Shown piece by piece: positions 1 to 64,000 of a DNA stretch of 64,000 nt; positions within the stretch are counted from its first letter, which is position 1; each line of letters opens with the position of its first letter. This DNA comes from Deltaproteobacteria bacterium. GTDB lineage: Bacteria > Desulfobacterota > Binatia > Binatales > Binataceae. The position numbers were made by a program, and so were the translations under genes. The notes below the pieces were generated by a model. That model did no database searches, was not told where the DNA came from, and saw only the letters and a program-made list of their open reading frames with translations. The stretch spans positions 1 to 64,000 of the forward strand of contig JAJXZF010000039.1 of assembly GCA_021780225.1 (NCBI GenBank), written 5' to 3'.

Positions 1-2
1 CC

Positions 3-764
3 GGCCGGCTCGGCGTAAGCGGATGGCCCGCGCGCGCCGCCACGCCACTGCTGGCCGCCGGAGCCGCTCTGCAATCGATCGATCTGCTCGCGCGCGGTAT
101 CCAAGCCGGGAATATCCCCGTTACGGACTTCGCCCAATCGCTGGTCTTCCTCGGATGGCTGACCGCGCTTCTGTCGCTCTACCTGATCGTCCGCTTCGGG
201 ATGCCGATGGTGGGCGCGTTTACCGGCCCGCTCGTGTTTTTCGCCGTCGCGGTCGCCGCCGTGACGGCTCAGCCGGGACGTATCGTGATGCCGCACGCGC
301 TGCGCAGCGCCTGGCTGCCCGTGCACGTCACGCTCGCGCTGCTCGGATACGCGCTGTTCGTGCTCGCGGCGGGCGTCAGCGTGGTCTATCTGGTTTATGA
401 AAAACGCCTGAAGGCGAAACGGCCGCTCGACGCCGCCGACGAACGCGCGCCCAGCCTGGAAAAGCTCGATCGGGTCAACTATCAACTGCTCGGCATCGGC
501 TTCCTGATGCTGAGTTTGGCGATCATAACCGGGGCGATCTGGGCCGATGCGACGTGGGGCCACTATTGGTCATGGGAGCCGGAAGAAACCTGGTCGCTGG
601 CGATCTGGATGCTTTACGCCGCCCTGCTCGAATCGCGGCTGGCCGCGGGATGGCGCGGACGGCGAGCGGCGACGCTGACAATCGCGGTCTTCACCGTCCT
701 GGTTGGTTCTTTCGTGGGCGTGAGCCTGCTCGCGCCCGGCAAGCATGGCGGTAATTTCGGTTAG
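3..764 (+). CDS. Cytochrome c assembly protein (CcsA/HemX-like), 5'-truncated by window edge
   Basis: Reading frame stays open from position 3 into the listed ORF (201..764). Contains the WGHYWSWEPEETWSLAIWMLYAALLESR motif typical of the CcsA/CcmC family. Lies directly upstream of hemA. Confidence 0.88.
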   Translation, partial: GRLGVSGWPARAATPLLAAGAALQSIDLLARGIQAGNIPVTDFAQSLVFLGWLTALLSLYLIVRFGMPMVGAFTGPLVFFAVAVAAVTAQPGRIVMPHALRSAWLPVHVTLALLGYALFVLAAGVSVVYLVYEKRLKAKRPLDAADERAPSLEKLDRVNYQLLGIGFLMLSLAIITGAIWADATWGHYWSWEPEETWSLAIWMLYAALLESRLAAGWRGRRAATLTIAVFTVLVGSFVGVSLLAPGKHGGNFG

Positions 765-768
765 GGCG

Positions 769-2097
769 ATGCGCGACACGGTCGTAATTCTCGGCGTGAA
801 CCATCGCACGGCCCCGGTCGCCGTGCGCGAACGCCTCGCTTACGCCGAAAGCGACGCCGCCGCCGCGCTGGAACGGCTCCGGCTGCATGCGCCGGCGCTG
901 GGCGAAGCCGCGCTGCTCTCCACCTGCAACCGGGTCGAAATTATCGGCGTAGCCGGCGACGCCGAGCGCGCCTGGGCGGAATCCGTCGCCTTCCTCGCCC
1001 GCGATCGCGAAATCGAGGCCGACGCCTTCGCGCCCGCGCTTTACCGCTATCGCGAGCGCGACGCCGTGCGCCATCTCTTTCGCGTCGGCGCGAGCCTCGA
1101 TTCGCTGGTGGTCGGCGAGCCGCAGATCCTGGGCCAGCTCAAGAACGCGTATGCGCAGGCGGCCGAAACCGGAACCGCCGGCCTGGTGCTGCATCGCGCG
1201 TTCCACAAAGCCTTCGCGGTCGCCAAGCGGGTGCGCAAAACGACCCTGATTGGCCGCGGCTCGGTCTCGGTCGCGTCAACGGCAGTCAATCTGGCGAACA
1301 AAATCTTCGACACGCTCGCCGACAAGACGGTGCTGCTGATGGGCGCGGGCGCGATGGCCGAGCTGACCGCGCGCAATCTTCAACGGCTCGGCGTCCGCTC
1401 CCTGATCGTCGCCAGCCGAACTTTCGATCATGCGGTCGCGCTGGCCCGCGAGCTGGGCGGAACGGCCGCGCCGTTCGACGATTTGCGGCCGTACCTGCGC
1501 CTCGCCGACGTGATCATCGGTTCTCTCGCGGCGTCCCGCACGGTGATCGGGCCGCAGGAATTCGAGGGCGTGATTCGCGAACGGCGCTATCGGCCCGCGC
1601 TGCTGATCGACCTTGGCGTGCCGCGCAATTTCGACGCGCGGCTCAACCAACTCGAGAACGTCTATTTGTACGATATCGACGATTTGAGCGGCGTCGCCGC
1701 CGAATCGCGCGAAGAGCGCGAGCGCGAAGCGGCCAAAGCCGAAACGATCGTCGAGTCCGAAGTCGGTTCGTTCCTTCGCTGGCTCCATGGGCTCGACCTG
1801 GTTCCGGCGATCAAGGACATACGTTCGGGCGTCGAGCAGTTGCGCGATTTCGAGCTGGCGCGCCATCGCGCATGGCTCGCCGCCCTGGAGCCGGCCGAGC
1901 GCGAACGAATCGAGGGGTTGACGCGCGGCCTCGTCAACAAAATCCTTCATCGCATCCTTTCCGGCCTGCGCGAGGGCGGCGCGGCCGCGCCCAACGGCGT
2001 GTACACGGCCGAAATCGCCCGCCGCCTGCTCGCGCCGGATACGCTGGCGGACGGCCTGCTCGACGACGCCGCGGACGACGGCGACGACGAGCCATGA
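769..2097 (+). CDS. hemA: Glutamyl-tRNA reductase
   Basis: N-terminus MRDTVVILGVNHRTAPVAVRERLA, LSTCNRVEI, LFRVGASLDSLVVGEPQILGQLKNAY; typical HemA motifs. Internal ATG at 769 preferred over 745. Confidence 0.97.
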   Translation: MRDTVVILGVNHRTAPVAVRERLAYAESDAAAALERLRLHAPALGEAALLSTCNRVEIIGVAGDAERAWAESVAFLARDREIEADAFAPALYRYRERDAVRHLFRVGASLDSLVVGEPQILGQLKNAYAQAAETGTAGLVLHRAFHKAFAVAKRVRKTTLIGRGSVSVASTAVNLANKIFDTLADKTVLLMGAGAMAELTARNLQRLGVRSLIVASRTFDHAVALARELGGTAAPFDDLRPYLRLADVIIGSLAASRTVIGPQEFEGVIRERRYRPALLIDLGVPRNFDARLNQLENVYLYDIDDLSGVAAESREEREREAAKAETIVESEVGSFLRWLHGLDLVPAIKDIRSGVEQLRDFELARHRAWLAALEPAERERIEGLTRGLVNKILHRILSGLREGGAAAPNGVYTAEIARRLLAPDTLADGLLDDAADDGDDEP

Positions 2098-2116
2098 CCC
2101 GCCGCGCGGACCGATC

Positions 2117-3085
2117 ATGATCGCAAAACTCAGAATCGGTTCGCGTCCGAGCGCGCTCGCGCTCGCGCAAACCGCGATCGTCGCCGGGCGGATTCGCGCG
2201 GCGGCGCCGGGCCTCGTGATCGAAATCGCGCCGATCAGCACCTCCGGCGACAAATTGACCTCGGCGTCGCTGGCGCAAATCGGCGGCAAGGGATTGTTCA
2301 TCCGCGAGTTGGAGCAGGCGTTGGCCGGCGGGCGAATCGATCTGGCGGTTCATTCGATGAAAGACCTGCCGGCGGCGACCGCGCCGGGTTTTCGTCTCGC
2401 CGCGGTTCCGCGGCGCGAGAACCCGCGCGACGCGCTGTTGGCGCGCAGCGGCGCCGGATGGAGTTCATTGCCGCACGGCGCGCGGCTCGGCACCGCCTCG
2501 GCCCGGCGGCGCCTGATGGCGCTGCGGGCGCGGCCGGACCTGCATATTCTGCCGCTGCGCGGAAACGTCGATACGCGGCTGGGAAAACTCGCCGGCGGCG
2601 AATTCGACGCGATCATTCTCGCGATGGCGGGATTGGCGCGGCTCGGCCGGCTCGAAGAGTTGCGCACGGGCGGCGAAATCACGGTGGGCGAATTGGATGA
2701 TCGAACGTTTGTGCCGTCGGGCGGTCAGGGCGCGCTGGCGCTGGAAGCCTTCGGCGACGGCCCGCTCGCCGGCTCGGCGGAAATCGAAGCCGCGGTCGCC
2801 GCGCTCGACGACCCGCAGGCGCGCGCCGAAACCACCGCCGAACGCGCCTTGCTGGCCGCGCTCGGAGCCTCGTGCGTGTCGCCGATCGGCGTCCATGCGC
2901 GGGCGAGTCGCGATACGCTCGCGATCGACGCGATTCTGTTCAGCGCCGACGGCGCAAGCAGCCTCGCGGAGGCGGCCGAGACGCGCTGGCGATTTGGCGA
3001 CCTTCAGACAGCCGCGAATCTGGGCCGGGAAACAGGCGAACTTTTACTCGCGCGCGGCGCCCGCGACCTTATCGGCGGCGCGTAG
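2117..3085 (+). CDS. hemC: Hydroxymethylbilane synthase (porphobilinogen deaminase)
   Basis: LRIGSRPSALALAQT, DLAVHSMKDLPA, GLARLGR, LGASCVSPIGVHA; follows hemA. Confidence 0.97.
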   Translation: MIAKLRIGSRPSALALAQTAIVAGRIRAAAPGLVIEIAPISTSGDKLTSASLAQIGGKGLFIRELEQALAGGRIDLAVHSMKDLPAATAPGFRLAAVPRRENPRDALLARSGAGWSSLPHGARLGTASARRRLMALRARPDLHILPLRGNVDTRLGKLAGGEFDAIILAMAGLARLGRLEELRTGGEITVGELDDRTFVPSGGQGALALEAFGDGPLAGSAEIEAAVAALDDPQARAETTAERALLAALGASCVSPIGVHARASRDTLAIDAILFSADGASSLAEAAETRWRFGDLQTAANLGRETGELLLARGARDLIGGA

Positions 3086-3125
3086 CCGGGCCGCATCGAG
3101 GCCGCGGCGCTGCTAAACTGAAATT

Positions 3126-4664
3126 GTGAGCGGCAAGGTTTTTCTGGTCGGCGCCGGGCCCGGAGCGCCGGATTTGATTACGCTGCGCGCGGCCGGCGCG
3201 CTGCGCGCCGCCGAAGTGGTCGTTTACGATTTTCTTGCCGGCCCCGAAATTCTCAAATTCGCGCCGCTCTCCGCGGAACTGATTTATGCCGGAAAACGCG
3301 GCGGCGGCGAGCGCGCCGCGGAGCAGAGCGAGATCAATCGAATCCTGATCGAGCGCGCACGCGCGGGAAGACGCGTGGTGCGGTTGAAGGGCGGCGATCC
3401 ATTTATCTTCGGGCGCGGCGGCGAGGAATGCGCGGCGCTGCGGGCGGCCGGAATCGATTACGAAATCATTCCCGGCGTGACCTCGGCGATCGCCGCTCCG
3501 GCCTTCGCCGGAATTCCGCTGACCCATCGCGAGCGCGGCTCATTCGTCGTCTTCGCCACCGGCCATCACGACGCCGCCAAGGACGGCGAGTCCGCCGTGC
3601 CGTGGGAAGCGCTGGCGCGCGCGGCGCACGGCCGCGGCACGATCGTGATGTTGATGGCGACCGGGCGGCTGAAAGAAATCCTGGCGCGGATGGCGTCGGG
3701 CGGGATGCCGCCCGAAACGCCGGCCGCCGCGATTCAATGGGGCGCGACCGCCGCGCAGCGCACGGTTTTCGGCACGCTCGAGAATCTTCCGGACGCGGCC
3801 GGCCGCGCCGGAATCGGCGCGCCCGCCGTGATCGTCGTCGGCGAATGCGCCGCGCTCGGGCGCGAGCTGGCCTGGGTCGAGCGGATGCCGCTGTTCGGGC
3901 GGCGCATTCTGGTGACCCGCGCCGCGGAACGCGCCGGAGAATTCGCGGCGCGATTGCGGGCGCTCGGCGCGGAAGCGATCGAATTCGCGACGATCGCGAC
4001 CGCGCCGCCGTCAAGCCACGGCGCGCTCGATCGGGCGATCGCGGAAATCGAGTCATTCGACTGGGTCGTCTTCACAAGCGCGCAGGGAGTCGCGAGTTTT
4101 TTCGCGCGGATGCGCGAGCGGGGGCGCGATATCCGCGCGCTGAGCCGCGCGGCGCTGGCCGCGATCGGACCCGCCACCGCGGCGCGGCTCGGGGAATACG
4201 CGCTGAACGTCGCGGCGACGCCGCACGAGTATCGGGCGGAGGCGTTGGTCGAAGCGATCGGCGCCGCGCGCATCGCCGGCGCGCGCATCCTGATTCCACG
4301 CGCCGAAGCCGCGCGCGAAGTCCTGCCTGAAACGCTGCGCGAACTCGGCGCCCGCGAGGTCGTGGTCGCGCCCGCTTATCGCACGATACGGCCGCATCGC
4401 GAGGAGTCGGACCGGATCGCCGCGATGCTGAACGACGGCGCGATCGATCTCGCCGCCTTCACCAGCTCGAGCACGGTGGACAATTTCGTCGCGATCGTCG
4501 GCGCGGAGGCCGCGCGGCGGGCGAAAGCCGCCGTGATCGGGCCGATCACCGCCGCGACCGCCCGCGCTTGCGGACTGGAGATTGCGGTCGAGGCCGCGCA
4601 ATACACGATCGACGGCCTCGCCGGCGCGATCGCCGGATGGTTCGCCGGAGCGCCGCGGCGCTGA
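3126..4664 (+). CDS. Fused uroporphyrinogen-III C-methyltransferase / uroporphyrinogen-III synthase
   Basis: N-terminal SUMT motifs (VFLVGAGPGAPDLITLRA, VVRLKGGDPFIFGRGGEE) followed by a HemD-type domain (RRILVTRAAERAGEFAARLRALGAE ... AAFTSSSTVDNFV). GTG start. Confidence 0.94.
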   Translation: MSGKVFLVGAGPGAPDLITLRAAGALRAAEVVVYDFLAGPEILKFAPLSAELIYAGKRGGGERAAEQSEINRILIERARAGRRVVRLKGGDPFIFGRGGEECAALRAAGIDYEIIPGVTSAIAAPAFAGIPLTHRERGSFVVFATGHHDAAKDGESAVPWEALARAAHGRGTIVMLMATGRLKEILARMASGGMPPETPAAAIQWGATAAQRTVFGTLENLPDAAGRAGIGAPAVIVVGECAALGRELAWVERMPLFGRRILVTRAAERAGEFAARLRALGAEAIEFATIATAPPSSHGALDRAIAEIESFDWVVFTSAQGVASFFARMRERGRDIRALSRAALAAIGPATAARLGEYALNVAATPHEYRAEALVEAIGAARIAGARILIPRAEAAREVLPETLRELGAREVVVAPAYRTIRPHREESDRIAAMLNDGAIDLAAFTSSSTVDNFVAIVGAEAARRAKAAVIGPITAATARACGLEIAVEAAQYTIDGLAGAIAGWFAGAPRR

Positions 4665-4745
4665 GCGGTTGCGCGCCGCCCCGCCGCGGTATCATCTATA
4701 TTCAGGCAGGGCGGCGATCCGAAAAGCCGCCGGGAGAGAACGCCG

Positions 4746-5717
4746 ATGGGATTTCCGACCAATCGTCCGCGCCGGATGCGGCGCACCGAAACGCTGCGCC
4801 GGATGGTGCGCGAGACGCGGCTGGGAGCCGACGATTTTATTCAGCCGTTTTTCGTCTGCCCCGGACGCGACGTGACGAAACCGGTCGGCGCGATGCCGGG
4901 CGTGGCGCAGATGTCGGTCGACAACGTGGTGCGGGCGGCGCGCGAAACCTGGGCGGCCGGCGTCCCGGCGGTGATTCTATTCGGCATCCCGGCGCGCAAG
5001 GATGCGACCGGCAGCGAAGCCTGGAACGACCACGGCGAAGTTCAGCGCGCGATCCGCGAAATCAAGGAGCAGGTTCCCGGCCTCGCGATCGTGACCGACG
5101 TCTGCATGTGCGAGTACACCGACCACGGCCATTGCGGAATCGTCAAGAACGGCGGCGTCGACAATGACGCCACGCTCGATTTGCTGGTGCGCGAAGCGCT
5201 GTCGCACGCGCGGGCGGGCGCGGATATCGTCGCCCCGTCGGACATGATGGACGGCAGAGTCGGCGCAATCCGCGCGGCGCTTGATGAAGAAGGTTTCGCC
5301 GACGTTGCGATCATGGCCTATTCGGCGAAATTCGCGTCGGCGTTTTACGGACCATTTCGCGAGGCGGCGGAATCGGCGCCGCAGTTCGGCGACCGCCGCT
5401 CGTACCAGATGGATCCGCCGAACGGCGACGAAGCGATGCGCGAAGTGGCGCTCGATCTCGAAGAGGGCGCGGATATCGTGATGGTCAAACCGGCGCTGCC
5501 CTATCTCGACCTGATTTACCGCGTGAAGCACGAATTCAACGCGCCCGTCGCGGCCTATAACGTCTCCGGCGAGTACGCGATGATCCGCGCGGCGGGAATC
5601 AATGGCTGGCTCGACGAGGAGCGCGCGACGCTAGAGGCGCTGACGGCGATCAAACGCGCTGGCGCGGACTTGATTATCACCTACTTCGCCACCGGCGTGG
5701 CCAAACGCCTGCGCTAG
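4746..5717 (+). CDS. hemB: Porphobilinogen synthase (delta-aminolevulinic acid dehydratase)
   Basis: [76 protein letters not shown]. Confidence 0.97.
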
Positions 5718-5772
5718 CGTGGCGTCCCGCAAATAAGTTTACACTCCGCGTCTGTCTTGCGCTCGGCGTGGA

Positions 5773-5793
5773 TGCCCGGATCAAGTCCGGGCA
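5773..5793. repeat. Short intergenic palindrome (TGCCCGGA-tcaag-TCCGGGCA)
   Basis: Perfect 8-bp inverted repeat with 5-nt loop just downstream of hemB; similar palindromes recur near 43.73-43.80 kb. Confidence 0.7.
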
Positions 5794-5963
5794 TGACCAC
5801 CTCCGTTCGTCATGGCCAGGCCCAGACCCGGCAATCCATCCCTTGCTGCCCTGCGGTGGGCAACCAGCGTGCCGAGCTGATCAGGCGTCAGGTGGAAGCT
5901 ATTTGCGCTTGGCGGGCGGTTCCACATTCTTCGTCGCATCCTTCGCCGCGCTCAGGACCGGCC

Positions 5964-6000
5964 CAGAATGACATGGTGAAGCGTTTTGGTTGTCATTCTG
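5964..6000. repeat. Inverted repeat CAGAATGACA ... TGTCATTCTG
   Basis: Exact 10-bp arms at 5964-5973 and 5991-6000 separated by 17 nt; flanking sequence also shows partial inverted similarity. Confidence 0.75.
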
Positions 6001-6120
6001 AGCGAGGCCGCCGAGCGAAGAATCCCGCGTCGCCGTGATTCTTTTGTAAAGGTTTCGACGGGACGCCACGCTGGCGCTTCGTAAAGCGATTGCGGCCGGC
6101 GGCGAGCCGGCCGTGCGAAG

Positions 6121-6891
6121 TCAGGAGCGGGGACGGCGGTTGGCCTCGTACCACGGACGCATCGCGGCGAGCGCGCGGCGCTGATGGTAGGCGAGTTCGT
6201 CGGGCGGATAGCGATGCTCGGGGCCAAGCACGCAGGCCGCGCGCGCGTCGCATCGCGGCGCACATCGCGGTTCGTTTTCGACTCTGAATTCAAGACATCG
6301 CGGCACGTCCCATCCGGCGGGATTAGCGACGGCGCCGGCCGGACACGCGGAGATGCAGGTACGCGCGCTACATTCCGGACACGGATCGAAACCGAGCGCC
6401 GGGCCGGGCGCGTCGATTGCGGCGTCAACGATCAGCGCGGCGCGGAACGCGATCCACGGGCCGAACGTCGGATTGACCACAACGCCCAGCAGGCTTGGTC
6501 CGGCGATTCCGGCGAGTTTGCCGAGCTCCATGAAATTGAGAGTCGCGCCGCTGCTCATAAATGGATAAACGGGAGCGCAATCGACCCCGGCGGACGCCGC
6601 GAGCGGCAGCATCGCGTCTTCGACGACGCGGCGCGTGAAATCGTCGAGCGGATTCGGCCGCTCGTTCCATCCGGGATGCGCGCCGGTCCAGCGGTTGAAG
6701 GCCCGCCAGAAATCGCCGCCGCCGTTGGCGATCGCGATTATCGACCGGTTCGTGAAGGAACCGCCGAACGCCGCGCTCCGATACGCCGCGCCGACGGCGG
6801 CGTCATAGCGCGGCGCGGGAATCGCCGCGATCAGATTCAGGCCGAAGGGCGCGGCGGCCGCGCGGATTTCCCGCAGCAGATCGGCGCTCAT
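6121..6891 (-). CDS. 4Fe-4S ferredoxin-type protein, distantly epoxyqueuosine reductase (QueG)-like
   Basis: CPECSARTCISACPAGAV 4Fe-4S motif plus a second Cys cluster (RCAPRCDARAACVLG). Confidence 0.6.
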   Translation of the reverse strand: MSADLLREIRAAAAPFGLNLIAAIPAPRYDAAVGAAYRSAAFGGSFTNRSIIAIANGGGDFWRAFNRWTGAHPGWNERPNPLDDFTRRVVEDAMLPLAASAGVDCAPVYPFMSSGATLNFMELGKLAGIAGPSLLGVVVNPTFGPWIAFRAALIVDAAIDAPGPALGFDPCPECSARTCISACPAGAVANPAGWDVPRCLEFRVENEPRCAPRCDARAACVLGPEHRYPPDELAYHQRRALAAMRPWYEANRRPRS

Positions 6892-7301
6892 GCGATTTTG
6901 TAGGTCACGACCGCATCGGCGACGAGCGCGCCGCGCGCGTCGTGGATTTCGACCGCGATACTCGCCACGCGGCGGCCCTTGCCGCGAACCCGCGCGCGGG
7001 CGACGAGATCGCTTTGAACGCCCGGCGCGACGTAGTTGACGGTCATCGAGATCGTCGCGCTGCGCCGCGTCTCCGGCATCGTCCAGATCGCGGCGCAGGC
7101 GGCGAAATCGGCGAGCGCGGCGATCGCACCGCCGTGGATCGGCACGCCGGGGCCGCCGTCGTTGAGCAAGCTCAGCGCGAACGGCATCCGCACAACGGCT
7201 TCGCCGCCACCGGCGGTCTCGACGCGAAGTCCGAGGATTTTGGAAAATGGCGCGGCCTCGAGCGAGGCGAGCGCGGGATATCGATCATGCGGCGCGCCCA
7301 T
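6888..7301 (-). CDS. PaaI/hotdog-fold thioesterase family protein
   Basis: VPIHGGAIAALADFAACAAIW ... ISMTVNYVAPG ... DLVARARVRGKGRRVASIAVEI; hotdog-thioesterase pattern. Confidence 0.8.
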   Translation of the reverse strand: MGAPHDRYPALASLEAAPFSKILGLRVETAGGGEAVVRMPFALSLLNDGGPGVPIHGGAIAALADFAACAAIWTMPETRRSATISMTVNYVAPGVQSDLVARARVRGKGRRVASIAVEIHDARGALVADAVVTYKIA

Positions 7302-7307
7302 GGGCGA

Positions 7308-7784
7308 TCAGCTCCCGCGCGCGGCGATGGCGTCGAGCGCGATCGCGACCGCGTCAATCGGAGACTCGGCGATTGTCACGCCGGCGATGTCGCGCCATCC
7401 GCCGAGCGCGACGACCGGCCGGCGGATGGTAAGCGCGAGCGCGATTTCCGACAACGTGCCGGTTTCGCCAGGCAACGCGATCACGGCGTCGGCGCTGGCG
7501 ACGACGATCAGGTTGCGCGCATGGCCCATCCCGGTCGCGACGGCGATCTCGATATGCGGGTTGGCGGCGGCGCGGTCGTAGCCCGGCAGGATGCCGATCG
7601 TGACCCCGCCGGCGGTGCGCGCGCCGCGGGCCGCCGCTTCCATCACGCCGCCCATCCCGCCGCATACCAGCGCCGCGTCGCGTTGCGCGATCGCCTGTCC
7701 GGTCGCGAAAGCGAGCCGCGCGACCGCGTCGCTGGCGGCGCTGCCGCCGATCACCGCGATTGACCGCCGCGGCGCCATCGTCAA
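7308..7784 (-). CDS. TIGR00725/LOG-like Rossmann-fold protein
   Basis: IAVIGGSAA ... LVCGGMGGVMEAAARGA ... IALPGETGTLSEIALAL; PGGxGTxxE-like motif. Confidence 0.78.
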   Translation of the reverse strand: MTMAPRRSIAVIGGSAASDAVARLAFATGQAIAQRDAALVCGGMGGVMEAAARGARTAGGVTIGILPGYDRAAANPHIEIAVATGMGHARNLIVVASADAVIALPGETGTLSEIALALTIRRPVVALGGWRDIAGVTIAESPIDAVAIALDAIAARGS

Positions 7785-8530
7785 ACTCCCAATATCGCAG
7801 GCAATTCGGCCAAATCGCCGATTACAATGTCCGGTTCCGGCACGCCTTCAGGCAGCGATGCGGCGCCTTTGCTGATCCACGCGGTGCGCATCCCGGCTTC
7901 GCGCGGACCTTTGACGTCTTCGCGCGGCGTATCGCCGACGAACAATACCTCGGACGCGTCGAGGCGCATCATTTCGAGGATCCGCCGATAGATTTGCGGG
8001 TTCGGTTTCCGCAGTCCCACTTCGGCGGAAATGATCACGGCCTCGAAAAGATGCGCGACGCCGGTGTCGCCGAGCACTTCGCGGCCGCACTGCGCGTCGT
8101 CAAAATTCGACAGCAGGCCGAGCCGATAATGGGAAGCCAGTTGGCGCACCGCCGCAGTCCGCGGGGCGGGCGCCCAAGTGACCGCGCGCACGCCATCCAT
8201 GTGGACGCGGGTGATTTCCTCGGCCAGCGCGCGAATTGCGCCGCCGGCCGTCGGCGCGAGCCGATTCATCGTGCGAATAAAACGCTCCGAGCAGGTAATT
8301 TCAACGCCGTCGCGTTCGCGTTCGGCGTGAATCTCTTCAAGCACGCCGCGATACACTTCGAGAAACCGCTGGAGGTCGAAGCGATCCTTGAGCCGGCGTT
8401 CCAGGGTCGGGATGACCCACGGAATCGTCGTGTGAACCTGCCGCCCGTCAAGCTCCATCAGCGGCAGCCGATCCGGCTCCCACTTGACGATCGTGTCGAA
8501 AAGGTCGAAAACGACGGCCCGAAAATTCAT
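7781..8530 (-). CDS. HAD-family hydrolase
   Basis: MNFRAVVFDLFDTIV, LLSNFDDAQ, GLRKPNPQIYRRILE, VLFVGDTPREDVKGPREAGM. Confidence 0.88.
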   Translation of the reverse strand: MNFRAVVFDLFDTIVKWEPDRLPLMELDGRQVHTTIPWVIPTLERRLKDRFDLQRFLEVYRGVLEEIHAERERDGVEITCSERFIRTMNRLAPTAGGAIRALAEEITRVHMDGVRAVTWAPAPRTAAVRQLASHYRLGLLSNFDDAQCGREVLGDTGVAHLFEAVIISAEVGLRKPNPQIYRRILEMMRLDASEVLFVGDTPREDVKGPREAGMRTAWISKGAASLPEGVPEPDIVIGDLAELPAILGV

Positions 8531-8531
8531 C

Positions 8532-9002
8532 TTAAATCCGCGGCGCCAGAGCCGACGCGGTCGTCAGCAAAGCGAGCAAATCCAGGATCATCACGGCGCC
8601 GTTGAGCTGTACCGACAAGCGATGCAGCCGGTCGAATTCGGCCTTCCGCGCCGGATCGGGATTGGCCTCTTCGGCCACCGTGCGAATCGCGTCGACCTGC
8701 GGACGCACCACCGCTCCCGCATAAATCGTCAGGCCGAGCGCGACCGTGAGCATCGCCGCCGCGAGTGACCACGCTCCGCGCGGAGCGTGAGAAATCGCAA
8801 AATAAGCGGCGATGATCGCCGAGATCACGCCGGCGACATACCCGAGCATGTAATAGCGCGGGAAAATCGTGCTGACGATTTTCCCCGCGTCCGCTATCCG
8901 CAGGTTGCCGAATATCGCCGGCGCGACAAAGAAAGCGAAAAACGTCATGCCGCCCAGCCACAAAGTCAGGCTCAACAGGTACAAGAAAAGCGTTATGGTC
9001 AT
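8532..9002 (-). CDS. DUF4149-like membrane protein
   Basis: MTITLFLYLLSLTLWLGGMTFFAFFVAPAIF; four predicted hydrophobic segments. Internal start at 9002 preferred over ORF start 9149. Confidence 0.7.
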   Translation of the reverse strand: MTITLFLYLLSLTLWLGGMTFFAFFVAPAIFGNLRIADAGKIVSTIFPRYYMLGYVAGVISAIIAAYFAISHAPRGAWSLAAAMLTVALGLTIYAGAVVRPQVDAIRTVAEEANPDPARKAEFDRLHRLSVQLNGAVMILDLLALLTTASALAPRI

Positions 9003-9043
9003 TTTGAAGTTTAACCGCGTGAGAGTCGCCGTTGCGCCGGCGA

Positions 9044-9499
9044 TCAGTTCAGCCAGGTTTTCGGCGCACCGGGTATCGCGCGCCGCTGCCCGAATCCGCC
9101 GTCGATCGGGTGCCATGCGCTGACGCCGGGCTCGCCGTATTGCCAGCAAAGAAAGACGATTTCGTCATCGATTTCGCCCGGAAAATCGATCAAGCCGTGT
9201 TCGATATCCTTGAGAAAGCATCCGAGCTTTTCGATTTCTCCCGCGATTTCCGCGATTTTGCCCGCGTACGGCGCCAGCTCGGGATGCCGCTCGATAATCT
9301 GCTGCAGGCGCATCGCGTCAATTTCCGGCTCGTTATCGATCAATTTGGCGATATTGGCGCGCAATTCATTCGCATTTAGTTGCAAATCGCAAACCAATGC
9401 CGCGAGCGTCGGAATAAGCTCGTTGGCCTCCTCAGGAGTGAAAATTTTGTCAAATGAATGCTTTGACAAGTGCGCCTCGCCGGGATGGCGCGCGGTCAC
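9044..9499 (-). CDS. DUF2203-like protein
   Basis: KIFTPEEANELIPTLAALV ... LGCFLKDIEHGLIDFPGEIDDEIVFLCWQYGEPGVSAWHPIDGGF. Confidence 0.8.
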   Translation of the reverse strand: MTARHPGEAHLSKHSFDKIFTPEEANELIPTLAALVCDLQLNANELRANIAKLIDNEPEIDAMRLQQIIERHPELAPYAGKIAEIAGEIEKLGCFLKDIEHGLIDFPGEIDDEIVFLCWQYGEPGVSAWHPIDGGFGQRRAIPGAPKTWLN

Positions 9500-9608
9500 A
9501 ATCGTGCTTAATTTCTTTCCAAGGCAAACCGCCTTGTGCCTTCCCGAGACCGTATACTACGTTAACCGAAAGCGGCTGGGAAAGCTTGGGCGGAATCTTT
9601 TTGCCTGA

Positions 9609-12077
9609 GTGGCGGGGGCATATCCGGATATGGCAGAACGCGCCAAAAGCGAAAAACGGTTTGAGCCGGAAGAGGACCTGAGCAAGGTCGAACTTCCCGA
9701 GATTTTGCCGGTGTTGCCGCTGCGCGGCATCGTGATCTTTCCGAGCCAGATTCATCCGTTCCTCGTCTCCCGCGCATCCTCGCTCAAACTGATTGAGGAA
9801 TGCGGCAGCGCCTCGAGCATCATCGGTTTGACCGCGCAGAAAAATCCGGAAGAGGAAAATCCCGCGCCCGACGCGCTTTATCCGCGCGGCACGGCGGTGC
9901 GCGTGCTGAAGATGCTCAAGTATCCGGACGAAAGCGTGCGCGTGCTGGTGCAGGGGCTGGCGCGAATCGAAATCCGCGATATTGTCCAGCGCGAACCGTA
10001 TTTCACGGCGCATATCGAGCGGCTGGAGGAAATTTTCAAGCCCGAACGCGAGGCCGAAGCGCTGCAGGCCAATCTGGTCAGTCAATTTTCGAAATTCGTT
10101 TCGCTGGTGCCCTATCTGCCCGACGAATTGCAGGTGATGGCGATGCAGGTGCGCGACCCCGCGCGCCTGACCGACATGGTCGCTTCGTACCTGAAAATCG
10201 CGGTCGAGGAACTTCAGGATCTGCTCTCCACGCTCGAAGTTCGCGCCCGCCTCGAAAAACTGATCGTGATCCTGAGCCGCGAAATCGAGCTGCTCGAACT
10301 CGGCCACAAGATCCAGTCGCAGGTCCAATCCGAGCTGAACAAAAATCAGCGCGAGTATTATTTGCGCCAGCAGCTCAAGGCCATTCAGAAGGAGCTTGGC
10401 GAGGGCGACGCGCGCACCGCGGAAATCGAGGATCTGGAAAAGAAAATCGAAGCGGCCAAAATGTCCGAAGAGGCGCGCAAGGCCGCCGACAAGGAACTCG
10501 AGCGTTTGCGGATGATTCCGCCGGAATCGGCGGAGCATACCGTTGTCCGCACCTATCTCGACTGGCTGGTCAGCCTGCCGTGGAGCGTCTCGACCGAGGA
10601 CAATCTCGACATCCACAACGCGCGCAAGGTTCTGGACGAGGACCATTACGATCTCGAAAAAGTCAAAGAGCGCATCCTTGAATTTCTCGCGGTGCGCAAG
10701 CTGAAGCAGGACACCAAGGGTCCCATCCTGTGCTTCGTCGGACCTCCGGGCACCGGAAAAACCTCTCTCGGACGCTCGATCGCGCGGGCGCTCGGACGAA
10801 AATTCGTGCGGCTTTCGCTCGGCGGCATCCGCGACGAGGCCGAGATTCGCGGCCATCGCCGGACCTATATCGGCTCGCTGCCCGGACGCATAATTCAGGG
10901 ATTGCGCAACGCCGGTTCCAACAATCCGCTGTTCATTCTCGACGAAGTGGACAAGCTCGGCGCGGATTTCCGCGGCGACCCGGCGTCGGCGCTGCTCGAA
11001 GTGCTCGATCCCGAGCAGAACAACACCTTCGCCGATCATTATCTCGACGTGCCGTTCGATCTGTCGCGCGTCCTCTTTCTGACCACGGCCAACGTGCTCG
11101 ACACGATTCCGCCGGCCCTGCGCGATCGGATGGAGGTGCTTGAGCTGCCGGGCTACACCGAGGAGGAAAAGCTCAAAATCGTTCAGCGCTACCTGATTCC
11201 GCGCGAGCTTGGGGAAAACGGGCTTGGCGATCGCAAGATCGAATTCGCGACGGAGGCGGTGGCGGAGATTATCCGCAGCTACACGCGCGAAGCGGGACTG
11301 CGCAATCTTCAGCGCGAAATCGCGCGAATTTGCCGGAAAATCGCCCGCTCGGTCACCGAAGGCGAGGCGGCGCCCGAGACCATCGCGCCCGATATGCTCA
11401 AGAAGTACCTCGGACCGCCGAAGTTCTTCGCCGAAGTCGCCGAGCGCACCAACGAGCCCGGCGTGGCGACCGGACTGGCATGGACGCCCAACGGCGGCGA
11501 CATCATTTTTATCGAAAGCACGCGGATGACCGGCCAGAAGGGACTGACGCTGACCGGCTCGCTGGGCGACGTGATGAAAGAATCGGCGCAGGCCGCGCTT
11601 TCCTACATCCGTTCGCGGGCGGACCGGCTCGGCGTGGCGGCCGACTTCTTCGATAAATCCGACCTGCATATTCACGTCCCCGCCGGCGCGATTCCCAAGG
11701 ACGGTCCGTCGGCGGGCGTCACGATCGCGGCGTCGCTCGCTTCGCTCCTGACCGGTCGTCCGGCCCGCGCCGACGTGGCGATGACCGGCGAGATCACGCT
11801 GCGCGGCAAGGTGCTGCCGGTGGGCGGAATCAAGGAAAAGGTGCTGGCCGCGCGCCGCGCCGGAATTCATACCGTGATTCTGCCGCGCCGCAACGAGAGC
11901 GACCTCGAGGACATTCCGCCCGAGGTCCGCGCCGAGATGCAGACAATCTTCGTTGACACGGTGGACGAAGTGCTTGACCATGCGCTGCGCGCCGCGCCAG
12001 CCAGAGGCGACGGCGCGGTCGAGGTCGGGCGCGCCGCCGAAAAGCCGGCCGCCGCGGCCGCCGGACGGGCGGCGTAA
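9609..12077 (+). CDS. lon: ATP-dependent Lon protease
   Basis: [81 protein letters not shown] at 9630 is an alternative start. Confidence 0.98.
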
Positions 12078-12250
12078 ATTACGGATCTGGCCACGGAAAG
12101 CGGCCCTCGCTTGACCGGCGCCGCTCCGCTCCGTACATCAATGCCATCAATGGCGTGAGCTTGGCTCCGCGGTTCGCCGCATCGTCGATTTTGGATGGAT
12201 CCCGATTTATTGGCGCACGGCGCCAGCGCACCCGCGCGCTTTGACTTGAT

Positions 12251-13717
12251 ATGCGTATCGCGATCGTTGCGGCCGAAATCGGGCCGTGGGCAAAGGCCGG
12301 CGGACTCGCCGACGTAATCGGCGCGTTGCCGCGCGCGCTCGCCCGGCGCGGCGCCGAGGTGTGCGTGATTGCGCCGGCCTATCCCGCGCTGACAGCGGCG
12401 CTGGAAACGCATCCAATCGGAGATACCCGCTCCATCGAGATGGGCGGCGCCGGCGAATCGTATCGCGTACTCGGCGCCAGGACGCCCGCCGGTATTCCGC
12501 TTTACCTGATCGACCATCCGGGAATGTTCGGCCGGGCCGGGATTTACGACGAAAACGGCAAGGAATACAGCGACAACGTGCGCCGCTTCGTTTTTTTTGG
12601 ACGGGCGGCCGCGGCCGTGGCGGCCGACCTTGTCCGTCCGGACCTGATTCACGCGCACGATTGGCACGCCGCGGCGACGGTGCTCGCGATGCGCGCGGAG
12701 CCGGCGCTGCGCGATCGCATGAAATCCACGCTCGCCGTCTTCACGATCCACAACCTTGCTTTTCAGGGAATTTTCGAAAGCCACGATTTTCCGCTGCTGG
12801 GCGTCGATTGGCCGTGGTACAGCGTCGAGGTGCTGGAATTCTGGGGCCGCGTAAACCTGATGAAGGGCGCGATCGTGCTGGCCGACGGCGTAACGACCGT
12901 CAGCCCCACTTACGCATGGGAAATCGCGCACGATCCCGAGCTGGGCTTCGGTCTTGACGGCGTGCTGCGGGCCAAGCGCGACCATCTGATCGGCATTCTC
13001 AACGGCGCTGATTACGACGAATGGGATCCGGCGCGCGACCGTTTTATACCGAAGCCCTATTCGCCGCGCCGCCGCGCCAACAAAAAATTCTGCCTCGACG
13101 TGCTCCGCGACGATCTCGATCTGCCGCATCCCGCAAAAGCTGCCGCCGTGCCGATGATCGGGATGGTCACGCGGCTGACGCCGCAGAAAGGCGTCGATAT
13201 TCTGGCGGGCGCGCTCGACTCGCTCATGGCGCTCGAAATCCAATTGGTCATGCTGGCGAGCGGAGACCCGGCGCTGGAAAAGATTTTTCAGGCGGCCGTC
13301 GATCGCCATCCCGATCGGATGCGCTTGATCGCCGGATTCGACAACGCGCTCGCCCATCGGATTATGGCGGCGAGCAACATGTTCCTGATGCCTTCGCGGT
13401 TCGAGCCTTGCGGACTGACCCAGATGTACGCATTGCGGTACGGCGCCGCGCCGATCGTGCGCGCCACGGGCGGACTGCGGGATACGGTAAGCGAATTCAA
13501 TCCGCGCACGCGCGCCGGCAACGGCTTCCTGTTCGCCGACTACGACGCGGCCGCGCTGAGCGATGCGGTTGCGCGCGCGGTCGCGATTTTCCGCCATCCG
13601 GCGAAATGGCAGCTGCTGGTCGGCAATTGTTTCCGCAGCGACTATTCGTGGGATCGCGCCGCCGAACATTACCTGCGATTGTTCGAACAACTGCGCGCGG
13701 AGCGCGGCGCGGTATGA
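12251..13717 (+). CDS. glgA: Glycogen synthase (ADP-glucose)
   Basis: MRIAIVAAEIGPWAKAGGLADVIGALPRAL, HDWHAA, KPYSP, FEPCGLTQMYALRYG. Confidence 0.96.
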   Translation: MRIAIVAAEIGPWAKAGGLADVIGALPRALARRGAEVCVIAPAYPALTAALETHPIGDTRSIEMGGAGESYRVLGARTPAGIPLYLIDHPGMFGRAGIYDENGKEYSDNVRRFVFFGRAAAAVAADLVRPDLIHAHDWHAAATVLAMRAEPALRDRMKSTLAVFTIHNLAFQGIFESHDFPLLGVDWPWYSVEVLEFWGRVNLMKGAIVLADGVTTVSPTYAWEIAHDPELGFGLDGVLRAKRDHLIGILNGADYDEWDPARDRFIPKPYSPRRRANKKFCLDVLRDDLDLPHPAKAAAVPMIGMVTRLTPQKGVDILAGALDSLMALEIQLVMLASGDPALEKIFQAAVDRHPDRMRLIAGFDNALAHRIMAASNMFLMPSRFEPCGLTQMYALRYGAAPIVRATGGLRDTVSEFNPRTRAGNGFLFADYDAAALSDAVARAVAIFRHPAKWQLLVGNCFRSDYSWDRAAEHYLRLFEQLRAERGAV

Positions 13718-14388
13718 GCGCCGGCGCAGCGCCGGGAGCGCAAACCTACCATGTCTATGCCGACGGCTCGTGTCTTGGAAATCCCGGACCGGGCGGATGG
13801 GCCGCGGTGATTGTCAAGCCTGACGGAGCCTCGCGGACGATCTACGGCGGCGATCCCTCGACCACCAACAATCGGATGGAACTGACGGCCGCGATCGAAG
13901 GCCTGCGCGTGATACCGGCCGGCGCGCGCGTCGTCATGCGCAGCGACAGCCAGTATCTCGTCAAGACCATGACGCTCGGCTGGAAGCGCAACATGAACTC
14001 CGACTTGTGGCTCAAGCTGGACCATGAAGCCGGCGAGCGTAAAGTGCGTTTCGAATGGGTAGAAGGCCATGCCGGCGACCCGCTCAACGAACAGGCCGAC
14101 CGGCAGGCGCGCGCGGCTGCCGCGATCGCCGGCAAATCCGGGCGCGTGCACTACCACGGCTTGCCGATCGTCGCGGAAGAGCCGCCCGCACCCGCCGCCG
14201 CGGAATTCGGCGACGAGGACGCGACGGTGCGTGAATTGCGTCCGCTGCTGGCCGCGGGAGAAAGCGTGCGCAAATGCGCCGGATGCGGCCATGCATTCGT
14301 AGCCGCCGCGGATCGATCAGGCCGCTACTGCCCGCTCGCGCCGTGCCAGCTCAAAGCGCGGCGCCCGGCGCTTCATAGAAAAAAATAG
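13714..14388 (+). CDS. rnhA: Ribonuclease HI with C-terminal zinc-ribbon-like extension
   Basis: HVYADGSCLGNPGPGGWAAVI, NNRMELTAAIEGL, SDSQYLVKTM, WVEGHAGDPLNEQADRQA. C-terminal CAGCGHAFVAAADRSGRYCPLAPC. ATG overlaps the glgA stop (ATGA). Confidence 0.93.
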   Translation: MSAGAAPGAQTYHVYADGSCLGNPGPGGWAAVIVKPDGASRTIYGGDPSTTNNRMELTAAIEGLRVIPAGARVVMRSDSQYLVKTMTLGWKRNMNSDLWLKLDHEAGERKVRFEWVEGHAGDPLNEQADRQARAAAAIAGKSGRVHYHGLPIVAEEPPAPAAAEFGDEDATVRELRPLLAAGESVRKCAGCGHAFVAAADRSGRYCPLAPCQLKARRPALHRKK

Positions 14389-14411
14389 GCCGGCGCGAAA
14401 TCCGCGGGCGG

Positions 14412-15431
14412 TCAGGGTTTGTCCGATCTCGCCGGTGTCGCCGATACCGCCGCTGGCGCCATAGCGGCGGCCGCGGGTTTGGCCTCTTTCGCCGCATCCG
14501 GGCGCGCGTCGCCGCCGCCGTTCGGATGGCTAATCACGCTCATCGCGGTCGCGATCATGCCCGCCATATCAGCCATATTCGCGGGCAGGATAAGAGTGTT
14601 GGTCTCCTTGGCGAGATTTCCGAACTGAGCGATATAGTCGCTCGCGACGCGATATTGCACGGCTTCGAATCCGCCCGGACCCGCAATCGCCTCGGCGACG
14701 GCGCGGATTCCTTCCGCCGTGGCGGTGGCCACGGCGCGAATCGCGGCGGCCTTGCCCTCCGACTCCTTGATGAGCTGCTGCTTTTCGCCCTCGGCGCGAT
14801 TGATCACCGCTTCGCGCATGCCTTCGGATCGATTGATCGCGGCGGCGCGCTCGCCCTCGGATTGGAGCACGGCGGCGCGTTTTTCGCGCTCCGCCCGCAT
14901 CTGCTTTTCCATCGCTTCAAGAATATCGGCGGGCGGCCGGATGGTTTTGATTTCGTAGCGGAACACCTTTACGCCCCACGCTTCAGACGCCTTGTCGATT
15001 TCCGTGACGACGTTGGCGTTGATGTGCGCGCGTTCCTCGAAGGTGTGATCGAGTTCGATTTTGCCGATTTCGCTGCGCAGCGTCGTCTGCGCGAGTTGTT
15101 CGATCGCGAAGCGAAGGTTCGAGATGCCGTAGGTGGCGCGCTCGGCGTCGACGACCTTGTAGTAGAGGATGCCATCGACGTGAACCATCACGTTGTCTTT
15201 GGTGATGCAATCCTGCTCAGCGATGGTCGCGGCGACCTCGCGCAGATCGACCATCGCGCGCACCGTGTCGATAAAGGGCATAAGGATTTGCAGTCCGCCA
15301 TAGGCCACGCGCTCGAACCGTCCAAGGCGCTCGATAATCCACGCGCTCTGCTGATCGACCACGCGCACGCTGGTGAGCAAAATGTAGATGATCAAAATCG
15401 CCAGCAATCCGCCGATAACGAGTCCGGTCAT
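14412..15431 (-). CDS. SPFH/Band 7 family protein (stomatin/paraslipin-like)
   Basis: VDQQSAWIIERLGRFERVAYGGLQILMPFIDTV ... LRSEIGKIELDHTFEERAHIN; heptad-rich C-terminal region. Confidence 0.92.
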   Translation of the reverse strand: MTGLVIGGLLAILIIYILLTSVRVVDQQSAWIIERLGRFERVAYGGLQILMPFIDTVRAMVDLREVAATIAEQDCITKDNVMVHVDGILYYKVVDAERATYGISNLRFAIEQLAQTTLRSEIGKIELDHTFEERAHINANVVTEIDKASEAWGVKVFRYEIKTIRPPADILEAMEKQMRAEREKRAAVLQSEGERAAAINRSEGMREAVINRAEGEKQQLIKESEGKAAAIRAVATATAEGIRAVAEAIAGPGGFEAVQYRVASDYIAQFGNLAKETNTLILPANMADMAGMIATAMSVISHPNGGGDARPDAAKEAKPAAAAMAPAAVSATPARSDKP

Positions 15432-15450
15432 GGTTGTCTTCCCTATTCCT

Positions 15451-15885
15451 TCATTCAGGACGCAGCCACAGCGTCAAACCCTCGACGCGCTGCACGCGGC
15501 ATCGCTGCCCCTTGCGAATCACGGAGGCGCCGGCGTTCCGCGCCGTCCACATCGAACCGCGCATTTCCGCACGTCCGACGCCTTCGGCGGTCATGTCCGC
15601 GTCGGGCGTGGCCACCTCGCCAATCAGGTAATCCATATCGGCGGCCGGGCCGCGATTCGCGCGGAAATGCCCCAACAGCGGTTTGCGCAGCGCCAGCAGA
15701 ATAATCACGGTCAGCGCCGCGAAGAGGATCCATTGCGACCAGTGCGGCGGCGCCGATAGCAGCAGCGTCGCGATCGCGACAATAAAAGCGGCCAGGCCGG
15801 CGCAGAAGAGCGAAAAATCATGCGTGAAATGAAGTTCGATCGCGACACACGCGATTCCAAGGATAATCCACGCCCACCAGACCAT
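15451..15885 (-). CDS. NfeD-like membrane protein
   Basis: MVWWAWIILGIACVAIELHFTHDFSLFCAGLAAFIVAIATLLL and OB-fold-like C-terminus; adjacent to SPFH gene as usual. Confidence 0.85.
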   Translation of the reverse strand: MVWWAWIILGIACVAIELHFTHDFSLFCAGLAAFIVAIATLLLSAPPHWSQWILFAALTVIILLALRKPLLGHFRANRGPAADMDYLIGEVATPDADMTAEGVGRAEMRGSMWTARNAGASVIRKGQRCRVQRVEGLTLWLRPE

Positions 15886-15965
15886 CGCTTGACTCCTAAT
15901 CTCCCGCGTCCAACAAGGATCGTCGCGCATGGCGCGTCTGAGTGTCAATCAGGTGCGCGGCCGCG

Positions 15966-17084
15966 TCATAGCGTGCGTTTCAGATTCAATCCGGCGAGCA
16001 CCATCATGATCACGGTAAAGATGAACAGGAACCCAACGTCGCCGCTGATCGCGCCGAAGTCCGCGCCCTTGAAAAGGATCGATTTGAGGGCCGCCACGGC
16101 GTGAGTTTCCGGATTATAAGCCGCGAAGGCGCGCAGCCACGGCGGGAAGCTTTCAACCGGATAAACGGCGCCGCTCGGAAAGAAAAGAATTACGTTGAGA
16201 AACCCGGCGGATGCGCCAACGATGCGCGGATTGTCCGCACGCGCCAGCAACGCGAAGGTCATCGCGAGAATTCCCGTGGCGCCGAGAACGATGATTCCGC
16301 ACAGCATCAGGAAGGCGCGAAACCCGCCCACGATCGTCGCGCCGGTAATCAGCAGGCCCGCGACGAGCACGATGATCGCCGCCACGCTGGTGACCAGCAC
16401 GCTGCTGCCGAGCACGCCGCCGGCGACGTTCCATCGCGTCAGCGGCGTCACCAGGTAGCATTCGGTCAGGCCCATGAAGCGGTCCATCACCCAGTTGAAG
16501 ACCCCGGAAACCAGCGAGCCCATGAACAGCGCCATCACGATTACGCCGGGGATCAGCGAGCGATCGTAATCGACGGTGATGAAAAGATTGCTCGGGCGCA
16601 GCACGATTTCGTCGAGCTTGGGTTCGCGCGCGGTTACGAATCCGGCGCGGAGCGTCGCGACCGCCTGATTCAGCAGCGCTTCGATCGTCGCGGCGCTGAT
16701 CGTATCGACGTTGTCGCAGAACAATCCAATCTCGCCGATCCGGCCCTCATCGATGTTGTGGCTGAAATCGTGCGGGATCACGACAGCGGCCTTGTAACGT
16801 CCTTCGCGGACCTGCTCGATCGCCGTCGCCCGATCGCTTTCATAAGTGATAGTGACGGTTTTGGGACCGGCGGCGAGCGCCTGCAGCTTTTCCATCATCC
16901 GCACGGCCCACGGACCGCTGTCTTCGCTCACGATCACGACCGGCAGATGTTTCAGCACGCCCTGAAACGAATTTCCGAATATGACCAGATAGATCACGGG
17001 CAGCATCACGCTGGTCAACAACGTCATCGGATTGCGCGAGAGCTTGAGCAGATCGCGCCGCATGACCGCCCACGTCTTCAGCAT
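15966..17084 (-). CDS. ABC-2 type transporter permease
   Basis: MLKTWAVMRRDLLKLSRNPMTLLTSVMLPVIYLVIFGNSFQG plus multiple C-terminal hydrophobic segments; next to an ABC ATPase. Confidence 0.88.
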   Translation of the reverse strand: MLKTWAVMRRDLLKLSRNPMTLLTSVMLPVIYLVIFGNSFQGVLKHLPVVIVSEDSGPWAVRMMEKLQALAAGPKTVTITYESDRATAIEQVREGRYKAAVVIPHDFSHNIDEGRIGEIGLFCDNVDTISAATIEALLNQAVATLRAGFVTAREPKLDEIVLRPSNLFITVDYDRSLIPGVIVMALFMGSLVSGVFNWVMDRFMGLTECYLVTPLTRWNVAGGVLGSSVLVTSVAAIIVLVAGLLITGATIVGGFRAFLMLCGIIVLGATGILAMTFALLARADNPRIVGASAGFLNVILFFPSGAVYPVESFPPWLRAFAAYNPETHAVAALKSILFKGADFGAISGDVGFLFIFTVIMMVLAGLNLKRTL

Positions 17085-17106
17085 CCGCGGCTCCGCACCG
17101 GCTCGA

Positions 17107-18135
17107 TCATCGTCCCGGCGGACGCGGCATGCCCATCGACATGCTGAAAAAGCCGGGCTTGCGCGCGGTTTCATCGCGCAAACGCCGGCCGGTGAACTGG
17201 ATAAACACGTCCTCCAGGGACATCCGCTCAAGCCGAATCGACGCGACGTGCAGGCCGGCTTCGTCCAGCGCCGCGATCAGGCGCGGCATCACCCGCGCGC
17301 CGTCGTCGACGGTCACGACAATTTGTCCGGCCTGGTCGCGCGCGACCGCGAGCGCGTATGCCTGCGCTTTGACCAGGGCGACCGCCCGATCGCTGTCGCC
17401 CGTGACTTCGAGTTCGATCCGGTCGGATCCTTTGACCATGGTTTTCAGTTCGGCCGGCGATCCGAGCGCGATAATTTTACCGCCATCGACGATCGCGATG
17501 CGGTCGCACAGCGCTTCGGCTTCGTCCATGTAATGAGTGGTCAGCGAAATCGTGAGGCCGGTCTGGCCCCGGATTGCTTCGAGCAGGTCCCACACCGCGC
17601 GGCGGCTTTGCGGATCGAGGCCGATGGTCGGCTCGTCAAGGAATAAAACCTCGGGCGAATGAATCAAGCCGCGCGCGATTTCAAGCCGCCTTCGCATCCC
17701 GCCCGAGTAGGTCGCCACCAGATCGTCGGCGCGTTCGCTGAGACCGACCAGCCGCAGCAGCTCGCGCGCCCGCTGATGACGAATTCGGCGATGAATCCCG
17801 TAGAATTCGCCGTAGATATCGACGTTTTCCCATCCGGTCAGATCGAGGTCCGAAGTCAACGCTTGAGGTATGACGCCGATGCGTTCGCGCACGCGCTCGG
17901 GACGGCGCGTGACGTCGGCGCCGGCGACGGTCGCTTCGCCGGCGGTCGGCGTAATCAGCGTCGTGAGCATCCGGGTGAGCGTGGTTTTTCCCGCACCGTT
18001 GGGACCGAGCACGCCGAAGAGCTCGCCGCGGCGCACTTCAAAATTAACCGCGTCGACCGCGGTGAACGCGCCGAAGCGTTTAGTCAGTCCGCGCGCGGAT
18101 ATCGCCGGTCCGTTGGCTTCCATTATCTTTGACAA
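17107..18135 (-). CDS. DrrA-like ABC transporter ATP-binding protein
   Basis: LGPNGAGKTTLTRMLTTLI, YSGGMRRRLEIARGLIHSPEVLFLDEPTIGLDPQSRR; C-terminal DUF4162-like region. Confidence 0.95.
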   Translation of the reverse strand: MSKIMEANGPAISARGLTKRFGAFTAVDAVNFEVRRGELFGVLGPNGAGKTTLTRMLTTLITPTAGEATVAGADVTRRPERVRERIGVIPQALTSDLDLTGWENVDIYGEFYGIHRRIRHQRARELLRLVGLSERADDLVATYSGGMRRRLEIARGLIHSPEVLFLDEPTIGLDPQSRRAVWDLLEAIRGQTGLTISLTTHYMDEAEALCDRIAIVDGGKIIALGSPAELKTMVKGSDRIELEVTGDSDRAVALVKAQAYALAVARDQAGQIVVTVDDGARVMPRLIAALDEAGLHVASIRLERMSLEDVFIQFTGRRLRDETARKPGFFSMSMGMPRPPGR

Positions 18136-18964
18136 ACGCGACTTCGGCGGTCATTCCGGGCTTCAGTTCCCCGCCGGGATCGAGCACGCGCACTTTAACG
18201 TAAAAAGTACGGATATCCTGCCGGCCGCGTCGCACGTCGGTCTCGGTGGCGAACTGTCCCTCCTGCCCGATCGCCATCACGCGCCCGGCGTAAGTGATCG
18301 GCGGCCGCGTCGTCAGTTCGACCGTCGCCGGACTGCCGAGTTGAATCCATCCCAAGTCGGTCTCTTGCAGATCGACGCGCGCCCAGATGGTCGAAAGATC
18401 GTCGATCGTCAGAATCGGAACGCCGGGCGTGACCCATTCTCCGACTTCGAGGGCTTTGCTTACCACGATTCCGTTGATCGGCGAGCGTATCACCGTATCG
18501 GCGAGTTGATCGGCGTAATATTGAACGCTCGCGATATCGGCCGCGACCGCCGCGCGTTTTTGTTCGAGATCGGCCGCGGCGTCGTCGCGCTCCTTGGCGG
18601 AAATCACCTGATGGCGATACAAATTGCGATCGCGCTCCATCGTGAGCTCCGCCAGATGCGAATCGGCTTGTGCGCCGGCCAAATCGCCGCGCGCCTTGGC
18701 GAGTTGATTGCGAATATCGATATCTTCGACCCGGCAGACGATCTGGCCCGCGGCCACCCGATCGCCTTCGAGCAATTCGAGCATCGTGATGCGGCCGGCG
18801 ATGCGGCTGGTGAGGTTGACTTCGGGCGCTTCGATGACGCCGACGGTGTCGATTCGGTTGGGGTTTGGCGGCGGCCACAGATGACGCGCGCCGAAATAAT
18901 AGAAAAGCGCGATTCCGAGCGCCGCCGCCGCGAGAAAGATCAGGCGCCTGGCCAGGCGTTTCAT
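18080..18964 (-). CDS. HlyD-family periplasmic adaptor
   Basis: N-terminal TM anchor, VIEAPEVNLTSRIAGRITMLELLEGDRVAAGQIVCRVED, SPINGIVVSKALEVGEWVTPGVPILTIDDLSTIWARVDLQETD. Confidence 0.9.
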   Translation of the reverse strand: MKRLARRLIFLAAAALGIALFYYFGARHLWPPPNPNRIDTVGVIEAPEVNLTSRIAGRITMLELLEGDRVAAGQIVCRVEDIDIRNQLAKARGDLAGAQADSHLAELTMERDRNLYRHQVISAKERDDAAADLEQKRAAVAADIASVQYYADQLADTVIRSPINGIVVSKALEVGEWVTPGVPILTIDDLSTIWARVDLQETDLGWIQLGSPATVELTTRPPITYAGRVMAIGQEGQFATETDVRRGRQDIRTFYVKVRVLDPGGELKPGMTAEVAFVKDNGSQRTGDIRARTD

Positions 18965-18989
18965 CGCTCCGCCGCGATCCGCGTGCGCA

Positions 18990-19763
18990 TCACCAAAGAC
19001 CGGGAACCACCGCGTCGGTGGTCCGCGTGTACTCCGCGTATTCGTCGCCGAACAGCGCCGTCATTTCGGTCTCGTCTTCGCGGATGCGGCGGCGCAACAT
19101 GGCGATTCCCGCGATCGCCATTACGATTCCAGTGATCGGCGCGCCATACTCGAACGGCCATGCGAACAGCACCAGAAATTCTCCGGCGTAGATCGGATGG
19201 CGCAGGTAGCGATAAAACCCATGGCGCACAAGTTTGCGCGAATGCCCGCCGGGCGGCGCCGCCGAAAAAAATCCCAGTTGAATTCGAGCGCCAAGCGCCA
19301 GCCACAGTCCGATCAGCTCGATCAGCAACCCCAGTCCGGCGATCCATCGCGGCGCGTCGGCCGCATAAAGATAAGTCCTCTCGAACGGCGCCGCGGCGAA
19401 CAGCAGCAATACCGGCAATTCGCGCCTGACGCGGCTTTCAAAACGCGCCCGGTCGACGCCGAGCATCCAGTCTTCGCGAACCAGCAAATCAGCGACGCGA
19501 AAAGCGCCATACGCCGTCAGATAGAGCGTGACGTAAGGGTGGCTGGCGAAATAGTCGGTGATTCCCAAACCGAGGGCGACCGCGCCCAGGACCGCGGCAA
19601 GGAATATCGCCAATTCCGCGATTCTCACCGACAGGTCGCGCGGCACCGGCGCCGCGGGGGCCGCGGCGTCCGCGCTGGACGCAACCGCGTCGCCGGCGGG
19701 AATCTTCAGTTCGCCGGTCGGACGCGCGGAAGAGGCGGCGGATCTATCGCTCTCCATGAACAA
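18990..19763 (-). CDS. Isoprenylcysteine carboxyl methyltransferase (ICMT)-like membrane protein
   Basis: KLVRHGFYRYLRHPIYAGEFLVLFAWPFEYG ... DETEMTALFGDEYAEYTRTTDAVVP. Confidence 0.85.
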   Translation of the reverse strand: MFMESDRSAASSARPTGELKIPAGDAVASSADAAAPAAPVPRDLSVRIAELAIFLAAVLGAVALGLGITDYFASHPYVTLYLTAYGAFRVADLLVREDWMLGVDRARFESRVRRELPVLLLFAAAPFERTYLYAADAPRWIAGLGLLIELIGLWLALGARIQLGFFSAAPPGGHSRKLVRHGFYRYLRHPIYAGEFLVLFAWPFEYGAPITGIVMAIAGIAMLRRRIREDETEMTALFGDEYAEYTRTTDAVVPGLW

Positions 19764-19810
19764 AAATTTTCGCAGGATAACCCGCTGGATTCAAAGGCTT
19801 GCGGCGCCGG

Positions 19811-20818
19811 CTAGCGCGCCGGCCGGTTCTGCGCCGCTTCCGCCAGGCGCTCGAGACTGTCGCGCGATCCGATCACGACCAGCAGGTCGCCGCCTTCGAT
19901 CGCCGTCGCGGCGTCGGGAACGATCGCGATCGGATCCGGGCCGCGTTTCAATCCGATCACGCGCAAACGCGGGCTGGACGTTTCAATATCTCCGATCGTG
20001 CGCGCCGCCAGCAAGCTGTCTCTGCCGATTGCGACCTCCTCGAGGCTCACGTCTTCGCCCTGGCCGGGCAGCACCAGCGAGAGAAAGTCGATCACCGACG
20101 GCCGCGCGATCGCCGCCGCGATCCGATACGCGCTGAACTGGTAGGACGACATCGCACGATCGGCCCCCGCGAGCTCGAGATGGCGCAGCCCGGCTTCGGT
20201 CTCGGCGCGGGCATGGATGCGGATTTTCGCGTTCATGCTGCGCACGCTGAGGCTGATAAAAACATTGTCGGGGTCCGACGCCGTCGCCACGACGATATCG
20301 CTGGCCGTGCGCACGCCCGCCTGTTCGAGCAAATCCGGATCGAGCGCCGATCCAATCAGGTAATAAACCCCGGCCCGTATCAATTCCGGCTCGAGCGCCG
20401 GATTCTGCTCGATCACCACCACCGTGTGCCGATCGCGCTTGAGCTGGTCGGCTACGATTCTCCCGAAGCGCCCGTAGCCGCACAGGATTACGTGGCCCTC
20501 GAGCTGCTGAATCTTGCGGTTCATCGCGCTCTTCCCCATGAACTCCCGAAGCTGGCCGCCGACCACCGCCTCGGTTACCGCGGCGAACACGTAATACGCC
20601 GTTCCGACGCCGATAAAAATGATCGCCATCGTGAAGATGCGCCCCGCCGTATCGAGCGGTTTGACCTCTTCGTAGCCGACGGTCGTAATCGTGATCACAG
20701 TCATATAGAGCGCGTCGATAAACGACATCCGCTCGATCAGCATGTAACCGGCGCTGCCGAACATCGTCAGCGCGACGACGATCGCGACGCCGGCGGCGAC
20801 TCTGCGTCCCGGATTCAT
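19811..20818 (-). CDS. Potassium channel protein with TrkA-N (RCK) domain
   Basis: MTVITITTVGYEEVKPL selectivity-filter-like motif, then HVILCGYGRFGRIVADQLKRDRHTVVVIEQNP and a TrkA-C-like tail. Confidence 0.93.
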   Translation of the reverse strand: MNPGRRVAAGVAIVVALTMFGSAGYMLIERMSFIDALYMTVITITTVGYEEVKPLDTAGRIFTMAIIFIGVGTAYYVFAAVTEAVVGGQLREFMGKSAMNRKIQQLEGHVILCGYGRFGRIVADQLKRDRHTVVVIEQNPALEPELIRAGVYYLIGSALDPDLLEQAGVRTASDIVVATASDPDNVFISLSVRSMNAKIRIHARAETEAGLRHLELAGADRAMSSYQFSAYRIAAAIARPSVIDFLSLVLPGQGEDVSLEEVAIGRDSLLAARTIGDIETSSPRLRVIGLKRGPDPIAIVPDAATAIEGGDLLVVIGSRDSLERLAEAAQNRPAR

Positions 20819-20836
20819 CGCGGCGGGAAGCGGCCT

Positions 20837-21790
20837 TTAACCGTGATGGCGCGACTCGAGCCAGCGCTCGGCGTCGAGCGCCGCCATGCATCCCGCGCCC
20901 GCCGCCGTAATCGCCTGACGATAGACGCGGTCGGCAACGTCGCCCGCGGCGAACACGCCTTCGATATTGGTCCGCGTCGATCCCGCCCGGACGGTCAAGT
21001 AGCCGATCTCGTCCATGTCGAGCTGTCCCTGAAAAATCGCGGTGTTCGGCTGATGGCCGATCGCCATGAAGACCGCTTCGGTGCGGAAATCGGCGGTCGC
21101 GCCCGTCTTGACGTTGCGCAAACGCACTCCGCTCACGCCGGTTTTCGGTTCCCCGAAAATTTCCTCGATGACCGAATCCCAGACAAAGGCGATTTTTGGA
21201 TTGCGCTGCGCCCGCTCAGCCATAATCTTGGAAGCGCGCAAGGCGTCGCGGCGATGAACGATCGTCACCTTGCTGCAAAAGCGCGTCAGGAACGTCGCCT
21301 CCTCCATCGCGGTGTCGCCGCCGCCCACGACGACCGCCTCTTTACCTTTGAAGAACGCGCCGTCGCAGGTGGCGCAAGCGCTCACGCCGTAGCCCATCAG
21401 CCGCTTCTCCGATTCGATATCGAGCAGCTTCGCCGTCGCGCCAGTCGCGATAATCATGGCTTCGGCGCGAACCGCTTCGCCGTCCATCGTGAGCTCGAAG
21501 GGATGCGCGCGAAGATTCGCGGCGGTTACTTCGCCGGTCACGAACCGCGTGCCGAAGCGCCCCGCCTGACGCCGGAATATTTCCATCATCTCCGGCCCCT
21601 GCACGCCGTGCTCGAAGCCCGGATAATTTTCAACCTCGGTGGTGATTGTAAGCTGGCCGCCGGGCGTCACGCCCTCGATCAGCAGCGGTTCGAGGTTCGC
21701 CCGCGCCGCGTACAGCGCAGCCGTCAATCCGGCCGGACCGGAGCCGAGAATGACAAGACGATGCGTCCGATTGTTCGATGATTCAGCCAT
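20837..21790 (-). CDS. trxB: Thioredoxin-disulfide reductase
   Basis: VILGSGPAGLTAALYAARANLEPLLIEG, CATCDGAFFKGKEAVVVGGGDTAMEEA, GVFAAGDVADRVYRQAITAAGAGCMAALDAERWL. Internal ATG at 21790 used. Confidence 0.96.
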   Translation of the reverse strand: MAESSNNRTHRLVILGSGPAGLTAALYAARANLEPLLIEGVTPGGQLTITTEVENYPGFEHGVQGPEMMEIFRRQAGRFGTRFVTGEVTAANLRAHPFELTMDGEAVRAEAMIIATGATAKLLDIESEKRLMGYGVSACATCDGAFFKGKEAVVVGGGDTAMEEATFLTRFCSKVTIVHRRDALRASKIMAERAQRNPKIAFVWDSVIEEIFGEPKTGVSGVRLRNVKTGATADFRTEAVFMAIGHQPNTAIFQGQLDMDEIGYLTVRAGSTRTNIEGVFAAGDVADRVYRQAITAAGAGCMAALDAERWLESRHHG

Positions 21791-21899
21791 GGACCCCTTC
21801 GCGGCGCATTGAACGCCGAATCGCGCGCTCGCGCTGATATTGTACACTGTACCGGCGGCGGCATAACCTGCGAACCGCCGGATTTGGACGAAAACCATA

Positions 21900-22445
21900 A
21901 TGGCAGCGGCAAAACGCAAAACGAAACCCGAAACCGCCGGCGAATTGACGCATCTCGATCGCCGCGGCCGCGTGCGGATGGTCGATGTTGGCGCGAAGCC
22001 GGCGACGCGGCGCGAGGCGATCGCGCGCGGCGCGGTGCGGATGGCTCCCGATACGCTCGCCGCGATCCTCGGCGGAACGCTCAAAAAAGGCGAAGCGCTC
22101 GCCGCCGCGCGCATCGCCGGAATCATGGCGGCCAAGCGCACCCACGAACTTATTCCGCTCTGCCATCAACTTCCGCTCGAATCCGTCGCGGTGGATTTCC
22201 GACCGGATCCCGGCGGCGCGGCGCTACTGATTCAGGCGCGCGCCGCGACCACCGCCCGCACCGGCGTCGAGATGGAAGCGCTCACGGCGGTCGGCGTGGC
22301 CGCCCTCACGATCTACGACATGGCCAAGGCGATCGATCGCGCGATGACAATCGAAGCGGTTCGGCTGGTGCGCAAGAGCGGCGGGCGCGGCGGCGATTTC
22401 GTTCGCGCCGGCGAGGCGGATTGGGAAAGCGGTCCGAACGCGTGA
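21900..22445 (+). CDS. moaC: Cyclic pyranopterin monophosphate synthase
   Basis: [70 protein letters not shown]. Confidence 0.97.
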
Positions 22446-22449
22446 CTGG

Positions 22450-23652
22450 ATGATCGCGATCGAGGGACGCGCCTTTCTGAAAAAAGGCCGCGACGGGCCG
22501 GCGCGCGGCGGCAATCCGTGGATATTTTCGCAGGCGATCGGCCGCGTCGATCCGGCCGGCCTCGGTCCGGGCGCGTTCGTTGCGGTCCATGACGCCGGCG
22601 GCGACCCGATCGGCGTCGGCTATCTCAATCCCGCGACCACGATTGCCATTCGCATGATCGCGTTCGATCCGCGCGCGCGCATCGAATCGATCGTTCATGA
22701 ACGAATCGCGCGGGCGCTCGACTTGCGCGGGCGAATCCTCGGCGCCGATACCGATTGCTATCGCCTGTTGAACGGCGACGGCGACGGGCTTTCCGGCGTG
22801 GTCATCGATCGCTACGCCGATTCCGCGGTCATCCAGTTGCTGACCGCCGGCGCCGACCGGATGCGTTTCGAAATTGCCGCCGCGCTCGACAAGCTGATTG
22901 CGCCGGCCGCGATCGTTGAGCGCAGCACGGGTTCGGTGCGCAGGCAGGAAGGCTTGTCCGACCGCGCCGGCATGGTCGCGGGCGCCGCGGCGCCGGAAAC
23001 GATCGTCATCGAGAATGGCGTCAGGCATGCCGTCGATCTCATTCACGGGCAAAAGACCGGCCATTTCCTCGATCAGCGCGAAAATCGCGCGCTGGCGGCG
23101 CGTCTCGCACGCACCGCGTCGATGCTCGATGCGTACTGCCACAGCGGCGGCTTCGCGCTCGCCGCGGCCCTGACGGGCGCGCGGCGCGTGATCGCGGTCG
23201 ATTCCTCCGAGCGCGCACTGGCCGCGGCGCGGCGCAATCGCGAACTCAATGCGCTGCCCCCCGACGCGATCGAATTTCTCCACGCCGACGCGCCGCGATT
23301 CCTCGCCGAGCAGGCCAATCGCGCAGGCGGCGAGCGCTTTGGAGTCGTCGTGCTCGATCCGCCGCCGCTCGCGCGCGCCGCGCAAGACGCGGCGCAGGCC
23401 GGACGCCTCTACGTGGATTTGAACGCGCTCGCGATGCGTCTGGTCGAGCCGGGCGGTTTTCTGATGACGTTTAGCTGCTCGGCGCACTTTTGCGGCGAAG
23501 AGTTCATCCGCGCGGTCCGGATCGCACAAACCAAATCGGGCCGCAAATTCCGGATGCTTGAGCGGCTTGGCCCCGGCCCCGACCATCCCGTCCTGCTCGG
23601 CCATCCGGAGGGCGAATATCTGACCGGAATTCTGCTCGCGGCGCTCGACTGA
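22450..23652 (+). CDS. Class I SAM-dependent RNA methyltransferase (RlmI/PUA-MTase type)
   Basis: GNPWIFSQAIGRVD, DGDGLSGVVIDRYADSAVIQ, HGQKTGHFLDQRENR, LDAYCHSGGFALAAALTGARRVIAVDSSERAL, VVLDPPPLAR. Confidence 0.93.
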   Translation: MIAIEGRAFLKKGRDGPARGGNPWIFSQAIGRVDPAGLGPGAFVAVHDAGGDPIGVGYLNPATTIAIRMIAFDPRARIESIVHERIARALDLRGRILGADTDCYRLLNGDGDGLSGVVIDRYADSAVIQLLTAGADRMRFEIAAALDKLIAPAAIVERSTGSVRRQEGLSDRAGMVAGAAAPETIVIENGVRHAVDLIHGQKTGHFLDQRENRALAARLARTASMLDAYCHSGGFALAAALTGARRVIAVDSSERALAAARRNRELNALPPDAIEFLHADAPRFLAEQANRAGGERFGVVVLDPPPLARAAQDAAQAGRLYVDLNALAMRLVEPGGFLMTFSCSAHFCGEEFIRAVRIAQTKSGRKFRMLERLGPGPDHPVLLGHPEGEYLTGILLAALD

Positions 23653-23728
23653 TCCGCGCGCCCTTGCGGCCGCGCGTGCGTCGCGCGACGATTGGATACG
23701 GACGCCAGTTCCGGCCGCGGCGCGCTAT

Positions 23729-24112
23729 ATGAAACTGCAAAGGCTTGACCATTTTGGAATCGAAGTCGGCGATCTAACCCGCGCCGAGCGCTTTTACGTC
23801 GGCGTTCTCGGCCTCGAAGCCGTCGCGCGCTTCGGCGATCAGGTGTTGCTGCGATGCGGCGGCCAGAATCTCGCCATCTTCCAGGTCACGCGCCCGCCGC
23901 TGACGCCGGAACAGCGCCGCGAGCGTATCGGCCATCCGCTGGGCAAGGGCCATCACGCCTTCGTGGTGTCGCAGGAGGACTTCGCCGATGCGCGCGACCG
24001 GCTGGCGCGGGCGGGATGCGAAAGCGCGGCGCCGATCGACTGGGGCGATCACGACTGCGTCTATTTTCTCGATCCCGACGGCAACCTGCTCGAAATCGTC
24101 CGCTATCGCTAA
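23729..24112 (+). CDS. VOC-family (glyoxalase-like) protein
   Basis: RLDHFGIEVGDLTRAERFYVGVLGLEAVARF ... VYFLDPDGNLLEIVRYR. Confidence 0.88.
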   Translation: MKLQRLDHFGIEVGDLTRAERFYVGVLGLEAVARFGDQVLLRCGGQNLAIFQVTRPPLTPEQRRERIGHPLGKGHHAFVVSQEDFADARDRLARAGCESAAPIDWGDHDCVYFLDPDGNLLEIVRYR

Positions 24113-24178
24113 CCGGCCGCGGCAAGCTTTGCGTCGCCGCGTGTTGTCTTGGAGCGGCGAATCGCTTAAACGAATCGG

Positions 24179-24823
24179 ATGCTGTCCTATGCGCGCTCGA
24201 TTCTCGCGATTGTCCTTCCGGCCATAACGCTCGCGGTCGCCGCGGCGCCCTCGGCGCACGCCGAAATGATGCACTTGGCGGTCGATCCGATAACCTCGAC
24301 GATCACGGCGACCGTCGATGAGCCGCTCAGCCGGATGAACGGCAGCATCACTGGATCGTTTCGGATAATCTCCGGCGAAATCGATGGCGATCCGTCGAAT
24401 CCTGGCGTCGGCGCGCATGTCGAACTGGTAATCGACCCCACCTCGTATTCTTCCGGCCTTGCCCATCGCGATAATACGGTCCTGGCGAAATCGCTGCAGA
24501 CCGCGCTCTATTCAGACATCCGTTTCGTCGGCACGCGGATCGACGACGTCAAGATTGAAGCGCCGGGCGCGATCGGCAGCGGCGTGGCCGCTGGAGATCT
24601 GACGCTGCATGGCGAAACGCGCGCACTGCATGTTCCGTTCGAGGCCGCGCTTCAGCCCGACCATCAGGCATTTTCCGCCGACGGCTCCGTGACGTTCGAC
24701 TATACCGAATGGGGCGTCGAACCGCCGCGCGTGATGTTCGGCGCGCTTTCGGCGTCGAAAGAAGTCACTATCGATTTCCATATCGTGGCGCGCCCGGCCG
24801 CCGCGCCGTCGCCTTCGCCCTGA
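24179..24823 (+). CDS. YceI-like secreted protein
   Basis: Signal peptide then DPTSYSSGLAHRDNTVLAKSLQTALYSDIRFVGTRI ... GDLTLHGETRALHVPFEA. Confidence 0.75.
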   Translation: MLSYARSILAIVLPAITLAVAAAPSAHAEMMHLAVDPITSTITATVDEPLSRMNGSITGSFRIISGEIDGDPSNPGVGAHVELVIDPTSYSSGLAHRDNTVLAKSLQTALYSDIRFVGTRIDDVKIEAPGAIGSGVAAGDLTLHGETRALHVPFEAALQPDHQAFSADGSVTFDYTEWGVEPPRVMFGALSASKEVTIDFHIVARPAAAPSPSP

Positions 24824-24946
24824 TAAAAGACCGGATTGCCGAGCGTCGTCGCGTACTCATTGCAAACGCACGTTTGTCATTCGCGTCCGACGTGGGCTAA
24901 TCATGCGGCGACGGCCGCGATACGCCGGCGCGAGGAGAGGAACATC

Positions 24947-26011
24947 GTGAAATTCGGCCTCTTTTATCAATTACCGTGCGCGCCTGACCAATCAGAAGCC
25001 GAACGTTACGCGGAAACCGTCGAACAGATCGTGCATGCCGACGAGCTGGGCTTCGACGTCGCGTGGCTGGCCGAGCTGCATTTTTTCCGGCCCTTTTCGA
25101 TCATGCCGTCGCCGCTGATCGTCGCGACGGCGGTGGCTCAGCGCACCCGCCGCATCCGGCTCGGCACGGGCGTCTCGCTGTTGCCTTTTCATCATCCGTT
25201 GCGTCTCGCCGGCGAAGCCGCAGCCGTCGATATTTTGAGCGGCGGCCGGCTGGATTTGGGCGTCGGCCGCGGCACGATCGCGGTCCACTTCCAGGGCTTC
25301 GATGTCGATCGCGAAGAGAGCCGCGAACGTTTCGAGGAAGCTCTCGACCTGATCGAAAAGGCGTGGACGCACGAAACCATCACCCATCGCGGCAAATTCT
25401 TCCATGCGCCGGAAACGTCGGTCGTGCCGAAGCCGCTCCAGAAGCCGCATCCGCCGATCCGGCTCGCGGCGAACAGCCCCGAAACGGCGGCCTTCGCGGG
25501 GGCGCGCAATTACGACGTGATGGTCGCGTCGCCGATCAATCCGATGCCGGGATTTTTCGATCATGTCGAGAAATACCGCGACGCGCTTCGGCGCGCCGGC
25601 CACGATCCGGCCCGTCGCGACGTGGCCGCCCTGTTTTTCACGGATTGCGCCGCCGACGTCGCCGCCGCGCGCCGCGAATACGAACCCTCGATGATGCATT
25701 ACTTCCAGACGATCGGGCAGCAGGCGTTGCGCGGCGATCGCAGCCAGTACGAAGGCTCTTACGCCTACCTGAAACAGGTGCGCGATCGCGCCGCGTCGAT
25801 GACCTGGGACGCCATCGATCAAACGATGGCCATTTTCGGCAGTCCCGCCGAATGCATCGACCGGATCGAGCGGATTTACCGGGACGCGCGCATCAATCAG
25901 CTAGTGTGCTGGTTCAATCCCGGCGGCAAAATCCCGCATCGCGACGTGATGGCCGCGATGGAGCGCTTCGCCACGAAAGTAATCCCCGCCGTCAGCAAGC
26001 TGGGCGAATAG
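24947..26011 (+). CDS. LLM-class flavin-dependent oxidoreductase
   Basis: VKFGLFYQLPCAPDQ, HADELGFDVAWLAELHFF, RIRLGTGVSLLPFHHPLRLAGEAAAVDILSGGRLDLGVGRGT. GTG start preceded by GAGGAGAGG. Confidence 0.92.
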   Translation: MKFGLFYQLPCAPDQSEAERYAETVEQIVHADELGFDVAWLAELHFFRPFSIMPSPLIVATAVAQRTRRIRLGTGVSLLPFHHPLRLAGEAAAVDILSGGRLDLGVGRGTIAVHFQGFDVDREESRERFEEALDLIEKAWTHETITHRGKFFHAPETSVVPKPLQKPHPPIRLAANSPETAAFAGARNYDVMVASPINPMPGFFDHVEKYRDALRRAGHDPARRDVAALFFTDCAADVAAARREYEPSMMHYFQTIGQQALRGDRSQYEGSYAYLKQVRDRAASMTWDAIDQTMAIFGSPAECIDRIERIYRDARINQLVCWFNPGGKIPHRDVMAAMERFATKVIPAVSKLGE

Positions 26012-26062
26012 AATCGGCCAAGGACAAACAGAGAGATTCTGCGTGACAGGAGTTCGGACAAA

Positions 26063-27550
26063 GTGAAGAAGCGCGAGGTACTGACACAGACCACCTTCGG
26101 AAAGACAACAGCCGAAGAAGAGTCGTTGAACCTCAGCACCTATTTTGTCGAAACCGTTGAGTGGCGAAAAATTTGGTCCGGCGAGGCTGACGTTTTGTAT
26201 GGCCCAAAGGGTTCTGGAAAGAGTGCGATTTACGCTTTGTTGCTCAATCGTCGAGACGATTTAGCCAAGCGCGGCGTGATCGTGGTCGCAGCGGAGAATC
26301 CTCGCGGAGCGTTGGTCTTTCAGGATTTAGCGACCGATCCACCCGCAAATGAGGAACAATTCAGAAGCCTCTGGAAGCTTTACTTCTTGCAGTTGGCAGG
26401 CGACGCCATCCGGACGCTTGGATTCGATGACAGAGCTGCTCGAAGCGTTACAAGCCCTTTGGTCGATGCCGGATTATTACCAAACGACGGCACGCTTTCA
26501 GCTAAACTGCGTTCGGCGCGCGACTACGTGCGCAAATATTTTCGACCAAGCGCCGTAGAGACGAATGTTGAAGTTGATCCTATTACTCAGTTACCAAAAG
26601 GCTTTTCGGGTAAAATTACTTTCCGCGAGCCAGACGAAGGACAACGAAAGCTTGGGATGGTTTCTGCGGATGGCTTACTCCGCACCGCCAATGAGTTATT
26701 GGAGGCAAACGGTAAGAAAATATGGCTGGCACTCGACAGACTCGATGTCGCTTTTGCGGAATCCGCTCTGCTTGAAGGGAACGCACTGCGAGCGCTCTTC
26801 CGAACGTTTCTAGATTTACGTGGTCTCGATTCAATTTCGCTCAAAATTTTCCTGCGAAGCGACATCTGGAAACGGATTTCGGAGGAGGGCTTTCGCGAAG
26901 CGAGCCACATTTCAGGCCAGACAATCAAGTGGAATGAACAATCGTTACTGAATTTAGTCGTCAGCCGCGCTCTTTCAAACCAATCCATCAGGGAGTTTTA
27001 TCAGGTCGAAGAGCAGGACGTACTCAGCGACGAAAAAAGGCAGGAAGATCTGTTTTACAAAATCTTCCCTAAACAAATTGATTCGGGTGAACGAAAACCA
27101 AAGACCTTGTACTGGATGCTGAAGAGGACCTGCGACGGTACGGGTCTTACGGCTCCACGTGAATTGATCCACTTGTTAACATGCGCTCGCGACGGCCAGC
27201 TTAAAAAATTTGACGTCGGCGGTCCGGAACCGACTGAGCAGACGTTGATTGACCGATCTGCCCTGAAAGAAGCACTTCCTGAGGTTTCGAGAGCAAGAAT
27301 TGAGCAAACACTTTATGCAGAGTTTCCTGATTTGCGTAAATGGATAGCTGCGTTGGGCGACCAGAAGACTGCACAATCAAAAATTAGCCTATCCAAAATT
27401 TGGAAATGCGACGATCCAGAGGCTGAAAGCATCGCGACGCGATTGGTTGAGGTGGGATTTTTCGAGCCGCCCAAGGACCGAGATAATCCCGTATATCAGG
27501 TTCCCTTTCTGTACCGCAGTTGGCTCAAAATGTCACAAGGCAAAGCATAA
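26063..27550 (+). CDS. P-loop ATPase resembling the Sll1717 family (function unknown)
   Basis: Walker A VLYGPKGSGKSAIYALLL; Walker B-like KKIWLALDRLDVAF; C-terminal wHTH-like RELIHLLTCARDGQ. Gene is visibly AT-richer than neighbours. Confidence 0.7.
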   Translation: MKKREVLTQTTFGKTTAEEESLNLSTYFVETVEWRKIWSGEADVLYGPKGSGKSAIYALLLNRRDDLAKRGVIVVAAENPRGALVFQDLATDPPANEEQFRSLWKLYFLQLAGDAIRTLGFDDRAARSVTSPLVDAGLLPNDGTLSAKLRSARDYVRKYFRPSAVETNVEVDPITQLPKGFSGKITFREPDEGQRKLGMVSADGLLRTANELLEANGKKIWLALDRLDVAFAESALLEGNALRALFRTFLDLRGLDSISLKIFLRSDIWKRISEEGFREASHISGQTIKWNEQSLLNLVVSRALSNQSIREFYQVEEQDVLSDEKRQEDLFYKIFPKQIDSGERKPKTLYWMLKRTCDGTGLTAPRELIHLLTCARDGQLKKFDVGGPEPTEQTLIDRSALKEALPEVSRARIEQTLYAEFPDLRKWIAALGDQKTAQSKISLSKIWKCDDPEAESIATRLVEVGFFEPPKDRDNPVYQVPFLYRSWLKMSQGKA

Positions 27551-27620
27551 TGAATCAGTACAGCATCACTAAAAACACGCTGTCGAGCTGAGCCTACAAT
27601 TTTTAAACGACGACGGGAAT

Positions 27621-29408
27621 TCAGGCGGCGGCGGTGCCTGGAATCAGTTCGAAAGCGCCGGGCTCGATCGCGTCATTGGAACGCAACACCACTTTGACGC
27701 CCATCCGCTTCTCGAGCGTCTCGAGATCGCGCGCGCCGACGTCGTAAAGATAACGCGCTACCGCTGAATTCACCTTGATCACCATCAGGTCGCGCCGCGG
27801 CGGACGGCCGGCGATACGATGGATTCCGCGCAAAATCTCCGCCGCCAGCGTCGGCACCGATTTCACCACGCGCCGGCCGTGGCAATGCGGACATTGATCG
27901 GTCAGCAACTCCTCGAGGCTCTCGCGAGTGCGCTTGCGGGTCATCTGGACCAGCCCAAGCTCGGAAATCTTGAGCATCGAGCTGCGCGCCTTGTCGCGTT
28001 TGAGCGCCTGTCCAAGCGCGTCGGTGACTTTCTTGCGATCCGGCTCCCGCGCCATGTCGATGAAATCGACGATAATGATGCCGCCGATATTGCGCAGGCG
28101 GAGTTGTTTGACGACCTCTTCAGCCGCTTCAAGATTGGTGCGCAGGACCGTTTCGTCCTGATTGCGCTTGCCGACGAACCGGCCCGTGTTGACGTCGATC
28201 GCGGTCAGCGCCTCGGCCTGATCGAAAACCAGATAGCCGCCGGATTTGAGCCAGACCTTGCGTTCGAGCGCACGCTCGATTTGCGCCTCGATCTGGAAGT
28301 GGTCGAAAATCGGCTCCTCAGCCTCATAGAGCGCGACCCGCGAACGCAGCCGCGGCATGTAGCTCTGCACGAATTCGAGAATCCGGTCATAGCTCTCGCG
28401 ATCGTCGCACCAGAGTTTTTCGACGTCGCTGGCGAAGAGGTCGCGCACCACGCGCAGCGCCACATCGAGGTCGTTGTACAGCAGCGACGCGGCCGGGCTC
28501 TCTTCGGAGCGCTTGACGACCGACGCCCAAAGTTTGGTCAGAAACGATATATCGCGCTGGATTTCGCGCTTGCTCAGCCCCTCGCATACGGTGCGGACGA
28601 TGAAGCCGCCCTGCTCCGGCCGGATCTCTTTGACCGCCGCGCGCAGCCGCGCGCGCTCCTGCGCGCTTTCGATCCGGCGCGAGATTCCGATATGGCTGCT
28701 GGTCGGGGTGTACACGAGATGGCGCCCCGGAATCGAAACGAACGAGGTCAGGCGCGCGCCCTTGGTGCCCAGCGGCTCCTTGGCGATTTGAACGATAATT
28801 TCCTGCCCGCGCTTGAGCTGTTGTTCGATCGGCAGCCGGATTCGCCGTTCATGACGCCGTCGGCGCCGCCCGCGTCCGCGGCGCGAGCGCGAACGTGGCT
28901 TCGAGGCTTTCACGGCGGCTTCCGTCCCGTCAATGGCGCCTTCGGCCGTGCTCTCGGCGGCTTCGGCGCCCTCCGGAACGGCGCCGGACTCGATTCGTAC
29001 ATCCTCTTCCAGATTCGTAAACAAACCGTCGGGCGAATCGATTCCGTCCTCGGCGGGAATGTCCGAAAGATCCGGCTCGACTCCGAAAAATTCGTCGAAT
29101 TCAGTTTCTCCCGACGCTTCCGCTTCGGTTTCAACGTCCTCTTCGCCGGTGACGTCGGCCACCGCGCCGTAGCTGGCAAGATCGCTGTAGAAATCGGAAA
29201 CGTGCAGAAACCCGGCTTTTTCGAGGCCGATATCGACAAACGCGGCCTGCATTCCCGGCAACACGCGGGTCACCCGGCCCTTGTAAATGTTGCCGACCAA
29301 CCCGCGCCGCGCATTGCGTTCGAGGTAAAGTTCCGCGAGAACGCTGTCTTCAAGCAGCGCCACCCGCACCTCCATCTCGGAGGCATTGATTACGATTTCG
29401 CGCTTCAC
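27621..29408 (-). CDS. Ribonuclease E/G family protein
   Basis: EIVINASEMEVRVALLEDSVLAELYLER, GNIYKGRVTRVLPGMQAAFVDIG, ALTAIDVNTGRFVGKRN, NIGGIIIVDFIDM, CPHCHGRRVV. Confidence 0.96.
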   Translation of the reverse strand: MKREIVINASEMEVRVALLEDSVLAELYLERNARRGLVGNIYKGRVTRVLPGMQAAFVDIGLEKAGFLHVSDFYSDLASYGAVADVTGEEDVETEAEASGETEFDEFFGVEPDLSDIPAEDGIDSPDGLFTNLEEDVRIESGAVPEGAEAAESTAEGAIDGTEAAVKASKPRSRSRRGRGRRRRRHERRIRLPIEQQLKRGQEIIVQIAKEPLGTKGARLTSFVSIPGRHLVYTPTSSHIGISRRIESAQERARLRAAVKEIRPEQGGFIVRTVCEGLSKREIQRDISFLTKLWASVVKRSEESPAASLLYNDLDVALRVVRDLFASDVEKLWCDDRESYDRILEFVQSYMPRLRSRVALYEAEEPIFDHFQIEAQIERALERKVWLKSGGYLVFDQAEALTAIDVNTGRFVGKRNQDETVLRTNLEAAEEVVKQLRLRNIGGIIIVDFIDMAREPDRKKVTDALGQALKRDKARSSMLKISELGLVQMTRKRTRESLEELLTDQCPHCHGRRVVKSVPTLAAEILRGIHRIAGRPPRRDLMVIKVNSAVARYLYDVGARDLETLEKRMGVKVVLRSNDAIEPGAFELIPGTAAA

Positions 29409-29653
29409 GCTGCGCCTGCCTGCCGGCTCGCTCCCGCCGCCATTCAGCGCTGCTTATAGCTAAAAAACGCTGCAATAGGGTGGCGCTGCGATAAGCCATC
29501 CTTCGGAGGCGCCGACTGAATACATCCCAAACTAATTATCTCCCGTGCGAATAATGATCGCCGGATTTTCCCCTGATCATACGGAGCGTTATCAATCTCC
29601 GCAAGGCGATCTGGTTGGCGCCGCGCGGATTAGCACGGCGCAGGCAAGATCGG

Positions 29654-30439
29654 TCAGCCGAGCGCGTTTTTGGTGTCGATCGTTTGTCCGCCGTCCACAA
29701 CGTAAGCAGCGCCGGTAACGAAGCTCGCCAGCTCCGACGCCAAAAACAGAACGACGTTCGCTACATCTTCTGGACGTCCCAGCCGCTTCAAAGGTATCCG
29801 CTTCGCCATTTTTTCGCCAACCCCCGGCGCGCTTATCGCCGACGCGATCAGCGGCGTGGCGATTACCCCCGGACAGACGCAGTTCGCGCGGATTCCGAAC
29901 CGTCCGTACTCGACCGCAACCACTCGCGTCAGGTTGATCAGTCCGGCCTTCACAGCGTTGTAGCCGGCGATTCCCTGGTCGGCGAACAGCCCGGAAATCG
30001 ACGCGGTGTTCACGATCGCGCCGCCGCCCTGCTCGCGCATGATCGGAATCGCGGCCCGCATCGCACGAAAGCACGCCGTCAGACCGATATTCAGCGTATG
30101 GTCCCAGCTTTCGTCGGTCGTGTCCGCCAGCCGGACCATCAATGAAACGCCGGGCGGAAAAGCAAAGGCGTTATTATGGAGAAAATCCAGCCGCCCAAAT
30201 TTCTCGCGTGTGAAGCCGATCGCGCCGTGGATGTCAGCCTGCTTGCTCATGTCGGCGCGGAACGCCGCGGCCGATCCGCCGAAAGCGGCAATCTCCGCCG
30301 CGACCGACTTCGCCGCCGCTTCATTGAAGTCCGCCACCACCACGGCGCCGCCGGCGCGCGCGTAGCCAATCGCGGTGGCGCGTCCGATTCCCGAACCCGC
30401 TCCCGTCACCAATCCAGCTTTGCCTTTGAATTCGATCAT
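29654..30439 (-). CDS. Short-chain dehydrogenase/reductase (SDR)
   Basis: GLVTGAGSGIGRATAIGYARAG, FLHNNAFAF (NNAG variant), YNAVKAGLINLTRVVAVEYG, RANCVCPGVIATPL, VVDGGQTI. Confidence 0.93.
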   Translation of the reverse strand: MIEFKGKAGLVTGAGSGIGRATAIGYARAGGAVVVADFNEAAAKSVAAEIAAFGGSAAAFRADMSKQADIHGAIGFTREKFGRLDFLHNNAFAFPPGVSLMVRLADTTDESWDHTLNIGLTACFRAMRAAIPIMREQGGGAIVNTASISGLFADQGIAGYNAVKAGLINLTRVVAVEYGRFGIRANCVCPGVIATPLIASAISAPGVGEKMAKRIPLKRLGRPEDVANVVLFLASELASFVTGAAYVVDGGQTIDTKNALG

Positions 30440-30480
30440 GCTTCTTGATCAATCATTCAAAGGCAGTGCGCACAAGCGAT

Positions 30481-32086
30481 TCAGGCCGCGTCCCACTCCA
30501 GCTCCAGCCGTTCGAGTCCGCGCAGGAAGAAGTGCTCGTGATGGCGCAGCGATTGTCCAGGCGCGAGCCGCGGATTCGGGAGCCGATCGAGCGCGTTTCA
30601 AGCGCGATCCGACCTTCCAACCGCGCCAGCGGCGCGCCGATACAAAAGTGAATGCCGAAGCCGAACGCCATATGGTTGAACGCGTCCGCACGGCGCACGT
30701 CGAAGCGATCGGGATCGTCAAAACGCGCCCGATCGCGATTGCCGGAAGCATACAGCAGTTCGAGATGCGCGCCGGCGGGTATGCGCACGCCGCCCAGCTC
30801 AACCTCTCGCGTGGCGGTACGGAACAATCCCTGCACCGGCGCGTCCAACCGTAGCGCCTCTTCGACAGCATTCGCAATCAGCCTGCGATCGGCGAGCAAA
30901 GCCTCGTATTGGTCGCGATTGTTCATCAGAAGCAGCATCGCGCTGCCGATTAAATTCGTCGAGGTCTCATTGCCGCCGATCAAAAGCTGCTTGAGGATGC
31001 TCAACATCTCAGGCGTGTTAAGCGGCGTCTCGCCTTTGACCCGGACGTTGAGCAGATCGGTCAGGAAATCGAGGTTCGGCCGGATTCGCCGTTCTTCGAG
31101 CATCGCCGCGAAATAATGCTGAAACTCGACCTCGCTGCGGGCGCACTCGATTTGCCGGTCCAGCGGCAACGGTCCGAAGCGCGCGCGCATGTCGTCCGAC
31201 CAGCGTTTGAAACGATCCATGTCGGCGGTCGGCACGCCGAGAATTTCCGCAATTACCTCCATCGGGAACGGATAGGCGAAACTCTTCACGATTTCGGCGC
31301 GTCCCCGCTCGACAAACCGATCGATCAGGCCGTTGGCGACTTCCCGCATCCGCGGCTCCATCACCGACACACGCCGCGAGGTGAACGCCTTGCCGACCAG
31401 CTCGCGGAATCGCGTATGCACGGGAGGGTCGGCGGTGACCATCGTCGGCGTTGCCGGATAACCGGCGTCGAGCACCGCCTGCACTTCCGGAGCGAGACCG
31501 CTATCAAGCGCGAGCGATTGCGCCGACGAGAAGGTTTCCGGATCTTTCAGAACGCGAACGATGTCGTGATAGCGCGTGACCACCCATAAATCGAAACGCT
31601 CGCTGTGGAATACCGGCAGCTCTTCACGCGCCTTTCGATACAGGTCGAAGGGACATTCGCGCTGGTCGGGCGCGGTCGGATTGAAATCGATGCCGCGCGC
31701 CGCGCCCGAAACCGGACATGATGCGCCGCTTGGCGCCGCGTGCGCATCCGGTTCGGAGCCGTCGCCTGCCGCTTCCGGCGCGTCTATGTCAACGAGCAGT
31801 TCGCCGCCATCGATCGTCACGGCATAGGCTCGCAGGTCGGCGGCAAATTTCGTTTCCGGCGAGGCCTTTCCCGTGCCCAGATCGAAAATCGCGCCATGAA
31901 TCGGGCAGATTACGCATCCGTTCGCGACCTCGCCGTCCTCCAGACGTCCGCCCGCATGCGAGCAGATCGCGTCGATGGCGGAGAATCGGCCGCCGATTCG
32001 GGCAGAATCGGACGGCCCGCGGCGTCGGCTCTGAAGGTGCGGCCTTCGGTTATCTCATCGATTGCGGCGACTCTGATCCGCGGCAT
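30481..32086 (-). pseudogene. Apparent Rieske [2Fe-2S]-cytochrome P450 fusion interrupted by two frameshifts (near 31996-32006 and 30588-30596)
   Basis: 32086 downward: MPRIRVAAIDEITEGRTFRADAAGRPIL, frame break, RIGGRFSAIDAICSHAGGRLEDGEVANGCVICPIHGAIFDLGTGKASPETKFAADLRAYAV, in frame with MTIDGGELLVD... of the P450 ORF 30453..31820. P450 motifs: GGNETS, EEALR, FGFGIHFCIG. C-terminus after RIALET resumes in another frame as LDRLPNPRLAPGQSLRHHEHFFLRGLERLELEWDAA-stop (stop at 30481). Confidence 0.8.
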
Positions 32087-32105
32087 ATTCGCCTCGCTTG
32101 GTCGA

Positions 32106-32522
32106 TCAGCCGGATCGTGGACGGAATTGCGGCAGCGAAATCTCATCGGTCAGACGCTCGAAGACCGCCTCGACCGCCATGCCAATCCTGACGCTCTCAG
32201 GGGAGCATCCGACGATGTTCGTCATCATTGTCGGGCCTTCATCGAGGCGCACCAGCGCGACGACGTACGGCGTATCCGCGGCGAACGCCGCGGATACCGG
32301 CCGGCGCACGATCGTGAACGACGAAACTTCGGCTCCGCCGCTCGCCCGCACCCACTCCACCCGCTCGCTCATGCATCGCGAGCAGTACAGGCGCGGAAAG
32401 AACTGAAAATGGCGGCATTCTCCGCAGCGCTGAATCATCAGTTCGCCGCGCCTGCATCCTTCCCAGAATGGCAGCGTTTCGCGCGTCGGAACGGGAACCG
32501 GTTTGCCGTGAGTCTCAGCCAT
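32106..32522 (-). CDS. Zn-ribbon/OB-fold (DUF35, ChsH2-like) acyl-CoA-associated protein
   Basis: LPFWEGCRRGELMIQRCGECRHFQFFPRLYCSRCMSERVEWVRASGGAEVSSFTIVRRP. Confidence 0.9.
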   Translation of the reverse strand: MAETHGKPVPVPTRETLPFWEGCRRGELMIQRCGECRHFQFFPRLYCSRCMSERVEWVRASGGAEVSSFTIVRRPVSAAFAADTPYVVALVRLDEGPTMMTNIVGCSPESVRIGMAVEAVFERLTDEISLPQFRPRSG

Positions 32523-33631
32523 CAGACCATTTCATTTCCGAAGATCGCCGTGCCGTGGCTCGACATGAATCCGCCCTGACCGTGAACCAGCGCCACTCGC
32601 GCATCGGCGACCTGCCGCACCCCGCATGCGCCGCGCAGTTGGCGGACCGCCTCGGTAATCGCGAACATCGAGCCGGGATGGCCCGGATGGCAGTGCGACA
32701 GCAGGCCGCCGTGGGTATTCACCGGCAGTGCGCCGCCCAGTTCGATCCGGCCGTTTTCGACGAAACGCCCGCCTTCGCCCTTCGGGCAAAAGCCCAGATC
32801 CTCGAGTTCGATAATCACGACCGGCGTAAAGCAGTCGTACAGTTCGGCGACGTCGATATCCTGCGGGCCGAGGTCCGCCATCGCGTACGCGCGCTCGCCG
32901 GACTCCTTTGCCGCCGAAGTCGTGAGGCTGAGCGCCTGGCTTAGATGTTCATGCGAATGGCCTTCGCCCGCGCCCAGCAGATAGACCGGACGCTTCGGGA
33001 AATCGCGCGCCCGCTCCGCCGCGGTCATAACGATCGACGCGCCCCCGTCGCTCACGAGCGAGCAGTCAAGGAGATGCAACGGATCCGAAATCGGCCGCGA
33101 ATTCAGCACGTCGGCGATCGCGATCGGCTTGCGCATCTGCGCCGCCGGATTCATCGACGCATGCTTGCGGCAGGCGACCGCGACCGCGGCGCGCTGCTCG
33201 TCGGTCGTGCCGTAGGCATGTTGATGCGCCTGCGCGATCAGCGCGTAAAAGGCCGGTATTGGAGGGCCGTAGGGACGTTCGAATTGCGGATGCCCCGCGG
33301 TCGCCATCGCCTCGATCGCTTTGTCGCGCGAAAGCCCCGAGACCTGGCTGTCGGCCATCGTAATCAGAATCGTTTCGCACATCCCGGTCGCGATCGCCGA
33401 CGCCGCATGATGCAGCATCGTCAGCGTCGTGCCGCCGCCGGCCGGCGCCGTGATGCAATAGCGGGGGAATATCCGCATGTACTCCGCGATCATCTCGGCG
33501 TGGTAGAGATACGGCTCGGCCCACGACACGCAAGTGATCAGCCCGTCGACGTCGTGCTTGCCGAGACCCGCATCGGCGAGCGCAAGTTTCGCCGCCTTGA
33601 CGTAAAGCTGGGTCGCGCTGAGATCCGGCAC
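32522..33631 (-). CDS. SCP-x/Ltp2-like thiolase family protein (true start probably upstream of 33631)
   Basis: KAAKLALADAGLGKHDVDGLITC, DVAELYDCFTPVVIIELEDLGFCPKGEGG, LPVNTHGGLLSHCHPGHPGSMFAITEAVRQLRG. In-frame upstream sequence reads LRNKAAIVGAADTEVGVV, a thiolase-like N-terminus. Confidence 0.88.
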   Translation of the reverse strand: MPDLSATQLYVKAAKLALADAGLGKHDVDGLITCVSWAEPYLYHAEMIAEYMRIFPRYCITAPAGGGTTLTMLHHAASAIATGMCETILITMADSQVSGLSRDKAIEAMATAGHPQFERPYGPPIPAFYALIAQAHQHAYGTTDEQRAAVAVACRKHASMNPAAQMRKPIAIADVLNSRPISDPLHLLDCSLVSDGGASIVMTAAERARDFPKRPVYLLGAGEGHSHEHLSQALSLTTSAAKESGERAYAMADLGPQDIDVAELYDCFTPVVIIELEDLGFCPKGEGGRFVENGRIELGGALPVNTHGGLLSHCHPGHPGSMFAITEAVRQLRGACGVRQVADARVALVHGQGGFMSSHGTAIFGNEMV

Positions 33632-33716
33632 GACGCCGACTTCCGTATCGGCGGCGCCGACGATCGCGGCCTTGTTGCGCAGCGAGTCCGTATGATTCTC
33701 CGCGAGCGCGCGCCGC

Positions 33717-34845
33717 TTAATTCGCCGCGAATCCGAAAACCCGCGCGACGTTGTCGTGCGCCATCTTGCGCGTGTCGGCGGCGGAGATTCCCGCGAAATT
33801 GTGCGCGACTTTCTTGCGCGAGTATGGCCATACGCCTTCGGTATGCGGATAGTCCGAACCCCACATCAGGTTCTCGACGCCGATCATCTCGCGCGTCAGC
33901 ACGCCTGCGCGGTCGTCCTCGAACGTGGCGAAGAACTGGCGATGGAAATAGGCGCTCGGAGTTTCCGGCAGCTTCGGCTCCATCCAGCCGCGATGGTCGT
34001 CCCACCAATGGTCCATGAAGGAAAGCACCGACGCGATCCAGCCGATTCCGCCTTCGACCATCGACCATTTCAACCGCGGGAACCGCATCGGCGCGCCGCC
34101 CCAGATAAGGCGCATCACCGTGTCGTACATCATGAACTTGATGACGCCCACGTTGATTCCGCCGGCGCCGGGACCGTGCGCGATTCCATACGGCTCGCGG
34201 CCGCTCAGATGCATGCTGGCGACCAGGTTCAAATCCTGCAGCGCCGCCCACAGCCGATCCCATTCGGGCAAATTGTAAGGCCGCTCATCAACCCACGCCG
34301 GCAGCATCACGGTCGCGAAGCCCATCTTCGCCGCGCGTTCCGCCTCTTTGACCGCGTTTTCGATCGGACCGCGATTCGGCAGCATCGCGGCGCCTTTGAG
34401 ACGCGCCGGATGAACCGAGCAATACTCGGCGAGCCAATCGTTGTAGGCGCGGCAGCAGGCGTGGATATACTCGGCGTCGGGCGCGCGCACGATATGCAGG
34501 CCCACGCCCGGATAGATGACTTCTCCGGAAACTCCGTCGAGCTCCTGATCCTTAAGGCGCTCGTTCGGATCCCGCGAACCGGGCCGGTTCTGGTCGTAGC
34601 TGTAGCCTTTCGGCCCCCGGAATCTCCATCCCTTGCGCCTTCAAGTCCGCCATCGGTCCCTCGAAAGCGAGCGGGCGCGGACGCATCCCGTCGATCACGA
34701 TATAGTCGCCGCTTTCGTCGAGCCGTTCGATACGCGGCGCGCGATCGCGCCACTTCGCGTCGATTCGTTTGAGCCACAGATCCCGCGGCTCCATCACGTG
34801 CGAGTCCGCCGACAGCAGGCTACCGCCGTATTCGCCTTCGGCCAT
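33717..34845 (-). pseudogene. Amidohydrolase-family (TIM-barrel metal-dependent hydrolase) gene with one apparent frameshift near 34611-34620
   Basis: N-terminal part MAEGEYGGSLLSADSHVMEPRDLW ... LKAQGMEIPG in one frame; PKGYSYDQNRPGSRDPNERLKDQELDGVSGEVIYPGV joined to ORF 33717..34505 (MWGSDYPHTEGVWPYSRK) in another. Break falls at a C5 tract (G5 on the coding strand). Confidence 0.82.
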
Positions 34846-35040
34846 AGGTTCTCTCCAGCCTCGCGCGGCATTAGAATAACCGCGCTCCCGCGCGCAATTT
34901 AATTCATTTTGGAAAAGGGCGGTAACGCCCGCTGCGCACGTCGCGGCGGGCGAATCACGGCGGCGCGGATGCGCAGCTTCCGCGCGGCGGATATAATCAG
35001 GATGCTTTCTGATCGACGCAGGAAATCTGAATTCAAGCTC

Positions 35041-35736
35041 ATGCCGATTCGCGCCATCGTTTTCGATTTGGACGGCACCCTCGCCGACACCGAACCGCTC
35101 CATTTCGAGGCTTTTGCTCAGACTCTTCGGCCGCAAGGAGTCGCGCTCGACCGCGCCGACTATTTCGCGCGGCTGATCGGTTACAACGATCGGGATTGTT
35201 TCGCGGTGGTGCTCGCCGAGCGCGGCCTGCCGCACGATGAGGAACGGCTCGCCGCGCTGATCGAGCGCAAGGCCGCCGTGTACGGCGCGATGATCGCCGA
35301 ACGCGACGTGCTCTATCCGGGCGCGGCTGAATTCGTCAGGCGATGCGCCGAGCGGTTTCCGCTGATGCTGGTGACGGGAACGCTCCGAGTCGAAGCCGAA
35401 GCGATTCTCGGCGGCGCGGACCTGCGATCGCTGTTTCTCGATATCATCGCGGCGGAGGACGTTGCCCGCGGCAAACCCGATCCGGAAGGTTTTCTCGCGG
35501 CGCTGGGCCGGCTCGGCTTCCGGTTGCGGCCGCGTCCCTCGATCGGCGCCGCCGAATGTCTGGCGATCGAGGACACCGCCGCGGGAATCGCCGCCGCCCG
35601 CGCGGCCGGGATGCGCGTGCTGGCCTTCGGCCACACCGCGAACGGCGACGCGCTGGCCGGCGCCGATCTCACGCGACCGGCGATCGGCGAAACCAATCTT
35701 GATGAAGTGCTGCGGCATTTCGCCGCCGCGCGCTAA
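35041..35736 (+). CDS. HAD-family phosphatase (beta-phosphoglucomutase/CbbY-like)
   Basis: MPIRAIVFDLDGTLADTEPLHFEAF, LMLVTGTLRVEAEAIL, ARGKPDPEGFLAAL, CLAIEDTAAGIAAARAAGMRVL. Confidence 0.92.
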   Translation: MPIRAIVFDLDGTLADTEPLHFEAFAQTLRPQGVALDRADYFARLIGYNDRDCFAVVLAERGLPHDEERLAALIERKAAVYGAMIAERDVLYPGAAEFVRRCAERFPLMLVTGTLRVEAEAILGGADLRSLFLDIIAAEDVARGKPDPEGFLAALGRLGFRLRPRPSIGAAECLAIEDTAAGIAAARAAGMRVLAFGHTANGDALAGADLTRPAIGETNLDEVLRHFAAAR

Positions 35737-35748
35737 GCCGGGCGAGGC

Positions 35749-37203
35749 TCAGGCGAGCGCTTCGAGCAGGCGCGCCGGCAGCCGGTCGAAAGGTCCGTTC
35801 GACATGCAGACGATAACGTCGCCGCCGCGCGCGTCGCGGACGATTCCCTCCAGAATCGCGTCCGTATCGGGATATGCCGCCGCGGCCGGTCCGCGCGCCG
35901 CGATCGCCGCCGCCAGCGCGTCGGTATCGAGCCGCTCGGCGGGCGGAATCGGATCGTTTTCCTTGAAATAGACCGCGCCGAGATAGACGCGCGCGGCGCG
36001 ATCGAACGCGCTCCCAAAACCCTGCTGGAAGACCGCGCGGCGCGAAGTGTTCGAGCGCGGCTCGAACGCCGCCACGATCCGGCGGCCGGCGAACCGCTCG
36101 GCGATCGCATCGAGGGTCGCGGCGATCGCCGTCGGATGATGCGCGAAATCGTCGATCACCGTGATTCCGCGCGCCTCGCCGACGATCTCCTGGCGGCGTT
36201 TGACGCCGCGGAAAGTGGCGAGTCCGTGCGCGATCGCATCGGCTTCAATTCCGCACTCGCGCAGCAAAACCCAGGCGCCCAGGGCATTGGCGACGTTCAT
36301 CCGTCCGCCGATCGGCAGAAACAAATCGGCGGCGACGCGCCCTCCCTCGCGCTCGATCGCGAAGTGCGCTCCGTCCGCGCGGATCGTGACGTTAGCCGCA
36401 CGGTATTCGCCCGCGCGCAGTCCGAAGGTCGGCCGCCGCGCGCGCGTATGCGCGCTGGCGTCGAGCGCGTGCGGAAAATCGGCGCATACCGCAAGCACCC
36501 GCGTTTCGTCCATCCGTTCGGCCAGCGCGCGGAACGACGACTTCACATGGTCGAGGTCGCGATAGATATCGGCGTGGTCGAATTCGACCGCCGTCAGAAT
36601 GGCTCCGTGCGGACGGTAGTGGAGGAATTTCGGTCCCTTGTCGAAGAACGCGGTGTCGTACTCGTCGCCTTCGATCACGAAATCCTGGCCGCGCCCGAGC
36701 CGGTAGTTGGCGCCGAAATCGATCGCGATTCCGCCCACCAGCAGCGACGGATCGCGCCCCGCCGACGCCAGCACATGCGCGAGCATCGCGGTGGACGTCG
36801 TCTTGCCGTGCGTGCCGGCGACCGCGAGCACCCGCCGCTCGCGCAGAAAGAAATGCCAGAGCGCTTCGGGCATCGAAACATACGGGATCGCGCTCGCGAG
36901 CAGCGCGGCCGCTTCGGGATTCGCGCGCATCACCACGTTGCCGACGATCGCAAGGTCGGGCGGCGGCGCCAAATTCGCGGCCGAGTAGGGAATTCGCGCC
37001 TCTACGTTCAGTTGCTTCAGCAGCGACGCGGTCGGTTCGTAAAGCTGGCTGTCCGAGCCTGTCACGCGGATTCCGCGCGCGACGAACATCCCCGCCACCG
37101 CCGCCATCGCGGAGCCCGCCACACCGATCAGATGAACACGGCCCACGGCCGCGGGAATTCGCGCCATTCGCGCCGCCGACTCGGCGGATACCTCGAACGC
37201 CAT
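35749..37203 (-). CDS. mpl: UDP-N-acetylmuramate:L-Ala-gamma-D-Glu-meso-DAP ligase
   Basis: RVHLIGVAGSAMAAVAGMFVARGIRVTGSD, AVAGTHGKTTSTAMLAHVL, EGDEYDTAFFDKGPKFLHYRPH, VIDDFAHHPTAIAATLDA, AFEPRSNTSRR. Confidence 0.94.
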   Translation of the reverse strand: MAFEVSAESAARMARIPAAVGRVHLIGVAGSAMAAVAGMFVARGIRVTGSDSQLYEPTASLLKQLNVEARIPYSAANLAPPPDLAIVGNVVMRANPEAAALLASAIPYVSMPEALWHFFLRERRVLAVAGTHGKTTSTAMLAHVLASAGRDPSLLVGGIAIDFGANYRLGRGQDFVIEGDEYDTAFFDKGPKFLHYRPHGAILTAVEFDHADIYRDLDHVKSSFRALAERMDETRVLAVCADFPHALDASAHTRARRPTFGLRAGEYRAANVTIRADGAHFAIEREGGRVAADLFLPIGGRMNVANALGAWVLLRECGIEADAIAHGLATFRGVKRRQEIVGEARGITVIDDFAHHPTAIAATLDAIAERFAGRRIVAAFEPRSNTSRRAVFQQGFGSAFDRAARVYLGAVYFKENDPIPPAERLDTDALAAAIAARGPAAAAYPDTDAILEGIVRDARGGDVIVCMSNGPFDRLPARLLEALA

Positions 37204-37234
37204 GCCCGTCAACCCCCGTCCGCCGGCGCGCGTT

Positions 37235-39727
37235 TCACAATTCCACGCGCCGCAGCCGCAGCGAATTGGCCACCACCGAGATCGAACTGGCGCTCATCGC
37301 GGCGCTCGCGATCATCGGATTCAACAGCAAACCGGCAAACGGATACAGCGCGCCCGCCGCGATCGGCACGCCAAGCATATTGTAAACGAACGCGAAAAAG
37401 AGATTCTGCCGGATATTTCGCATCGTGGCGCGGCTCAGATGGACCGCGCGGACGATACCGGTCAAATCGCCCTTGACCAACGTGATTCCCGCGCTCTGCA
37501 TCGCCACGTCGGTTCCGGTGCCCATCGCGATTCCAACCGTCGCCGCGGCGAGCGCCGGCGCGTCGTTGACTCCGTCGCCCGCCATCGCGACCACCCGTCC
37601 CTCGCTTTGCAGGCGGCGCACGGTCTCAGCCTTGTCCGCCGGCATCGCTTCCGCGATAAATTCCCTGATTCCGAGCCGGCGCGCGACCGCCTCCGCCGTC
37701 GCCCGGCTGTCGCCGGTGAGCATCACCACGCGGATTCCCGCGTCGGACAACTGCGCGAGCGCCGCGGGCGTCGATTCCTTGACCGGATCGGCGACCGCGA
37801 TCAGCCCCGCCGGCGCGCCGTCGATCGCGACGAAGACAACCGTCGCGCCCTCCGTCCGCAGCTTCGCCGCGCGCGTCTCCAAATCGGCGACGGCGGCGCC
37901 CGCGCCGCTGAAAATCGAAGCCCGCCCGACAGCCACTTTGCGGCCTTCGACCGTTCCAAACACGCCAACGCCGGAGGTCGATTTGAAGTCGTCGACCCGT
38001 GCGAAAACGGCCCCGCGCGCGCTCGCGCCCGCCGCAATCGCCGCGGCCAGCGGATGCTCGCTCAGGCGTTCGACGCTCGCCGCAAGCCGTATCAATTCGT
38101 TTTCCGGAACGCCGCCCAGCGTTTGCACGCCGGTCAGCAGCGGTTTGCCGGCGGTCAGCGTGCCGGTCTTGTCGACCACGATCGTGTCGACTTTTTCCAT
38201 CTGCTCCAGCGCTTCGGCGTTGCGGATAAGCACGCCCGCGTGCGCGCCCCGGCCCGTGCCGACCATCACCGCCAGGGGCGTGGCCAGTCCGAGCGCGCAC
38301 GGACAGGCGATTATCAACACGGCGACCGCGGCGATGATCGCGTGGGCGAGGCGCGGCTGCGGCCCCGCCACGTACCACGCCGCGAACGCGACGGCCGCCG
38401 CCGCCATCACCATCGGCACGAAATAACCCGACACCATGTCGGCCATCCGCTGAATCGGCGCGCGGCTGCGCTGCGCATCGGCGACCATCCGCACGATTTG
38501 CGCCAGCACGGTTTCCGCCCCGACCCGCTCGGCGCGCATCACGAAGGAGCCGGAGCCGTTGACGGTCGCGCCGATCACGCTCTCGCCCGCCGTTTTTTCC
38601 ACGGGCATCGGCTCGCCCGTGATCATCGATTCGTCGATCGCGCTCGCGCCTTCGACGATTTTGCCGTCAACCGGAATTTTCTCGCCCGGCCGCACCCGCA
38701 ACAGGTCGCCCGATTGAACGCGTTCGAGCGGCGCGTCTTCTTCGCTGCCGTCGGGACGGACGATTCGCGCGGTCCGCGGCGCCATCCCGAGCAGTTCCCG
38801 AATCGCGCCCGCGGTCCGCCCGCGCGCGCGCAACTCAAGCACCTGGCCCAGCAGCACCAGCGCTGTGATTATCGCCGCCGCCTCGAAATAGACCGGCGGA
38901 AGTCCGCCGGCGCCGCGCGCCGAAGGCGGAAAAATTCGCGGCGCGATCGCGGCGATCAGGCTGTAGCCGTAGGCGATTCCAACGCCGAGCGAAATCAGCG
39001 TGAACATGTTGAGGCTGCGGTTCACGACCGACCGCGCGCCGCGCGCGAAAAATGGCGCCGCGCCCCAGAGCACCACCGGCGTCGCCAGCGCAAGCTCGAT
39101 CCACACGGCCGCGCGCATCCCGCCGAGCGCTCGCTGCACCGGCATGCCCGGCAGCGCATCGGCCATCGACAGGACCAGCAGCGGCGCCGACAGCGCGGCG
39201 CTGACCCAGAAGCGTCGCGTCATGTCGATCAGCTCAGGATTCGGCGGTTCTTCCCCTGGCGCACCGGACAGGGAGATGCGCGCCTCCAGCGCCATTCCGC
39301 ATTTCGGACAGGCGCCGGGTTGTTCGCTCTCGACTTCGGGATCCATCGGGCAGCGATAGCGAACTTCGTGAGCCGGAGCCGCCGCGGCAATCAGCGGTTC
39401 GAGCGCCATCCCGCAGATCGGACAAGCTCCCGGCGCCGAACGGCGGATGCTGGGATGCATCGGGCAGGTGTAAATCGGCGCGGTCGCCGCTTGCGCGCCA
39501 GCGGGCGCGGCGGCCGGTTTTGTTCCGAGATATTTCGCCGGTTCGGCGGCGAATTTTTTCAGGCAACCCTCGCAGCAAAACAGAAATTCAAGTCCGTCGT
39601 GATTGTGCCGCCACTTCGCCGTCGCCGGACTTATCGTCATTCCGCATACGGGATCTTTCGCCGGCGCCGCTTCAGCGGCGGCGGCCGGCCCGTGATGACT
39701 TCCGCACTTATGTTCCATGTTCGTCAC
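37235..39727 (-). CDS. copA: Copper-type heavy-metal P1B ATPase with N-terminal YHS and two heavy-metal-binding (YHS/HMBD) domains
   Basis: [10 protein letters not shown] (YHS), [25 protein letters not shown] and [40 protein letters not shown] (CPC), [24 protein letters not shown]. Confidence 0.95.
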
Positions 39728-40062
39728 GCCAGAAAACGATCGAGCGCGCCGATCAATTCGTCGATCTTCGTCCGCGAGCCGCCGGCCGCAAGCGCGTCCG
39801 CGACGCAGGTCTCCAGATGATCCCGCGTCAGCATCAGCGCAACGCGATCGAGCGCCCGGCGCGCCGCCGCGATTTGCTGCAACACGTCAACGCAGTAGGC
39901 GCCGCCCTCGATCATCCTGCCGACGCCGCGCAATTGGCCCTGCGCGCGGTTGAGGCGCGCCAGAATGTCGCGTTTCAACCGATGAGGCCGCGGCCGGTTC
40001 TTCAGCCGGACGGGACCGTCATGATCCGTTTGCGCCGCTTTCATGCTCCCATGCGGTATCAC
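39724..40062 (-). CDS. CsoR/RcnR-family metal-sensing repressor
   Basis: [55 protein letters not shown]; Cys/His/Cys positions fit CsoR. ATG at 40044 is an alternative start. Confidence 0.9.
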
Positions 40063-40063
40063 T

Positions 40064-40082
40064 TATACTAGGTGGGAGTATA
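40064..40082 (-). promoter_or_regulatory. Candidate CsoR operator (TATACT-AGGTGGG-AGTATA)
   Basis: Perfect 6-bp dyad with G-rich 7-nt centre immediately upstream of the CsoR-like gene. Confidence 0.55.
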
Positions 40083-40113
40083 CGGCGGCGCCGCGCGGCT
40101 CGCAAGGGAGCGC

Positions 40114-41295
40114 TCAGCCGCCGGCGCCCATCGCCGCCATCGCGAGATTGTGGATCATCGGCCTGAATTCGCGAATCGCCTGATTGTCGCGGCGCGGATG
40201 GACCCGGTTCGTAAGCAGCACGATCGAAATTTCGGACTCCGGCTCGATCCAGATCGAGGTGCCGGTGAAGCCAAGATGGCCGACGGCGGCCGGCGAAAAA
40301 TACCGCCCGGAGCTCGAATAGGCCGGCGACGGCGTATCCCATCCGAGCGCCCAGGTCGAACCGCGCACAGCCGGGTCGCGCGTCCAGAATTCCCGCACGA
40401 TTTTCCGCGGCAGAAATTCCGACCGTCCCGCCCACACCGCCATCAGCTCGACCGCGATCCGATCGATCTCCGCCGCCGGAGCGAACAACCCGGCGTGCCC
40501 GGCTACGCCGCCCATCGCGTACGCGTTTTCGTCGTCAACTTCGCCGCAAAGAATCCGCTGGCGGATTGGACAAAATCCGGTCGCGGCGAAGCGTTCCTCG
40601 ATCGGTTCGATCCGGCGCACCCGCGCGAGCGCCAGATCGAAGAATCCCGTCGCGCGCAGTCCGAGAGGACGATAGATGCGCTCGACGCAGAAGCGATCGA
40701 GCTGCGCGAGGCCAATTTGCTCGAGCGCTTCGCCAAGCAGCATGAAATTCAAATCCGAATAGATGGCGCGAACGCCGGGCGGCGCCTCGGGCCGCTCGCG
40801 ATGGATTTCCTCATAGACGAAGTCGCGCGCCGCGCGGCTTGCGGTGAAATTCACCCGTCCGCCCCGCTCAATCGCGGCCACACGCTCGTAAAATGGACGC
40901 CAGGCCGCCAATCCCGAACAATGCGCCAGCAGATGGCGAAAGGTCACTCCGCCCTTGCCGTGCACTCCCAGGCTCGGGAGATAGCGGCTGATCCGCTCGT
41001 CGAGCTTGAGCTTGCCCTCGGCGAGGAGCGCCATCGCGGCGATCGCGGTCGCGAGCGGCTTGGTCAGCGACGACAGGTCGAAGACCGTCTCCAAGCGCAT
41101 CGGCGCCGGTTCGGGCTCGCGGCGGCGCGACCCGAAAGCGCCTTGATATTCGATATTCGCGCCGCGCCGCGCGATCAGAACCGCGCCCGGAATCGCGCCT
41201 TTTTCGATTGCTTCGCCGAACGTCTGTTCCACGTCGCGCCAACTCACGGCATACCCCTCCTGTGCGCGCGCCCCCTGCGCGCACACGCCGCCCAC
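40114..41295 (-). CDS. Serine beta-lactamase-family hydrolase
   Basis: TVFDLSSLTKPLATAIAAMALL (SxxK), FRHLLAHCSGLAAW, IYSDLNFMLLGEALE (YSN-like), GVAGHAGLFAPAAEI, GHLGFTGTSIWIEPE. Confidence 0.92.
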   Translation of the reverse strand: MGGVCAQGARAQEGYAVSWRDVEQTFGEAIEKGAIPGAVLIARRGANIEYQGAFGSRRREPEPAPMRLETVFDLSSLTKPLATAIAAMALLAEGKLKLDERISRYLPSLGVHGKGGVTFRHLLAHCSGLAAWRPFYERVAAIERGGRVNFTASRAARDFVYEEIHRERPEAPPGVRAIYSDLNFMLLGEALEQIGLAQLDRFCVERIYRPLGLRATGFFDLALARVRRIEPIEERFAATGFCPIRQRILCGEVDDENAYAMGGVAGHAGLFAPAAEIDRIAVELMAVWAGRSEFLPRKIVREFWTRDPAVRGSTWALGWDTPSPAYSSSGRYFSPAAVGHLGFTGTSIWIEPESEISIVLLTNRVHPRRDNQAIREFRPMIHNLAMAAMGAGG

Positions 41296-41298
41296 CGC

Positions 41299-42219
41299 CT
41301 AACTCACGACGGCATCCTCGCATACCAGACGCCGCGCCCCGGCTTCGAGCCGAACGACGGCTCCAAACGGCAGCGCCAGGTTCTCTGAACCGTGTCCCGC
41401 CTCGATTCCGAATAACACCGGACAATCGAGCGCGCGGGTCTGCTCCGCGGCGAATTCCGCTATGCGGGTTCTTTCAAGTTCGTCGCCGCCAAGCGGGCGG
41501 ATTGCGCCGAAGACGATTCCCGCGACCCGGTTGAGCGCGCCCGACTGCTTCAATTGCACCAGCATCCGATCGATCCGGTACGCCTTCTCGCCGGTGTCTT
41601 CAAGAAACAGAATGCGGCCGTCGAAGCGTGGCGCGTAGGGCGTGCCAAGCGTCGCGACGACCACCGACAGGCATCCGCCGATCAGTTCGCCCGCGGCCGT
41701 TCCCGGCCGCAACGCCGCCTGCGCTTCGAGCTCGAAGCCGCCCGGCGCGCCGGCGAGCAGGCGCCGGAGATGCGCGCTCGACCGCGGCGTCAAACCGCGC
41801 GCGAAATCCATCGCCGCCATCGGGCCGTGAAAGGCGATCAAGCCCGCGCGATCGACGATCGCGTTGAGCAGAAAGGTCGCGTCGGAGAAGCCGAGAAAGA
41901 TTTTGGGCCGGCGCGCAATCGCCGCAAAATCGACCATCGGCAGAATCCGGCTCGCGCCGTAACCGCCGCGCGCCGCGAAAATCGCGCGCACTTCGGAATC
42001 GGCGAAAAATGCGTTCAGCTCCGACGCCCGCACCGCGTCGGTTCCGGCCATGATTCCGGCGCGATCGAGCGCATGTTCGGACACTTTGACCCGGTAGCCC
42101 ATGGCGGCGATCGCGACGACGCCCGCCTCGAGGTAGCCGCGCTCGATCGCGGCCGACGGAGCCACCACCCCCACCACGTCTCCCGGCCTCAGCGCCGGCG
42201 GCTTCCGCGGTTTCGCCAT
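41299..42219 (-). CDS. LD-carboxypeptidase (S66 family)
   Basis: ALRPGDVVGVVAPSA, ARGGYGASRILPMVDFAAIARRPKIFLGFSDATFLLNA, FHGPMA, GGCLSVVVATLGTPYAP, GHGSENLALPFG. Confidence 0.93.
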   Translation of the reverse strand: MAKPRKPPALRPGDVVGVVAPSAAIERGYLEAGVVAIAAMGYRVKVSEHALDRAGIMAGTDAVRASELNAFFADSEVRAIFAARGGYGASRILPMVDFAAIARRPKIFLGFSDATFLLNAIVDRAGLIAFHGPMAAMDFARGLTPRSSAHLRRLLAGAPGGFELEAQAALRPGTAAGELIGGCLSVVVATLGTPYAPRFDGRILFLEDTGEKAYRIDRMLVQLKQSGALNRVAGIVFGAIRPLGGDELERTRIAEFAAEQTRALDCPVLFGIEAGHGSENLALPFGAVVRLEAGARRLVCEDAVVS

Positions 42220-42298
42220 CGCGATTCGGATTATCCGGCCAGCGCGGCGGCGCTGGCTTCGCCGTGCGAGCGATTCGATCGCCCCGGCGCGTATATGC

Positions 42299-43318
42299 CT
42301 AAAGCGATCGTCCGACCGCCTCCGCCAGCGGCCCGAGCGCGGCCATCAGATGGGCGAAACTCGCCGGCGTCAACTGTTGCGGACCGTCGGAGAGCGCCGC
42401 GGCCGGATTCGGATGAACTTCGATCAGCAGGCCGTCGGCGCCCGCGGCGATCGCCGCCAGCGCCATCGGTTCGACCAGCGACCACGCGCCGGTGCCGTGG
42501 CTGGGATCGACGATCACGGGCAGATGGGTCCACTGCTTGAGCAGCGGCACGGCGTTGAGGTCGAGGGTGTTGCGGGTCGCCGTCTCGAACGTCCTGATGC
42601 CGCGCTCGCACAGCACCACGTCCGGATTCCCTTCCGAGAGTATGTACTCAGCCGCCATCAGGAATTCGTCGAGCCGCGTCGCCATCCCGCGTTTCAGCAA
42701 CACCGGCTTGCGGATTCGTCCGAGCCGGCGAAGGAGCGAGAAATTCTGGGCGTTGCGCGCGCCCACCTGCAGCATGTCGGCGTGTTCCGCAACCAACTCG
42801 ATATCCTGTGCGTCCATGATTTCGGTAACCACCGGCAGTCCGACCCGCCGCCCGGCGGTTTCCAGAAGCGTGAGGCCGCGATCCTCCATTCCCTGAAACG
42901 CATAGGGCGAGGTGCGCGGCTTATACGCGCCGCCGCGCATCAGATGAGCGCCGGCCCGCTTCACGGCGTCAGCCGCGCCTTCGACCTGTGCGGCGCTCTC
43001 GACCGCGCACGGCCCGCCCATCACGACGATGCGCCGGCCGCCGATTTCGACGCCGCCCACGGTCACGCGCGATCCCTCCGGCCGTACCTCGCGGCTGGCG
43101 AGCTTGTAGGGCCTGAGCACCGGCATCACCCGCTCGACTCCCGCGATGGATTCGAGATGGGCGAGCGAATGGCCTTCGCCGCGCTCGTCGCCGACGCATG
43201 CGACGACGGTTCGTTCAACTCCGCGAATCACGTGGGCGCGATAGTCGAGCGCTTCGACCATCCGCACCACGTTCGAGATTTCGGCTTCGCCGGCGCGCGG
43301 CCGCATCACCACGATCAT
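42299..43318 (-). CDS. aroF: 3-deoxy-7-phosphoheptulonate synthase (FLI-domain type)
   Basis: MIVVMRPRAGEAEISNVVRMVE, VVMGGPCAVESAAQV, LMRGGAYKPRTSPYAFQGM, LLKRGMATRLDEFLMAAEYIL, VIVDPSHGTG. Confidence 0.96.
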   Translation of the reverse strand: MIVVMRPRAGEAEISNVVRMVEALDYRAHVIRGVERTVVACVGDERGEGHSLAHLESIAGVERVMPVLRPYKLASREVRPEGSRVTVGGVEIGGRRIVVMGGPCAVESAAQVEGAADAVKRAGAHLMRGGAYKPRTSPYAFQGMEDRGLTLLETAGRRVGLPVVTEIMDAQDIELVAEHADMLQVGARNAQNFSLLRRLGRIRKPVLLKRGMATRLDEFLMAAEYILSEGNPDVVLCERGIRTFETATRNTLDLNAVPLLKQWTHLPVIVDPSHGTGAWSLVEPMALAAIAAGADGLLIEVHPNPAAALSDGPQQLTPASFAHLMAALGPLAEAVGRSL

Positions 43319-43728
43319 CGCGCGGAACTCTCCCCTATGCGCATGTTGGCGGCGTTCGGACCTCTCGCCGGTTGGCGTGAAAGGCGGGGGCTAACGGACT
43401 CATGCGCGCGCGGCAAACCGCCGTGCACCTCAATCGCCGTGACTGAATGCGATGCGCCGATCGCGCACATGCGTTCTTTGTATCATGCTCGATCCTGATT
43501 TTCAGCGTTTTTTCCTTTTGAAATCCATATTTCTTAAGTGCTCCCCCGAGTCGTTCGACGGAATAGACCGGAAAAGCGAGTATCCGCGTCAAGCCGCCGT
43601 CGCGATTGACTTCCGCGGTCCGGATGCTCCGGACACGCGATCTTTCGTGCGTCAAAGGCCAGCCCGGCCTGCGGAATGTCGCCCTAGGGAAGCTCCGCAC
43701 ACGGCGTCGACCGGTCAGGGACATGGAT

Positions 43729-43803
43729 GGCCGGGTCTGAGCCCGGCCATGACGATCAACCCTCCGGTCTTCTGTTTCTTCGTCATCACCGGGCTTGACC
43801 CGG
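43729..43803. repeat. Cluster of short intergenic palindromes (GGCCGGG-tctgag-CCCGGCC; CACCGGGCTTGACCCGG)
   Basis: Two adjacent imperfect/perfect palindromes with shared CCGGG...TTGA/TCTGA...CCCGG core. Confidence 0.65.
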
Positions 43804-43981
43804 CGATCCACGTCCGAGAAATTCGGGCCAAGCTCAACTTGTGCAGAGCTTTCCTAGGGCGCCGGGCGCATCAAATGCGCCATTGAACGCGGCGCCCAAC
43901 CCTTTTACTATGACCTTCGACAGCCGGTTCGCCGCATTCCGCGCGGCGGATTGGCAACTTCGGCATCTACCCGCGACGGAG

Positions 43982-44779
43982 ATGACTGTGCTTCGCAAAC
44001 CGCCCCGATCACTGCGCCTGCTGCATACGTCCGACGTTCACCTGGAGAGCGACACCTTCGGCGTCGGCGTGCGCGGCGACGAGTTTCGCGATCGCGTCAG
44101 GCGCGCGTTCGCGGGCGTGATCGATCTCGCCAACCGCCGCGACAGCGATTTGCTGCTGATTGTGGGCGATCTGTTCGATTCGAGCCGCGTGCCCGCGGAA
44201 GCGATGGAATTCGCGCTCGGTCAGATCGGGCGCGCGCGGATGCCCGTGATAATGATACCGGGCAATCACGACGCGCACGACGAACGGTCGATTTACGCCG
44301 CGCTCGACCCCGCGCTGCTGCCGGCGAATCTGCATTTGATCCTTGAACCGGAAGGGCGCGTTATCGATTTTCCGGAACTCGGCGCGCGCATCTGGGGCAA
44401 GGCTCTGGTCGAGCACTCGCCCGACTACCGTCCCCTCGCCGGCATCCCGGATGTGCATCCCGAGCGCTGGAATATCGCGCTGGCGCACGGACTGTTCACG
44501 GAGGACGGCGGCAACGGCCGTTCTTCGCCAATCACGCCTGAGGAGATCGAGGCGAGCGCATGGGACTATATCGCGCTCGGCCACGTCCACGTCTTTGGCG
44601 ACGTGTCGCGCGGCGTCACGCGGGCGGCCTATTGCGGCACCCCAGCGCCGCTCTACGCCAGCTCCGAGGCCGGATGGGTCGCATCGGTCACGTGCGTGCC
44701 GGGCGAACCGGTGCGGCTCGATCGGCTACTCATCACGAACGACGTCGCCGCGGCCTCGCAACCGGCCGATTTGCCCTGA
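43982..44779 (+). CDS. Metallophosphoesterase (SbcD-like DNA repair phosphoesterase)
   Basis: RLLHTSDVHLESDTFG, LLLIVGDLFDSSRV, MIPGNHDAHDERS, IALGHVHVFGDV, YCGTPAPLYAS. Internal ATG at 43982 preferred. Confidence 0.88.
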   Translation: MTVLRKPPRSLRLLHTSDVHLESDTFGVGVRGDEFRDRVRRAFAGVIDLANRRDSDLLLIVGDLFDSSRVPAEAMEFALGQIGRARMPVIMIPGNHDAHDERSIYAALDPALLPANLHLILEPEGRVIDFPELGARIWGKALVEHSPDYRPLAGIPDVHPERWNIALAHGLFTEDGGNGRSSPITPEEIEASAWDYIALGHVHVFGDVSRGVTRAAYCGTPAPLYASSEAGWVASVTCVPGEPVRLDRLLITNDVAAASQPADLP

Positions 44780-44842
44780 ACGAAACTTGATCGCGGCGCC
44801 TCGCGCATCGCGGAGCCGTCGCCCGACGTCCCTGTAGCTGCT

Positions 44843-45322
44843 TCAGGCCGCGCGGACGCGACGCCGTGCGCGCATCGGTCGGGCGGCGCTTGAATCCACC
44901 AGCGGCGCCTTCGCGACGCGCTCCGGCGCCGTTTCCAGCAATTGCGGAAAAATTGCGGAAAGGCGCGCAAAAAGCTGCTCGAAGCTGCCGTCCACGAGCG
45001 GCTTGAGAATATAATCCAGCGCGCCTTCGCTTAAAAAAGTGCGGCGAACCTCAGGAAAGGCAGGGCCGCTGACAATCAAAATCGGCGTCTGCGGATTCAC
45101 CGTGCGCATCGCCCGAAACAGCGCCAGCGCGCCCATTCCTCCTCTGCGCGACACCGCGATATCGAGCGTCACCAGCGCGGGCGCCACGGTACGAAAAAGG
45201 TCTAATGCTTGTGTAGTATCGCCGGCCTCCGCCACCACTTCGCATCCGATGCATTCCAAGTGATGGCGCATCACGTCCCGAACCGGCAAAGATTCTTCCA
45301 CCATCAATACGCGCATCAACAT
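44843..45322 (-). CDS. Orphan response-regulator receiver-domain protein
   Basis: MRVLMVEESLPVRDVMRHHLECIGCEVVAEAGDTTQALDLF, VTLDIAVSRRGGMGALALFRAMR, GALDYILKPLVDGSFEQLF; no output domain evident. Confidence 0.88.
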   Translation of the reverse strand: MLMRVLMVEESLPVRDVMRHHLECIGCEVVAEAGDTTQALDLFRTVAPALVTLDIAVSRRGGMGALALFRAMRTVNPQTPILIVSGPAFPEVRRTFLSEGALDYILKPLVDGSFEQLFARLSAIFPQLLETAPERVAKAPLVDSSAARPMRARRRVRAA

Positions 45323-45586
45323 CGATGTTCCGCCGCCTCCTGACTTGCTCGGAACGTCCCCTCCGCCGTCCGCGAATCTTGCGGCAAAAGTCAAATGCAA
45401 TTACGAGACCGTCGTTCAGAACGCGACTAATAACAATGTTAGACGAGTTTTTATGAGTAACGTTAAACTCTTTCTACAATATTTTGAATTGGCCGGAATG
45501 TAGCGATTGGCGACAACCGTTGTCCGCATTGCAGTTATGCTACATCGCAACGCTCGACGCGTCGCGACGCCGCACGGAGGATTCAA

Positions 45587-48500
45587 GTGCTCGCAGGATT
45601 CGGGATGACCAAAACGCTCGTGATCGCTCCTACGGCCCGCAAAGCCGCCGACCAGCTCAAGCGCGTCACGCGCACGGCCGGATGCGTCATGGGCGATTCG
45701 ATCTTGACCTTTCCCCAGCTAATCGCCGAGTTGGCGCGCGAGCTGGACAATTCGCGCGAGCCGATCGATCACGTGGGCGAGCGCGTCGCAATCCGCCTCG
45801 CGCTCGAACGGACGCCGCTGCGCGAGGTCGAAAATCCACCCGGTCCGGGATTGATCGGCAGCCTGCTCGGCGCGATCCGATCGCTCAAAACCGCCGCGCT
45901 CGCCCCGGCCGATCTGCGCCAAGCCGCGAAAGGCTTGACGCTCGCCACCGCGCTTCCTCTCGACGCCCTCGCCGCTGTCGGAGAAGCATACGACGCGGCG
46001 CTTAAAGACGCCGGCCTCGGCGACCATTACGACCGCGAGGCCGCGGTGCTCGCGATGCTCCATCGGTGCGAGGACGAGGGCCGCCAGCCGCGCCTGCTCG
46101 AAAATGTCGAGCGGCTGGCGATCGTCGAAATTTACGATCTGAGCCTGCTCCAGTTCATGATCGCGGCTTCGTTAATCAGGATCGCCGGCGCCGCGGAAGT
46201 GACAATCCAGGCGCAGCCGAATCAGGTCACCAGCGCGACGCGCTTCGCCGAGCTTACCTGGAACCGCTTTGTCGGCGAGGAATCGATCGCCGACCAGACG
46301 CTGCCCGAATTCGTCAATCGCACCGGCCGGAGCGGCCGGCTGAACTTCCTGATCGCGAATCTCTTCGCGGCCGAACCACCGGCGCCGCCGCCGGCCGACG
46401 ACACGGTCGAGATGGTCGAGGCGCCGTCGCGGATGCGCGAAGCGGAGGAGGCGGCGCGGGCGATCCGCCGGATGCTCGAGACCGCCGGCGGCGAGCCGAT
46501 CGCGCTCGACCGAATCGCGATCGTCGCGCGCGACCTGACCCCTTACGCCGACTATCTGCAAACGGCTTTTCGCCGGTATGGATTGCCGCTCCGGCTCGCT
46601 GGCGAGCGCCGTTTGAATTCGGTCCCGGCGGCGCGCGCAATGCTGGATTTGCTGCGCGTTCCGGTCGAGGATTTCAGCCGCGACGCGCTCGGCCGCGTCC
46701 TCGGCTCGGCGCTGTTCCATGCGCCGGCAACTCCCTACTTCCCGCTGCTCGCCGAGGCCGGATATATCGACCGAACGACCGCAGCGCCGCTGGCCCGGCT
46801 CGCGCTCCGCCGCGATTCGCTCCGCGTCGCTGCGGACGACGACGCCCAGGACGAAAAGGTCCGCCAGCGCGCCGCCCGGTCCGCCGACCGCTGCGATCGC
46901 GCCATCGGCGCATTTTCGCGGCTGATGGATTTTCTCGAACCGATGGCCGCGGACGCGACCATCGCGGACCACGTCGAAATGCTTCGCCGCGCGCTTGGCG
47001 AACTTCGTTTCGACCCGGCCGCGAATCCGCACGACCCCGATTCCGCCCACAATGCGGCCGCCGCCGGTCCGCTCGATGCCGCCCTCGATTCGCTCGTGCT
47101 GGCCGCTTCACGGCTCACGCCCGAGCGCGTCCTGAGCGCGGCCGAGTTCGCCGGCGAAGTTTCCGCGGTCTTCGCCGAAACGACCTTTGAGCCGCCGGGC
47201 GATGACAGCCTGCCGGCGGTGCTGGCGCTACCCGTGATGGAGGCGCGCGGCCTCGATTTCGACATCGTTTTTGTGATGGGGCTGAACGACGGCGTTTTCC
47301 CGGCCTATCGCGGCGAAGACCCGCTCCTTCCCGACGCCGCGCGAACGGCGCTCAATCCGCGCTTGGCCGACGCGCTGCGCCGCCGCTTCAAAGGCCGCGC
47401 CGCGAACGCGCCGGGACCGATTTTGCGCACCCGGCGCCAGCGCAACGCCGAGGATCCGTTTTTGTTCTTTCTGGCGCTCTCGATGCCGTCGCGGCGGCTG
47501 ATTCTCTCCTATTCCGCCGCGGACGAATCCGGCCGGCCGCTGGCGCGCTCGCCCTTTATCGATGAAGTCGCGCGCCTGTTCGGCGAGCGGTCCATCAAAA
47601 CGATCGGCGCCGAAAATTTCATTCCGCTCGCTTCGGATTGCCGCGCCGGCGACGAGATCATCAATTGCGCGGCCGAGTTGTCGATGTTCGATGGCGATTG
47701 TCCGCCCGAGATCGCCGCGCCCGACCGCGCCGCGTCGATCGCCCGGCGCGTCAAGATGGAACGAGCACGCGAAGAATATTTCAGGCTGGAAACTCGCGAG
47801 ACGTCGAAAGCGCTAGAATCCTCCGCGGAAAAAGCTGACAGCGCCGGTCCGTATGACGGCCGCGTCGGAGCCGATCCGCGCCTGCGGGAAATCCTGCTCG
47901 GCGCGCCCGGCGGAACGCCGCGCCAATGGAGCGCCAAACAACTCGATATCGCGTCCGCGTGCGGCTTTCGCTATTTCGCGGCCAGAGTGTTGAATCTCGC
48001 TGAGGCCGACGAGACCGGAATCGAACAGAGCCGGATGGAGCGCGGAACGCTGGCCCACGACATCCTGCGCGAGTTGATCGAACGGAAAATCGATTTTTCC
48101 CGGCTCGATTCCGCGCTCGCGCAGACCCGCGCCGCGCTGGCCGAGCTGCGCGGCGGATTCGCGGCCGACGCGCGCGACGCCGCCTTTTTCGCGCTCGAAT
48201 GGGAAACCGTCGAGCGTATCGTCGAGGAGTTCGTCCGCCATGAGAACCGCCGCCTGGCCGATGGCGCGGAGCAGCCGTCGGAATCCCACGCCGAGCATGA
48301 ATTCTCGCTGAAAATCGAGGATCGGCGTCCGCTGCCGCCCGATCAGAAAATCGACGTGATGCTGTCCGGGCGAATCGATCGGCTCGATTTGTACCGTAAT
48401 CCGAAAAGACTCATCGAACGCCTGCGCGTCGTCGATTACAAAACCTCGCGCGACGTGAGCGGCTACGAATCCGCGCTCGCGCCGAAAAATCTCGCGCTCA

Positions 48501-48859
48501 CGAATTTCCAGATCCCGCTCTACGCGATGGCGGCGCGCAACGACTTCGCGGCCGAACTGGCCCCGGACGCGCAAATCGAGGGTGGCTACCTCGCCCTCGC
48601 CGGCCGCGGCCGTGAAAAAGAAGCCGTCACGCCGCTGGCCGCCGAACGCTTGGCGCTCGAGCCGGATCAGCGCAAGCGATTCGCGAAGCAAGCGGAACAA
48701 ACTCCCGACGCTCCTCCAATCGCCCGCATCCCGGTGGCCGACCGTATTGTTGACGTTGTGAGCGCGATGGCGTCGGGACGTTTCGACGTCGATCCGCTCG
48801 CTTGCGACGAATGGTGCCCCTACCGCCGCGTCTGCCGCTACCGCAAACAGGAGGGCTGA
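45587..48859 (+). CDS. addB: AddB-like PD-(D/E)XK nuclease subunit
   Basis: Internal MEARGLDFDIVFVMGLNDGVFPAYRGEDPLLPD, C-terminal RGTLAHDILRELIE ... LSGRIDRLDLYRNPKRLIERLRVVDYKTSRD, Cys set CGFRYF ... CDEWCPYRRVC. Confidence 0.88.
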   Translation: MLAGFGMTKTLVIAPTARKAADQLKRVTRTAGCVMGDSILTFPQLIAELARELDNSREPIDHVGERVAIRLALERTPLREVENPPGPGLIGSLLGAIRSLKTAALAPADLRQAAKGLTLATALPLDALAAVGEAYDAALKDAGLGDHYDREAAVLAMLHRCEDEGRQPRLLENVERLAIVEIYDLSLLQFMIAASLIRIAGAAEVTIQAQPNQVTSATRFAELTWNRFVGEESIADQTLPEFVNRTGRSGRLNFLIANLFAAEPPAPPPADDTVEMVEAPSRMREAEEAARAIRRMLETAGGEPIALDRIAIVARDLTPYADYLQTAFRRYGLPLRLAGERRLNSVPAARAMLDLLRVPVEDFSRDALGRVLGSALFHAPATPYFPLLAEAGYIDRTTAAPLARLALRRDSLRVAADDDAQDEKVRQRAARSADRCDRAIGAFSRLMDFLEPMAADATIADHVEMLRRALGELRFDPAANPHDPDSAHNAAAAGPLDAALDSLVLAASRLTPERVLSAAEFAGEVSAVFAETTFEPPGDDSLPAVLALPVMEARGLDFDIVFVMGLNDGVFPAYRGEDPLLPDAARTALNPRLADALRRRFKGRAANAPGPILRTRRQRNAEDPFLFFLALSMPSRRLILSYSAADESGRPLARSPFIDEVARLFGERSIKTIGAENFIPLASDCRAGDEIINCAAELSMFDGDCPPEIAAPDRAASIARRVKMERAREEYFRLETRETSKALESSAEKADSAGPYDGRVGADPRLREILLGAPGGTPRQWSAKQLDIASACGFRYFAARVLNLAEADETGIEQSRMERGTLAHDILRELIERKIDFSRLDSALAQTRAALAELRGGFAADARDAAFFALEWETVERIVEEFVRHENRRLADGAEQPSESHAEHEFSLKIEDRRPLPPDQKIDVMLSGRIDRLDLYRNPKRLIERLRVVDYKTSRDVSGYESALAPKNLALTNFQIPLYAMAARNDFAAELAPDAQIEGGYLALAGRGREKEAVTPLAAERLALEPDQRKRFAKQAEQTPDAPPIARIPVADRIVDVVSAMASGRFDVDPLACDEWCPYRRVCRYRKQEG

Positions 48860-48860
48860 G

Positions 48861-51800
48861 ATGGGCGTCAAATTCGTTCCCACGCCGGAACAGGCCGCGG
48901 CGATTGGATCGCCCGGGCATCCGACCATGCGCGCCGGCGCCGGCTCGGGCAAAACCGAGGTGCTGGCGCGGCGCTTCGTCGCGATGGTCGCGGGCGATAT
49001 CGCCGGACTGGCGCCGATTCCGGCCGAGCGGATGGCGGCGATCGTGTTCGGCGAACTGGCCGCGATCGAGCTGCGCGCGCGCATCGCGCAAGTGCTTGCG
49101 GATCGGATTGGCGAATCTTCCGGCGCCGAGCGCGAACGGCTGCGGCGCATCCGCCGCGAATTGCCGCTCGCCAGAATCTCGACGATCCACGCCTTCTGCG
49201 CGCGGCTCCTGCGCGAAAATCCGCTCGCCGCCGGACTCGATCCGGATTTCCAGATTCTCGACGAATTCGCGAGCGGCGCGTTTCTCGATCGTGAGGCGCG
49301 GCGCGCGCTGGTCGATCTGGTGCGCGCGGACGATCCGGGCGCGCGCCTGCTGGTGGCCGCGCGCGGACTGCACGGCGGCGAATATCGCGCAGGCGCCGTT
49401 GGAATCGCGGTCGTGATCGCCTCCAAACTGGCCCGCTTGAGCGAACCGCCAGGATGGTTGGTCGAAAAAGCCGAGGACTTCGCCGCCTCCGCATCGCAAC
49501 TGCGCAAGGCGCTGAAGGAATGCGCGGACGCGGCGATACGAACCGTCGAAGCCTTAATCGGCGCCGGCGCGGCCGGGACGGCGCGAGAAAAAATCGAGAC
49601 GCTGCGCGGTCAATGGTCCGCGGCCCGATCCACGATTCAAATGCTTGGCGCCATGCAAGGCGACGCCGAGGATTGGGCGGCGCTCATGGATTTCGTCCGG
49701 TACATGCCGGATGCGCGCGGTTCAATCAAAGAAATGGTGCGTGCGGTGCGGGAAATGCTGCCGCTGAAAGACGATTTGAACGGTCGGCTCGCCGAGGCGT
49801 GGGGCACGATACGCGCGATCGAACCGACCCGCATAACCGCCGCGACTTTCGCCGCGGTCGCGCGCCGTTTCGACCACGCCCGCCGCCGCGATCGCGTCGT
49901 CACTTTCGACGACCTCCTAACCGCGACCCGCCGCCTGCTTGCCGAGCGTCCGGAGATCGCCGCCCGTTACCGCTCGGCGCTCGACGCCGTCATGGTCGAT
50001 GAGTACCAGGACGTCGATCCGCCGCAGCATGACATAATCGATCTTCTGACCCGGCCGGAGGACGGCGAGCGCGCTCCCGCGCGCTTTATCGTCGGCGACG
50101 AAAAGCAGGCGATCTTCGGCTTTCGCGGCGCCGACGTAACCGTTTTCCATCGCGCGCTCGCCGCCTCCAAAGAGATCCTGCCGCTCAGCGGCAACCGCCG
50201 CTCCACGCCCAATATCCTCGGCTTCGTCAACGCCTTCGGACCCGATCTGATGCGCCCGCCGGACAAAGACCAACCCTGGCGGGTGAAATGGAGCGGCGAG
50301 CACGATCTCGGCGTGCTGCGCACGGATGGATTCAATCCGCCGGTCGAGTTGATCGTCAAAACGAAAAAACGCGAGGATGAAGCTGCGGCGATCGCGGCGC
50401 GAATCCATGAAATAATCGCCGCGCAAGAGCCGGTCTTCGACCAGAAACTCGGCGCGCCGCGGCCGTCGAATTATGGCGATATCGCGATTCTGCTGCGCGC
50501 TTTCGGCCACGTCGCGCGTTACGAACGCGCGCTCGCGCAAGCCGGAATTCCGAGTTACACGATCCAGGGGCGCGGTTTCTTCGGATGCGCCGAAATTGCC
50601 GACCTGACCGAATTGCTGGCCGCGATCGACGATCCGCAGGATTCGCTGGCGCTCGCCGCCGTGCTGCGTTCGCCGCTGTTCGGCCTTTCCGACCGCTGCC
50701 TGTTCGAGCTTATCAATCGCACCGATAACGCAACGACCTCGCTGGCCGCGGTTTTTTCCGCGCCGGGACCGCCCACGCTGAACGGACCCGCGGAAAACGC
50801 CGGCGCCGCGGCCGCGGCATGGAAAACGCTCAAGGAATTACGCGAGCTGCGCGGCCGCGCCTCGCTCGTGGCGCTACTGGAGCGGGCGCTTGCGCTCACC
50901 GATTTCGAAGCCGTGCTGCTCGGTCTCGAACGCGGCCGGCAACGCGTCGCCAATGTGCGCAAGCTGATCGAAATGGCGCGCCGCTTCGAGGCGGAGCAAC
51001 TTTTCTCGCTGCGCGATTTTGTCGGCGCGATCAAGCGGCTGGCTGATGACGATCCGCGCGAGCCGGCGGCGGCGATTCTCGCCGAAAACGACAACGTCGT
51101 CCGCCTGATGACGGTGCATCAGGCGAAGGGACTGGAATTTCCTATCGTGTTTGTCGCCGACCTCGCGCGTCCGCCGAAAGCGGGCAAATATTCGATCGAG
51201 CTTTCACCCAAACACGGGCTGATCGCGCCCGCGACGCTGGGCGCGGGCTTCCACGAAATTCCTCATGCGATGCTGAGCGAACTCAAAACGGAACAGAGCG
51301 ATCGCGACGCCGCCGAGCGCGCCCGGCTCTTTTATGTCGCGCTCACCCGCGCACGCGACCGGCTGATACTGAGCGAGGGCGCGGTTCGCTACAAAGCCCC
51401 GTCCGAAAACACGTGGGCGCGCCAGCTCCGCGATTTCCTCGGCAACAACGGGATCGACGTGGCGGGCTTCGCCGATTCGGATCAAGCCAAACAGGCCGCA
51501 TCGCTCGGCGCGGTCGAGCTCGTTCTGCGACGGCCCGCGAACGAACCGGCGCGGCCGCCCGCCGCCGCCGGGGACAACACGGCGAAGCGGGCGGAACTCG
51601 CGGAAATCGCCCGCGCACGGCGTGATTTCGCGGCCCCGGCCGGCGGCGAACTGATCGTCGATCCCAGCTCGCTCGAAGACTTCGCCCGCTGTCCGCGGCA
51701 ATATTTTCTGCGCCGCAAACTCGGACTGCCCGAGACGCCACTCGCCGTTCGCGGCGCCAAAGCGGACGCGCCGGATGCGACCGCGGACGCCACCGCGCTT

Positions 51801-52412
51801 GGAATCGTGGTTCACAAGATTCTCGAAACGCTCGATTTCGGAGCCGATCCGGACGCAATCGAGCGCAAGGCCGTCGAGGTTGCGTCCGCGTACGAAACGC
51901 CGGCGGAGGCGCGGCGCGCGATCGTGCGCGATTTGCGGCGGTATCTCGCGACCGCGGCGGGTAGGCCGCCGGCGCATTCGCGATGCGCGCGGGAATTGCC
52001 TTTCTTCATGTGCGCGGCCGAGGGCGATCCCGCGATTTTCATCCGCGGCCGGATCGACCTGCTGATCATCGACGGCCGCCGCGCGATCGTGCGCGACTAC
52101 AAATATTCCCGCCCTTCCAAGGACCGCGACGCCGCGGAATATGCGCTCGCCGGTCAATGTTATGCGCTTGCGGCCGGCGCGGCGCATCCGGAGTGCGAGA
52201 TAAAGGCCGAAGTCGTCTATCTGCGCGGCGGCGTCAGCCGCGTGGAGCTGAACCTGCCGGCGCTCGGCCAGATTCGTGAGCGCGTGACGGCGCTCGGCCG
52301 GGCGCTCGCGGCGGCGTCGCGAATCGGCGAATGGCCGCAAACGCCCAAAGACCGGCGTGAATGCCAGCGTCTGCGCTGCGGTTATGTGTCCCGATGTTGG
52401 GGCGGGGATTGA
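48861..52412 (+). CDS. addA: AddA-like UvrD-family helicase/PD-(D/E)XK nuclease
   Basis: PTPEQAAAIGSPGHPTMRAGAGSGKTEVLARRF, DAVMVDEYQDVDPPQHDII, VRLMTVHQAKGLEFPIVFVADL, ARLFYVALTRARDRLILS; nuclease GIVVHKILETLDF and RGRIDLLIIDGRRAIVRDYKYS. Confidence 0.93.
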   Translation: MGVKFVPTPEQAAAIGSPGHPTMRAGAGSGKTEVLARRFVAMVAGDIAGLAPIPAERMAAIVFGELAAIELRARIAQVLADRIGESSGAERERLRRIRRELPLARISTIHAFCARLLRENPLAAGLDPDFQILDEFASGAFLDREARRALVDLVRADDPGARLLVAARGLHGGEYRAGAVGIAVVIASKLARLSEPPGWLVEKAEDFAASASQLRKALKECADAAIRTVEALIGAGAAGTAREKIETLRGQWSAARSTIQMLGAMQGDAEDWAALMDFVRYMPDARGSIKEMVRAVREMLPLKDDLNGRLAEAWGTIRAIEPTRITAATFAAVARRFDHARRRDRVVTFDDLLTATRRLLAERPEIAARYRSALDAVMVDEYQDVDPPQHDIIDLLTRPEDGERAPARFIVGDEKQAIFGFRGADVTVFHRALAASKEILPLSGNRRSTPNILGFVNAFGPDLMRPPDKDQPWRVKWSGEHDLGVLRTDGFNPPVELIVKTKKREDEAAAIAARIHEIIAAQEPVFDQKLGAPRPSNYGDIAILLRAFGHVARYERALAQAGIPSYTIQGRGFFGCAEIADLTELLAAIDDPQDSLALAAVLRSPLFGLSDRCLFELINRTDNATTSLAAVFSAPGPPTLNGPAENAGAAAAAWKTLKELRELRGRASLVALLERALALTDFEAVLLGLERGRQRVANVRKLIEMARRFEAEQLFSLRDFVGAIKRLADDDPREPAAAILAENDNVVRLMTVHQAKGLEFPIVFVADLARPPKAGKYSIELSPKHGLIAPATLGAGFHEIPHAMLSELKTEQSDRDAAERARLFYVALTRARDRLILSEGAVRYKAPSENTWARQLRDFLGNNGIDVAGFADSDQAKQAASLGAVELVLRRPANEPARPPAAAGDNTAKRAELAEIARARRDFAAPAGGELIVDPSSLEDFARCPRQYFLRRKLGLPETPLAVRGAKADAPDATADATALGIVVHKILETLDFGADPDAIERKAVEVASAYETPAEARRAIVRDLRRYLATAAGRPPAHSRCARELPFFMCAAEGDPAIFIRGRIDLLIIDGRRAIVRDYKYSRPSKDRDAAEYALAGQCYALAAGAAHPECEIKAEVVYLRGGVSRVELNLPALGQIRERVTALGRALAAASRIGEWPQTPKDRRECQRLRCGYVSRCWGGD

Positions 52413-52501
52413 CTCGCCGGACGAACGGAGAAAATCTTGAAGTGTAAGTGGCCGCTTACCACGCATTTATGAGCGGAAAATTTCTCCGAGGTGAAAGTTT
52501 G

Positions 52502-52939
52502 ATGAAACAACCCAGCCTCGCGATTGCGGCCTCCCTGCTGACGATCGTCGCGCTCGCCCCTCGATGCGCCGCCGCGCGCGCCACCAACGCCCGCGGGTTT
52601 CCCGCCGACGCGCGGACGGCCGGAGCCGTCGCTCCCGAAACGGGCGTGGCGATACTCGCCCAGAACGACCAGATGTACATGCAGCAGGAAAACTCCGGCG
52701 ACAACGCCGACACCGGCGATCAAAGCCCGCCCGATGACCAAAGCGTCGATACCGACACTGGCGACGCTGCCGAACCGCAGGCCGCCGCTCCCCAGGATAA
52801 CAATGCCGGCGCGGCGGACCCTGACGCCGCCGCTCCCGACGCGGCGCAGCCCGGCTACGACGGAGCCGGCGCGGACGGGGATTCCGGAAGCGACGCGAGC
52901 GGCGCCGGCCAGGAGCAACCGCCGGAAGCGCAACCTTAG
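52502..52939 (+). CDS. Hypothetical secreted Asp/Ala/Gly/Gln-rich low-complexity protein
   Basis: Signal peptide (MKQPSLAIAASLLTIVALAPRCAAARA) then low-complexity acidic tail; ORF start at 52448 is less likely. Confidence 0.55.
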   Translation: MKQPSLAIAASLLTIVALAPRCAAARATNARGFPADARTAGAVAPETGVAILAQNDQMYMQQENSGDNADTGDQSPPDDQSVDTDTGDAAEPQAAAPQDNNAGAADPDAAAPDAAQPGYDGAGADGDSGSDASGAGQEQPPEAQP

Positions 52940-52994
52940 ACCCCGGCGCGATATCGCCAGCGCATTTCAGACCTGGCGAAACCTCCCCAAGCAA

Positions 52995-53025
52995 AAGCGG
53001 CGGCCGGAAATCCCGGCCGCCGCTT
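52995..53025 (-). terminator. Strong hairpin (13-bp perfect arms) downstream of groEL
   Basis: AAGCGGCGGCCGG-aaatc-CCGGCCGCCGCTT, followed on the - strand by TTTTGC; lies between convergent genes. Confidence 0.75.
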
Positions 53026-53054
53026 CGCTTTCTCGGCGCGTTTTCAGACGCCGA

Positions 53055-54692
<1,638 letters not shown>

Positions 54693-54719
54693 CTAATTTG
54701 GTTGGCGTTCGCTCCCGCT

Positions 54720-55010
54720 TCAGCCTTCGAGCACGCCCAGGATGTCGTCTTCGCGCAGGATCAGATGCTCCTCGCCTTCGAGCTTGACCTCGCTGCCGGA
54801 GTACTTGCCGAAGAGAATCCGATCGCCCGCCTTGACGTCCGGCGTGATCAGCTTGCCCTCCTCGGTCATCTTGCCCTTGCCGACCGCGACCACCTTGCCC
54901 TCTTGGGGCTTTTCCTTGGCGGTGTCGGGAATGATGATCCCGCCCTTGGTCTTCTCTTCCTCTTTGATCCGCTTGACCAGAATCCGATCGCCCAACGGTC
55001 TGATTTTCAT
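54720..55010 (-). CDS. groES: Co-chaperonin GroES
   Basis: [47 protein letters not shown] ... [13 protein letters not shown]. Confidence 0.98.
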
Positions 55011-55104
55011 GGGGACCGACAGCCTCCTTCTGACTCGTTTGAATTATTTCCCCCTGGATTGGGGGCATCCGCTCGCAACCTAATCACGCGAGCGGATTTG
55101 TCAA

Positions 55105-55131
55105 TTGGCACTCGCAATCAAAGAGTGCCAA
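55105..55131 (-). promoter_or_regulatory. CIRCE element (HrcA operator) upstream of groES-groEL
   Basis: TTGGCACTC-GCAATCAAA-GAGTGCCAA, perfect 9-bp inverted repeat with N9, close to consensus TTAGCACTC-N9-GAGTGCTAA. Confidence 0.93.
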
Positions 55132-55137
55132 CCGTTA

Positions 55138-55165
55138 AGAATACCGTCTCAACCGAATTTTACAA
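55138..55165 (-). promoter_or_regulatory. Candidate sigma70-type promoter for groES-groEL (TTGTAA-N16-TATTCT on - strand)
   Basis: -10-like TATTCT lies just upstream of CIRCE, placing the likely +1 at the CIRCE edge. Confidence 0.5.
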
Positions 55166-55223
55166 GAAAACAGCGGGCGAAATAAAAACGAATTCCACCG
55201 AAAAAAAGATGGTTCCGCGACGT

Positions 55224-55553
55224 TCACTCCGCCGGCGCGATCGAAGCGGAAATCTTTTCCGAAATTAGTTCGGCCAGCCGTTGATAAAGATCATGGCCGT
55301 CCTTGTCGTCGCGCCATCGGCCGGATGCGGCGTCGCAATCGTAATGCCGTCCCGATGCGCCGGCCGCAAGCCAGACCTGCGACGTCGCCGCCTGGCGGCT
55401 CAAGATGAATTTTCCGCCGTCCGCGAACTCGATCGTGACCACGCCGTCGCCGGTCGCGTAATCGACCGCATCGGGATCGAGCGTTTCGAGCCATTTCGCG
55501 ACGCGGTCGAGGCACGCATCGGCCCGCGCTAAGAATTCGTTCGCATCCATCAA
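55224..55553 (-). CDS. cyaY: Frataxin-like iron donor protein
   Basis: EFLARADACLDRVAKWLETLDPDAVDYATGDGVVTIEFADGGKFILSRQAATSQVWLAAGASGRHYD ... W.D ... L.ELIS pattern typical of CyaY. Confidence 0.88.
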   Translation of the reverse strand: MMDANEFLARADACLDRVAKWLETLDPDAVDYATGDGVVTIEFADGGKFILSRQAATSQVWLAAGASGRHYDCDAASGRWRDDKDGHDLYQRLAELISEKISASIAPAE

Positions 55554-55584
55554 AACACCTCGATCGCGCGATCTTAGCTCAAAA

Positions 55585-55616
55585 CCAAAAAAGGAGGCGA
55601 ACCAAGAAGGTTCGCC
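55585..55616 (-). terminator. Rho-independent terminator for the 55658..56251 gene
   Basis: GGCGAACC-aagaa-GGTTCGCC hairpin; on the - strand followed by CTCCTTTTTTGG. Confidence 0.78.
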
Positions 55617-55657
55617 CCCTCGCGTGTGGCCGATTCGGAAGTTCTGCTAGTCGAAGC

Positions 55658-56251
55658 TCACTTCGCTTTCTGAATCACGCCGCTAAAGACCATACTGCGC
55701 GTCGTAGTCTGGTAAAAATTAGGCATATCGTTCGAGAACGACCCCGTTCCCGCGGCATGACCGTATGGACCCGAACCGCCGAGTATGACGTAGTTCCCGA
55801 TAACCTGAAGGTGGTCGAAGGAAAGGCTGGGATCGTAACAGTCCATCCCTTGGATACCAAAGTTAATTGAAAAATTCTTTGCAGCGGCGGTCGCGATACC
55901 GTGGGCTTGGTAGCAGTTGCCGATAAGATAATTGCCCTCGAATACAATTTCGCCTGAGAGTTTCGTACCCGCCAATCCTCCTTGGACCTTTAGCCCCGAG
56001 AACGCCTCGCAACTGCAATTTCCCCCATAACACGTAACGTCCGGACAGCCGGAGGAACCAAATACCACGGGACCGGCCATAAATATATTGAGTTTCGTAA
56101 ATGGTGGTGGCGGCGGCGTGACGTTCGGCGAAGCCGCCGGCGGCGGGCCTGATGGCGGTTCGCCGCCGGTTGCGCTCTGTTGCGCGCGCGAAAATGTCGC
56201 CGTCAACGCCGTTAGCGCTAACGCAAGGCTAAGAACCAGAATCCTTTTCAT
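55658..56251 (-). CDS. Hypothetical secreted Cys-containing protein
   Basis: Signal peptide (MKRILVLSLALALTALTATFSRAQ), Pro-rich linker, CPDVTCYGGNCSCEAFSG; own terminator. No family recognised. Confidence 0.65.
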   Translation of the reverse strand: MKRILVLSLALALTALTATFSRAQQSATGGEPPSGPPPAASPNVTPPPPPFTKLNIFMAGPVVFGSSGCPDVTCYGGNCSCEAFSGLKVQGGLAGTKLSGEIVFEGNYLIGNCYQAHGIATAAAKNFSINFGIQGMDCYDPSLSFDHLQVIGNYVILGGSGPYGHAAGTGSFSNDMPNFYQTTTRSMVFSGVIQKAK

Positions 56252-56597
56252 GACAGTTCCTCCCTTTTTCAATCAGGCTGCAATTTTCTCTAAATATATC
56301 TATGAAATGCTGACACAACCTGATTGTTTCTATGAGAGGAATTAACGCAACTATTCTCGTAGGTCAACGAAAAACGTCCAAGAGAAATTAATATGCCTTC
56401 CTGGCTCGATTTAATGTCAAAGAAATTAAAGTGTCCGACAGGAAAGCTAAATTTCCGGTCCTGGCAGGCGCTCGCCAAATCGAGCAAAGATTAAAGATAA
56501 GTACGCGCAGTCGGGCCGGCGCCCGTTCGGTTGGTCAATTTGTCGATTTAGTGAAACGAATTTTCGGTCGAAAAAGTCGTCAAACGGCTCTAATGGT

Positions 56598-56876
56598 TCA
56601 GCGGGGCGGGCCTTTCTTGCGCAATTCTTCCTCGCGATAGCGCCGGTAGAGGATATTCCACTCCGGGCTGCCCTCGACGATATTGCGCTTGATCGATTCG
56701 ATTTTGCGCCGCGCCGCGAGATCCGCCGCGTCCCCCTGCTCGCTCCATCCGTCGATTATTTCGCGCGCGTGCCGCAGCGCCACGGAGAAGTTCGGAATTT
56801 CCGCGAGACCTTCGTCGCGCAATTTGGCCAGCGATTCCCGCGCCAGATAAAGCGTCCGCGCTTCGCTGAGTTTCAT
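56598..56876 (-). CDS. DUF507-like protein
   Basis: MKLSEARTLYLARESLAKLRDEGLAEIPNFSVALRHAREIIDGW ... KIESIKRNIVEGSPEWNILYRRYREEELRKKG. Confidence 0.75.
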   Translation of the reverse strand: MKLSEARTLYLARESLAKLRDEGLAEIPNFSVALRHAREIIDGWSEQGDAADLAARRKIESIKRNIVEGSPEWNILYRRYREEELRKKGPPR

Positions 56877-56913
56877 CGGGGAGCGCTCCTCGAACCGCGC
56901 CGGATTTTTTCAC

Positions 56914-57186
56914 TCACAGCGTGAAGCCCTTTTTCTCGGCGAGGCGCTGGCGGATCATCGAGCGCAGCCGCGACGCGTCCAGGCGCGAGTCCTTGCGCGC
57001 CTGCTCGGCCGCCATCCGATCGGCCTCGTCGTCGATCTTCGCTTCGGTCTCGAAATTCGCCGACATCAGCTCGACCACGCACGCGACCAGCTCTTTTTCG
57101 GCGGCCTTGGGTTTGATCGAGCCACGCTGGATAAGCCCGCGCACCAGATGGGCCGCCAGCGCGTCGATTTGCGCATCGCTAATCAT
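56914..57186 (-). CDS. DUF507-like protein (second, tandem copy)
   Basis: MISDAQIDALAAHLVRGLIQRGSIKPKAAEKELVACVVELMSANFETEAKIDDEADRMA ... LRSMIRQRLAEKKGFTL. Confidence 0.75.
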   Translation of the reverse strand: MISDAQIDALAAHLVRGLIQRGSIKPKAAEKELVACVVELMSANFETEAKIDDEADRMAAEQARKDSRLDASRLRSMIRQRLAEKKGFTL

Positions 57187-57281
57187 CTTCGTCGATTCGA
57201 GTATAGCGCATCGCGCCCGCGCGAGGGTAAGCGGAACGCGGCGAGCGCGTTTTCAGCCTCATTTTCAATTCGATCGAAATG

Positions 57282-57322
57282 AAAAAACGGGGCGGGCCGT
57301 CGCGATAACGGTCCGCCCCGTT
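57282..57322 (-). terminator. Rho-independent terminator downstream of the radical SAM gene
   Basis: 15-bp stem AACGGGGCGGGCCGT / ACGGTCCGCCCCGTT (one G-T wobble position) followed on the - strand by a T6 run (GTTTTTTCATT). Confidence 0.85.
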
Positions 57323-57349
57323 CCAAATCCGAAGCCCTGCGCGCCTTGA

Positions 57350-59218
57350 TTATGCGGGCGCCGCGGCGAAGCCGTCGCCGTCGCCGCGCAGAATCGCATC
57401 GAAGCGCAACCCGCCGAGGTAATGACGGCGCGCCTCGTCGTCGGTGATCGCGGCGCGGCGCACGTCGCGCCGGCGAATCTGCCAGACTCCGCCGACCATC
57501 GGATGCCGCCCCTGGCGATAGCTGAAAAAGTAATAGACGAACTGCCGCACGGTGGCGCGGCGCGCTTCGGCCTCGAGTCCACGTCCGCCGGCCACGGTGA
57601 AAATCGTATGGAGCAGGCGGCCCAGCGAATAGAAGCCGCTGAACGCGTCGCGATAGGCCTGATACCACGCGGCGCGATCGAGCTTGTCGTGCTTGAGCGT
57701 CACGTGCTGCGAATCCAGATTGTTAAAGTCCCAATCCGCGATCTGCCCTTCCTTGGCGTAGCGCACCTGATCCTCGGTGCCGGGCAGCGGCGTCATGATG
57801 AAGAACGAAACGATGTCGAAGCCGATTTTGCGCAACGTCCGCGCCGCGATTCGCCCGCAATCGGGACCGTCGAACGGAAATCCAAGCATGTAGCCGGCGT
57901 GCACGGACACGCCCACGCGATGCCAGTTGTTGACGACGCGGCGGTACTTGTCGAGCACGTGCTGGCGCACTTCGTCGATCTTGTGGCGATGCTGCCGCTC
58001 GTCAGTGTTCTGATACTTGGTCGCGAAATTCAGATTGTCGGGATTGAGCGACTCGATGCCGACGAACGCCTGATAGCATCCCGCCTTCGCCGCCAGTTCG
58101 GTGAAGCGCCGGCTGCGGCGATGCTTGGCGGATTCGGTCTCGCCCTCGGCCAGGTTGGCGTAGCATGAGGCGTCCACGTCAACCTGCATCATGAAGTTGA
58201 ACTGCGGATATTCCTTCTTGATTTCGCAGAGGCCGGTCAGAATTTCTTCCCAGCGTGGGCTGCGGAAAAAATCGTCGTCCACCAGGAACAGCGACGTTAC
58301 GCCGTGATTGCGCGCCGCGTCGCGCACCCACGTGACCACGGCGTTCGGCTCGCGCGAGCGCATCGTCCGCCCCATCACGTTCTTCACGCTGCAATACGAG
58401 CAGGTGAACGGACATCCGCGCGAGGTGTCGATCGTCGTCATGGCCGGATCGAAGAACCGCGTCAGATAGCGATCGTCAACCACGGGAAGCTGCGCTTCGG
58501 TGATGACCGGAACGATGATGTCGTCGCGGCCGGTCTTGGCGCGGATTCCGTCGGTCACCGCGTAATGCGGTTTAAGCTCGCCGCGCAGATAGTCTTCGAC
58601 AATTCCGCCCCAGAGATTTTCGGCCTCGCCCGAAATCGTGGTGATGCCGCACGAATTCAGAAAATCGCGCGAATCCGGATAGCCGCTGACGTGGAAACCG
58701 CCCATCATCGTGGTCACGCCCTGCGCGATGAACTGGAGCGCGAGGTCGCGGCCGCGCGGATACTGGTTCGATTGCACGCCGGCGATTCCGGCCAGCAGCT
58801 CGACCCCGTCTTCCTGCGCCTTTTCCCTGATCGCCTTGACCGTGTCGGGACTGACCACGCCGTCGCAGACTTCGTCCCAAATCACGGTGTCAAGGTAAAC
58901 GTTGCGCTCGGCGGAGTGGCGCCGGTTGTAGCCTTCGTTGAGCGCTTTAAGAACGGTCAAAGTGTTGTTGGGCTGAACTCCGTAGCGATAGACTTGAACG
59001 TAGCCTTCCTCGTCATAGCGCGACGGTTTGATGAAATAGACGCGGATCGTGCGGAACGGTTCCGGCTTGAGCGAGCCGTCCCGCTCCGCTCCCGGACGCG
59101 CGTCCAGCCGCGCCAGCGCCGCCGGACGGTCGGTCCCATAGCGTTCGCGGCCCAGCAGCAGGTATAGAACAATGCCGGCAAACACCAGGAAGCCGGCCAG
59201 ACAGAGCAGAAAGACCAT
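57350..59218 (-). CDS. B12-binding-domain radical SAM protein with N-terminal membrane anchor
   Basis: MVFLLCLAGFLVFAGIVLYLLLG anchor; VTTMMGGFHVSGYPDSRDFL B12-domain-like region; TIDTSRGCPFTCSYCSVKNVMGRTMRSR (CxxxCxxC). Confidence 0.85.
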   Translation of the reverse strand: MVFLLCLAGFLVFAGIVLYLLLGRERYGTDRPAALARLDARPGAERDGSLKPEPFRTIRVYFIKPSRYDEEGYVQVYRYGVQPNNTLTVLKALNEGYNRRHSAERNVYLDTVIWDEVCDGVVSPDTVKAIREKAQEDGVELLAGIAGVQSNQYPRGRDLALQFIAQGVTTMMGGFHVSGYPDSRDFLNSCGITTISGEAENLWGGIVEDYLRGELKPHYAVTDGIRAKTGRDDIIVPVITEAQLPVVDDRYLTRFFDPAMTTIDTSRGCPFTCSYCSVKNVMGRTMRSREPNAVVTWVRDAARNHGVTSLFLVDDDFFRSPRWEEILTGLCEIKKEYPQFNFMMQVDVDASCYANLAEGETESAKHRRSRRFTELAAKAGCYQAFVGIESLNPDNLNFATKYQNTDERQHRHKIDEVRQHVLDKYRRVVNNWHRVGVSVHAGYMLGFPFDGPDCGRIAARTLRKIGFDIVSFFIMTPLPGTEDQVRYAKEGQIADWDFNNLDSQHVTLKHDKLDRAAWYQAYRDAFSGFYSLGRLLHTIFTVAGGRGLEAEARRATVRQFVYYFFSYRQGRHPMVGGVWQIRRRDVRRAAITDDEARRHYLGGLRFDAILRGDGDGFAAAPA

Positions 59219-59388
59219 CTCTTTTTCCTCTACCGCACCATCAGTAATGGCCCGGCCCAGTCATTCTAACCGAACGGTCAGAGTAAACAAAGCCAGACTC
59301 CCGAAGTCAAGAATAACGCCCCGGCCATGCGCCGACAAAATCTCCGAAAATTCGCTTTTTATGAATAAATTCAAACGCTGGTAACGGT

Positions 59389-61764
59389 TTATCGGTACAT
59401 CTCGACCATCTGAATCAGGCCCAGGTCGCGATAACGCTCGATCAGGTAGCCTTTGATCTCCTGAACCGAGCCCATCTGCAAAACGTCGCGCGCCAGATGC
59501 CGCGCGGTCTGATAGCTGGATTCCCGCACCAGCTTGCGCACCACCGGAATAAACAGCGGGCTGAGGCTCAACTCGTCCAGCCCCATCCCGAGCAACAGCA
59601 GGGTCGCGATCGGGTCGCTCGCCATCTCGCCGCAGATACAAACCTCTTTGCCCGCGCCGCGCGCGACGTTGACGACCTCGGCGATCGCGGAAAGCACGGC
59701 GGGATGAAGCGGCTCATAGAGATGAGCGACCTTGGGATTGTTCCGGTCCGCCGCCAGCAAATACTGTATCAGGTCGTTGGTGCCGATCGAGAAGAAATCG
59801 ACCTCGCGAATCAGCCGCGGCGCCAGCCATACCGCCGACGGCACTTCGACCATGATGCCGACTTCGATATCGGGATTGTGCTCAAGGCCCTCTTTGTAAA
59901 GCTCGGCCTGCGCTTCCGCGAGCAATTCGCGCGCGCGGCGCAGCTCTTCGAGGCTCGAAATCATCGGGAACAGGATGCGCACGCGATTATGCGCGGCCGC
60001 CCGCAGAATCGCGCGCAACTGAACCTTGAAGATGCCCGACATCTCGAGCGAAATCCGAATCGAGCGCCATCCGAGGAACGGATTGTCCTCGCGCGGGACG
60101 CGCAGGTACGGCGGATATTTGTCCGCGCCGATATCGAGCGTGCGAATCGTGACCGGCCGATCGCCGACCGCCTCCAGCAGACGCGTATAAAAGCCGAGCT
60201 GCTGGTTTTCGTCGGGAAAATCCTCGTAGGTCAGGAACGAAAACTCGGAGCGCAGCAGGCCGATTCCTTCCGCGCCGTAGCGCCGCGCGAGCTGCACGTC
60301 GGCAAGCAGGGCGATATTGGCGAGCAGTTGCACGCGATGGCCGTCGCGGGTCGTGGTCGGCTCGTCGGGGCCGATCATCAGCTCTTTGCGAAAAGCCTCG
60401 TAGCGCTTGATCATCGACTGGTATTCGCGCTCGACATCGCTCGACGGATTGACGTAAACCACGCCCGAATTGCCGTCGATCACGACCGCGTCGCCCTCGA
60501 CCACCGATTCCATCAGATGCTCGACGCCGACCACCGTCGGAATTTCAAACGCGCGCGCCAGAATCGCCGCGTGCGAGGTCGCGCCGCCCGATTGCAGCGC
60601 GATTCCCGCCAGCTTGTCGTGCGAAACCAGCGTGAGCTGCGAGAGCGTCAGCTCCTCGGCCACGATAATCGTCGGCCGGCTGAAGGCGCCCTTGCCGCCG
60701 TCCTGCTTCAGATGGCGCAACACGCGATGGCCGACGTCGCGAAAATCGGTCGCGCGCTCGCGCAGATAACCGTCCGCCAGCGCCAGCATCTGCGCGCTCA
60801 ATTCGTCGATCACCCGGAACAAGGCGCTCTCCGCCGCAAAGCCCGCCGCGATCGAATCCTGAATCCGGTGAATGAATTCTTCGTCCTCGAGAATCAGCCG
60901 ATGCGCGTCGAAAATCTTGAGGTCCGCCTCCGGCATCATCGGCGCCATCCGCGAGCGCAGCGCCGCCAGTTCGCCGCGCGATCGCACCAGCCCCTCTTCG
61001 AGCCGGCGCGTTTCGAGCTTCGCGTCGCGGCCGCGCAAATTCCGGTCGATCGAACTCAGATAGGCGCCCACGACGTGCGCCGCCCCGCGCGCGAAGCCGG
61101 GCGCGGCGGGCAATCCGACCAGGCGCGGACGGCGGACCTTGATCGGCTGCGCGACTCGGGTGCGGCCGCCGACTTTCTCGTAACCCTTGAGCTGGCGGTT
61201 CGCCTCGATCATCCGGCGGCGGTATTCATCCCGCTCTTTTTCCTTGGTCGCCAGCGTCTCGCGCAACTGGAAGTGCGACAGAATCTGCGCCACCTGGTTC
61301 GCCGCCATCTTGAGCAGGCGCACTTCATCCTTGGCGAAACGGCGGCGCCGGAGCGTCTGCACCACGATTACGCCGATCGGCCGCTGTTTTCCCTCCTGCA
61401 CCGGCACGCCCAGAAACGTGTGGTAGCGCTCCTCGCCAGTCTCGGGAAAATATTTGTAGCGCTGATGGCTCATCGCGTCCGCGACCATCACCGGCCCGTT
61501 CGATTCGATCGCCAGGCCGACCAACCCCTCGTTGATCTTCATCGACACGCGGCCGACCGAATCGCGATCGAGACCCACGGTGGCGCGCAACACCAGCCGC
61601 TCATGCTGCGCGTCGAACAGATAGAGCGAACAGACCTCGACCTCCATCGATTCGGCGATCGTCTGCACCACCCGATCGAGGACTTCGCGCAAATCTTCGG
61701 GCGGTTCGCTGCCGATCGCGGAGATGCTCTCGATCAGGGCGAAACGGTCGCGGTTGGCTGCCAT
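59389..61764 (-). CDS. ptsP: GAF-domain phosphoenolpyruvate-protein phosphotransferase (EI-Ntr)
   Basis: N-terminal GAF domain (VEVCSLYLFDAQHERLVLRATVGL), then GGATSHAAILARAFEIPTVVG, LLRSEFSFL, TLDIGADKYPPYL, VEVPSAVWLAPRLIREVDFFSIGTNDLIQYLLAADRNN, EVCICGEMASDP. Confidence 0.96.
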   Translation of the reverse strand: MAANRDRFALIESISAIGSEPPEDLREVLDRVVQTIAESMEVEVCSLYLFDAQHERLVLRATVGLDRDSVGRVSMKINEGLVGLAIESNGPVMVADAMSHQRYKYFPETGEERYHTFLGVPVQEGKQRPIGVIVVQTLRRRRFAKDEVRLLKMAANQVAQILSHFQLRETLATKEKERDEYRRRMIEANRQLKGYEKVGGRTRVAQPIKVRRPRLVGLPAAPGFARGAAHVVGAYLSSIDRNLRGRDAKLETRRLEEGLVRSRGELAALRSRMAPMMPEADLKIFDAHRLILEDEEFIHRIQDSIAAGFAAESALFRVIDELSAQMLALADGYLRERATDFRDVGHRVLRHLKQDGGKGAFSRPTIIVAEELTLSQLTLVSHDKLAGIALQSGGATSHAAILARAFEIPTVVGVEHLMESVVEGDAVVIDGNSGVVYVNPSSDVEREYQSMIKRYEAFRKELMIGPDEPTTTRDGHRVQLLANIALLADVQLARRYGAEGIGLLRSEFSFLTYEDFPDENQQLGFYTRLLEAVGDRPVTIRTLDIGADKYPPYLRVPREDNPFLGWRSIRISLEMSGIFKVQLRAILRAAAHNRVRILFPMISSLEELRRARELLAEAQAELYKEGLEHNPDIEVGIMVEVPSAVWLAPRLIREVDFFSIGTNDLIQYLLAADRNNPKVAHLYEPLHPAVLSAIAEVVNVARGAGKEVCICGEMASDPIATLLLLGMGLDELSLSPLFIPVVRKLVRESSYQTARHLARDVLQMGSVQEIKGYLIERYRDLGLIQMVEMYR

Positions 61765-61941
61765 AACTTTAGATTGGGAAAGCGTAAAAATTTTATCTCA
61801 CGCCTTCCGCCGCAAACAACCGTTGGGAGAAATATCGTTCGCGTTAATGGAAAAATTCGCGCCGCCGCCGGTTCGTCACGGCCGGCTTTGAGCGATTGGA
61901 AGCAAACGGACGTTTGGCGATTTGCGGCGCGCGAAAGCGTC

Positions 61942-62664
61942 TCAGGCCGGAAGCTCGAACGGCGCGACGCCGCCGGTCAACAGCCCCCGTCCGGCCCGCG
62001 TCCGCCGCGCCTTGATCAAATCGATCAGGTCGCGCTCGCTTTTGATCGGCTCGTCGAGCAGCGTCGTCACGCAGCCGACGGAATTTTTCGAATGCGAATC
62101 CGAACCCGCGACCTCGGCCAGCCCCAGATGGCGCGCGACGCGCAGCGCGAACAGGTTTTCCTCTTCCGAGCAGGCGCCGTTGAGCGTTTCGACCGCGTCG
62201 CACACTTCGAAAATCTCCAGCTTGGCGGCGGTTTCAGGGCGCGACGGATCGATCGCCTGATGGTCGGGATTGATGAACGAAAAGCGCGGATCGAGCTTGT
62301 AACGGAACGGATGGTTCGCGATCATCACGCCGCCCAGATGGTCCACCACCTTGCGCAACTCGCGCAATTTGTAGATGCCGCCGACGTATTCGCTCAGGCC
62401 GAACACGCCGATATGGCCCATTTCGGTCGTCACTTCCATCCCGCGCAGAAAGACCACGCCCGACTCCGCCGCGGGAGCCTCGATTTCCTTGAGGCTCCAG
62501 GCGTTGTCGTGCTCCGTGATGCATACCGCGCTGATGCCGATAGCGCGTGCGCGCACGATCAGATCGGCAGGCGCAAGATTCGAGTCGGCGCTGCCGCGCG
62601 TGGTATGCAAATGGAGGTCGATCGTGAAATAGCGGCCGACCGCGCCGCCGCCCGAATCCGCCAC
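61942..62664 (-). CDS. PHP-domain metal-dependent phosphoesterase
   Basis: YFTIDLHLHTTRGSADSNLAPADLIVRARAIGISAVCITEHDNAW ... AGSDSHSKNSVG. Confidence 0.93.
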   Translation of the reverse strand: MADSGGGAVGRYFTIDLHLHTTRGSADSNLAPADLIVRARAIGISAVCITEHDNAWSLKEIEAPAAESGVVFLRGMEVTTEMGHIGVFGLSEYVGGIYKLRELRKVVDHLGGVMIANHPFRYKLDPRFSFINPDHQAIDPSRPETAAKLEIFEVCDAVETLNGACSEEENLFALRVARHLGLAEVAGSDSHSKNSVGCVTTLLDEPIKSERDLIDLIKARRTRAGRGLLTGGVAPFELPA

Positions 62665-62672
62665 GCTCGCGC

Positions 62673-63284
62673 CTACTTCGGCAACTTGTCGGTGATCGTG
62701 ACCTTCTTCATATGGTCGCCGACCCGGATTTTATCGACTACATCCATGCCTTCGACCACGCCGCCGAAAATCGTGTACTGGCCGTTAAGAAACGGCGCCG
62801 GAGCGAGACAGATGTAAAACTGGCTGCCGCTGGAACGGCGATCGGGATTGACGTTGTCGCCCAATCGCGCCGTCGCGACCGAACCGCGCAGATGCTTTTC
62901 GGTCGGGCTGATTTCGGCCGGAATATCATAGCCGGGACCGCCCGTGCCGTTGCCCTTCGGATCGCCGCCCTGCACCACGAAGCCGGGTTCCACGCGATGG
63001 AACGTCAGGCCGTTGTAAAAGCCGTCTTTGGCGAGTTTTTCAAAGTTGGCGACGGTCTTGGGCGCCACCGCCGGATAGAGTTCGATTACGATTACGCCGC
63101 GGTCGGTATCGATCACCGCGTATTGGCCGGTATTGCGTACAGGTAGTCCGTCCATTTTGTTCGCCGCCTTCGCGCCGCATGCCGCGACGCCGGATATCAG
63201 GAGCGCCGCAGTCGCCGCGCAGACAAGGCTAGTCAGCCGATGGTTGAATCCAATCTTTGATGGCACGAAATTGTCCTCATTCAA
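62673..63284 (-). CDS. Cyclophilin-type peptidyl-prolyl isomerase (probable lipoprotein)
   Basis: GVIVIELYPAVAPKTVANFEKLAKDGFYNGLTFHRVEPGFVVQGGDPKGNGTGGPGY ... GSQFYICLAPAPFLNGQYTIFGGVVEGMDVVDKI; N-terminal hydrophobic stretch ending GVAAC. Confidence 0.95.
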   Translation of the reverse strand: MNEDNFVPSKIGFNHRLTSLVCAATAALLISGVAACGAKAANKMDGLPVRNTGQYAVIDTDRGVIVIELYPAVAPKTVANFEKLAKDGFYNGLTFHRVEPGFVVQGGDPKGNGTGGPGYDIPAEISPTEKHLRGSVATARLGDNVNPDRRSSGSQFYICLAPAPFLNGQYTIFGGVVEGMDVVDKIRVGDHMKKVTITDKLPK

Positions 63285-63439
63285 CTATTCGAGCGCGCCC
63301 TGCCGCGCAAGCGGCGTCCGCCGACGGCCGCCAACTCATGTCCGCCCGACGCCGGAGACCGCGAACCGCCGAATCACGCGGCGCGGCGAGACCAGCGCCG
63401 CCAGCCGTCAAAGGGCGCCATGCGGCGTCCCGAGAGCGC

Positions 63440-64000
63440 TCAATGCTTAAGGAACTCGCGCACCATCTTGGCCAGCGCGGCCGGTTGCTCGAGCGGCGTC
63501 ATGTGCGCGGCCTTGTCGATCAACTCAACGCGCGCGTTGGGAATCAATTTTTTGAATTCTTCGGCATAGACGGGCTGAGTCAGGCCGTCCTGCTTGCCCC
63601 ATACGATCAACGTCGGCGCGCTGATCCGATGAATCCGCTTGCGCAATCCTTTCTCGGGCAGCGGCCAGGTGAACTTGCCGGCACATCCCAGCGCCCAGGT
63701 GACGCGGATAATCGACTCGGGATCTTCAAGATTCATAAAGATGTGCTTGCGCGCCGGATTGTGCGAGTCGGCGAAGAGCAGCTTTTCGAGTTGCGCTTCC
63801 GGCATCACCATGTAATTCGCGATCGGCGCGTCGTCCCGCCACAGGCCGAGCGAATTCACCAGCACCAGGCGCGAGACGCGGCGCGGATTGTTGGCCGTCA
63901 GCTCCGCGGCGACCATCCCGCCGAACGAATGGCCCATCACGGCGGGCGCTTCGAGGCCGAGTTGGTCGAACATCTCGTAGTAATAGAGCACCAGGTCCCA
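63440..64000 (-). CDS. Alpha/beta-hydrolase, N-terminus beyond window end
   Basis: VMGHSFGGMVAAELTANNPRRVSRLVLVNSLGLW, APTLIVWGKQDGLTQPVYAEEF, DKAAHMTPLEQPAALAKMVREFL. Confidence 0.92.
   Translation of the reverse strand, partial: WDLVLYYYEMFDQLGLEAPAVMGHSFGGMVAAELTANNPRRVSRLVLVNSLGLWRDDAPIANYMVMPEAQLEKLLFADSHNPARKHIFMNLEDPESIIRVTWALGCAGKFTWPLPEKGLRKRIHRISAPTLIVWGKQDGLTQPVYAEEFKKLIPNARVELIDKAAHMTPLEQPAALAKMVREFLKH

What the first reader, a model, noticed from the sequence alone, without database searches (positions are those of the whole stretch)
30481..32086. Apparent Rieske [2Fe-2S]-cytochrome P450 fusion protein
Seen directly: on the - strand, a complete Rieske-type domain (CSH-x16-CPIH) runs without a stop into the P450 ORF, so the annotated P450 start (GTG at 31820) is internal. 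The P450 part has the I-helix GGNETS, EEALR and the heme-Cys motif FGFGIHFCIG. Established: most bacterial P450s use separate ferredoxins; known self-sufficient fusions mostly use CPR (CYP102), PFOR/FeS (CYP116B) or a C-terminal ferredoxin (MCCYP51FX). Inference: an N-terminal Rieske ferredoxin may deliver electrons to the P450, an architecture I cannot place in a described class. This is my best candidate for an undescribed system here.
Basis: partly seen in the sequence, partly recalled or inferred. Interest (0 to 1): 0.75.

Follow-up and report, generated by a model that had tools for sequence, protein, structure and literature searches.

The report
Rieske ferredoxin fused to cytochrome P450
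A soil-bacterium lineage encodes one protein in which a Rieske iron-sulfur electron carrier is joined to the front of a cytochrome P450, an arrangement not in the usual list of P450 types; the copy in this window has two frame-breaking deletions, but unbroken copies exist in two related genera.

Summary
On the - strand a dioxygenase-ferredoxin-type Rieske domain (CSH-x16-CPIH) runs without a stop into a CYP109-like P450 with the usual heme-domain motifs. The fusion is not a frame artefact: a same-genus genome (88% identical) and another genus of the family (about 70%) encode it as one uninterrupted frame of about 536 codons. Both domains are under purifying selection, the linker is loose, and the three fused P450s form one clade (100/100). 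Within the genus the gene is being lost (deleted in one genome, broken in another and in a second copy in the window's own bin) while assayed neighbours stay intact, so the window copy is more likely a recent pseudogene than a sequencing error. No fusion turned up outside this family in about 1,700 genomes searched, and no paper found describes one. Likely mechanism: flavin reductase to tethered Rieske [2Fe-2S] to heme, a Rieske variant of ferredoxin-fused (class V) P450s that still needs a separate reductase. A separate Rieske ferredoxin is known to drive the P450 DoxA. Function here is inferred.

The parts
32004..32086 (-). N-terminal piece of the Rieske domain (ATG 32086, MPRIRVAAIDEITEGRTFRADAAGRPI)
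   Evidence: 86% identical to residues 1-28 of the intact homologue; AGCGAGG lies upstream; in the homologue L003 an AGGAGGAGG ribosome site precedes the same start
32000..32006 (-). first frame break: 4-nt deletion relative to the intact homologues
   Evidence: DNA alignment with L002/L003 and L030
31787..31988 (-). rest of the Rieske [2Fe-2S] domain; ligand motif C-S-H ... C-P-I-H at 31964-31896
   Evidence: Pfam PF00355 3.6e-08; AlphaFold model of the intact homologue's domain pLDDT 92, TM 0.85-0.90 to naphthalene dioxygenase ferredoxin 2QPZ
31695..31786 (-). interdomain linker, about 30 residues, Ala/Ser/Gly/Pro/Asp-rich, fast-evolving, predicted disordered
   Evidence: dN/dS 0.39-0.50; pLDDT below 50 for residues 106-132 of the homologue
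30594..31694 (-). cytochrome P450 domain: GGNETS 30977, EEALR 30863, heme-Cys loop FGFGIHFCIG 30665-30636
   Evidence: Pfam PF00067; motifs; closest solved structures are CYP109-type
30590..30593 (-). second frame break: 1-nt deletion relative to the intact homologues
30481..30591 (-). C-terminal piece of the P450 domain ending ...EHFFLRGLERLELEWDAA*
   Evidence: 92% identical to residues 501-536 of the homologue, in a different frame
29654..30439 (-). short-chain dehydrogenase/reductase, next gene of the cluster
   Evidence: Pfam PF13561; intact in the relatives' copies examined
32106..32522 (-). zinc-ribbon/OB-fold (DUF35, ChsH2-type) thiolase partner, about 20 nt upstream
   Evidence: Pfam PF01796 and PF12172
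32522..33631 (-). thiolase-like / lipid-transfer (SCP-x type) protein
   Evidence: Pfam PF22691; NCBIfam near hits
33717..34980 (-). amidohydrolase 2 family protein, with one +1 frame break at about 34613
   Evidence: Pfam PF04909

Best explanation
The locus holds a one-gene fusion of a Rieske-type [2Fe-2S] ferredoxin (N-terminal, about 102 residues), a flexible linker of about 30 residues and a CYP109-like cytochrome P450 (about 400 residues). Most likely a separate NAD(P)H flavoprotein reductase reduces the Rieske cluster. The tethered domain then swings on its linker to the proximal face of the P450 and delivers the two electrons of the catalytic cycle. The P450 hydroxylates a lipid, terpene or steroid-like compound that is further oxidised by the neighbouring SDR and CoA-dependent thiolase genes. 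Shown by sequence: the fusion, its conservation, both sets of metal-ligand motifs, purifying selection, and a pattern that needs only one origin. Inferred: the electron route, the reductase and the substrate class. In the window's genome the gene carries two frame-breaking deletions and is probably a recently inactivated copy of a gene that is still intact in two relatives.
For: Intact single frames of 557 codons (stop to stop) in G004 and G010, 88% and 73% identical to the window segment. Ligand and heme motifs conserved in the three fusions. dN/dS L002 v L003: Rieske 0.22, P450 0.08, linker 0.50. Fused P450s form one clade, 100/100. Rieske domain resembles dioxygenase ferredoxins, proteins whose job is electron delivery. 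Linker modelled as disordered between two domains (the Rieske domain is confident only when modelled alone). A separate Rieske ferredoxin, SpFdx4, supports P450 DoxA in vitro (PMC12979805). In the class relative G054 a Rieske gene lies directly upstream of a P450 gene. FNR-type reductases are encoded in G000, G004 and G010. Gene decay in the genus: G003 deleted, G001 broken, G000:C64 broken, with the assayed neighbours intact.
Against: No biochemistry. Only three usable fusion sequences, all from draft genomes, the two intact ones from metagenome bins. No reductase gene in the cluster, and no PdR/BphA4-type reductase (PF14759) in five genomes of the family. Classical Rieske proteins can have potentials too high to reduce a P450 (range quoted in PMC6237146), although a dioxygenase-type one, BphF, is described as low-potential (reference title in PMC12979805). 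The gene is lost in several close relatives, so it is dispensable. Its gene context differs between the two genera.
Confidence: 0.7

Rival explanations
1. The window copy is intact in the organism and the two frame breaks are sequencing or assembly errors.
For: dN/dS of the window copy is as low as in intact copies. One further +1 break, in a run of G, lies in the amidohydrolase nearby. The window comes from a 118-contig draft assembly.
Against: Of about 50 reading frames comparable with G004 over 64 kb, only this gene and the amidohydrolase of the same cluster show breaks inside the conserved protein; the other two frame changes flagged fall upstream of the recognisable proteins. The same gene is broken or deleted in three other copies in the genus. 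One of the deletions is 4 nt and not in an obvious homopolymer.
Confidence: 0.3
2. The Rieske domain does not feed the heme: it serves another oxygenase or acts structurally, and the tether is incidental.
For: No electron-transfer data; the linker is long and unconserved.
Against: All four cluster ligands are invariant and the domain is under purifying selection. The ferredoxin and flavodoxin fusions in the P450 class list are donor fusions (PMC11173547). No Rieske oxygenase gene was seen among the neighbouring genes examined.
Confidence: 0.15
3. Two proteins are made from the gene, the P450 from an internal start in the linker.
For: In-frame ATG/GTG codons exist around residues 96-108 of the homologues.
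Against: No strong ribosome-binding site precedes those codons in both homologues, whereas the outer start in L003 has AGGAGGAGG. The internal codons are not at conserved positions.
Confidence: 0.1
4. The fusion is an artefact of chance read-through, reader error or chimeric assembly.
For: The window's own frame is broken twice.
Against: Same architecture, uninterrupted, in two independent assemblies at 69% protein identity to each other.
Confidence: 0.02

Closest known systems
Class V P450-ferredoxin fusions (Methylococcus capsulatus CYP51-ferredoxin, MCCYP51FX)
   Same: P450 and a one-electron iron-sulfur carrier in one chain, external reductase needed
   Different: There the ferredoxin is C-terminal to the P450 (PMC9519919); here it is N-terminal and of the Rieske His2Cys2 type, and the P450 is CYP109-like, not CYP51
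DoxA with Rieske-type ferredoxin SpFdx4 (Streptomyces peucetius)
   Same: Rieske-type ferredoxin supplying a bacterial P450, shown in vitro (PMC12979805)
   Different: Separate proteins, not fused; SpFdx4 comes from a suf cluster
Class VII P450-PFOR fusions (CYP116B, P450RhF)
   Same: Natural P450 fusion containing a [2Fe-2S] centre
   Different: C-terminal FMN/NAD(P)H reductase plus [2Fe-2S] ferredoxin domain makes those self-sufficient; no reductase domain here
Rieske ferredoxins of aromatic dioxygenases (naphthalene, 3-nitrotoluene, carbazole, anthranilate)
   Same: Closest relatives of the N-terminal domain by sequence and fold
   Different: Free-standing proteins that feed Rieske non-heme iron oxygenases
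CYP109 P450s (CYP109Q5, CYP109E1, CYP109B1)
   Same: Among the closest solved P450s, 42% identity to CYP109Q5 over the modelled domain
   Different: Single-domain enzymes using separate redox partners

Membership tests
Cytochrome P450 superfamily | heme-thiolate loop, ExxR, I-helix A/GGxE/DT | tested here: met
   FGFGIHFCIG, EEALR, GGNETS; Pfam PF00067 above cut-off
Rieske-type ferredoxin | CxH...CxxH ligands in the Rieske fold | tested here: met
   CSH-x16-CPIH, Pfam PF00355, fold match TM 0.85-0.90 to 2QPZ
Class V P450-ferredoxin fusion | P450 and ferredoxin in one chain without a reductase domain | tested here: met
   intact homologues L002 and L003 hold only Rieske and P450
Class V P450-ferredoxin fusion | ferredoxin C-terminal to the P450, as in the described members | tested here: not met
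   Rieske is N-terminal; placement in described members from PMC9519919
Class V P450-ferredoxin fusion | intramolecular electron transfer from cluster to heme | not testable with these tools
   needs stopped-flow or turnover assay
Class VII / CYP116B self-sufficient P450 | C-terminal FMN/NAD(P)H reductase module | tested here: not met
   no such domain in the intact homologues
CYP109 family | more than 40% identity to named members and committee assignment | tested here: inconclusive
   42% to CYP109Q5, 33-37% to other CYP109s; no CYP nomenclature database available
Rieske non-heme iron oxygenase | Rieske domain plus mononuclear-iron catalytic domain | tested here: not met
   the second domain is a P450

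The most novel reading that the evidence does not exclude
An undescribed redox class of cytochrome P450, in which an N-terminal, covalently tethered Rieske ferredoxin is the obligate electron donor of the heme domain. It arose once, in an uncultured soil lineage, and is fed by an FNR-type reductase.
Probability: 0.55. Interest if true: 0.65.

Novelty: new variant of a known kind. Interest (0 to 1): 0.55.

Why it matters
P450s are sorted by how they get electrons, and natural fusions are prized as compact biocatalysts and as models of partner docking. A tethered Rieske donor would add a new donor type and a new (N-terminal) placement. It would also let Rieske-to-heme transfer, found here in the literature only with separate proteins (DoxA/SpFdx4), be measured inside one chain. 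The pattern of loss in the genus offers natural null alleles.

Tried and rejected
(1) Artefact of frame or assembly: rejected by two intact homologues. (2) Streptomyces plasmid hits that seemed to cover the Rieske region (H4, H12): H4 is an ordinary P450 gene starting inside the match; H12's record is unannotated, and a motif scan of both loci found no Rieske-P450 frame. (3) L132 and other Actinomycete matches reaching towards the linker: no frame carries both motifs. (4) Fusion in viral contigs, phages or plasmids: none found. (5) A long Rieske-bearing frame in the class, G041's, is a Rieske domain at the C-terminal end of a frame without a P450; other long frames were checked only by the motif scan where a locus was held. 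(6) A combined alignment with Rieske-only fragments (A2) misaligned them onto the P450 and was discarded. (7) A PdR-type reductase as partner: that family is absent from five genomes. (8) The first own-genome search used an antisense frame by mistake; it still revealed the second copy on C64. (9) Cluster-to-heme distance: no model coordinates are available to scripts.

Full report
OBSERVATION. On the minus strand the stop-free frame from 31988 to 30600 encodes, in order, the C-terminal two thirds of a Rieske domain with CSH-x16-CPIH (31964-31896), a linker, and a P450 with GGNETS, EEALR and FGFGIHFCIG. The frame is 533 codons open while the two other minus frames carry 13-15 stops. Pfam accepts both domains. 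The first 28 or so residues of the Rieske domain, from ATG 32086, are in another frame. Aligning to intact relatives shows a 4-nt deletion at about 32003 and a second, previously unnoticed 1-nt deletion at about 30592 near the C-terminus. The product length allowing for them is 536 residues.

IS THE FUSION REAL? Yes. A same-genus genome (G004; record JAJZAI010000006.1, deposited as Deltaproteobacteria bacterium FK5.bin90) and another genus of the same family (G010; record JAJPKA010000020.1, Centralia_MAG_59) carry the same architecture in one uninterrupted frame of 557 codons, 88% and 73% identical to the window segment. All Rieske ligands and P450 motifs are invariant among the three. In L003 the outer start is preceded by AGGAGGAGG. 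dN/dS for window v L002 is 0.16 for Rieske, 0.11 for P450 and 0.39 for the linker; for L002 v L003 it is 0.22, 0.08 and 0.50, with synonymous sites near saturation in the second pair. Two constrained domains joined by a loose linker is what a functional fusion should look like. The AlphaFold model of the homologue (mean pLDDT 81.5, pTM 0.72) gives a well-predicted P450 and a disordered stretch at residues 106-132. The Rieske domain is poorly resolved in that model, but alone, with more relatives, it folds at pLDDT 92.

WHAT THE DOMAINS ARE. The Rieske domain is nearest to free ferredoxins of aromatic dioxygenases by sequence (NCBIfam AndAb 8e-19, HcaC 3e-14, both below the curated cut-offs; PDB 5BOK, 2QPZ) and by fold (2QPZ, TM 0.85/0.90). 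The P450 is nearest to CYP109-type enzymes: 6GMF (CYP109Q5) is the top sequence hit and 42% identical in the fold match. CYP109Q5 acts on terpenes, steroids and drugs (PMC6389848 abstract). In a tree of 31 P450s the three fused ones are a clade at 100/100 with stand-alone P450s around them, so one origin suffices.

IS THE WINDOW'S COPY ALIVE? Probably not, or only recently dead. Across the 64-kb window, about 50 G004 reading frames align; four show frame changes. One is this gene and one the amidohydrolase of the same cluster. The other two fall upstream of the recognisable proteins: the pyridine-nucleotide oxidoreductase region at 20.8-22.6 kb is in one frame within the Pfam match, and the 6.9-7.5 kb case lies ahead of a thioesterase-like frame (the thioesterase label is a reading of the sequence, not a search result). 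In the genus the same gene is deleted down to about 41-43 residues in G003, broken with internal deletions in G001, and broken with its P450 body replaced in a second copy on contig C64 of the window's own bin. In each of these the neighbours that the contig covers (amidohydrolase, thiolase, DUF35, SDR, RNase E/G, as far as present) read through in one frame. The C64 and G001 copies are nearly identical in the Rieske part and may share one lesion, so the three broken copies are not certainly three independent events. A sequencing-error origin of the window's deletions cannot be excluded without reads.

DISTRIBUTION. In 148 genomes of the class a Rieske-part search finds the close form only in G000, G004, G010 and the degraded copies. 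A full-length search of a sample of 395 genomes of the phylum, 346 of the class of a Mycobacterium relative, 337 of the class of a Sphingobium relative and 400 of a Chloroflexota phylum finds no match that reaches the Rieske ligands outside this family. These searches scored only the top few candidates per genome. The genome-contig scan rests on two P450 peptides and would miss unrelated Rieske-P450 fusions. Plasmid, phage and viral-contig searches gave none. UniProt and InterPro could not be searched. A different kind of pairing was seen in G054: a Rieske gene ends with TAG just upstream of a 38%-identical P450 gene, followed by a small ferredoxin-like reading frame.

HOW IT PROBABLY WORKS. 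Established: bacterial class I P450s take electrons from small iron-sulfur proteins. In S. peucetius a separate Rieske-type ferredoxin, SpFdx4, with reductase SpFdR3 gives 88% conversion of substrate to DHD by P450 DoxA (PMC12979805). In the C-terminally fused bacterial P450-ferredoxin the tethered ferredoxin is thought to deliver electrons through random encounters (PMC9519919). Inference: here the N-terminal Rieske domain plays the same part. A reductase must come from elsewhere. PdR/BphA4-type reductases (PF14759) are absent from five genomes of the family, but FNR-type proteins (PF00970) are present in G000, G004 and G010. The context in the genus is amidohydrolase, thiolase-like, DUF35/ChsH2-type, fusion, SDR, which suggests CoA-linked breakdown of a lipid, terpenoid or steroid-like compound. 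In G010 the neighbours differ: epoxide-hydrolase/SnoaL-like, molybdenum hydroxylase, zinc alcohol dehydrogenase, cupin. The substrate is therefore weakly supported.

COMPARISON. The ten-class P450 scheme lists ferredoxin fusion (V), flavodoxin fusion (VI), a C-terminal FMN/NADH/[2Fe-2S] module (VII) and CPR fusion (VIII); an N-terminal Rieske is not among those described (PMC11173547). Full-text searches for Rieske-P450 fusions returned nothing that describes one, within an open-access library only. I rate it a new variant of ferredoxin-fused P450s rather than a categorically new system.

Noticed in passing
G000:C64 (L101, 1-4735): A second copy of the cluster sits on a 4.7-kb contig of the window's own bin, 97-99.5% identical to the G001 contig where they align, with the P450 body replaced by unrelated sequence encoding a small protein; either a paralogue or a bin contaminant.
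   Followed up: partly
G003:C6 (L102, 9655-9777): Deletion of nearly the whole fusion gene, leaving about 41 codons between intact DUF35 and SDR genes: a natural null allele.
   Followed up: yes
window 34600-34620: The amidohydrolase of the same cluster carries a +1 frame break in a run of G relative to G004, while the G003 and C64 copies are in one frame over the part seen.
   Followed up: partly
G054:C217 (L104, 1-1453): Rieske gene immediately upstream of a P450 gene with a TAG between them, followed by a small ferredoxin-like frame: a possible unfused Rieske/P450 pair.
   Followed up: partly
G041:C3 (L105, 2620-3924): Rieske domain at the C-terminal end of a 435-aa open frame whose N-terminal 330 residues match no Pfam family.
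   Followed up: no
G000, G001, G003, G004, G010: No Reductase_C (PF14759) ferredoxin reductase in five genomes, although G000 and relatives encode several P450s and Rieske ferredoxins; which reductase serves them is open.
   Followed up: partly
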